Shown: positions 1 through 36,540 of the stretch, piece by piece
Numbering within the stretch: position 1 is the first letter of the stretch
Layout of the letters: each line of letters begins with the position of its first letter
Assembly (NCBI GenBank): GCA_030655775.1
Contig: JAUSPI010000114.1
Span: 1 to 36,540 of the forward strand
DNA: 36,540 nucleotides
Direction: 5' to 3'
DNA from: Syntrophales bacterium
GTDB lineage: Bacteria; Desulfobacterota; Syntrophia; Syntrophales; JADFWA01
Position numbers and translations under genes: made by a program
Notes under the pieces: model-generated
Database searches by the model: none
Seen by the model: only the letters and a program-made list of their open reading frames with translations
Told to the model about the DNA's origin: nothing

Positions 1-116
1 AAGCACTCGGTGATCATATCTTTGAAAAATTTATTGCTAACAAGAAGATTGAATGGGACCAATACCGGACGCATGTCAGTCAGTATGAACTGGAAAAATA
101 TTTGCCGATTCTTTGA
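1..116 (+). CDS. glnA: Glutamine synthetase, C-terminal end (partial)
   Basis: An open frame enters at base 3 and encodes 37 residues ending ...YELEKYLPIL before TGA at 114-116. The pattern ALGDHIF...EWDQYRTHVSQYELEKYL is the conserved C-terminus of type I glutamine synthetase, which makes glutamine from glutamate, ammonia and ATP in the cytoplasm. Only the tail is inside the window, so the adenylylation site and active site cannot be judged. It lies directly upstream of hisH on the same strand, so co-transcription is possible. HisH uses glutamine, which fits the neighbourhood but does not prove a functional link. Confidence 0.85.
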   Translation, partial: ALGDHIFEKFIANKKIEWDQYRTHVSQYELEKYLPIL

Positions 117-124
117 TTGTTGCA

Positions 125-190
125 ATGAAGAAAATCCTCATTATAACCCATGATGAAATTAACGGAGACCGATTCATAGAACGAGCATGA
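125..190 (+). CDS. Possible 21-codon leader ORF coupled to hisH
   Basis: ATG at 125 opens a 21-residue frame (MKKILIITHD...FIERA) whose TGA at 188-190 overlaps the hisH ATG at 187-189 as ATGA, the classical layout for translational coupling. It begins 8 nt after the glnA stop. No good Shine-Dalgarno precedes the ATG and there is no run of histidine codons, so it is not a classical his attenuator. It may be chance or the remnant of a gene. I do not recognise a family. Confidence 0.25.
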   Translation: MKKILIITHDEINGDRFIERA

Positions 191-798
191 TAGCAATAAT
201 TGACTACAAAGCGGGCAATCTTACGTCCGTCCAGAGGGCTCTTGTCCACATAGGTGAGGAATGCCGGATAACCGACAGGCCGCTGGAAATACTGTCTGCC
301 GAAAGGGTCATATTACCAGGCGTGGGAGCAGCAGGTGCTGCGATGGATGTCATGAAAACGTCCGGTCTCGACAGCGTGATATGTGACGTCATTGGCGGAG
401 GTGTCCCGTTTCTGGGGATATGCCTCGGTGCTCAGATAATCCTCGACAGGAGCGAAGAAAATAGCGCCTCCTGTCTCGGTGTGATACAGGGCAGTGCGAA
501 AAAGTTTCGCACTGCCAATTTAAAAATTCCCCACATGGGATGGAACAACATTTCCGCTGTCCGTCCGCATCCTGTTCTTGCCGGTATTGATGAGAGAGCG
601 CAATACTATTTTGTCCATTCATATTATCCCGATCCGGAACGGCGCGACGACATCGTGGCAACGACCGAATACGGGGTTGAATTTGCATCAATCATCGGGA
701 AGGGGAACGTTGTCGCAATGCAGTTTCACCCTGAAAAAAGTGGAAGACACGGCCTTCGGATATTAAAAAACTTTTGTGAGTGGGACGGGACGGCATAA
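187..798 (+). CDS. hisH: Imidazole glycerol phosphate synthase, glutaminase subunit
   Basis: This 203-residue class I glutamine amidotransferase supplies ammonia from glutamine to HisF for imidazole-glycerol phosphate and AICAR formation in histidine synthesis. The N-terminus [12 protein letters not shown] is typical. The nucleophile elbow FLGICLG places the catalytic Cys at residue 79, and the MQFHPEKSG motif near the C-terminus supplies the His181/Glu183 pair. Length is normal for the family. hisF follows with a 2-nt gap, as expected for two subunits of one heterodimer. The start at 187 is chosen for family alignment; the ribosome site is weak and initiation may depend on coupling to upstream translation. 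Confidence 0.95.
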
Positions 799-800
799 CA

Positions 801-1580
801 ATGCTCAGTAAAAGGATTATCATTTGCCTGGATGTAAAAGAAGGCAAAACAACGAAAGGGATCAAATTTAAAGGTAACATCGATATCGGCGACCCGGTTG
901 ACATGGCCAGGGAATATTATGAGCAAGGTGTCGATGAACTGGTGTTTTATGACATCACCGCATCGTCGGATGAGAGAAAAATTATAATCGATGTAGTGAG
1001 CGATGTTGCAAAAAACATTTTTATTCCCTTTTCAGTGGGCGGCGGCATCAGTTCACTTGCCGACATGTATAATGTATTAAAAGCCGGGGCTGAAAAAATA
1101 AGCGTTAATACCGCTGCCGTTTTGAATCCAGGGCTGATTTCCGAAGGAGCGAAGATTTTCGGAAGTCAATGTATCGTATTGGGGATGGATGCAAAAAAAG
1201 TGGGAAAGAGCGCAGAAATACCATCGGGATACGAGGTCTGGATAAACGGCGGCAGGACGCCAATGGGTGTCGATGCGGTTGAGTGGGCACAAAAGGCCCA
1301 GGATCTGGGTGCCGGCGAGATCTGTCTCAACTCGATCGATGCCGACGGTACAAATGATGGGTATGAACTGAATTTGACAGCCTCGATATCCTCTACAGTT
1401 AGCATCCCCGTCATTGCTTCGGGAGGTGCCGGCAGGCCGGAGCATATCGGGGATGCTTTTGTAAAAGCGAAGGCAGATGCAGCACTCATTGCTTCCATGG
1501 TGCATTACCAACACTACACCGTCGGGGATATCAAGTCCTACCTCGAGCAGGAAGGGGTTCCGGTTCGTACTATTGTGTAG
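801..1580 (+). CDS. hisF: Imidazole glycerol phosphate synthase, cyclase subunit
   Basis: A 259-residue (beta/alpha)8 barrel that closes the imidazole ring of IGP using ammonia from HisH. The catalytic Asp pair is present at canonical positions: Asp11 in CLDVKEG and Asp130 in VLGMDAKK. Phosphate-binding loops SVGGGI and VIASGGAG are intact. ATG at 801 is preferred over an in-frame GTG at 780 because it gives the normal family N-terminus (MLSKRII) and follows a GGGACGGGA stretch. The signature [19 protein letters not shown] differs from the common LTSMDRDGT form and resembles the subtype I associate with Desulfobacterota; this is recall, not a search. The HisF2/WbuZ paralogues of surface-sugar synthesis are an alternative, but no sugar genes are adjacent. 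Confidence 0.93.
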
Positions 1581-1631
1581 CCATCTGTAAGAGCAAAGGT
1601 TTTTATTAAGTAGATACCTTATTGGATGATT

Positions 1632-1660
1632 TTGACTTGAAATAATTTTAGGACTGTATT
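1632..1660 (+). promoter_or_regulatory. Candidate sigma-70 promoter for gdhA
   Basis: TTGACT at 1632-1637 is followed after 17 nt by TGTATT at 1655-1660. The -35 matches consensus at 5 of 6 positions and the -10 at 4 of 6. The 245-nt gap between hisF and gdhA is AT-rich and shows no other obvious element. Moderate to weak evidence only. Confidence 0.3.
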
Positions 1661-1825
1661 AGGCATTTTGATTAATTGTCATTTGAGTTCCCAAATGCTG
1701 TTGATGATAATTAGTGGTCAATATTGAGGATAATACATAATGACGTAATGTGGCTTAATGCCTTATAGGTAAATCTTTTTGAAGATGTGCGACTAAAAAT
1801 AAATTTAGAGTGAAAGGAGATAAAA

Positions 1826-3175
1826 ATGATTGAGTTTATTAAGATGTGTGAAGCGTGCAACCCGGGGGAGCCGGAATTTATCCAGGCCGTGTCCGAGGTT
1901 GCCGAATCGGTTAAACCTGTTTTAGCGAAACATCCGGAGTATCGTAAGGCAAAGATATTGGAACGGATGGTTGAACCTGAGCGAACTATTATGTGTCGCG
2001 TTTCCTGGCTGGATGATAAAGGCGAGGTTCAGGTCAACAGGGGCTATCGTCTACAGATGAACAGCGCCATAGGTCCCTACAAAGGGGGATTTCGTTTTCA
2101 TCCGTCAGTTAATATGAGCATACTCAAGTTTCTCGGCTTTGAACAGGTGTTTAAAAATGCCCTGACAACCCTTCCTATGGGTGGTGCCAAGGGAGGATCA
2201 AATTTTGATCCTAAGGGGAAGTCGGATAATGAAGTAATGCGTTTTTGCCAGAGTTTCATGACCGAGATGTTCAGGCATATCGGTCCGGATACAGATGTTC
2301 CGGCAGGCGATATTGGAGTGGGAGCTCGTGAAGTAGGATACCTGTTCGGTATGTATAAAAAACTGCAGAATGAATTTACCGGAGTCTTGACTGGTAAAGG
2401 ACTTGAATGGGGAGGAAGTCTTATTCGCCCTGAGGCTACCGGTTACGGCTGTGTCTATTTTGCCTCCGAAATGCTGGCAACAAAAAATGATACCATAAAG
2501 GATAAGCTCTGTCTGGTTTCAGGTTCCGGGAATGTGGCTCAGTATACTGTTGCGAAAATTTTGGAGCTGGGAGGGAAGGTAGTAACACTTTCTGATTCTT
2601 CCGGATACATCTACGATGAGAAGGGAATAAATAGGGAAAAACTCGATTTTGTCATGCACCTTAAAAATGTAGCACGGGGACGCATCAAAGAATATGCGGG
2701 CAAGTATCCCGAAGCGGTCTATACCCCTATCGATCCTGCTCTCGATTACAATCCACTCTGGAATCATAAGTCTGATTGTGCCTTTCCTTCTGCCACGCAG
2801 AATGAGATAAATGGCAAGGATGCACAGAACCTGGTCAGTAACGGTGTTTATGTTGTAGGTGAGGGTGCTAATATGCCGACGACTCCAGAGGGTATTGAAA
2901 TCTTCATCGACAGTAAGATTTTATATGGACCGGGGAAAGCCGCGAATGCCGGCGGAGTTTCCGTTTCCGGTCTTGAGATGTCCCAGAATAGCATGCGTCT
3001 AAGCTGGTCTCGTGAAGAGGTGGATAAACATCTTCATGCCATCATGAGAAAAATACATAAGGCTTGTGTTGAAGCGGCTGAAGAGTACGGTACTCCCGGT
3101 AATTACGTAAACGGCGCTAACATAGCCGGTTTTACCAAGGTTGCTAAGGCTATGATGGCCCAGGGAGTCGTTTAG
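1826..3175 (+). CDS. gdhA: NADP-type glutamate dehydrogenase
   Basis: This 449-residue enzyme interconverts 2-oxoglutarate plus ammonia and glutamate. It has the length and motifs of the hexameric bacterial class: substrate loop NSAIGPYKGGFRFHPSV (about 79-95), catalytic lysine in PMGGAKGGSNFDPKG (Lys122), the PAGDIGVGAREVGY segment (about 158-172), then the Rossmann region LVSGSGNVAQYTV. NADP preference is assumed from family resemblance to E. coli GdhA. AAAGGAG lies 7 nt before the ATG, giving a firm start. It is flanked by a weak candidate promoter and a strong terminator, so it is probably monocistronic. With glnA upstream it forms a nitrogen-assimilation neighbourhood. Confidence 0.95.
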   Translation: MIEFIKMCEACNPGEPEFIQAVSEVAESVKPVLAKHPEYRKAKILERMVEPERTIMCRVSWLDDKGEVQVNRGYRLQMNSAIGPYKGGFRFHPSVNMSILKFLGFEQVFKNALTTLPMGGAKGGSNFDPKGKSDNEVMRFCQSFMTEMFRHIGPDTDVPAGDIGVGAREVGYLFGMYKKLQNEFTGVLTGKGLEWGGSLIRPEATGYGCVYFASEMLATKNDTIKDKLCLVSGSGNVAQYTVAKILELGGKVVTLSDSSGYIYDEKGINREKLDFVMHLKNVARGRIKEYAGKYPEAVYTPIDPALDYNPLWNHKSDCAFPSATQNEINGKDAQNLVSNGVYVVGEGANMPTTPEGIEIFIDSKILYGPGKAANAGGVSVSGLEMSQNSMRLSWSREEVDKHLHAIMRKIHKACVEAAEEYGTPGNYVNGANIAGFTKVAKAMMAQGVV

Positions 3176-3197
3176 TAATTTTGTCTGGTAGAAAGTA

Positions 3198-3236
3198 ATA
3201 AGCGGTGGTTTCACATTTTGTGATACCACCGCTTAT
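3198..3236. terminator. Bidirectional hairpin terminator between gdhA and yhcC
   Basis: Perfect 12-bp arms ATAAGCGGTGGT (3198-3209) and ACCACCGCTTAT (3225-3236) enclose a 15-nt loop that can pair further (CAC/GTG). It sits between convergent genes: 22 nt after the gdhA stop and immediately next to the stop of the minus-strand gene. It likely terminates both transcripts. Confidence 0.8.
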
Positions 3237-4169
3237 TCAAAAATTCGACCCCTGGTAAGAGTCTCTCTTCTCCAGTTCTCTATCGATGGAATTGAGGACA
3301 TCCATCTTGTTAATCCCCCACTGCGGTGCTAAATAGATGTCCTTGTAACCGTCAGCCGTCAATCGCTGAATCGTTACCTCCGGGGGTAATATCTCAAGGA
3401 TGTCGCAGACGGTGCCGACATATTCCTCTTTGTCCATCATCCTGATTTTGCCCCTTTCGTATAGATCCCCGACAACCGTTCCCTTGAGGGCAAGCAGGAG
3501 ATGGATCTTAATTCCATCGATAGGCAGACTGGCCACAACTCTTGCCGTTTCAAGAATCTCTTTATGAGTTTCTCCGGGAAGTCCGACAATGATGTGAACA
3601 CAGATGTTGATATTTTTTCCGGCGGTTCTGCGGACGGCATCCAGAAATGCCTCGGGGCCATGTCCTCGATTGATGCTTTTAAGGGTTTTTTCATGAATAG
3701 ATTGAAGGCCGTATTCCACCCAAACGTGGTAATCATTTGCGTATTCTTCAAGTAGATCAATTACCTCATCGGGAATGCAGTCAGGTCTTGTTCCGACGGC
3801 AAGGCCGGTCACATCGTCCTGTGCAAGTGCCTCGTCGTAGAGTGCCTTGAGGTTTTTGTAGTGACCGTATGTATTTGTGAAGGTCTGAAAATAGGCGATG
3901 AATTTTCCCGCTTTTCTGTGTTTTCTGTAATATTCTTTGCTCTGTTGTATTTGTTCAGCTACGGAGGGAAGGGGACCTTTCTGCCTCAGGCGTGAACCAC
4001 GGCCGTCGCAGTATGTACATCCCCCGGTTGAGAGCGTTCCATCCCGATTTGGGCAGGTAAAACCTGCATCGATTTGCAGTTTGTAGACCTTGCACCCAAA
4101 TTTGTTGATCAAGAAACTCTTGAAATCATAATATCTTTTGGAGTTGTTCCAGAAATCCGGTTTTTGCAT
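3237..4169 (-). CDS. Radical SAM protein, YhcC family (TIGR01212)
   Basis: The 310-residue protein has the radical-SAM cysteines at 39, 51 and 54 (CPNRDGT...GGCTYC), i.e. CX11CX2C rather than the usual CX3CX2C; this wide spacing is a hallmark of the YhcC group. Further family segments are VGTRPDCIPDEV, WVEYGLQSIHEKTL, and GLPGETHKEIL with the downstream IKIHLLLALKGT. The family resembles elongator Elp3-like radical SAM proteins and is presumed to act in RNA modification, but its substrate is not established to my knowledge. ATG at 4169 gives the normal N-terminus. It is divergent from mnmG, a tRNA-modification gene. Confidence 0.9.
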   Translation of the reverse strand: MQKPDFWNNSKRYYDFKSFLINKFGCKVYKLQIDAGFTCPNRDGTLSTGGCTYCDGRGSRLRQKGPLPSVAEQIQQSKEYYRKHRKAGKFIAYFQTFTNTYGHYKNLKALYDEALAQDDVTGLAVGTRPDCIPDEVIDLLEEYANDYHVWVEYGLQSIHEKTLKSINRGHGPEAFLDAVRRTAGKNINICVHIIVGLPGETHKEILETARVVASLPIDGIKIHLLLALKGTVVGDLYERGKIRMMDKEEYVGTVCDILEILPPEVTIQRLTADGYKDIYLAPQWGINKMDVLNSIDRELEKRDSYQGSNF

Positions 4170-4184
4170 AATGGCCTATGTTTT

Positions 4185-4243
4185 ATTGGTTTTATTAGTT
4201 CGATTTGTTCAATTGGTTAACCAATGAAACAAATAAAACCAAT
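4185..4243. repeat. AT-rich interrupted palindrome in the yhcC-mnmG divergent spacer
   Basis: The centre ATTGGTTAACCAAT (4212-4225) is a perfect 14-bp palindrome. Flanking arms ATTGGTTTTATT (4185-4196) and AATAAAACCAAT (4232-4243) are also complementary, as are TTTGTT (4204-4209) and AACAAA (4228-4233). It lies 16 nt upstream of the yhcC start codon. It could be an operator for divergent promoters or a repeat remnant. Confidence 0.5.
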
Positions 4244-4380
4244 TGAACTGATTTTGTTTTTTTTGTGTCTGAGCAGTTCACTTTTTTATTGTATTTTTTT
4301 CTTTAATGCTACTATATTGTTGATCTTAGTTCAAGACTTTCGGTTACTGAAACAAGTTCAGCACAGGTTTGGAGCGTCAA

Positions 4381-6297
4381 ATGGGTTCAAAAAAAAGCTA
4401 TGATGTCATTGTTGTCGGGGGAGGTCACGCAGGGTGTGAAGCGGCCCTGGCAGCGGCCAGAATGGGGTGTGAGACACTGCTGTTCAATATTAATCTTGAC
4501 TCCATTGCCCTCATGTCATGTAATCCGGCTATCGGAGGCCTTGCCAAAGGCCAGCTGGTAAAAGAGATTGATGCCCTGGGTGGGGAGATGGGAAAAATAG
4601 CCGATAAGACGGCCGTCCATTTTCGCCTGCTCAATTCCTCCAAGGGTCCGGCTGTCCAGTCCTCCCGGGTGCAGTGCGATAAACAGTTATACACACAGGC
4701 CATGAAGGCTGTTGTTGAAAAGGAGAAAAACCTCCACATACGGCAGGCCCTTGTTGATCGGCTGGTGGTTGAAGAGGGTAGGATTGTTGGAGTTGAAGAC
4801 AGTACCGGATTTTTCTACAGCGGGAAGACCGTTATCATCACAACGGGGACCTTCCTGAACGGGCTTGTACATATCGGCACTTCCCGTCAGTCTGCGGGGC
4901 GGGCAGGTGAGATAGCATCGATTTGTCTTGCAGAATCTCTCAGGGGACAGGGTTTCGAGATGGGACGTATGAAGACCGGAACTCCGCCCAGATTGCGTGC
5001 CTCCACGATCGATTTTTCAGGACTTAAAAGGCAGGACAGTGATCCTGATCCGGAGCCCTTTTCTTTTACTACTAAAAAGTTGCGTGACGAGAGACTCCCC
5101 TCGTATTTTTCCCACACGACGCCTGAAACGCATAAACTGATCAGAGACAACATAGAAAAATCTCCTCTTTATTCAGGTGCCATCAAGGGGATAAGCGCCC
5201 GGTACTGTCCTTCCCTCGAAGATAAGGTGGTACGCTTTACAGACAAAGAAAGTCATCCGGTTGTTCTTGAGTTTGAGGGTATTGAGACAGAAGAGATTTA
5301 CTCAAAAGGCCTGGGAAACAGCCTCCCCATTGAGTTTCAGGAAAAGATAGTCCACAGCGTTCCAGGCCTCGAAGAGGCGGAAATGATGCGCTCGGCTTAT
5401 GCCATAGAATATGACTTCGTTCAACCTACACAGCTCAAGCAGACTCTTGAAACAAAGCTTATTCAGGGATTGTATCTCGCCGGGCAGATAAACGGAACTT
5501 CCGGCTATGAGGAAGCCGCCGCTCAGGGGATGTGGGCTGGGATCAATGCCGCCCTGGCCGTACAGGAAAAAGAACCCTTTATCCTGAATCGCTCTGAGGC
5601 CTATATGGGGGTGCTTATCGATGACCTTGTTACGAGTGGAGTTGATGAACCTTATAGAATGTTTACATCACGGGCAGAATACCGTCTCATACTGAGAGAG
5701 GACAACGCCACCATCAGGTTGATGGGAAAGGGGTATGATCTCGGGCTGATCTCCAGTGATGACTATAGCGACCTGAAAGAAAAGGTTCGCCAGATTGAAG
5801 CAGGGATCAAGAATCTATCGTCGGGAAAACTCTACCCCGGCGCGGATGTGAACCTGACACTTTCACAAATGGGGACAGTCCCCATTAAAAAGCCGACAAC
5901 TTTCTATCAGCTACTCAAAAGGCCTGAGCTTCGTTATGATGATCTGAAACCCCTTGAGGGATGGGAGGAAGTCACCGACAGAATGGTGAAAAAGCAGATA
6001 GAGATCGAGGCGAAATATGAAGGGTACATCAAACGGCAGATTGAATCTGTAAAAAAGTTCAAGGAGATGGAGGAGAAAGAAATACCCGCAGGACTAAATT
6101 ACTTCGCAATACCAGGGCTTTCCAATGAGCTGAAAAAGAAACTGTCCATGATAGAACCCGCTTCTGTAGGGCAAGCAAAGAGGATACCGGGAATGACCCA
6201 GGCGGCAATTGTGGCCGTGCTTATCTATATGAAAAAAGAAGAACTTCATTCTCAGAAGAATCATAAAAGCAAAAACAAGAGCCAGGATGTTAGTTAA
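4381..6297 (+). CDS. mnmG: tRNA uridine-5-carboxymethylaminomethyl modification enzyme MnmG
   Basis: MnmG (GidA), 638 residues, works with MnmE to install (carboxymethyl)aminomethyl groups at the wobble uridine of certain tRNAs, using FAD, NADH and a methylene-folate carbon. The N-terminal FAD motif [20 protein letters not shown] is present, as are [22 protein letters not shown] and TGTFLNG, and the GidA signatures [11 protein letters not shown]-like (here [16 protein letters not shown]) and [16 protein letters not shown]. The C-terminal helical MnmE/tRNA-binding domain is complete. ATG at 4381 is preferred to the in-frame TTG at 4369 because GGAG (4371-4374) lies 6 nt before it. The last ~15 residues are Lys/Ser-rich and probably disordered. 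Confidence 0.96.
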
Positions 6298-6313
6298 AAA
6301 TAATACCTTTTGC

Positions 6314-6450
6314 CCCCCCAATAGACATTGACTCTTCCAACACAGTAGGACAGGCGTCCCGCCTGTCCATAATGGTGAATCGCTTAGACAGCCGAGACGG
6401 CTGTCCTACGGGATGGGGAGGACAGACTTTATTTTCAATGTCTATTTTTG
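6314..6450. repeat. MITE-like nested palindromic element
   Basis: Outer inverted arms AATAGACATTG (6320-6330) and CAATGTCTATT (6436-6446) are perfect, with C-rich/G-rich continuations. Inside lie a 9-bp hairpin GGACAGGCG/CGCCTGTCC (6348-6368), an 8-bp hairpin GACAGCCG/CGGCTGTC (6387-6405), and a GTAGGAC/GTCCTAC pair (6345-6351 and 6403-6409). There is no coding potential for a transposase. The nested structure suggests a dispersed non-autonomous element; the family is not identified by search. Confidence 0.6.
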
Positions 6451-6465
6451 GGAACACCTTTTTTC

Positions 6466-6494
6466 TTGACAAAAATCATGCACATTTTTATAAG
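6466..6494 (+). promoter_or_regulatory. Sigma-70 promoter of the Stn-like operon
   Basis: A perfect -35 TTGACA (6466-6471), a 17-nt spacer and -10 TATAAG (6489-6494) give a near-consensus promoter with predicted start near 6501. It would leave a 5' leader of roughly 165 nt before the ATG at 6667. I see no clear riboswitch fold in the leader. It begins just after the palindromic element, so that element may have brought or insulated the promoter. Confidence 0.65.
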
Positions 6495-6666
6495 CTATAA
6501 ATCTTCCGTATTTTAAAGCCCCATCGTTCAATTTTATTTAGAAGTACATAGCGAACGAATATAACAAGATTGTTCCTTACATTTCTCATATAAGCAAAAC
6601 AGGTTCAGGATTTTATATAGAGTGGAAAGGATGTGAACATATAAATTGAAAGTAGCGGATAAAAAT

Positions 6667-7131
6667 ATGCCAACAGAAGTACAAGAGATACTTCAAACTT
6701 ACGCTCAGCATCTTGACAGCATCATACCGATTTTACAGGGAGTGCAGGGAAAATTTGGATACATATCCGAAGACGCGGTGGAGTGCATCGCACAATACCT
6801 TGATGTCTCACAGAGCTATATTTACGGCGTGGCTACGTTTTATGCTCAATTCAGATTCACTCGCCCGGGCGACCACGTAATGTGTCTGTGCCGTGGAACC
6901 GCATGCCACGTCGGAGGTGCAGATCAGATACTCGAACAAGTTAAGAGAAACCTTGGCATCAAAGAAGGTGAAACGACCGATGACGGAAAATTTTCTCTCG
7001 AAACCGTAGCCTGCATAGGATGCTGTGTCCTGGCCCCCTGTATGACAATCGACCAGGAGGTGCACGGCCATTTAACTCCTCAAAAGGCAACAAAGATATT
7101 GAAGGTCATTAGCAAGGAGAAGAAGAAATGA
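6667..7131 (+). CDS. NuoE/HydC-like [2Fe-2S] subunit of bifurcating module 1
   Basis: A 154-residue thioredoxin-fold protein of the complex I 24-kDa family. The four [2Fe-2S] cysteines are present as CRGTAC and CIGCC near the C-terminus (C-x4-C and C-x3-C patterns); the helical N-terminal part with GYISEDAVECIAQYL and YGVATFYAQFRF is typical. In HydABC and StnABC complexes this subunit binds the NuoF-like flavoprotein. ATG at 6667 is chosen; an in-frame TTG at 6646 would add seven residues, but the nearest strong purine stretch (GGAAAGGA, 6624-6631) is 14 nt before that TTG and is followed by a closed ATG-TGA. Its stop codon overlaps the ATG of the next gene by 4 nt, indicating translational coupling. 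Confidence 0.9.
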   Translation: MPTEVQEILQTYAQHLDSIIPILQGVQGKFGYISEDAVECIAQYLDVSQSYIYGVATFYAQFRFTRPGDHVMCLCRGTACHVGGADQILEQVKRNLGIKEGETTDDGKFSLETVACIGCCVLAPCMTIDQEVHGHLTPQKATKILKVISKEKKK

Positions 7132-8987
7132 CGGGTTCAAATGACAATGGCCGCACTGTTCTTGTTTGCCTGGGGACGGGTTGTGTATCTTCGGGATCTA
7201 TTGATATTTACGGTGCTATCGAAGCGGAAGTTAAGAAGGCCGGCCTCGAGGGAATCAACGTGAAATTCACGGGCTGTCACGGTTTTTGCCAGAGAGGCCC
7301 TATAGTTATCATAGAACCTGAAGGCGTTTTCTACTCGGCAGTGAAGGAAAAGGATGTCCCCGAAATTGTCGAGTCTCACCTGAAGAACAATAAGCCGGTT
7401 GAACACCTGTTTTATCGTGATCCCGTAGCAGACGAGCCGGTCAAATGCTACAAGGATATTCCTTTTTACGCGGGACAGGAACGCATAGTCCTGAAAAATT
7501 GCGGCCACATCAACCCGGAGGTAATCGAGGATTCTATTAACGCAGGGGTGTATCGGATGACCGAAAAAGTCCTCCATGAAATGACCCCGGAAGATGTTAT
7601 TGAGACGATAAAAAAGTCGGGACTTCGTGGAAGAGGTGGTGCCGGTTTCCCAGCGGCCATAAAATGGAAGTTTTGCCGAGACGAGAAAGCCGATCAGAAG
7701 TATATAATCTGTAATGCGGATGAAGGAGACCCCGGTGCATTTATGGACGGGTTTATTCTGGAAGCTAACCCGCATCAGGTTATAGAGGGAATGATCATCG
7801 CAGGCTACGCCATAGGTGCAACGAAAGGCTTTATTTATGTACGTGCGGAGTATCCCCTGGCTGTTAAGCGCCTTTACATCGCCGTATCGCAAGCCAGGGA
7901 GCGTGGATTCTTAGGCGACAACATCGCGGGCAGCGATTTCAGCTTCGATTTGAAAATATTCCAGGGTGCAGGAGCTTTTGTGTGCGGAGAGGAGACCGGG
8001 TTGATAGCTTCTATCGAAGGATCCAGAGGGATGCCTCGTACACGTCCCCCTTTCCCCGCGCAGAGGGGGTTGTGGGGCAGGCCGACCATAATCAATAACG
8101 TAAAAACCCTATCATACATTCCTGAAATCATTAATAAAGGGGCAGACTGGTTTGCCGGTATCGGCACTGAAAAAAGTCCCGGCACTGCGGTCTTTGCCCT
8201 CACCGGAAAAGTGGCAAATAGCGGTTTGATAGAAGTTCCAATGGGGACGACCCTTCGCGAAATAATATTCGTAATCGGCGGAGGCATCCCGGACGGCAAA
8301 AAATTTAAGGCGGTACAGACCGGTGGCCCGTCCGGCGGCTGCATTCCCTCTGAATTCCTCGATATGAAGGTGGATTTTGATGAGCTTGCAAAAGTCGGCT
8401 CAATCATGGGTTCAGGCGGTATGGTTGTTATGGACGAGGATTCCTGTATGGTTGATATCGCACGATACTTCCTCTCATTTACGGAAGATGAATCCTGCGG
8501 CAAATGCACTCCATGCAGAATGGGGACACAGCACGTGCTTCGCATCCTGAACGACATCACAGAAGGTAATGGCAAGCCGGAGGATATCGACACGCTGGAG
8601 AAATTGTGCAGAACTATCAAAGATACCTCGCTTTGCGGGCTCGGTCAGACGGCCCCCAACCCGGTACTTACAACTATCGAGCATTTCCGGGACGAATACG
8701 AGGCCCACATCAATGAGGGACGATGTCCGGCCCTTGCATGCAAAGCGTTGTTGACATATGCCATTGATGCCGAAACGTGCAAGTCGTGCGGTCTCTGCAA
8801 GAAAGACTGCCCGACTGATGCGATTACAGGTTCTGTTAAACCGCCGGAGGCTTTTGTCATCCACGAAGAAAAATGTATACGCTGCGGTATGTGCTTTAGT
8901 GTATGTCCCTTTGGTTCGGTACAAAAAAGTTCCGGCAACGGGGAAACACAAGTCCGGAAAAGCGGGAGCAAAAACAATAATGAGTGA
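7128..8987 (+). CDS. NuoF/HydB-like NADH-binding FMN Fe-S flavoprotein, module 1
   Basis: The 619-residue protein has the HydB/StnB layout. It starts with a thioredoxin-like [2Fe-2S] domain (C14, C19, C50, C54). The complex I 51-kDa FMN/NADH domain follows (LRGRGGAGFPAAIKW, CNADEGDPGAFMD, GAFVCGEETGLI), then SLBB, a [4Fe-4S] motif ESCGKCTPCRMGT, and a C-terminal two-cluster ferredoxin (CKSCGLCKKDC and CIRCGMCFSVC). In characterised relatives this subunit carries the FMN where NADH and ferredoxin electrons are coupled. The extra C-terminal ferredoxin separates it from plain respiratory NuoF. It overlaps the next gene by 8 nt. Confidence 0.94.
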   Translation: MTGSNDNGRTVLVCLGTGCVSSGSIDIYGAIEAEVKKAGLEGINVKFTGCHGFCQRGPIVIIEPEGVFYSAVKEKDVPEIVESHLKNNKPVEHLFYRDPVADEPVKCYKDIPFYAGQERIVLKNCGHINPEVIEDSINAGVYRMTEKVLHEMTPEDVIETIKKSGLRGRGGAGFPAAIKWKFCRDEKADQKYIICNADEGDPGAFMDGFILEANPHQVIEGMIIAGYAIGATKGFIYVRAEYPLAVKRLYIAVSQARERGFLGDNIAGSDFSFDLKIFQGAGAFVCGEETGLIASIEGSRGMPRTRPPFPAQRGLWGRPTIINNVKTLSYIPEIINKGADWFAGIGTEKSPGTAVFALTGKVANSGLIEVPMGTTLREIIFVIGGGIPDGKKFKAVQTGGPSGGCIPSEFLDMKVDFDELAKVGSIMGSGGMVVMDEDSCMVDIARYFLSFTEDESCGKCTPCRMGTQHVLRILNDITEGNGKPEDIDTLEKLCRTIKDTSLCGLGQTAPNPVLTTIEHFRDEYEAHINEGRCPALACKALLTYAIDAETCKSCGLCKKDCPTDAITGSVKPPEAFVIHEEKCIRCGMCFSVCPFGSVQKSSGNGETQVRKSGSKNNNE

Positions 8988-11478
8988 GATAATACTTACA
9001 ATAGATGGAAAAGAAGTAAAAGCCGAGAAAGGCGATACGGTACTCGAGGCTGCCCGGAAAGCAAAAATCGAAATCCCCACTCTTTGCGCACACCCGGCCC
9101 TCGAGCCATACGGGGCCTGCCGTTTGTGTATTGTCGAAATCGAAGGGATGCGGGGATATCCAACCTCATGCACGACACCCGCAACAGATGGTATGGTTGT
9201 CAAAACAAAAACGCCCGATATCATTGCTCTCCGCAGGGAAGTAATAAAGCTGATGTTGAGCGGCCACACCAGCCCATGCCTTGCCTGTAATCACCGCGAG
9301 TTGTGTGAGAAGTACCGGCCGCTTCCCTTTAAGACAGGCAAAGCCACACGCTGCATTTTTTGCAGCAATCTGGATAATTGCGAACTGAGAAAGCTCGCTG
9401 ATGAATACCAGATCAACGAATTCGAAGTACCGATAATTTACAGGAATCTGGAGATTGAACGGAACGACCCGTTTATGGACAGGGATTACAATCTCTGTGT
9501 ACTTTGCGGTCGGTGTGCCCGCATCTGCGAAAAGATACATAAAAAAGGCACGATCGATTTTATCAACCGAGGCAAGGATGCTCGCATCGGGACGGCATTC
9601 CACAGGGATCACACTGAAACGGATTGCCAGTTTTGCGGTGCGTGCATTGATATCTGCCCGACAGGCGCGCTGTCTGACAGGTTTGCAAAATGGTGCGGGG
9701 CCGCGGATAAGACAGAAGACTCCACATGCGTGGTCTGCCCTCATGGATGTTCAATCAGCCTGAAGCTCAAGAATGGGCGGGTGATCGGGTCAGGGATGAC
9801 AGAGTTTACAAGAGAGGCCCGTATTTGTGCGGTGGGGCGGTTCGTGCTACCGCAGCTTTTGGACAACCCTTTGAGGATGGTTTCGCACCAGGTGCGTATC
9901 GAAGACGGTCTGATAAAGACAATATATGAGGATGCGATTGCCATGGCTGCGGAAAAACTTGGGGCCTACTCGGGAGAACAGTTTGCCCTTATTGCCAATT
10001 CGGCGGCCACCCGTGAGGAGATTTATATACTGAAGAAATTTGCAAAAGAAGTTATGAAATCTGACAACTTTGCTGTTGCTACAGCCGACGGCGAAAACCT
10101 TGCAATAGAACCCGGCCAGGTGGCCGAAGCCATAGAAAAAGGAGCTGTCAAGGCCCTTTACTCGGCCGGCAATTATCTTGAACCGGCTGTGCTCCAAAGG
10201 CTTGAGATAATTGTTGTATCCGACATGTTTTCTTCCGAAACAGAAAAAGCGGCGGATGTTGTGATCGCGGCTGCAACACTTGCCGAAACTGACGGTACTT
10301 TCCTCACCTCATCCGGAGAGATTAAAATACTTGCTGCCGCGGCTATATCCCCTGAGGGTCTGTTCCCGGACTGGAAGATTGTCTGCGATATTGCTCAAAA
10401 GATGGGTGCTTCCGGGTTCGATTTCGAATCCGCGGCCGATATTAACAAAGAATTGAGTGAAAAGAGTGTGGTTTACGATGTGCCGGTATCACCCGATCCG
10501 TCACCCCTCGATGATGTTGCTGCCCTGCCACGTTTTTACAGGGGGCACAGGCTTGCCGACATCGTCTATGCACTCAAGAGCCTTGTTCCGGAGGAAACCG
10601 AAGAAAAATCAACAGAAGAGAAGATTGTAGAAGAGCGACCATTCAAAATTGTTGAAAAGGTAGAAATTGTGCCTAATACCCATATGATCACGGTACACGC
10701 GCCGGTGATTGCAGAAAAGTGTCAACCCGGCCAGTTTGTTATAGCAATGGTGAACGAAAAATCTGAGCGTATCCCTTACACCATATCGGACTTTGACCGC
10801 AAAGAGGGCACCATTACAATCGTGATTCTTGAAGTTGGCAGATCGAGCCGCGAGATGGCGAACACACGCTCCGGCGAATATCTCGCACACCTTGCCGGGC
10901 CGCTCGGAATGCCGGTCGAGGTTAAAAAATACGGCACGGTTGTCTGCGCCGGTGGTTGTTATGGTGTTGGTGCAATACTTCCCATTGCCCGTGCAATGAA
11001 AGAAGCCGGCAACAGGGTAATCTGCATCGAGGAAGCATCGAGCCATTACCTGCTCCACTGGCAGGACAGGCTTTCCCAAAACTGCGACGAATTGATTATT
11101 GTTACAAAAGACGGCTCCGCAGGAATGAAGGGTGGTGTGCAGGAGGTAATTTCGATGCTGGTTGACAGAGGAGAAAAGATAGATCAGTCGTACGTCATCG
11201 GGTGTACGTTTATGATGATGCTCGTCTCTGAAGTCGCCAGGGAACATGATATCCCGACTCAAACCGCGATGAACTCGCTCATGCTTGACGGTACGGGGAT
11301 GTGCGGGGCATGCCGTGTCAGTGTCGGGGAGGATACTAAATTTGCGTGTGTGAATGGCCCGTTTCTGGACGGGCTGAAGATCAACTGGATTGAACTCATA
11401 CAGAGGCAGGCCGCATTCAAAAAGGAAGAGGTCGAGGCCTTGCCCCAGGAGCCGTTCAAGATGTACAACCACCGCTAA
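8980..11478 (+). CDS. NuoG-like Fe-S protein fused to NfnA-type FAD/NAD reductase
   Basis: The 832-residue protein starts at ATG 8980, overlapping the previous gene. Residues 1-~75 form a [2Fe-2S] domain (C36, C47, C50, C64). A His-Cys cluster motif follows (H96, C100, C103, C109), then three further cysteines (C125, C128, C134), two ferredoxin motifs (C173-C183 and C216-C226), and a NuoG/molybdopterin-type [4Fe-4S] site (C250, C253, C257, C283). A shortened molybdopterin-like domain runs to ~535. After an acidic linker (EETEEKSTEEK) residues ~554-832 are a full-length NfnA/SudB ferredoxin-NADP reductase domain: RIPYT FAD motif, CAGGCYGVGAILP nucleotide loop and GTGMCGAC...FACVNGP for a [2Fe-2S] cluster. 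The fusion wires the NuoEF pair to an Nfn-type reductase. Molybdopterin binding seems unlikely given the short domain. Confidence 0.9.
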   Translation: MSEIILTIDGKEVKAEKGDTVLEAARKAKIEIPTLCAHPALEPYGACRLCIVEIEGMRGYPTSCTTPATDGMVVKTKTPDIIALRREVIKLMLSGHTSPCLACNHRELCEKYRPLPFKTGKATRCIFCSNLDNCELRKLADEYQINEFEVPIIYRNLEIERNDPFMDRDYNLCVLCGRCARICEKIHKKGTIDFINRGKDARIGTAFHRDHTETDCQFCGACIDICPTGALSDRFAKWCGAADKTEDSTCVVCPHGCSISLKLKNGRVIGSGMTEFTREARICAVGRFVLPQLLDNPLRMVSHQVRIEDGLIKTIYEDAIAMAAEKLGAYSGEQFALIANSAATREEIYILKKFAKEVMKSDNFAVATADGENLAIEPGQVAEAIEKGAVKALYSAGNYLEPAVLQRLEIIVVSDMFSSETEKAADVVIAAATLAETDGTFLTSSGEIKILAAAAISPEGLFPDWKIVCDIAQKMGASGFDFESAADINKELSEKSVVYDVPVSPDPSPLDDVAALPRFYRGHRLADIVYALKSLVPEETEEKSTEEKIVEERPFKIVEKVEIVPNTHMITVHAPVIAEKCQPGQFVIAMVNEKSERIPYTISDFDRKEGTITIVILEVGRSSREMANTRSGEYLAHLAGPLGMPVEVKKYGTVVCAGGCYGVGAILPIARAMKEAGNRVICIEEASSHYLLHWQDRLSQNCDELIIVTKDGSAGMKGGVQEVISMLVDRGEKIDQSYVIGCTFMMMLVSEVAREHDIPTQTAMNSLMLDGTGMCGACRVSVGEDTKFACVNGPFLDGLKINWIELIQRQAAFKKEEVEALPQEPFKMYNHR

Positions 11479-11498
11479 AATAAATATCAGGAATTGAC

Positions 11499-12923
11499 AT
11501 GGACCCTAAGGAAAGAAAAAAGATTCCCAGGCAGAAGATGCCTGAACAGGACCCGAAAAGACGAAAGCATAATTTTGAGGAAGTGCCATACGGCTTCACT
11601 GAAGAACTCGCCGTGATGGAAGCAAAGCGCTGCATCCAATGCAAGAAACCGCTTTGCATAACAGGTTGTCCCGTGAACATAGATATCCCGGCCTTCATCA
11701 GTCTCATCGAAGAGGGTAAATTTATTGAGGCGGCGTGGAAGCTCAAGGAACAGAATGCGTTGCCTGCCGTCACCGGGCGCGTGTGTCCGCAGGAGACCCA
11801 GTGCGAGATCAAGTGCATCCTCGGCAAGAAGGGTGAGCCGGTGGCTATTGGACGCCTCGAGAGGTTTGCCGCTGATTACGAGCGGAAGGCCGGTAAGATC
11901 AAAATACCTGAGATCGCTGAGCCGACAGGTAAAAAGATAGCCATCATCGGGGCGGGGCCTGCGGGGCTCACCGTTGCAGGTGATCTTATCAAATTAGGAC
12001 ATAGTGTCACGATCTTCGAAGCACTTCACGAAACAGGCGGGGTCTTGGTATACGGCATCCCCGAATTCCGCCTGCCCAAAGAAATAGTAAAGTTCGAGAT
12101 CGATTATCTGAAAAAACTCGGCGTTGAGATCATCATGGATTACGTGGTCGGGAAAGCACGCACCGTAGATGAGCTTTTAAGCAGCGGTTACGATGCGGTA
12201 TTTATCGGAACCGGCGCCGGCCTACCCATGTTTATGGACATACCCGGTGAAAACCTTGTGGGCGTCTATTCGGCAAATGAGTATCTCACCAGATCGAACC
12301 TGATGAAATCATTCAGGTTTCCCGAGTACGGCACTGTACCTATCAGGAGCAAGAAAACCGTTACTATAGGTGGCGGCAACGTTGCAATGGACTCGGCCCG
12401 GACTGCTGTGCGAAGCGGGGCGGAATCCGTAATAGTCTACAGGCGAAGCCGTGAGGAGATGCCGGCACGGGACGAGGAAATCCACCACGCCGAGGAAGAA
12501 GGCATTGAATTTCAACTTCTCACCAATCCGGTTCAAATCATCGGCGACGCAGAAGGCAGGGTAAAAGCCGTGGAGTGTATAAAGATGGAACTGGGGGAGC
12601 CGGACGACTCCGGACGCCGCAGGTCGGCACCCGTCGAGGGCAGCGAGTTTATTATTGAATGTGATACGGTTATTCCCGCGCTCGGCAACCTTCCAAATCC
12701 GCTTATTCCAATGACCACGCCGGATCTTAAGACTACCCGCTGGGGCACATTGGAGTGTGATCCGGACACGCTCGAAACTTCCAAAGAGGGCGTTTTCGCG
12801 GGTGGTGATATCGTAACGGGGGCTGCCACGGTGATTTCCGCAATGGGCGCCGGAAAAACTGCTGCTGCGAGCATTCACGAATATATCATGACAGGAAAAG
12901 TTACCAAACCCCAGAAAGCATAG
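11499..12923 (+). CDS. NfnB/SudA-like NADPH-dependent flavoprotein (GltD homologue)
   Basis: A 474-residue relative of the glutamate synthase small subunit and of NfnB. Residues 1-110 bind two [4Fe-4S] clusters (C45, C48, C53, C57; then C96, Glu99, C102, C106; a Glu ligand is known in NfnB). FAD is bound by IIGAGPAGLTV (~146-156), NADPH by TIGGGNVAMDSART and the arginines of YRRSREEMPAR, and a second FAD segment GVFAGGDIVTGAATV completes the fold. A true GltD role is less likely because no GltB lies beside it and the gene before it encodes the NfnA domain. With that partner it should oxidise or reduce NADPH. It is the last gene of the operon, 20 nt after the fusion gene. Confidence 0.92.
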   Translation: MDPKERKKIPRQKMPEQDPKRRKHNFEEVPYGFTEELAVMEAKRCIQCKKPLCITGCPVNIDIPAFISLIEEGKFIEAAWKLKEQNALPAVTGRVCPQETQCEIKCILGKKGEPVAIGRLERFAADYERKAGKIKIPEIAEPTGKKIAIIGAGPAGLTVAGDLIKLGHSVTIFEALHETGGVLVYGIPEFRLPKEIVKFEIDYLKKLGVEIIMDYVVGKARTVDELLSSGYDAVFIGTGAGLPMFMDIPGENLVGVYSANEYLTRSNLMKSFRFPEYGTVPIRSKKTVTIGGGNVAMDSARTAVRSGAESVIVYRRSREEMPARDEEIHHAEEEGIEFQLLTNPVQIIGDAEGRVKAVECIKMELGEPDDSGRRRSAPVEGSEFIIECDTVIPALGNLPNPLIPMTTPDLKTTRWGTLECDPDTLETSKEGVFAGGDIVTGAATVISAMGAGKTAAASIHEYIMTGKVTKPQKA

Positions 12924-13015
12924 TCGGGGGTCAGGTCTTGCTTTTTGCCATCCTTGATGCAATTTTGTGACCCCTCTGACATTCATGATGGCAATAAGCA
13001 AGACCTGACCCCCGA
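12924..13015. repeat. Long inverted repeat (29-nt arms), possible terminator or REP-like remnant
   Basis: Arms at 12924-12952 and 12987-13015 are reverse complements at 28 of 29 positions and begin TCGGGGGTCAGGTCTTGC; the loop is 34 nt. It starts directly after the nfnB stop codon, so it may end the operon. The GGGGTCAGGTCTTG terminus resembles repeats I recall next to IS200-like REP-associated transposases; no transposase is present here. Confidence 0.7.
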
Positions 13016-13065
13016 TCTGTGTTCCCCTCCATTGATGGGAGGGGTTAGGGGAGGGTGAGGGGGAT

Positions 13066-13405
13066 TCACTCTTGTACGCGTTTTATGCGGAGTATCTCCC
13101 GGCCGAAATGAGCTAAATTGGTGTAAGGCCTGTCGAATCCGCTCTCGCCGTCAAATTCTACGGTGTCAGGGTCAATTGCAACAAAGGAAACCCCTGCATG
13201 TTTTGCTGCCGATATATCTCCCTTCCCGTCACCGATAAAGAGGCACTCATCAGGGTTGTAGCGAAATTCCTCAAGAAGGCGGGTGAGCAATTCTGCCTTT
13301 GGGCCAGTCTCCGCCCCCTCGGATCACCTCGAGACGTCTCTCAAGTTTCTGGGCCGACAAACAGTTTCTCAGTTCTTCTATGGGCGTGTTTGACAGCGCA
13401 ATTGA
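13066..13405 (-). pseudogene. HAD-family phosphatase, 5'-truncated and frameshifted
   Basis: On the minus strand, 13405-~13310 encodes IALSNTPIEELRNCL... and a different frame from ~13305 to 13066 continues with PKAELLTRLLEEF and the HAD motif ECLFIGDGKGDISAAKHAG. The two parts read together only if one base is removed near TGGCCCAAAGG, so a frameshift is inferred. The N-terminal DxD nucleophile region is missing; homology stops about 20 nt short of the alaX start on the opposite strand. A 103-nt internal piece of this gene recurs near 23.1 kb. Almost certainly non-functional. Confidence 0.7.
13169..13271. repeat. Copy 1 of 103-nt direct repeat (HAD gene fragment)
   Basis: Bases 13169-13271 match 23116-23218 in the same orientation with four mismatches and no gaps. 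This copy lies inside the HAD pseudogene; the other has no HAD sequence around it. The interval between them is about 9.8 kb. Confidence 0.9.
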
Positions 13406-13424
13406 ACGAGGTAATGATACAGCT

Positions 13425-13877
13425 ATGAAAAAGGAAATTGACCGGAAATCAAGAATGCACTCGGCGGAGCATCTCCTCAATCAGACGATGATCAGGATGT
13501 TCGACTGCGGCCGCGGTTTCAGCGCCCATATCGAAAAGAAAAAATCGAAATGCGATTACCATTTCAATCGTTCTTTATCTGAAAAGGAAGTCAGGGAAAT
13601 CGAAAAGCGGGTTAATGACGTTGTCATGGCCGATATGCCGGTTGCCGAAGAGTATATTTCCCAAGAGGAGGCGCAGAAACATTATAAGCTGGAGCGGTTG
13701 CCCGACGATGCGGGTGATAACCTCAGAATTGTCAGAATCGGAGATTATGATGCCTGCCCATGCATCGGTTCCCATGTGAATTCATCAAAAGAAATCGGCG
13801 AATTCCGGATTATCTCATCAAGTTTTGAAGACGGGGTGTTGAGGATAAGATACAGGATTGCCCAGCCGGAAAAATAG
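13425..13877 (+). CDS. AlaX-type alanyl/threonyl-tRNA editing domain protein
   Basis: A 150-residue stand-alone editing protein of the tRNA synthetase second additional domain (SAD) family, which hydrolyses mischarged tRNA (typically Ser- or Gly-tRNA-Ala). Zinc ligands are visible: HSAEHLL (HxxxH, residues ~11-15) and CPCIGSHV (CxxxH) near the C-terminus. It is short and lacks the N-terminal beta-barrel of long AlaX forms. ATG 13425 gives the natural family start; the closest Shine-Dalgarno-like GAGG is 13 nt away, so initiation may be weak. It abuts the HAD pseudogene, and the junction may have disturbed its original upstream region. Confidence 0.85.
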   Translation: MKKEIDRKSRMHSAEHLLNQTMIRMFDCGRGFSAHIEKKKSKCDYHFNRSLSEKEVREIEKRVNDVVMADMPVAEEYISQEEAQKHYKLERLPDDAGDNLRIVRIGDYDACPCIGSHVNSSKEIGEFRIISSSFEDGVLRIRYRIAQPEK

Positions 13878-14059
13878 CAGTGTTGTTTGTAATAGGCTGA
13901 ATTGTAAGCAAGCCATTCCTGCCTGAATAGAATACCGTAGAAAAATATTTTCTCTTTGACATTAATAAACATATAATTTACTGTTCGATCATGATTAGAT
14001 CTTTTCGGTGCAGCGAAACAGATAAGATTTTTTTGGACAACAGGAAAAGGAGAGACGTA

Positions 14060-14173
14060 ATGGGAGACAAGGGCGGTAAGAAAGATAAGGAAAAGGGGCG
14101 GAAACAGAACACCGAAAAACAGAAACAAAAATCAAGAAACAAGCTTGATAAGCAGCCAAAAAGAAGGCCTTGA
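14060..14173 (+). CDS. Small Lys/Gln-rich basic protein, 37 aa
   Basis: ATG at 14060 follows AAGGAG (14047-14052) by 7 nt, a strong ribosome site for a short frame. The 37-residue product (MGDKGGKKDKEKGRKQ... ending DKQPKRRP) is almost all Lys, Arg, Gln, Asp and Gly, with no hydrophobic core, so it is probably disordered. I recall similar MGDKxxKKDKxKxxKQ proteins in diverse bacteria, without known function. Binding to nucleic acid or ribosomes is only a guess. Confidence 0.7.
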   Translation: MGDKGGKKDKEKGRKQNTEKQKQKSRNKLDKQPKRRP

Positions 14174-14835
14174 TAGAAATCACGGTACGGAGATCTGCAC
14201 AACAGCTTTCGCCGTGCGAAGTTCAAATGATAATGGGGTGAAATTCTGTTCCGTTCTTCCTGAAGCAAGGGAAAGGTGATTTTAAAAACCCCAATATCTT
14301 CTGACTGAAATGTCAGTACAGAAATTGAAGACAGTGCTATACGCTGGTAAAAAACAGGCTTCTTAATTTTCAAGATATTTGTTTACTGTACGTAACAAAA
14401 TCATCAGATCAAAAACTGCATACAGCTTTATTGTATCCAAACTTCCTTGTCGATTTTCTGAGTTCATATAACTGCTATATCACTTTCGGCAAGATATCTT
14501 TAAATTGTGATTCAATTCTTGAAAACCATTGACAAACTTCATTAAAAGTGCAAGGAATTTTCCAAGAATTTTATATTGATGGTCTCATAAAAAATCTTTC
14601 TTTGTCACCCTGAATTTATTTCAGGGTCTCGAACTTGTTGAAATAATTAGATCCTGAAACAAGTTCAGGATGACAAATGGTGTAGTTTATGACTTTTTAC
14701 CATTACTAAGTGTATCGATAGCCTCGAAAGCTGTTCTTTTCAACACCCTCTTTGGAAGCCATATTGTCTCGTGCAAAAATATGTTCTTTGAGAACCTGCA
14801 CGAGGCGCTCTCCAGAAGAGTTTTCTTCTTAACTT
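14174..14835. other. Repeat-bearing spacer between small basic gene and histidine kinase
   Basis: About 660 nt, AT-rich. It contains a 31-nt stretch (14403-14433) matching the PAS remnant at 32821 and the double hairpin at 14601-14677. A 74-codon open frame (14670-14894) overlaps the kinase start and resembles no family I know. No RNA gene was recognised. The promoter for the kinase-regulator pair must lie here or inside this region, but no clear consensus was seen. Confidence 0.5.
14601..14677. repeat. Double-hairpin dispersed repeat
   Basis: Two stem-loops, ACCCTGAA/TTCAGGGT (14607-14627) and ATCCTGAA/TTCAGGAT (14651-14671), are enclosed by outer arms TTTGTCA (14601-14607) and TGACAAA (14671-14677). 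The CTGAA...TTCAG pattern is common in intergenic repeats of many bacterial genomes. It is not obviously a terminator, as the nearest upstream gene ends over 400 nt away. Confidence 0.6.
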
Positions 14836-15987
14836 ATGAGGATGCTGATGGTAGACGACCAATTATCACAATCCACCGAAGTGGCGTTACGTGAGCGAGT
14901 CAAAGAGCTAACATGTCTTTACGGGATTTCTCAGATAGCCGGACAGCTTGGCATATCCTTGGAAGAAATTCTTCAACGAATAGTCGAAATTATCCCACCC
15001 GCATGGCACTATCCCGAAACAGCTTTCGCGAGAATAATCTTGGATGGAACTTCCTACACGACCCACGGCTTCCGTGATTGCCGCCAAAAGCAGACGGCTG
15101 AGATAATTGTGGATGGTGTGCCAAGAGGTGCTGTTGAGCTGGTTTATGTAGAGGAAAAACCCGATCTTGATGAGGGTCCATTTCTCAAGGAAGAACGTAA
15201 ACTGATTGATGCAGTGGCCGGCCAGGTGGCACGTATTATCGAACGCAAGCAGGCAGAGAAGGACAGAACAAAGCTCCACGATCAACTGAGACATGCTGAC
15301 CGACTGGCTACCATCGGGATGCTTGCGGCAGGTGTAGCCCATGAGCTCAATGAACCTCTGGGGAATATTCTTGGGTTTGCCCAATTGGCACAGAAGTGCC
15401 CCGGGATTCCGGCTTCAGCCGGGCAGGACATTCAAAAAATCGAAACCGCTTCTTTGCACGCACGGGAGATTATCCGGAAGCTCCTGGTTTTTGCTCGACA
15501 GGCACCACCTCAGAAGACAAGGGTCAACCTCAATCAGGTGGTGGAAGACGGCCTTTATTTTTTCGAATCTCGGTGCAGCAAGGAAGGTATAGAACTTGTT
15601 CGTCTGCTTTCCCCGAACCTGCCGGAAGTCACAGCTGATCCGGCGCAATTGAACCAGGTCCTGGCCAATTTGGTTACCAATGCCTTGCAGTCAATGCCGG
15701 GAACAGGCAGGATCATGGTTCAGACACAATTTCACGACCGCAACGTTTATCTTATCGTGAAAGATACGGGGACCGGTATGAGCGAGGATGTCCTCGATAA
15801 AATATTCATTCCATTCTTCACGACTAAGGACCTTGGCCAGGGAACTGGTTTAGGTATGCCTGTAGTATATGGGATTGTTACCGCCAATGGCGGTTCGATT
15901 AATGTTAAGAGCAAACCCGGCTTCGGTACCCGGTTCGAGATTCGATTGCCGGTGGCAGAGCTGGAAGACACGGAGGAAAGTGCTTAA
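14836..15987 (+). CDS. Cytosolic sensor histidine kinase (NtrB-like)
   Basis: The 383-residue protein lacks membrane segments. Residues ~20-140 look like a GAF-type sensory domain, followed by a short coiled linker, the HisKA dimerisation domain with phospho-acceptor His169 (AAGVAHELNEPLGNI), and an HATPase domain with an N-box (LANLVTNALQSM), a G1 box (DTGTGMSEDVLDKIFIPFF) and a G2 box (GQGTGLGMPVVYGI). It should autophosphorylate and pass phosphate to the downstream regulator, whose start is 2 nt beyond this stop. ATG 14836 has only a weak ribosome site; ATG 14848 is an alternative. The ligand is unknown; the cytosolic location suggests an internal metabolic or redox cue. Confidence 0.9.
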   Translation: MRMLMVDDQLSQSTEVALRERVKELTCLYGISQIAGQLGISLEEILQRIVEIIPPAWHYPETAFARIILDGTSYTTHGFRDCRQKQTAEIIVDGVPRGAVELVYVEEKPDLDEGPFLKEERKLIDAVAGQVARIIERKQAEKDRTKLHDQLRHADRLATIGMLAAGVAHELNEPLGNILGFAQLAQKCPGIPASAGQDIQKIETASLHAREIIRKLLVFARQAPPQKTRVNLNQVVEDGLYFFESRCSKEGIELVRLLSPNLPEVTADPAQLNQVLANLVTNALQSMPGTGRIMVQTQFHDRNVYLIVKDTGTGMSEDVLDKIFIPFFTTKDLGQGTGLGMPVVYGIVTANGGSINVKSKPGFGTRFEIRLPVAELEDTEESA

Positions 15988-15988
15988 T

Positions 15989-17341
15989 ATGACGTCTTTT
16001 GCCAGGAAAGAACGCATTTTGATAGTGGATGATTCTGTAAACACACTGGAGGTTTTACAGCGAAATCTGACAGTAGCGGGCTATCAGGCTTTCACGGCAC
16101 CCGGCGTGTCCGAAGCGATCGCAACTCTTGGGACAACACAATTTGATCTGGTCATTACTGACTTCAAAATGCCTAAGGTTAATGGTCTCGACCTGGTGAT
16201 GCATATCAGAGAAAACTTTAAAGACACTGAAGTAATGATGATTACCGGCTATCCGTCAATTGAAGGAGCAGTCGAGGCGGTCAAGGCCGGCGCTGAAGAG
16301 TTTTTACCCAAACCCTTTACTGATACTGAGCTTCTATCTGCTGTTCAGCGTGTGCTTGATAAAGGAAGGCTGCGAAGGCTTGGAAATACCGTACCGAAAC
16401 GGGCGATCCCTGTGCATAAAGGCCTCATAGGGACATCGAAGGCAATGCATAAAATTTCTATAGCCATAAGCAAGGCCTCATCCTCTTCGGCTACGGTTCT
16501 TGTTACAGGGGAAAGCGGTACAGGCAAGGAGCTTGTAGCAAGAGCTATTCACTATGGCAGCACACGACCCTCTTCGCCGTTTGTGCCGGTAAACTGTGGG
16601 GGTATTCCTGAAGGCCTGCTTGAAAGCGAATTGTTTGGGCATGTAAAGGGGGCCTTTACCGGGGCAATCGAATCGAGAGCAGGGTTCTTTCATACTGCCG
16701 ACGGAGGTACGATCTTTCTCGATGAAATCAGCGAAATGAGTCTGTCCATGCAGGTAAAGCTTCTTCGCGTACTTCAGGATAAACAAATTTGCATGGTTGG
16801 TTCCGACCGAACACGGAAAGTTGATGTAAGGATTCTGGCTGCAACAAACAAAGATTTGCACGGTTTAGTGAAAAAGGGACTTTTTCGGGAAGATCTGTTT
16901 TACCGCCTCAATGTTATTACCATATCTATCCCGCCGTTGAGAGAAAGAGCCAATGATATAATATTGTTAGCACGTCATTTTGCAAACAGGTTTGCAGCCG
17001 AATTGGGCAGGTCGCCACGTCGTTTTTCTGATAAGGCCCTGCAAAGTCTTCGAAACTATAATTGGCCGGGAAATATAAGAGAATTAGAGAATGTGATCCA
17101 GCGCCTTGTTGTGATGACCGACGGTAATCTAATAGACGTTCCCGATTTACCTTCTCTTATGCGTTTCTCAGCCCTTCGTGAAACGGGATTCACCCGAACC
17201 CTCGCTGAAGTGGAAAGCGAGTACATTAAAAATGTCCTGGCAAGTGTGGACGGTAATAAAACCCGGGCCGCGGAAATCCTCGGCATCGACCGCAAACCCC
17301 TACGTGAAAAGCTCAAAAAGGCCGATCAGCCTTCGCCCTGA
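15989..17341 (+). CDS. NtrC-family sigma-54-dependent response regulator
   Basis: A 450-residue enhancer-binding activator. ATG 15989 follows GAGGAAAG (15973-15980) by 8 nt and starts 2 nt after the kinase stop; a longer in-frame extension into the kinase gene is rejected. The receiver domain (~8-122) has the acidic pair ILIVDD, phospho-acceptor Asp58 in LVITDFKMP and the conserved Lys in LPKPF. The AAA+ domain has Walker A GESGTGKE, an intact sigma-54 contact loop GAFTGA and Walker B TIFLDEI. A Fis-type helix-turn-helix (NKTRAAEILGIDRKPLREKL) ends the protein. A sigma-54 promoter lies about 220 nt downstream, ahead of the GltS-like operon, which is its likely target. Confidence 0.94.
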   Translation: MTSFARKERILIVDDSVNTLEVLQRNLTVAGYQAFTAPGVSEAIATLGTTQFDLVITDFKMPKVNGLDLVMHIRENFKDTEVMMITGYPSIEGAVEAVKAGAEEFLPKPFTDTELLSAVQRVLDKGRLRRLGNTVPKRAIPVHKGLIGTSKAMHKISIAISKASSSSATVLVTGESGTGKELVARAIHYGSTRPSSPFVPVNCGGIPEGLLESELFGHVKGAFTGAIESRAGFFHTADGGTIFLDEISEMSLSMQVKLLRVLQDKQICMVGSDRTRKVDVRILAATNKDLHGLVKKGLFREDLFYRLNVITISIPPLRERANDIILLARHFANRFAAELGRSPRRFSDKALQSLRNYNWPGNIRELENVIQRLVVMTDGNLIDVPDLPSLMRFSALRETGFTRTLAEVESEYIKNVLASVDGNKTRAAEILGIDRKPLREKLKKADQPSP

Positions 17342-17563
17342 AATCTTGCCTCGCGCCGCCGGGGAAATTCTCTCCGGTGGTTCAAATCTCCCCGCCTGTG
17401 TGCTGCCTGTCACCGGGTACGACTGTGCAATGAACACCCCAATCGATTGAAAAAGATTATTTCCCCAAATTCGTCAATTCTCTTCAATTTAGGGATGATA
17501 TCCTCTCGTTGATCTCCTTTCAAGCTAAGCGTCAGCGGCGGTACGTTTCTGTTGTTCAACAGG

Positions 17564-17579
17564 TGGTATGATTTTTGCT
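17564..17579 (+). promoter_or_regulatory. Sigma-54 (-24/-12) promoter of the GltS-like operon
   Basis: TGGTATGATTTTTGCT matches the TGGCAC-N5-TTGCW consensus with GG at 17565-17566 and GC at 17577-17578, the exact 12-nt spacing. Only two positions of the -24 block differ. It is 44 nt upstream of the first start codon, giving a ~30-nt leader. The preceding 220 nt could hold enhancer sites, though the only paired element I see is a weak GCCGCCGG/CCGGTGGT near 17355-17382. Confidence 0.75.
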
Positions 17580-17622
17580 CAACCGTCAGATGTTCACGAA
17601 ACGCAGAGTAAAGGAGCCGACA

Positions 17623-17907
17623 ATGTCAGAAAACTTAAGACGCCTTGGACTTTGTATGACCTGCAATAATGCCCCGGACTGTATGTTTAAGCTGCCTAAC
17701 AAACCGGTCTTGTATTGCGAAGAGTTTGAAATTGACAGCGGCCCTTCGGTAGAGACCGCCGAACAAACCACGCCAGTAACTTATTCATTCGATGCTGAAA
17801 AAGAGTCATTAAAGTCTATGGGACTTTGCTGCAACTGCGAAAACCTAAAAACCTGTGGTTTTCCAAAACCTGAAGGCGGTGTTTGGCATTGCGAGGAGTA
17901 CCGATAA
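17623..17907 (+). CDS. Small tandem Cys-repeat protein (2 x CX2CX5CX11C)
   Basis: A 94-residue protein with two units of identical cysteine spacing: C11, C14, C20, C32 and C69, C72, C78, C90. Each unit reads LGLCxxCxNxxxC...CEEF/Y, so it looks like an internal duplication. Four cysteines per unit could bind one zinc or iron ion or an Fe-S cluster each. ATG 17623 follows AAGGAG by 6 nt. It is the first gene behind the sigma-54 promoter and ends 1 nt before the NuoE-like start, so it is very likely an accessory part, assembly factor or small electron carrier of this complex. I know no named family for it. Confidence 0.8.
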   Translation: MSENLRRLGLCMTCNNAPDCMFKLPNKPVLYCEEFEIDSGPSVETAEQTTPVTYSFDAEKESLKSMGLCCNCENLKTCGFPKPEGGVWHCEEYR

Positions 17908-17908
17908 A

Positions 17909-18799
17909 ATGAAACAAGACACTGCTATCTTGAACAGAGACAATATCTATGCGGAAGGAGAGATAGATTCGAAAGATATTTTAAGAATCCTGGAAAAGTA
18001 CGACCAGAACAGAGGCGGCCTTGTCGCTATCCTTGAAGAGATCCAGAGCAAATACGGTTATCTTCCTGAAACGGCGCTTAGAATAGTGAGCGAAAGGACC
18101 AGCCGTTCCCTGGTTGATATATATGGTGTCGCAACATTTTACAGGTTTTTTAGCTTGAAGCCTAAAGGTAAGCATCTTAGCTGTGTGTGTCTCGGCACTG
18201 CCTGCCACGTTCGGGGGGCACAAGGGGTTGTAGAGGAATTTGAGCAGCAACTCGGTATTAAAGCAGGCCAGACAACCGAAGATCAGGAATTTACACTGGA
18301 AACGGTAAATTGTTTAGGTGCCTGTGCTCTCGGCCCGGTGGTTGTTATTGATGGCCATTACTTTTCAAAAGTAGAAAGATCGAAAGTAAAACAACTGTTA
18401 GATCAAGGACGAAAAGGACTTGACAAGCTTGACATAGAAAAAGACGAGCGGATATTCCCTATCGACGTAAGATGTCCTCATTGCAACCAGAGTTTCAAGG
18501 ATGAGACTTTTATCATCGACGGCTATCCCTCACTCAAGATAAACGCTGCCATGGATCACAAGCAGGGCTGGATAAGAATGTCGAGTCTGTATGGTAGTTA
18601 TAATGTTTGCACTGAGCATGAAATTCCCGAAGATATGGTTGTTAGTTTTATTTGTCCGCATTGTGATTCGGAAATTCCAAGCACGTCGACTTGTTCGGAA
18701 TGCGAGGCGCCGATGATGCCAATGCCCGTTGAGGGTGGCGGTAGAATTAAAATTTGTGCACGACAGGGATGTAAAAACCGTATGTTGGATTTGGTTTAG
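17909..18799 (+). CDS. NuoE/HydC-like [2Fe-2S] subunit with C-terminal zinc-ribbon tail, module 2
   Basis: Of 296 residues, ~20-170 are a complete NuoE-like domain (YGVATFYRFF; [2Fe-2S] cysteines C94, C99, C135, C139). Residues ~175-296 are an extra domain rich in paired cysteines: CPHC (189-192), CPHC (249-252), CSEC (262-265) and CARQGC (283-288), suggesting two zinc-ribbon or rubredoxin-like sites. The usual subunit has about 155-180 residues, as in the paralogue at 6667. The tail may dock the neighbouring Cys-rich subunits or carry metal. ATG is 1 nt after the previous stop. Confidence 0.9.
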   Translation: MKQDTAILNRDNIYAEGEIDSKDILRILEKYDQNRGGLVAILEEIQSKYGYLPETALRIVSERTSRSLVDIYGVATFYRFFSLKPKGKHLSCVCLGTACHVRGAQGVVEEFEQQLGIKAGQTTEDQEFTLETVNCLGACALGPVVVIDGHYFSKVERSKVKQLLDQGRKGLDKLDIEKDERIFPIDVRCPHCNQSFKDETFIIDGYPSLKINAAMDHKQGWIRMSSLYGSYNVCTEHEIPEDMVVSFICPHCDSEIPSTSTCSECEAPMMPMPVEGGGRIKICARQGCKNRMLDLV

Positions 18800-18802
18800 A
18801 TT

Positions 18803-20710
18803 ATGAAACGAATGGGCGAGAATGGTTATGTGAAGCAATCGTTTGTGCAAGACACTGAAACGCTACGACTGTCTTCTGTAAGTGAGCTGAAAGAATTACG
18901 CAGTATACTTTTTGAAACCTTGGATGAAAACAAACCGCGCTTGGTGATTTGTGGTGGAACAGCTTGTCACGCAAGCGGCTCAAGCGGCATTATTCGAGTC
19001 GTAAAGAAATACATCATTGAAAAACGCCTGGTGGACAAAGTGGCGCTGAGGATTACCGGATGCCATGGATTCTGTGAGATGGGACCTTTTATTCTCACTG
19101 AGCCGCAACAGGCATTCTACGTACAAGTGGGACTCAGTGATGTTCCAAGGATTGTCGAGGCGTTGCTCTCGGACAAATACGTCGAAGACCTTCTCTGTCG
19201 GGATTCTAATACGGGCGAAAAATATTACAATCGTGACGATATTCCTTTCTTCAAGTATCAGCAACGTAGCATTTTAGGTCTGAACGAAAAGATAGACCCA
19301 ATTAGGATATACGATTACATCGTTCAGGGAGGGTACAGTGTTCTGGAGGATGTATTTTCGAAGCAAAATGCCGACTGGATAGTTCAGCAGGTTAAACGTT
19401 CTGGATTGCGCGGACGCGGTGGTGCTGGATTTCCTGCAGGGCTGAAATGGGAGATGCTGGCAAAACAATCCAGCGACGAAGGCAAATTTCTCGTCTGCAA
19501 TGCTGATGAAGGTGACCCTGGCGCCTATATGGACCGTAGCGTGCTTGAGGGCAATCCACACAGTATTATCGAAGGAATGGTCATTGGCGCTTATGGTACT
19601 CGGGCAACCGAAGGCATAGTGTATGTTCGAAATGAATATCCTCTTGCCGTTAAGCATTTGAAGATAGCTTTAAAACAGGCACAGGAACTGGGCCTTCTGG
19701 GTGACAATATACTTGGAACCGGTTTTTCATTTGACATCAAAATTGTCATAGGTGCCGGTGCATTTGTATGCGGTGAAGAAACGGCGCTGATACGGTCTAT
19801 CGAAGGGAAATTAGGTGAACCGCGTCAACGGCCGCCGTTCCCTGTTCAAAAAGGTATTGACGGTAAACCAACCGTAATTAACAACGTTGAAACCTGGGCA
19901 AATATCCCCTTAATTTTCAAATCAGGTGCGGATAAATTCGCAACGGTCGGGACTGAGAATAATACGGGCACAAAAATATTCAGCCTGGTCGGCAAAATCA
20001 AAAATACCGGTCTTGTCGAAGTACCCATGGGTATAACCGTCAAGGAAATAGTCTATGACATCGGTGGTGGGGCCGCAGGCAAGGCGGAACTTAAAGCGGT
20101 TCAGACAGGCGGCCCGTCCGGTGGTTGTATCCCCGCAAATATGTTCGACGTTTCTGTTGACTACGAAAGTTTGGCAGAGGTGGGATCAATTATGGGCTCC
20201 GGCGGTATGATTGTAATGGACGAAAATACCTGCATGGTTGATATCGCCAAATATTTTATGAATTTTCTCAAAGACGAGTCCTGTGGCAAATGTTTTACCT
20301 GCCGTAAAGGCACGCAGAGGATGTATGAGATTCTCGACGATATCTCAAACGGCAATGGATCACTTGAGCACATGGATCTTCTCAAAGAATTAGCAGAAGT
20401 GGTTAAGGATACGACGATGTGCGGTCTGGGACAAACCGCGTCGAATCCTGTTCTCTCTACTCTACGATATTTTACGGATGAATACATCGAACATATCGAA
20501 AAGAAGCATTGCCCTGCCGGAGTATGTAAGGCACTCATTACTTTCTCGATTAATGAAAACTGTGTGGGATGCCAGGTTTGTATCAAAGCCTGTCCAGAGG
20601 GGGCGATTACGGGAGAAAAGAAACAACGGCATGTTATCGATACCACCAAGTGCGTTAAATGCGGGGCATGCAGAAGTGTATGCAAAGTTGAAGCTGTGGA
20701 TGTTGTATAG
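18803..20710 (+). CDS. NuoF/HydB-like NADH-binding FMN Fe-S flavoprotein, module 2
   Basis: The 635-residue paralogue of the protein at 7128 has the same layout. The N-terminal [2Fe-2S] domain has C50, C55, C87 and C91. The FMN/NADH domain carries LRGRGGAGFPAGLKW, CNADEGDPGAYMD and GAFVCGEETALI. SLBB and a [4Fe-4S] motif ESCGKCFTCRKGT follow, and the protein ends in a two-cluster ferredoxin (CVGCQVCIKAC, CVKCGACRSVC). It is expected to oxidise or reduce NADH and exchange electrons with ferredoxin through its Fe-S chain. ATG 18803 starts 3 nt after the previous stop; ATG 18812 is an alternative start. Confidence 0.94.
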   Translation: MKRMGENGYVKQSFVQDTETLRLSSVSELKELRSILFETLDENKPRLVICGGTACHASGSSGIIRVVKKYIIEKRLVDKVALRITGCHGFCEMGPFILTEPQQAFYVQVGLSDVPRIVEALLSDKYVEDLLCRDSNTGEKYYNRDDIPFFKYQQRSILGLNEKIDPIRIYDYIVQGGYSVLEDVFSKQNADWIVQQVKRSGLRGRGGAGFPAGLKWEMLAKQSSDEGKFLVCNADEGDPGAYMDRSVLEGNPHSIIEGMVIGAYGTRATEGIVYVRNEYPLAVKHLKIALKQAQELGLLGDNILGTGFSFDIKIVIGAGAFVCGEETALIRSIEGKLGEPRQRPPFPVQKGIDGKPTVINNVETWANIPLIFKSGADKFATVGTENNTGTKIFSLVGKIKNTGLVEVPMGITVKEIVYDIGGGAAGKAELKAVQTGGPSGGCIPANMFDVSVDYESLAEVGSIMGSGGMIVMDENTCMVDIAKYFMNFLKDESCGKCFTCRKGTQRMYEILDDISNGNGSLEHMDLLKELAEVVKDTTMCGLGQTASNPVLSTLRYFTDEYIEHIEKKHCPAGVCKALITFSINENCVGCQVCIKACPEGAITGEKKQRHVIDTTKCVKCGACRSVCKVEAVDVV

Positions 20711-20725
20711 CTTTTTGAAAGGATA

Positions 20726-21406
20726 ATGATGATCAATCTTACTATAAACGGGCTGAATGTTGCAGTTGCGAAAGGCACTACCCTGCTCGAAGCGGCTAAG
20801 TTTTTGGGATTTCCGATTCCTACACTGTGTCACATGGAAGGTCTGTCGCCTTATGGTGCCTGCCGGTTGTGTATGGTGGAGATTGGAGAGGGGCCGAGAG
20901 CAAAATTGGTCTCCTCATGCACGTACCCGGCCGAGGAAGGGCTTAAAGTGCGAACAACGTCATCAAGGGTCCTTCGGGCACGCAAAATGATTCTGGAACT
21001 GCTGCTCGCTTCCTGTCCTCAATCCAAAACAATCCAGGACCTTGCTTCGGCACACGGTATTCGCCGGCAGCGTTTCAAGCAGGAGCACGAGGATTGCATC
21101 CTCTGCGGGCTTTGCGTCCGTACGTGCGAAGAGCAGATGATGGCAAAGGCCATCGGTTTTAGAAGCCGTGGCGAGAATAGAAGTATAGGCACACCGTTTG
21201 ATGCTAAATCGGATGTTTGCCGGCTATGTGGCGCTTGTATGTATGTATGTCCGGCCTGTCAGCTTCGATGTACTTACAACGAACCGGAAAAAGCAATTTG
21301 TGGAGGCTGCGCGAATCTGACCCCGCCATGCATCGAGAAAGAACAGTTTGACGATATGATGTGCTACATGGATCCCTGTGTGGCTTGTGAGATAAAGAAA
21401 GATTAA
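20726..21406 (+). CDS. Short HydA/NuoG-N-like Fe-S adaptor with extra C-terminal cysteines
   Basis: A 226-residue subunit with a [2Fe-2S] domain (C35, C46, C49, C65) and two [4Fe-4S] motifs (C124, C127, C130, C134; C165, C168, C171, C175). The His-Cys cluster motif found between these in HydA, HoxU and NuoG is absent; only C97 is there. No hydrogenase or molybdopterin domain follows. Instead the last 50 residues hold eight more cysteines (178, 182, 192, 195, 202, 213, 218, 221), enough for one or two more clusters. GAAAGGA (20717-20723) precedes ATG 20726; ATG 20729 is equally possible. It probably links the NuoEF pair to the FMN protein downstream. Confidence 0.88.
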   Translation: MMINLTINGLNVAVAKGTTLLEAAKFLGFPIPTLCHMEGLSPYGACRLCMVEIGEGPRAKLVSSCTYPAEEGLKVRTTSSRVLRARKMILELLLASCPQSKTIQDLASAHGIRRQRFKQEHEDCILCGLCVRTCEEQMMAKAIGFRSRGENRSIGTPFDAKSDVCRLCGACMYVCPACQLRCTYNEPEKAICGGCANLTPPCIEKEQFDDMMCYMDPCVACEIKKD

Positions 21407-21431
21407 CAAAAATAAAAAGGAGCAAAATAAA

Positions 21432-23021
21432 ATGGCACCTACGTTTTCGAAGGTAAACGCTTCGGCGGCGACTTTGACTAAAAACAGGACGGAAGGCTCG
21501 GTTGTTCCGGCTTCAGGTATGTGTGTTACCTGCGTTGATGGCTGCATAGGTATGTGCGAAATAGGCAAGAGTGCTTATCGGGGGCATGAAGTGATTTACC
21601 CGCAGCCGTTCGGAGTAATAACAACCGCCGCTGAGAAAACCTACCCGGTGGACTATTCGCACTTCAATATAATGGGAACCGTTGTTGGCGCCCAGGGGAT
21701 AGAGGCTGACAGCGATAAGGCTATCTTCCCCGCCGTTAACCTGGAAGTTGCCTTTGGTCATGATAACGGTATAAAGTTCCGTTATCCATGGATCATTCCC
21801 GGTATCGGTTCTACGAATATTGCCAAGAACAACTGGGAAGGTCTGGCTATCGGCTCCGCTTTGGCAGGAACCGGCCTGACTATTGGCGAGAATGTTGTTG
21901 GTATGGACCCCGAGTCTGTTTTTAAAGATGGTCGGGTGGTTGATACTGTCGACCTTAAACGTCGCGTTAAGCTCTATACAGATTACCAGCGGGACGGCTA
22001 CGGTGCAATCATTGTGCAGGCGAACGTTGAGGATACCCGGCTTAGCGTACAGGAATATGCAATCGAAAAACTTGGTGCCGAATGTGTGGAACTCAAATGG
22101 GGTCAGGGAGCCAAGGATATCGGCGGAGAAGTCAAAATCGGGGATATCAAAAAGGCACAACTGCTCCAGGAGCGCGGCTATATAGTGCTGCCGAATCCGA
22201 CAGACCCGGTTGTGATTAAAGCTTTTGAGAGGGGGGCTTTCAAGGAGTTTGAGCGGCATTCACGGGTAGGCATGGTGACTGAGGAATCATTTGCCAAACG
22301 GGTTGAAGAATTACGCAGTGCCGGGGCTAAATACATCTTCCTCAAAACCGGTGCCTATCGCCCGGCAGATCTGGCGAGGGCGGTTCTTTTTGCTACCAGA
22401 TATAAACTCGACCTTTTAACAGTCGATGGTGCGGGCGGCGGGACCGGCATGAGTCCCTGGCGTATGATGAATGAGTGGGGTATGCCTCCTGTTGAATTAC
22501 ACTCGCTTCTGTATCAATACGCCAAACGTCTTGCCGATAAGGGTGAACAAGTGCCTGCTCTGGCTCTGGCCGGCGGTTTTACCTTTGAAGACCAGATCTT
22601 CAAAGGACTTGCCCTTGGCGCTCCATTCGTGAAGCTCATAGGAATGGCCAGAGCCCCGATAGCCGCGGCGATGGTTGGTAAAACAATCGGACGTACAATT
22701 GATGAACACCAGATTCCGGTGTACATCGAGCGTTTTGGCAGTTCGAGAGACGATATATTTGTGACGGCAAGTCATCTGCGCACGGAATTAGGAGACGATG
22801 AATTCGAAAAACTTCCGGCTGGTGCTCTGGGGCTTTACACCTACTACGAGCGTCTTGCCCAGGGCTTGTCCCAGTTTCTGGCCGGCAGCCGAAAATTCGC
22901 TCTCAAATATATATCACGAGATGATATAGCAGCCCTGACACATAAGGCGGCAGACATCAGCGGGATTCAACACTTGATGGATGTGGATCGAGAAGAGGCT
23001 GAAAGAATTCTCGACAGTTGA
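21432..23021 (+). CDS. FMN-binding glutamate synthase-like protein (GltB central domain)
   Basis: The 529-residue protein matches the FMN/2-iminoglutarate domain of glutamate synthase (PF01645): LLTVDGAGGGTGMSPW, ALAGGFTFEDQIFKGLALGAPFVKLIGMAR. It lacks the glutaminase domain and the cysteine triplet that binds the 3Fe-4S cluster in GltB. A cysteine motif at the N-terminus (C31, C34, C38, C42; CVTCVDGCIGMC) may bind a [4Fe-4S] cluster instead. It is the last gene of the sigma-54 operon. Possible activities include ammonia-dependent glutamate formation or another FMN reaction; methylamine-glutamate methyltransferase subunits share the fold, so the substrate is open. A ribosome site AAAAGGAG lies 11 nt upstream. 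Confidence 0.88.
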   Translation: MAPTFSKVNASAATLTKNRTEGSVVPASGMCVTCVDGCIGMCEIGKSAYRGHEVIYPQPFGVITTAAEKTYPVDYSHFNIMGTVVGAQGIEADSDKAIFPAVNLEVAFGHDNGIKFRYPWIIPGIGSTNIAKNNWEGLAIGSALAGTGLTIGENVVGMDPESVFKDGRVVDTVDLKRRVKLYTDYQRDGYGAIIVQANVEDTRLSVQEYAIEKLGAECVELKWGQGAKDIGGEVKIGDIKKAQLLQERGYIVLPNPTDPVVIKAFERGAFKEFERHSRVGMVTEESFAKRVEELRSAGAKYIFLKTGAYRPADLARAVLFATRYKLDLLTVDGAGGGTGMSPWRMMNEWGMPPVELHSLLYQYAKRLADKGEQVPALALAGGFTFEDQIFKGLALGAPFVKLIGMARAPIAAAMVGKTIGRTIDEHQIPVYIERFGSSRDDIFVTASHLRTELGDDEFEKLPAGALGLYTYYERLAQGLSQFLAGSRKFALKYISRDDIAALTHKAADISGIQHLMDVDREEAERILDS

Positions 23022-23115
23022 AGTCGAGCAGATTTGTGCTTTAAAGAATAAAAGTTATCCAAATTTCTGTGAATGACATTATTTAAATGTAATTTAAGCT
23101 AACCTCCAGTATTTC

Positions 23116-23218
23116 GGGTCAATTGCAACAAAGGAAACCCTTGCATGTTTTGCTGCCGTTGGATCTCCCTTCCCGTCACCGATAAAGAGGCACTCATCAG
23201 GGTTGTAGCGAAATTCCT
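23116..23218. repeat. Copy 2 of 103-nt direct repeat (HAD gene fragment)
   Basis: It matches 13169-13271 at 99 of 103 positions in the same orientation. It is an isolated fragment encoding (minus strand) the FRYNPDECLFIGDGKGD piece of a HAD phosphatase, with no HAD sequence on either side. It lies 95 nt after the FMN-protein stop and 5 nt before the 40-nt palindrome. The rest of the 23022-23263 gap shows nothing else. Confidence 0.9.
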
Positions 23219-23222
23219 TAAC

Positions 23223-23262
23223 AGTCGGAGATTCCCCGCAACTTGTTGCGGGGAGCTTCAAT
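23223..23262. repeat. 40-nt palindromic repeat, copy A
   Basis: It contains the hairpin CCCCGCAAC-TT-GTTGCGGGG and is the perfect reverse complement (40 of 40) of 28159-28198. It sits 1 nt beyond the manA stop codon and may terminate the minus-strand operon. Confidence 0.9.
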
Positions 23263-23263
23263 G

Positions 23264-24301
23264 TTATTTTCGGGGTTGAAGAAAAACCTCTTGGAGGGAA
23301 ACTCCTGTTAAAAAATCTGTGTACTTACTTTGTGTCTTCAGCATTTTCGAGGGAATATCAGGAGATAATTTATAATCACAGCCGGCTGGAAGAAAGACAG
23401 TTTCACCTTTTTTCACATTAACTTCATCATAGCTACACCCGATGGTTAACCTGCCGTCGAGTATGGAAAAAATGGAGAAGTTATCAGGCACATTTTGGAC
23501 AGCTTCCTCGTTGATTTCCAGTAATTCAACAGCGAAATAAGGGCAATTAACCAGTACGGTTTTTTTGTTTTCGCCTTCATAAGTGGCAATTTCTTCGATC
23601 TTTTTGGTGTCAGTAGAAGAAAAGTTAATGACATCCAGTGCCTTTTCAATATGCAGCTCCCTTGGATTTCCCTTGTTGTCAACCCGGTCCCAGTCGTATA
23701 ATCGGTATGTGATATCGGAGTTCTGCTGGATTTCCGCCAGGACAATCCCGCGACCTATGGCGTGAACCGTTCCGGAAGGAATAAAAAAGGTATCTCCTCC
23801 CTTTACTGGAACCTTATTAAGGCAGCCTTCCAGAGACTTCTTTTCAAGAGCTTTGCTAATTTTTCCCCGTGTAACCCCTTCTTTCAAGCCCAGTATTATG
23901 CTTGCTCCAGGTTCTGCATGAAGGATATGCCACATCTCGTTCTTACCTGAATCTTCAGTATCTTCGTGGAGTGAAACGTATTTGTCATCCGGGTGGACCT
24001 GTACCGAAAGGGTATCCTGTGCATCGATAAATTTTATCAAGAGCGGAAACCTGCCATCTTCAACAGGTGATATTCCGTAAAGCTCGCAAGCCTCAAGCAG
24101 AGTCTTTCCCGCGAGGGGGCCGTTGGCAATGATGCTTTTTTCCTCAGGGCGGATGGTAAGCTCCCAGGATTCCCCGATAGGGACATCAGGCGGAAGATTT
24201 TTGCCGAGGAGCGTTTCCAGTCGTCTTCCTCCCCACGGCTTTTCCTTGAAAATAGGCTTGAGTATGAGAGGGTAGGGTGCAATGTTTTGTGTGTTTTCCA
24301 T
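23264..24301 (-). CDS. manA: Mannose-6-phosphate isomerase, class I
   Basis: A 345-residue cupin metalloenzyme converting fructose-6-phosphate and mannose-6-phosphate. It has the short-form type I pattern: KPWGGRRLE near the N-terminus, zinc ligands in SVQVHPDD (~105) and KNEMW (~122), and the IPSGTVHAIG motif (~175-185), with the active-site Arg in ITYRLYDWDR. It is the last gene of the minus-strand operon, 19 nt after the Memo gene. With manC it supplies GDP-mannose; phosphomannomutase is not in the window. Confidence 0.93.
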   Translation of the reverse strand: MENTQNIAPYPLILKPIFKEKPWGGRRLETLLGKNLPPDVPIGESWELTIRPEEKSIIANGPLAGKTLLEACELYGISPVEDGRFPLLIKFIDAQDTLSVQVHPDDKYVSLHEDTEDSGKNEMWHILHAEPGASIILGLKEGVTRGKISKALEKKSLEGCLNKVPVKGGDTFFIPSGTVHAIGRGIVLAEIQQNSDITYRLYDWDRVDNKGNPRELHIEKALDVINFSSTDTKKIEEIATYEGENKKTVLVNCPYFAVELLEINEEAVQNVPDNFSIFSILDGRLTIGCSYDEVNVKKGETVFLPAGCDYKLSPDIPSKMLKTQSKYTDFLTGVSLQEVFLQPRK

Positions 24302-24320
24302 TATTCCATATAATGCAGAT

Positions 24321-25544
24321 TTAGGTTCCGCCGGTGAAGATCATTGATGCATATGTTACTGCACTGCTTGTTGCCGTTTCGTTGTAGGTTTCGTGAGAAA
24401 GGAGTTCCCCTTTGCTTCCCTTGAGCAACCTGGAGAAAATAAGGATGGATGGAAGACCGCATACGTTGAATTGGTCCTGTGTTTCAACTGCGTTTTTATA
24501 TATCTTTTCCGGTTCACCTTTTAAAATAGACGAGATAATTTTCTGGTCATTTGATTTAGCCCGCGACAGAATGGCATCTGCCGGCATCTGATTGCCGAAT
24601 TTCGGTCCCACATGTGAGAAATCCACGCCCGAAATAAGCAGGACGTTCCCATTTCTGTCCTTAATCATCTCTTCGAGTGTCTCTACCATCCCCATAAACC
24701 GGGCATCATCAAAGATGTTCCTTTTCTGGAAGGTGAATTCGTGGATTCCTCCACAAAGGATCGGCACAATTGATATCGGTTCTTCCAAATAGTAGTGGAG
24801 AAAAATTGTTTGAAACTCAATGGAATGTTCCATTTTGTGACAGAAATCATCAGAAGACAGAGTTCCTACGGGTATTTTCTTTTTGAGCTCTGAAATAAAA
24901 TCCTTGTCCGATTCTAATTTTCCAAAAGGGGTGATATAATTTTTTTCGGATATTGAATAAAGTCCATCCTGTGGTTGGTGATTTATTCCAAAAATGATGA
25001 CGAGACTGTAATTTTTCCCCTTCAGCCAGCGATAGAGATTGATATAGGTTGTCTTTGCGGCAATTATGTCTATGTGAGGGGCCAGTATGCCCGTAATATT
25101 CTTTTCGGTACCGCCGGAATCATTCTGTGGGAGACTCCTTTCAACTTCTTCAATAAATCGGCCGAGCCTGTCAGGATCGGATTCGTAGGATCTTCCTGCG
25201 AGTATGGGATGGCGGTCTGGTTGAGAATTAAACTCCTCACGTAGATTCCCCATCTTTTTTCTAAACAACTCACTGTTTAAAAGAAAAGCCTTATCCAAAC
25301 TCTCAATGAAAGATTCGACCTCGGACAGATATACAATCTGGCCTTGCTGATGAATTGTCATTACCCTTTGAATGTCCCTCAGGTCATGTTTTCCATCGAG
25401 CAGCCTTAGTAAGGGGAATAATTTCATGTCTACAGCAATGCTGTTTTTGGTCAGACGAAGAGGGTCCATGAACGTAACTACCTGTCGTCCCCCAACCATG
25501 GCGGAAACAGGCTGAATATCCGCTCTGAATAAAGGTTTTTCCAT
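24321..25544 (-). CDS. amrB: AmmeMemoRadiSam system protein B (Memo family) with N-terminal extension
   Basis: Of 407 residues, ~145-405 are a Memo-like domain related to class III dioxygenases: ILAPHIDI, IFGINHQP, CHKMEHSIEFQ, PILCGGIHEF and ISGVDFSHVGPKFG hold the His/Cys residues typical of the family. The first ~140 residues are not Memo; a segment around LFPLLRLLDGKHDLRDI resembles a PqqD-like winged helix, a tentative match. Memo proteins usually co-occur with AMMECR1 and a radical SAM protein; neither is beside it here. The function is unknown. It lies between manC and manA in the same operon. Confidence 0.85.
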   Translation of the reverse strand: MEKPLFRADIQPVSAMVGGRQVVTFMDPLRLTKNSIAVDMKLFPLLRLLDGKHDLRDIQRVMTIHQQGQIVYLSEVESFIESLDKAFLLNSELFRKKMGNLREEFNSQPDRHPILAGRSYESDPDRLGRFIEEVERSLPQNDSGGTEKNITGILAPHIDIIAAKTTYINLYRWLKGKNYSLVIIFGINHQPQDGLYSISEKNYITPFGKLESDKDFISELKKKIPVGTLSSDDFCHKMEHSIEFQTIFLHYYLEEPISIVPILCGGIHEFTFQKRNIFDDARFMGMVETLEEMIKDRNGNVLLISGVDFSHVGPKFGNQMPADAILSRAKSNDQKIISSILKGEPEKIYKNAVETQDQFNVCGLPSILIFSRLLKGSKGELLSHETYNETATSSAVTYASMIFTGGT

Positions 25545-25562
25545 TTTACGCTTTATCTGCTC

Positions 25563-26633
25563 CTACAGGTATTCTTTCATATTCTTTTCTTCGAGCATCT
25601 CTACCAGCTTTTTCACATCTTGAGAAGCATCCTTTTTGCATACCAGAAGAGAATCTGCTGTTTCCACGACAACCAGACCTTCTACCCCTACCAGGGCTAC
25701 CAGTTTATCAGGGCTGTAGATGAGCGAGTTTGAAGAATCAACACCAATAAAACGCCCCCTGACGGCATTACCATTTTCATCTTTGTCCCACATCTCCCAC
25801 AGGGTACTCCAGCTTCCTATATCACTCCAGCCGAAATCTCCTCTGACAAGAAGTGTTTTGCCGGACCTCTCCATAATTCCATTGTCTATGGAAATCGGCG
25901 TTATTTCCTTATATGCTTTGCTAATAATATTTTTTTCACTATCAGTACCGAGAGCATCTTCTATTTCTTTAAGCCCCTTGTAAAGATCTGGAAGCAGTTT
26001 TTCTATCTTATTCAGTATGGTTGAAACTTTCCATACAAACATTCCGCTGTTCCAGAGAAAGCCTCCATTCTCCAAAAAGGTTTTTGCCTGTTCGATGTCA
26101 GGTTTTTCCCGGAAGGATTTTACCTGAAATATTTCTTCACCCCTTATTGCGGCTACCGCTTCTCCTTGTTCCATATAGCCGTAGCCGGTTTCGGGGCCGG
26201 TGGGTTTTATCCCTATGGTCAGAAGGTGATTTCCCCTTTGTGCCATCTCACCGGCTATAGCAATGGTACGCCGAAATACCTCTTCATCGGAAATATAATG
26301 ATCCGATGGGAGTACAAACATGACACCTTCCGGATTTTTCTTTTTGATGTGCATTGCTGCCAGGCCGATACACGGGGCGGTATTCCTGCCGACCGGTTCA
26401 ATGATTATATTCTCTTCCGGCAGGTTGGGAAGCTGTTGTTTAATCACATCGGAGTGATTGGCACCTGTCACAATTAGAATATTCTTTACCGGGATTAGTG
26501 GGCCTATCCTGTCAACAGTTTCCTGTATGATTGTTTTTTTGCCGAAGATGTCCTGGAGGTGTTTTGGCATCTTCTCCCTGCTTTTGGGCCAGAACCTGGT
26601 GCCCCTGCCGCCTGCCATAATTACTGCATACAT
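25563..26633 (-). CDS. manC: Mannose-1-phosphate guanylyltransferase
   Basis: A 356-residue nucleotidyltransferase making GDP-mannose from mannose-1-phosphate and GTP. The N-terminal signature MAGGRGTRFWPKSREKMPKH is clear, with VEPVGRNTAPCIGLAA-type, FVLPSDHYI and FLWNSGMFVWK motifs downstream. It has only the transferase domain; the isomerase cupin of bifunctional enzymes is separate, as manA in the same operon. Its ATG is 2 nt after the thrC stop, so translation is coupled. The product likely feeds surface polysaccharide or glycolipid synthesis. Confidence 0.95.
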   Translation of the reverse strand: MYAVIMAGGRGTRFWPKSREKMPKHLQDIFGKKTIIQETVDRIGPLIPVKNILIVTGANHSDVIKQQLPNLPEENIIIEPVGRNTAPCIGLAAMHIKKKNPEGVMFVLPSDHYISDEEVFRRTIAIAGEMAQRGNHLLTIGIKPTGPETGYGYMEQGEAVAAIRGEEIFQVKSFREKPDIEQAKTFLENGGFLWNSGMFVWKVSTILNKIEKLLPDLYKGLKEIEDALGTDSEKNIISKAYKEITPISIDNGIMERSGKTLLVRGDFGWSDIGSWSTLWEMWDKDENGNAVRGRFIGVDSSNSLIYSPDKLVALVGVEGLVVVETADSLLVCKKDASQDVKKLVEMLEEKNMKEYL

Positions 26634-26635
26634 AT

Positions 26636-27871
26636 TTAGCTCCTGTTGACTTCAAATAGGAAATCAGTTTCCCCAACAAGTTTGTCCAAGTTTTCTAACG
26701 TACACTCAACAGTTTTTAAATTATGCCTTTCAAATATAGCCGTGTATTTTAATCCACCACCCGTTATAATGCAAACGATTGAACAGTTTTCATCTAAAAT
26801 GTTTTTATTCCTCAATTTTTTCACTGCCGCTAATGGAACTGCAGCAGCGGGTTGTACGAAAACCCCTTCCTTAGCAAGCCGTTTTTGTGCTTGAAGGATC
26901 TCGTCATCTGTAACCACAACGGAAAACCCGCCATTTTCCTTTATTTTTCTTAAAGCTTCGTTTCCACTTGGAGGAAAGGGATTTTCAATAGCATGGGCGA
27001 TCGTGTCGGGGCTTTGAAACCGGGATATCGTTTCTCTGTTTTCGGCATAAGCTTTATAAATCGGTGAACAGCCGCTTGCCTGCGCACAGATAATTCTGGG
27101 TACTTTGCCGGTTAATCCGCAAAGTTGAAATTCCTCGAATCCTTTAATAATACCCCGCATATTCCCGCCCGAACTTGTCGGTACGACGACAAAATCGGGG
27201 ATTTCAAAATTCATTTGTTCACAAATTTCAAATGCGATCGTTTTTGAACCTTCCACCCGAAAAGGCACATCCGAATTGATAAAGTAAATGCCGTATTTTC
27301 TTCCAATTTCAAGACTGTCAAAATAAAGCTGTCCGTAATCACCATCTACTTTTATTAAAACGGGATCGTACATTGCAATAGGATTCAGTTTCTCAGGAGG
27401 AAGAGTTGCACTTACCAGAACAAACGTTTTCAGACCTGCTCTCGCACCGTAGGCGGCCACCGAAACAGCCATGTTACCGCTCGATACGGTTCCTATTTTC
27501 TCGTATCCAAGACTCAGGGCATGCTGAATGCCGGAAACGGTACCTCTGTCCTTAAAAGACCATGTGGGGTTCTGGCTCTCATTTTTCAGCAGGATGGTTT
27601 TTACCTGCAATTCGGATGCAAGCTTCGAAGATTCCACCAGTGGCGTAAATCCTTCTTGAAGAGATGTTAACTTGTCTGTTTTTGAAAAAGGGAAAAAATC
27701 AGCGTACCTTTCCATGATCGTTTGATGAAGAGTATTCCCTTCAGTGATCGTTCCCCCGGTTACCTTTTCTATTTCCAGAGGTTCACCGCACATAGTGCAA
27801 CGGGGATAAACCTGGTCAATCTGAAAGGTTTTTTTACACTTTGTACAGATGAGATTTGTGTCTTTCATCAT
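26636..27871 (-). CDS. thrC: Threonine synthase
   Basis: A 411-residue PLP enzyme converting O-phosphohomoserine to threonine. It begins with a four-cysteine ribbon (CTKC and CTMC) seen in many ThrC proteins, then the PLP lysine in SFKDRG, SSGNMAVSVAAYGARAG for the phosphate loop region, and a glycine-rich ITGGGLKYT near the end. The start at 27871 follows GAGGG by 5 nt; the next codon is also ATG. Threonine dehydratase-like or cysteate synthase relatives are less likely given the ribbon and overall pattern. It is the first gene of thrC-manC-memo-manA, an uncommon partnership. Confidence 0.9.
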   Translation of the reverse strand: MMKDTNLICTKCKKTFQIDQVYPRCTMCGEPLEIEKVTGGTITEGNTLHQTIMERYADFFPFSKTDKLTSLQEGFTPLVESSKLASELQVKTILLKNESQNPTWSFKDRGTVSGIQHALSLGYEKIGTVSSGNMAVSVAAYGARAGLKTFVLVSATLPPEKLNPIAMYDPVLIKVDGDYGQLYFDSLEIGRKYGIYFINSDVPFRVEGSKTIAFEICEQMNFEIPDFVVVPTSSGGNMRGIIKGFEEFQLCGLTGKVPRIICAQASGCSPIYKAYAENRETISRFQSPDTIAHAIENPFPPSGNEALRKIKENGGFSVVVTDDEILQAQKRLAKEGVFVQPAAAVPLAAVKKLRNKNILDENCSIVCIITGGGLKYTAIFERHNLKTVECTLENLDKLVGETDFLFEVNRS

Positions 27872-28158
27872 AATTCCCTCTACCTTGGTGGGAGAAGATT
27901 AGAGAGAGGGAATTTTGAAATGTTTTTCACCCCCTCCTTGCCTCCCCCCCGTCACGGGGGAGAAGAATATGTGAGATGACCCGCCTTGTGGACGGGGTAA
28001 TTCACTTATGGTAAGTCCGAAAGCTTCGCAATATCTCCATATCGTCATGCCCCGTGGAGTCCCTGCAGGGGGTGCGATGGAGGCGCAGTTCTACTGGGGG
28101 GCCGAGGCCCCGGGTGTAGCGAAGGGAGCATGCGCAGCAACCTCACAAAATGTTGATA

Positions 28159-28198
28159 ATTGAAGCTCCCCGCAACAAGTTGCGGGGAATCTCCGACT
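28159..28198. repeat. 40-nt palindromic repeat, copy B (inverted)
   Basis: Perfect reverse complement of 23223-23262. It lies 288 nt upstream of the thrC start, so the two copies bracket the whole thrC-manC-memo-manA operon in inverted orientation. Confidence 0.9.
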
Positions 28199-28201
28199 TC
28201 C

Positions 28202-28292
28202 AAGTAACTTAAATTCGCAAATGTGTTGCAAGTAGTTAACATTTCTTAATATTTGCCAGAAATAATGCATTTGCTAAAAACATAAGTTACTT
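28202..28292. repeat. 91-nt imperfect palindrome
   Basis: Outer arms AAGTAACTTA (28202-28211) and TAAGTTACTT (28283-28292) and inner arms GCAAATG (28217-28223) and CATTTGC (28268-28274) are perfectly complementary. No coding potential is visible. Confidence 0.5.
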
Positions 28293-28501
28293 CCAATTAT
28301 AATGCCGCAAAGTGGCATAGTGAGCTGTTAAGGAAAAAATTTATTTTTTATTCGCTCGCTAACCCCGCCGCAAGCAGCGGGGAATGTGCTCGCTGTTCAG
28401 TTCAAGAGATTGTCGCATCTATTTCCTCACTCCGCTCGGGACGCCTCGCAATGACCGAAAACACGATTTTGCAAAGGTCTTACCTTGCATTCTTCCGGAA
28501 A

Positions 28502-28837
28502 CTACCGAAGATGTTTACCGCTGTACTCTAAGGCCTCTTTAATGTCCTGTTTGACCTGTGGGTCATTCAAGAGATTTTTTATCTCTTTCTTGCCAGTTTT
28601 AGCCACGAATTCAATACCTTCCTTTACATTCTTCTTGACAGCGATGACAGAGCGATGATCAAATGCCAGCTTGGCCACTTCGTGAATGCCTGTCTTTATT
28701 GAGTAGTCTATACTTTCTTTGACCTGCTGCTTAATGCCCGCTGATGCGATAAAGAAAATTACTAAAAAAACAAGTCCCCACGGAATTGCCATAACAAAGT
28801 GCCTCAAAAACATGTTTGCTAATCCATTTTCTTTCAT
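28502..28837 (-). CDS. Small single-pass membrane protein
   Basis: A 111-residue protein starting at ATG 28837, chosen because GGAGGG lies 7 nt upstream; a longer frame to 28861 would place that site inside the gene. Residues ~14-36 (FVMAIPWGLVFLVIFFIASAG) form one membrane helix. The rest is amphipathic and lysine/glutamate-rich, with repeated helical units (VKESIDYSIKTGIHEVAK, VKEGIEFVAKTGKKEIKN) that look like an internal duplication. I do not recognise a family. It stands alone, with repeat-rich spacers on both sides. Confidence 0.7.
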   Translation of the reverse strand: MKENGLANMFLRHFVMAIPWGLVFLVIFFIASAGIKQQVKESIDYSIKTGIHEVAKLAFDHRSVIAVKKNVKEGIEFVAKTGKKEIKNLLNDPQVKQDIKEALEYSGKHLR

Positions 28838-28861
28838 TGCTTTACCCTCCTTTCCAAACAA

Positions 28862-29317
28862 TTGGTTTACACTTGGACCTTCAAATCAATTCTATCCAAA
28901 AATCAGAAAATCGGGTTAAAAATAGGGTTTCGCATCCTTGAACATCAATTCTGTAATACCTCATCCAAGCCTGAAATATTCTCCCGATTTTATCTGATAA
29001 GGATTTACTTTTCTTATGGGAAAGTATAAGAAAATAATTTTTGTATGTCAATGAGAATTGGCTGCAGGATGTTGCATTACTCAGGACGGGAAGAAAAGTG
29101 AATAGAGAGGCTTATCTTACGGAAACATCTTTTCAATTGACAAACAGGCACCTTTGCAATACTTATTGTATCCTACCAAAATAGGCCTTGATGTTCTGCC
29201 TGAATGGCCCGGGAAAATGGCGGGCAAGACGTCGGACTCAGTACAAACAGGAACCAATATCGTAGATGGCTATTGCAAAAAATAACAATATCATCTGCGT
29301 CAGAAAGGAAAATCAGA
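28862..29317. other. Non-coding spacer
   Basis: About 455 nt. A hairpin TTTTCTTAT/ATAAGAAAA (29009-29034) followed by T-rich sequence could be a terminator remnant. TTGACA at about 29138 lacks a good -10 partner. No gene or RNA was recognised. Confidence 0.4.
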
Positions 29318-29476
29318 ATGATTATCAAACCAGAGTTTCTTGCAACCGGAATCGGCAGTATGCCTTTTGAGGATCCTGAACACGCCGTTGATGTTTCGCT
29401 TTCCAGATTGAGCGGGGCTCCGATATGGCCGCAGTTGCCGTGGCTCGGGCTTAATGAACAGATGGAGCTTCAATAA
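29318..29476 (+). pseudogene. Truncated MetE/UROD-fold methyltransferase-like gene, N-terminal fragment
   Basis: ATG 29318 follows AAAGGA and opens a 52-residue frame (ATGIGSMPFEDPEHAVDV... IWPQLPWLGLNEQMELQ, then TAA). The pattern GIGSMP...DPxxAxxxxL...P.WPQLP is the N-terminus of cobalamin-independent methionine synthase-like proteins of the UROD superfamily, normally more than 300 residues. Nothing downstream continues the homology, so the remainder was deleted. The good ribosome site suggests recent decay. Confidence 0.65.
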
Positions 29477-29590
29477 GGAATAAGGAGACATCTTATATGT
29501 TTTTTTCATAGTAAATATGTATGATGTTACACGATTTTGTTTTCATTTCCTGGCTGTAAGTTTATCCCACGTTTAAGATATAAAAATAAT

Positions 29591-31333
29591 ATGTCGATCA
29601 TTTCGAGGGACCAAAAACTATCTTTCAGTATCATCGTATTAGGGATACTGGTGCTCATTCTGGAGAATGCCCATGTAGAAGGATATTTGGCCAATTTTAT
29701 ATCTCATGCAATCGATTTATCTATATCTATACTTTTCGCGTCTGAAACTTTCATATACTTTTTCAAGTCCAAAACCAAAATCACTTTCCTTAAAAAGAAT
29801 ATTCTTGAAGTTTCGTTTCTTACAGCATTTATAGCAATAATTGTCCTCGGCAAATATTACCACTTTTTCATCGAAGAGTTTGATGGTCATAATATGCCTG
29901 TTAAGCTGATAGTCCTTATCACTGCTTTTAATGCCTTTAAAGTAGTAATGAGAATAAGAAAACTGCACTATTTTCTCGTAAATCTCACACGCCATCCGGC
30001 ACAGACAATAATGCTTAGTTTCTTTAGTGTTATTATTGTTGGAACGATACTCCTGATGATGCCTTTTTCGGTAACGGATGGAAAAACCTTGGGTTTCATC
30101 AATTCACTTTTTACTGCGGCAAGTGCAACCTGTGTTACCGGCCTTACTGTCGTGGATACAGCTACCAGATTTTCTATTTTCGGCAAGATGGTAATAATGT
30201 TTCTTATTCAGACAGGGGGGCTGGGGATAATGATCTTCGCCTATTTCACTGCTTTTCTTGTGGGAAGAAGTCTCACTTATCAGGACAAAATAGCAATTTC
30301 ATATATGCTTGATGAAGATGATGTAAGGAACCTGAACAAGGGGATCAAGAACATTGTTTTATTCACTTTCATTTTTGAATTTGCAGGAGCAATGCTACTC
30401 TATCTTGCTTTCATGAAATTTGAAGGTTTCGGGATCAAGAATATCTTCTATGCAATGTTCCATTCAGTATCCGCTTTTTGTAACGCGGGGTTCGCTCTTT
30501 TTACGGATAATCTTGAACAGTTTAAATCATCATTTCTCATGAATTTTGTAATATCAGGACTTATTATAGCCGGCGGTATAAGTTTTGTGGTAGTTGGAAA
30601 TACTTACGGGAATTTAAGAACTCTGTTTAAACGCAAAATATTAAAAAGGCCCCAGCGCGTAGAGAAACTTACCCTCAATACGAAAGTCGTTCTTTTTACC
30701 ACGGCCTTGCTTTTGATCTCGGGCACCCTCCTTATTTATAAATTCGAACATAAAGACAACCTGCTTAAACTTGGCTTAGCGACGCAGTATTTAATGGCAT
30801 TTTTCCAGACAGTTACATTAAGGACAGCCGGGTTTAACACAATGGATATATCAAAACTGCATATGGCAACATATTCACTTATGATACTTTTTATGTATAT
30901 AGGAGGCGCTTCCGGATCATGTGCCGGAGGTATCAAGGTGAATACCCTGGGTGTTGTGTGGGCGTATGTGAAGTCGATATTTAACAATAAAGACGATGTT
31001 ATCCTTCTTAAACATACAATTTCAAAAGACATTATTAATCAGGCGTTTTTAATTATGTTTTTATCTGCAACACTTATATTCGGAGGATCACTTCTTTTAG
31101 CTTTGACCGAGAATCAAAAATTTCTCAGGATATTATTTGAAGTGACATCAGCTTTTGGAACCGTAGGTCTTTCAACGGGAATAACGCCGGATCTATCCGC
31201 ACCGGGCAAAATAGTAATAACTTTAATAATGTTCATAGGAAGGCTGGGACCTTTAACCATAATTACAGCCTTGTCCCAGAAAACAAGAAAATACGAGATA
31301 AAATATCCGATTGGTAAACTTAATATCGGATGA
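29591..31333 (+). CDS. ktrB: Ktr/Trk-type potassium uptake membrane subunit
   Basis: A 580-residue integral membrane protein of the superfamily of K+ transporters. The four pore-loop signatures are visible: TAASATCVTGLTVVD, SAFCNAGFALF, LRTAGFNTMD and SAFGTVGLSTG, the Gly of each forming the selectivity filter. About 120 N-terminal residues add several helices before the conserved core. ATG 29591 is preferred over an in-frame TTG at 29537, though both lack a good ribosome site. The regulatory subunit follows 16 nt downstream. Na+ coupling is not decidable from sequence. KtrB and TrkH naming is by resemblance. Confidence 0.92.
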   Translation: MSIISRDQKLSFSIIVLGILVLILENAHVEGYLANFISHAIDLSISILFASETFIYFFKSKTKITFLKKNILEVSFLTAFIAIIVLGKYYHFFIEEFDGHNMPVKLIVLITAFNAFKVVMRIRKLHYFLVNLTRHPAQTIMLSFFSVIIVGTILLMMPFSVTDGKTLGFINSLFTAASATCVTGLTVVDTATRFSIFGKMVIMFLIQTGGLGIMIFAYFTAFLVGRSLTYQDKIAISYMLDEDDVRNLNKGIKNIVLFTFIFEFAGAMLLYLAFMKFEGFGIKNIFYAMFHSVSAFCNAGFALFTDNLEQFKSSFLMNFVISGLIIAGGISFVVVGNTYGNLRTLFKRKILKRPQRVEKLTLNTKVVLFTTALLLISGTLLIYKFEHKDNLLKLGLATQYLMAFFQTVTLRTAGFNTMDISKLHMATYSLMILFMYIGGASGSCAGGIKVNTLGVVWAYVKSIFNNKDDVILLKHTISKDIINQAFLIMFLSATLIFGGSLLLALTENQKFLRILFEVTSAFGTVGLSTGITPDLSAPGKIVITLIMFIGRLGPLTIITALSQKTRKYEIKYPIGKLNIG

Positions 31334-31349
31334 AACATAGGAGAAAATT

Positions 31350-32042
31350 ATGCAGAAAGAAACACTTTATGCTGTGTTTGGCCTTGGCACGTTTGGTCAG
31401 GAAGTATGTAGGGCCTTATCCGAAAAAGGATCAAAAGTTATAGCTGTTGATAAGGATCCAAAACTTATCGACAAGATAAAAGACTCTGTGACTCAGGCTG
31501 TGCTTTTAGACAGTACGGACGAAGATGCCTTGAGAAATGTCGGTCTGCAGGATGTGGATGTAGCAGTTGTTGCTATAGGAGATAGTGTGGACGGGAGCAT
31601 TTTAACAACAGTTTTACTTAAAAATATCGGTGTTCCATATATTATAGCCCGCGCGATCTCAGATGTTCATGCACAGGTGCTTCAAAAGGTGGGTGCTACT
31701 GAAGTCCTCAATATCGCTGTTCAGCAGGGAAGAAGGCTTGCCCAGAGGATATTAGCTCCCGATATGGTCGAAATGATACCGATCTCTGATGATCATTCGA
31801 TCGCCGAAATAAAAATTCCTTCGGGATTTGTAGAAAAATCCCTGAGAGACATAGGTCTGAGGAAAAAATACCATGTGACACTTGTGTCCATAAGGAGGAT
31901 TGAAACTACTATAGATGAAATGGGGAACCCCAGGAAAGAAGAATTGATCTTGTATCCGACACCGGATGATATTTTGAAGATAAACGATAGTTTAGTCGTT
32001 TTAGGAAGCGATAAAGATATCGAAAACCTTAAGGAGCTTTAA
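31350..32042 (+). CDS. ktrA: Ktr/Trk potassium uptake regulatory subunit (RCK)
   Basis: A 230-residue cytosolic gating subunit. The N-terminal Rossmann domain has GLGTFGQEVC and the acidic AVDKDP that binds the ribose of NAD(H) or ADP/ATP. The C-terminal RCK_C domain (~140-225) contains IAEIKIPSGFVEKSLRDIGLRKKY. Single RCK_N/RCK_C length matches KtrA, not the doubled TrkA of E. coli. AGGAG lies 6 nt upstream of ATG. It pairs with the ktrB product upstream. Confidence 0.94.
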   Translation: MQKETLYAVFGLGTFGQEVCRALSEKGSKVIAVDKDPKLIDKIKDSVTQAVLLDSTDEDALRNVGLQDVDVAVVAIGDSVDGSILTTVLLKNIGVPYIIARAISDVHAQVLQKVGATEVLNIAVQQGRRLAQRILAPDMVEMIPISDDHSIAEIKIPSGFVEKSLRDIGLRKKYHVTLVSIRRIETTIDEMGNPRKEELILYPTPDDILKINDSLVVLGSDKDIENLKEL

Positions 32043-32043
32043 A

Positions 32044-32766
32044 ATGATTCTTGTAAGGAAAAGAGATTTATTGGTTCTGACGATACTTTTCTGCTTTATA
32101 GTCATTTTCGGTGAAATAAAATTTTTCACCGCGCTTAAAAGCATAGAAGTTCATACAAACCTTGTTTTAAAATATGAACTCGAAAACTTCATATTTGCTT
32201 CTGTAGTCATTCTTCTGATAGTGCTTTTATTTTTCATTAATTTTGTGAGAATGAGCGATAATGTATTGAAACGGCTGGATAAGATGGTTGAATTATCCCA
32301 GTACGGGAAATATGATATAACCCAGCACCTGGATGAGATGGGGCAGATAGGAAAGAGAGTAAAATATCTATTATTTCACCTTAATAATTTAAATGAAATG
32401 AAGACCGTAAAGATAAGCTCTCTGTCCCGGGTAAGCGATTTTTTGGTGGATAGAGCAGATGAAGAGATGTTTATTTTAGACTGCCGTGGCACTATTATTA
32501 ATTGTTCCGAAAAACTTGCAAAAGAAGTAGAAGTTAACAAAAAAGATATCAATGGAAAAAACATTAAAGATTTCTTCAAGCAGGTCGATTTTGAGAATAT
32601 TTACCGTGAACTTGAGAGTAAACGCTCAAAAATAGATAAAGATGATATAACTCTTGATATAAAAGGCAAGGACAATGAAAGAAAAATAACCTTTATTCCG
32701 ATTATGAATTCCATGGAGCATATCGCTTATATTGTTGGCATCATGGGAGGGGATAAACCATTTTAG
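32044..32766 (+). CDS. Two-helix membrane protein with HAMP-like linker and PAS domain
   Basis: A 240-residue protein starting 1 nt after the ktrA stop. Helix 1 is ~10-29 (LLVLTILFCFIVIFGEIKF) and helix 2 ~48-69 (FIFASVVILLIVLLFFINFV). A HAMP-like helical linker precedes a PAS fold at ~135-235 (EEMFILDCRGTIINCSEKLA). It lacks kinase, cyclase or effector domains, so it is not a complete sensor kinase. Tight spacing suggests it modulates or senses for the K+ transporter. It could also be the front half of a sensor whose rear was lost, since a broken PAS segment follows. Confidence 0.75.
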   Translation: MILVRKRDLLVLTILFCFIVIFGEIKFFTALKSIEVHTNLVLKYELENFIFASVVILLIVLLFFINFVRMSDNVLKRLDKMVELSQYGKYDITQHLDEMGQIGKRVKYLLFHLNNLNEMKTVKISSLSRVSDFLVDRADEEMFILDCRGTIINCSEKLAKEVEVNKKDINGKNIKDFFKQVDFENIYRELESKRSKIDKDDITLDIKGKDNERKITFIPIMNSMEHIAYIVGIMGGDKPF

Positions 32767-32768
32767 TT

Positions 32769-33060
32769 GTGGATGATGTTGAATATTTCTTGGTACATCA
32801 ATCATATCGAGAGCAGTGTTATCAAATCAAAAATTGCACACAGCTTTATTGGACATTGAAAAAAAGACCAACAGAGGAAAGAAAAAAACATACCCGAATA
32901 GTTGAAGAACAGGGATATGTTAAAGCCTGTCCTGTCAATTTACGTAAAAAAGATGGCAGTATCATCAATACCCCCCTTATCTCAAACGGTGGTAAGAAAA
33001 GATAAAGATGGGAACATGATAGGTTTTCAGAGGGCAGTTACTGACATCACCGACCGCGTC
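32769..33060 (+). pseudogene. Frameshifted PAS/PAC-domain remnant
   Basis: One frame reads EEQGYVKACPVNLRKKDGSI to about 32980 and another continues as TVVRKDKDGNMIGFQRAV then TDITDR, together a typical PAC tail. The frames join across the run CCCCCC at about 32969-32974; one extra base there explains the break. No start codon with a ribosome site is evident. It may be decayed or a sequencing error in the homopolymer. Confidence 0.6.
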
Positions 33061-33208
33061 TATTTTTGGGGCCAATCTTTCATCTTGAAAAAGGGGGGAT
33101 CATGAAGTATAGGAAATAAATCGAGGGATTGAACGGATATTCGGTAGTCTGATCAATATAAAGAGTCATATAAAAAGTTTTTCCTGAATAGTTACAGCAG
33201 AGGTTAAA

Positions 33209-34090
33209 ATGGGTATTGAAAAGATAGGGATAATAGCAAATGTCGGCAAGGAAAAGGCTTTGGAGTATGCCTCACGATTGAAAGAGTGGATTTTAAAAAA
33301 GAATTTGGGGGTCTTTCTGGAGAAGGAAGTAGCTGAAAAGCTGGGGGAGGCTTCCGGGCTTGAATGTGAAGAACTTGCATCTTTAGTAGATATAATTGTT
33401 GTCTTAGGCGGGGATGGAACGATTCTTCGCGCGGCGCGTTCTGTTAAGAAATTTGATGTGCCTGTCCTCGGCATCAATTTAGGGGAATTCGGTTTTTTGA
33501 CGGAGGTCAATTTAGATGAAATGTTTGATGCGATGGAGGTAGTTTTTAGTGGAAAGCATCAAACTGATAAGAGAATGATGCTCGATGTTACAATAAACAG
33601 GAAACAAAAATGCATAAGCGAGAGCGTTGTCCTCAATGATGCTGTAATCAACAGAGGAAATCTTTCCAGGATAATTGAACTGAGAACGTTTGTTGATGGT
33701 CGGTATATGACCACCTTTAAGGCAGATGGGATTATTGTATCTACGCCTACAGGTTCCACGGCATATTCCCTTTCTGCCGGGGGGCCGCTTATTTCTCCTG
33801 AACTTGATTCAATAATTATTAATCCTATATGCGCACATACATTGACAAATAGACCGGTGGTTTTTCCCGATAGTGTCAATATAGAGGTTATTTTGTGGAC
33901 GAAAGAGAAAGGAGCAACATTGACCCTGGATGGACAGGATTCGGTTACGTTGAAGTCGGGGGATATAATTATTATAAAAAAATCTGAATATTATACAAAT
34001 CTTATTGTTTCTCCTCACAGAGACTACTTGGAGATCTTACGGACCAAGTTAGGGTGGGGCGGATTGCCGCCGGGTGTGAATAGAGATTGA
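33209..34090 (+). CDS. nadK: NAD kinase
   Basis: A 293-residue kinase making NADP from NAD and ATP or polyphosphate. The GGDGT motif (VVLGGDGTILRAAR), the following GINLGEFGFLTE, the substrate motif LNDAVINRG and TPTGSTAYSLSAGGP are all in place. It sits 1 nt ahead of recN, an arrangement common in bacteria. Start ATG 33209 has the weak site AGAGG. NADPH supply ties it loosely to the Stn-like complex, without evidence of coregulation. Confidence 0.96.
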   Translation: MGIEKIGIIANVGKEKALEYASRLKEWILKKNLGVFLEKEVAEKLGEASGLECEELASLVDIIVVLGGDGTILRAARSVKKFDVPVLGINLGEFGFLTEVNLDEMFDAMEVVFSGKHQTDKRMMLDVTINRKQKCISESVVLNDAVINRGNLSRIIELRTFVDGRYMTTFKADGIIVSTPTGSTAYSLSAGGPLISPELDSIIINPICAHTLTNRPVVFPDSVNIEVILWTKEKGATLTLDGQDSVTLKSGDIIIIKKSEYYTNLIVSPHRDYLEILRTKLGWGGLPPGVNRD

Positions 34091-34091
34091 A

Positions 34092-35762
34092 ATGTTGATT
34101 GAGCTGAATATTAGAAATTTTGCTATCATCGATGAGCTTCAGGTATCTCTTACGGGGGGTCTTAATGTCATTACCGGTGAAACCGGTGCAGGCAAGTCTA
34201 TCATCATCGGTGCTGTCGGTCTTCTTCTTGGAGACAGGGCATCCTCCGATTTGATAAGATCCGCTGAAGAAACAGCTACGGTAGAGGCACTTTTTGATAT
34301 AAGCAACAAGGAGCAATTGAAAGAAAAATTGATGAGTAGCGGTTTATATGAGGGGGATGAACTTGTTGTTAAGAGAATTGTGGCGCGTTCGGGTAAAAAC
34401 AGGGTTTATATCAATGGAAACCTGTCCACATTGAACATGCTTTCCACGTTAGCCGAATCGCTGGTTAATATATCCGGTCAGCATGAACATCAAATTATAC
34501 TAAATGCCGAAAACCACATAGATATACTGGACGAATTTGGCGATATCCTGTCATTGCGGTCTGAATTTACAAATCTTTATCATGAGTATCAAAATTTAAA
34601 ATCGAGGCTCAATGAGCTTGAGTTTATCAACCGCGAGAGCGGAAAGCGCGAAGAATTCCTCAGGTTTCAATTAAAGGAGATAGAGGATGCGGGTATTACG
34701 GTTGGGGAAGATTTGTCTCTATCACGAGAAAAGAATATCCTCAGCAATGCGAAGAGGTTGGCAGAATATGCCGCTGAGTCCCATGAGACCCTTTATGGTA
34801 AAGGTGGGTCCATACTGGAAGAGCTCGGCGGGACGATAAAGAACATAAAAGAGATAAAAAAAATTGATCCTGATTTGAAGGTATCCGAGCAGGGGCTCGA
34901 TTCTATATTTTTTAGCCTTGAGGATATTGCTTTTACCCTGAGAGATTATGTAAAAAATATATCCTTTGAACCTGACAGGCTTGTGGAGATTGAAGACAGA
35001 CTGGAGTATTTAGGAAGGCTTAAACGTAAATACGGCAAGACGCTGGAAGAGGTATTGGAGACAAAAAAAAGTGTTGAAAAGGAACTAAAAAATATATCAT
35101 CTTTGGAAGAAGATATTAAACGGCTCTCAGAGCAGATTTTTTCAAAAGAGACGTTTTTGCTGGAAAGAGGAAAGGAGCTTTCTCAAAGGCGGCATGAGGT
35201 TGCTGAAGTTCTAAAAGAGGCGTTGGAGAGCGAGATTCATGCGTTGGGAATGGCAAATACGAGATTTGAAGTTTCATTTAATGAAACTGTTGAAGATAAA
35301 GTTGGCTCAAAAGGTATTGATATAATTGAATTTTATCTATCAACAAATGTGGGGGAAGAATTAAAGCCCTTGAACAGGATAGCTTCCGGCGGAGAGCTTT
35401 CCAGAATAGTGCTGGCAATGAAGAAATCTCTGGCCGGAACCGGTGCCGTTGATACAATTATATTTGATGAGGTGGACAGTGGCATAGGTGGTGCGATGGC
35501 CGGGATTGTCGGCAGGAAACTCAAGGAGGTATCAAAGCGTCATCAGGTTATATGTATTACCCATCTTCCCCAGATTGCCTGTTTTGGGGATAGCCACTTT
35601 CTTGTTTCAAAGAGGGTTTCGGGGGAAAGAACAAACACTCAAATATCCGTCCTCTCTGAGTCGGACCGTCTCGATGAGATTACCAGGATGCTCAGTGGAC
35701 TTAAGATGACCGAAAAGACCAGGGAACATGCTCGTGAGATGCTGAAAGCCTCACGGAGTTGA
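34092..35762 (+). CDS. recN: DNA repair protein RecN
   Basis: A 556-residue SMC-like ATPase for double-strand break repair. Head motifs are split as expected: Walker A GETGAGKS near residue 30 and the C-terminal signature LNRIASGGELSRIVLAMK, Walker B TIIFDEVDSGIGG and the ITHLPQIA loop. The middle (~150-370) is a coiled coil. The start is coupled to nadK with a 1-nt gap. Length is typical. Confidence 0.96.
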   Translation: MLIELNIRNFAIIDELQVSLTGGLNVITGETGAGKSIIIGAVGLLLGDRASSDLIRSAEETATVEALFDISNKEQLKEKLMSSGLYEGDELVVKRIVARSGKNRVYINGNLSTLNMLSTLAESLVNISGQHEHQIILNAENHIDILDEFGDILSLRSEFTNLYHEYQNLKSRLNELEFINRESGKREEFLRFQLKEIEDAGITVGEDLSLSREKNILSNAKRLAEYAAESHETLYGKGGSILEELGGTIKNIKEIKKIDPDLKVSEQGLDSIFFSLEDIAFTLRDYVKNISFEPDRLVEIEDRLEYLGRLKRKYGKTLEEVLETKKSVEKELKNISSLEEDIKRLSEQIFSKETFLLERGKELSQRRHEVAEVLKEALESEIHALGMANTRFEVSFNETVEDKVGSKGIDIIEFYLSTNVGEELKPLNRIASGGELSRIVLAMKKSLAGTGAVDTIIFDEVDSGIGGAMAGIVGRKLKEVSKRHQVICITHLPQIACFGDSHFLVSKRVSGERTNTQISVLSESDRLDEITRMLSGLKMTEKTREHAREMLKASRS

Positions 35763-35849
35763 GTTCAGAGTTCAGGGTTCAAAGTTCAAAGTTCAAAGTT
35801 TCTTTTTATGTTTCCTGACTCTGAACTTTGAACTCTGAACTCTAAACTT
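35762..35849. repeat. Inverted/tandem GTTCAAA repeat after recN
   Basis: The left part (35762-35800) contains three tandem GTTCAAA units preceded by GTTCAGA-type variants; the right part (35818-35849) is the inverted set TTTGAAC/CTGAAC. The arms pair over about 27 nt with few mismatches. It may act as a terminator between recN and the acetyltransferase, and is of a type common in intergenic DNA. Confidence 0.7.
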
Positions 35850-35860
35850 AGGGATTTGAT

Positions 35861-36319
35861 ATGCTCAGAAAAGCTAAAGTAAGTGATGCAAAAGTTATCC
35901 ACGGGGTGATAAATACCTCTTCGGGGAAAGGCGAGATGCTTCCCAGGTCTTTGATGTATATTTATGGCAGCCTGAGAGATTTCTTTGTTTGTGTTGAGGA
36001 CAGCAGCGATTTTGTGACAGGTGTCTGTGCCATGCATATTTTCTGGGAAAACCTGGCTGAAGTTCGGTCTCTTTGTGTAAAAGATGAGTACAGGCAAAGA
36101 GGAATCGGGAAAAAGCTCGTTGAAGCTTGTATTTCCGAGGCAATAACCCTTGATCTTTTAAGAATATTTACCCTTACCTATCAAACTGAGTTTTTCAAAA
36201 AACTCGGTTTCGTGGAGGTTGACAAATCAACCCTCCCAGAGAAAATATGGTCCGACTGTTTTAAGTGCCCAAAATATCCCGACTACTGCGATGAAGTAGC
36301 AATGATTCTGGAGCTTTAG
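35861..36319 (+). CDS. ArgA-like GNAT N-acetyltransferase (short N-acetylglutamate synthase type)
   Basis: A 152-residue GNAT protein. The acetyl-CoA loop reads RQRGIGKKL after the beta-strand AEVRSLCVKDEY. The C-terminal FFKKLGFVEVDKSTLPEKIW and SDCFKCPKYPDYCDEVAM match the short, kinase-less ArgA type that acetylates glutamate in the first step of arginine synthesis. The substrate assignment is by family resemblance. The CxxCPxxxxC tail is characteristic. It lies alone after the repeat downstream of recN. Confidence 0.85.
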   Translation: MLRKAKVSDAKVIHGVINTSSGKGEMLPRSLMYIYGSLRDFFVCVEDSSDFVTGVCAMHIFWENLAEVRSLCVKDEYRQRGIGKKLVEACISEAITLDLLRIFTLTYQTEFFKKLGFVEVDKSTLPEKIWSDCFKCPKYPDYCDEVAMILEL

Positions 36320-36430
36320 AAAAACATTAAGAGAGCTCAAACCCTTTCCCAAGGTTTTAAGGTTGACAAGTTCGCAAAAAGTCTTTTCAGAGCGAATTCA
36401 AGCATTTTGGGAAAAAGATGGTGGTAGTGA

Positions 36431-36492
36431 CCGGCGTTAAGAAAATCTAACTGTTTGAGTGCATAAGCACGAGTTTTAGATTTTTAGCCGGG
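36431..36492. repeat. Imperfect inverted repeat near window end
   Basis: The arms CCGGCGTTAAGAAAATCTAA (from 36431) and TTTTAGATTTTTAGCCGG (to 36491) pair imperfectly around a loop of about 20 nt. It lies about 110 nt beyond the acetyltransferase stop. The last 220 nt of the window hold no gene that I can support. Confidence 0.5.
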
Positions 36493-36540
36493 CAATAACA
36501 GCATCCACAAAATGGTTCTGAGCGAAGAAAACGGACTTTT

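Follow-up and report, generated by a model that had tools for sequence, protein, structure and literature searches.

A two-unit cysteine protein linked to glutamate enzymes and to a sigma-54 two-component system across at least nine phyla

Introduction

The window analyzed here, a stretch of 36,540 nucleotides from a Syntrophales bacterium, holds a short gene whose product carries two cysteine-rich units and which directly precedes genes for NuoE-, NuoF-, NuoG- and GltB-like subunits. What such a protein does beside these enzymes is the question that the locus raises. An earlier note, made from the sequence, had placed the gene first in a sigma-54 operon and proposed a new small metal-binding subunit or an assembly factor linked to NuoE and NuoF.

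Organization of the operon

The locus comprises the following features:

14836..15987, + strand: histidine kinase of the linked two-component system (HisKA, HATPase_c), conserved upstream in homologous loci
15989..17341, + strand: sigma-54-dependent response regulator of the same system (Response_reg, Sigma54_activat, HTH_8), likewise conserved upstream
17564..17579, + strand: sigma-54 (-24/-12) promoter-like site TGGTATGATTTTTGCT with GG-N10-GC spacing
17610..17616, + strand: ribosome-binding site aaaggag, read from the sequence before the ATG of the 94-aa protein
17623..17907, + strand: small two-unit cysteine protein, 94 aa, gene 1 of the operon (translated open reading frame)
17647..17724, + strand: unit 1, GLC-X2-C-X5-C-X11-CEE, residues 9-34 (translation, spacing count, alignment)
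17821..17898, + strand: unit 2, GLC-X2-C-X5-C-X11-CEE, residues 67-92, the best-conserved part, with KPEGGVWHCEEY (translation, spacing count, alignment)
17909..18799, + strand: NuoE-like subunit (BfuC/HydC-like; PF01257 E=8.8e-48) with a C-terminal, Zn-ribbon-like beta extension that has eight conserved cysteines
18803..20710, + strand: NuoF-like subunit (BfuB-like), with an N-terminal 2Fe-2S domain, FMN/NADH domain, SLBB, NADH_4Fe-4S and a C-terminal 2x4Fe-4S domain (domain search)
20726..21406, + strand: short NuoG/HoxU-like Fe-S subunit (BfuA-like), 226 aa (PF13510 E=2e-16, 4Fe-4S domains)
21432..23021, + strand: GltB-like FMN subunit, 529 aa, with a remote glutamate-synthase domain (PF01645 E=9.9e-14) and an N-terminal CX2CX3CX3C

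The start of the response regulator was placed at the ATG two bases past the kinase stop. As NuoE starts one base past the stop of the small gene, and the later genes follow at gaps of 3, 15 and 25 bases, the small gene is the first in a compact operon, and the upstream site at 17564-17579 bears out its earlier assignment to a sigma-54 operon. Comparable GG-N10-GC sites lie upstream of 32 of the 38 homologous copies, each with a score that no more than 5% of shuffled sequences attained (hand-weighted score, with mononucleotide shuffles as control). At one homologous locus (L016) a downstream open reading frame scores as sigma-54 itself, and at another (L017) a downstream frame resembles, by eye, a homologue of it.

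As regards the descent of the operon, its NuoF groups with copies from Sedimentisphaerales (77-79% identity), and copies from the window's own order stand apart (61-62%). This suggests, on a quick tree with taxonomy as in the submitters' titles, that the operon at 17623-23021 was acquired by horizontal transfer. A mis-binned contig was considered and dismissed: the contig also carries MnmG, present as a single copy, at 86-87% identity to the gene in same-family genomes.

The cysteine units and their conservation

Translation confirmed the open reading frame and both CX2CX5CX11C units, with cysteines at C11/C14/C20/C32 and C69/C72/C78/C90, each unit in a GLC...CEE frame and ending, in the window copy, in CEEF and CEEY, respectively. 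All eight cysteines are invariant across 40 aligned homologues at a mean column identity of 41%, so the pattern is well beyond chance, and the linker between the units is free to vary. The exact repetition of the spacing, to which attention had first been drawn, holds in the window copy but not elsewhere: spacing counts among the homologues came to 45 for CX2CX5CX11C and 37 for CX2CX5CX12C, the longer form belonging to unit 1, which mostly has it, and the shorter being that of unit 2. The identity of the two spacings is an accident of the window copy. Unit 2, with a near-invariant KPEGGVWHCEEY at its end, is far more conserved than unit 1, and thus the two are not equivalent. Metal binding through the cysteine tetrads is putative, with the invariant cysteines as indirect evidence. 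An AlphaFold model made with the 40 homologues was uninformative (pLDDT 54.6, pTM 0.18); such low confidence is what a metal-ordered mini-domain might be expected to give, but lends no support to one.

Searches of Pfam, NCBIfam, PHROGs and the PDB with single sequences and profiles recovered no credible family match for the 94-aa protein. One of 23 family members gave an isolated match to zf-A20 (E=0.00038), and a likeness to the C-terminus of Zur (GLCxxC; the best PDB match at E=0.2, and also E=0.02) was dismissed as chance. The match to a known, unrelated zinc domain family that would have told against the earlier proposal was therefore not seen in Pfam or NCBIfam across the members, and judged by these searches the protein represents an unnamed family, new to the databases searched. 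Like zinc ribbons and rubredoxin knuckles it has four cysteines per unit and a CX2C turn; unlike them, with their two CX2C(-like) knuckles per site, it has one CX2C per unit. It also recalls the Fe-S accessory subunits of glycyl radical enzymes (BSS beta/gamma, HPAD gamma, MASS beta/gamma; PMC12358834), small cysteine-tetrad proteins which attach to a larger enzyme without forming its catalytic center. However, MASS beta has a HiPIP-type spacing of CX2CX15CX34C (Cys32/35/51/86; PMC12358834) as against CX2CX5CX11C here, and the PDB searches gave no sequence or profile match to these subunits, so that we treat the likeness as an analogy only.

Genomic neighborhoods and fusions

Among the 33 loci with the small protein in our genome_contigs set, the gene runs into NuoE-NuoF-NuoG-GltB in 23, is followed by glutamate dehydrogenase on a contig with no NuoE in five, by the dehydrogenase and then NuoE in three, and in one the unit is itself fused to glutamate dehydrogenase with NuoE next; in the last the contig ends past the small gene. 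Every contig that extends beyond the gene thus enters glutamate metabolism. A sigma-54 activator lies upstream in 29 of the 33, the other four having less than about 0.83 kb of upstream sequence. The order of histidine kinase/sigma-54 activator pair, small gene and glutamate enzyme is constant across at least nine phyla, the record titles naming Planctomycetota, Zixibacteria, WOR-3, Myxococcota, Thermodesulfobacteriota, Bacteroidota, Gemmatimonadota, Acidobacteriota, Cloacimonadota and Aminicenantes. Homologues scattered without a link to such operons, the other finding that would have spoken against the earlier proposal, were not seen among these loci.

Natural fusions point to the likely binding partners of the protein. 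Two units lie N-terminal to NuoE in L004 and L057 and one in L019 and L011; a unit lies C-terminal to NuoE in L012 and L021; and in L038 one unit is N-terminal to glutamate dehydrogenase, the NuoE of that locus being short. All of these fusions are to enzymes, and none among them is to a kinase or an activator.

The NuoEFG-GltB enzyme

In the NuoE of the window the eight conserved cysteines lie in an extension of about 130 residues at the C-terminus, which is predicted with a pLDDT above 90 to form a beta domain. The closest solved relatives of this NuoE are bifurcating HydC proteins, and the top matches of a fold search span only about 150 columns, corresponding to the NuoE domain, none covering the extension. 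The extension is present in every aligned NuoE from loci with a stand-alone small protein and missing from the NuoE of sister operons that lack it; it is the likely contact for the small protein on NuoE.

The core domains of electron-bifurcating Bfu (HydABC-type) enzymes, with HydABC, StnABC and NfnABC as solved relatives, are defined in PMC9304861, and the NuoE, NuoF and short NuoG of the operon match BfuC, BfuB and BfuA of that definition in domain content. In NuoF, PF01512, PF10589 and Fer4 score above cut-off and SLBB (E=2.8e-5) falls slightly short of its curated cut-off. For these BfuB domains we take the Pfam and InterPro entries to be equivalent. NuoE has the 2Fe-2S thioredoxin-like domain of BfuC, with HydC structures as its top matches, and the 226-aa subunit combines 2Fe-2S (PF13510) and 4Fe-4S (Fer4_7) domains, as in BfuA. 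The window operon differs from Bfu enzymes in the extra eight-cysteine extension and in its GltB-like FMN partner: in the part of the survey's text available to us (PMC9304861) glutamate synthase and this combination go without mention, and none of the Bfu types described is reported with such a small protein. NuoEFG-GltB may thus be described as an oxidoreductase built like the bifurcating Bfu enzymes, bifurcation itself being a prediction.

PF01645 matches no protein of the genome but the GltB-like subunit. This subunit shares the region with canonical glutamate synthase (GltBD), and many homologues of the operon have a NuoF fused to a GltD-like domain; however, the PF01645 match covers only 122 of its residues, it has no relative in the PDB by single sequence or profile, and by eye the usual [3Fe-4S] cysteine motif of glutamate synthase is not seen in it. 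A canonical glutamine-dependent glutamate synthase was ruled out, there being no GATase_2 (glutamine amidotransferase) domain in the window's genome; the subunit may use ammonia, or act on a different substrate.

In the window NuoF (18803-20710) ends in a ferredoxin domain with two clusters, but many homologues (e.g. L009, 9241-12483) end in a GltD-like FAD domain instead, a difference that in domain terms reads as a swapped electron-entry domain. Elsewhere in the window (6646-12923) lies a second NuoE-NuoF-NuoG cluster, the last gene of which encodes a GltA-type subunit (TIGR01316 E=2e-185); since its NuoG-like protein has, by eye, an NfnA-like C-terminus, the cluster resembles an Stn/Nfn-Bfu transhydrogenase.

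Co-occurrence with GltB and glutamate dehydrogenase

In the window's phylum the small protein occurs in 24 of 395 genomes and a GltB relative in 198. All 20 genomes with a GltB at least 80% identical to that of the window have the small protein, and about 175 of the 395, with only a more distant GltB, have none, bar fragmented or weak cases. The four carriers without a close GltB are G216, where the one unit present is weak, and a further three, G230, G253 and G405, the loci of which lie near contig ends. Three sister NuoEFG-GltB operons (68% GltB identity) have a short NuoE and no small protein, and no linked kinase or activator in the stretch read.

A single-unit profile found units at the small-protein locus only, both in the window's own genome and in 16 whole genomes, the latter with one marginal partial match (E=0.005). 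Phylum-wide, the only other notable unit is that of G216 (E=3.8e-6), beside a stand-alone transhydrogenase PntB domain. At L133 (4491-5276) a single-unit relative (GLCLNCDDRHIC...VYCESYI) directly precedes a stand-alone PntB NADP-binding domain (PF02233 E=1.1e-33).

Three genomes (G444, G448 and G454, metagenome-assembled and possibly incomplete) have the small protein and the dehydrogenase with neither GltB nor an extended, Zn-ribbon-bearing NuoE, which argues against an obligate tie of the protein to Nuo. In G452 a GltB of 70% identity lies elsewhere in the genome and the NuoE matches are short only. Separately, a GltB relative without the small protein (L127, 6693-10568) lies near what by eye is a glutamine synthetase-like gene, a neighborhood in keeping with a nitrogen role.

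Discussion

Conservation, linkage, fusions and promoter are directly observed for the small protein. To account for them we propose, with a probability of roughly one half for the whole, a metal-binding accessory part of a glutamate module under sigma-54 and two-component control, acting by docking and switching. Each unit would fold around one metal center (Zn2+ or an Fe-S cluster) with four cysteine ligands; the two would dock on an enzyme that interconverts 2-oxoglutarate and glutamate, which would be glutamate dehydrogenase in some lineages and, through the NuoE arm, NuoEFG-GltB in the window; and the protein would tether or switch this enzyme by metal or redox state while carrying no substrate electrons. 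It is probably, that is, a docking or control part of glutamate-forming or -degrading enzymes rather than an electron carrier.

Glutamate dehydrogenase works by direct hydride transfer, with no metal or flavin and no external electrons. Since the unit is fused to one, an electron-carrier role is argued against, and docking or regulation appears likelier than a part in electron transfer or in the assembly of Fe-S clusters. The partners of the unit appear to share a substrate (glutamate, on which GltB is predicted to act) and NAD(P)H rather than cofactors, and docking or switching is the simplest role common to both. The predicted metal-binding subunit of the earlier note hence keeps its invariant cysteine tetrads, its want of a known family and its link to one type of operon, but not NuoE/NuoF as sole partner: a dehydrogenase next in line at five loci, one fusion and three genomes without GltB and extended NuoE make that link too narrow.

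Adjacency and fusion fit subunit and regulator alike, and the least unlikely of the alternatives is a metal or redox sensor that regulates the linked kinase and activator and so feeds back on the transcription of its own operon. The pair is as constant a neighbor as the enzyme, being found before the small gene at nearly every locus where the contig reaches far enough, and the small gene, with its -24/-12 site, is the first to be transcribed; a signaling role keeps a low probability, but the fusions seen are to enzymes, none of them to kinase or activator. We rank about level with it, and likewise hold unlikely, an Fe-S subunit of NuoEFG-GltB in which two small clusters would form an electron path linking the NuoE/F arm with GltB or with a partner outside the complex. 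An operon rich in Fe-S subunits, the fusions to NuoE and the occurrence of CX2CX5C in Fe-S loops would suit it, yet the unit is also fused to or paired with a dehydrogenase that uses no one-electron carrier, the protein is present in genomes without GltB, and sister NuoEFG-GltB operons do without it.

These sister operons also weigh against an assembly or metal-delivery factor for NuoE and NuoF, which a small, cysteine-rich protein co-transcribed with Fe-S subunits could be; glutamate dehydrogenase, moreover, contains no cofactor that would need assembly, and the unit is nonetheless fused to it or found beside it. The assembly role of the earlier note thus leaves the dehydrogenase loci, the fusion and the GltB-less genomes unexplained, and we deem it improbable. 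To a stand-alone zinc store, or an unrelated small zinc protein sharing the operon by chance, we give hardly any credence: the lack of a known fold or family would permit it, but strict co-occurrence, a gene order conserved over phyla and fusions to enzymes do not look like chance.

The protein represents an unnamed family whose genomic role is sharply delimited across at least nine phyla, which opens its function to study by few experiments. The protein also marks a type of NuoEFG-GltB operon that goes without mention in the available part of the published Bfu survey (PMC9304861). Our literature searches for a module joining a cysteine-unit protein to glutamate enzymes returned nothing on point, and the literature searched held no description of a cysteine-knuckle partner that controls glutamate metabolism at the level of the enzymes. 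As a speculation, and a rather doubtful one, the unit could be a movable docking module that senses metal or redox state and places glutamate dehydrogenase and a bifurcation-type NuoEFG-GltB under one switch, coupling glutamate formation in anaerobes to the state of NADH and ferredoxin. The composition of these operons suggests that in anaerobes glutamate chemistry may run on a mixture of NADH and ferredoxin electrons.
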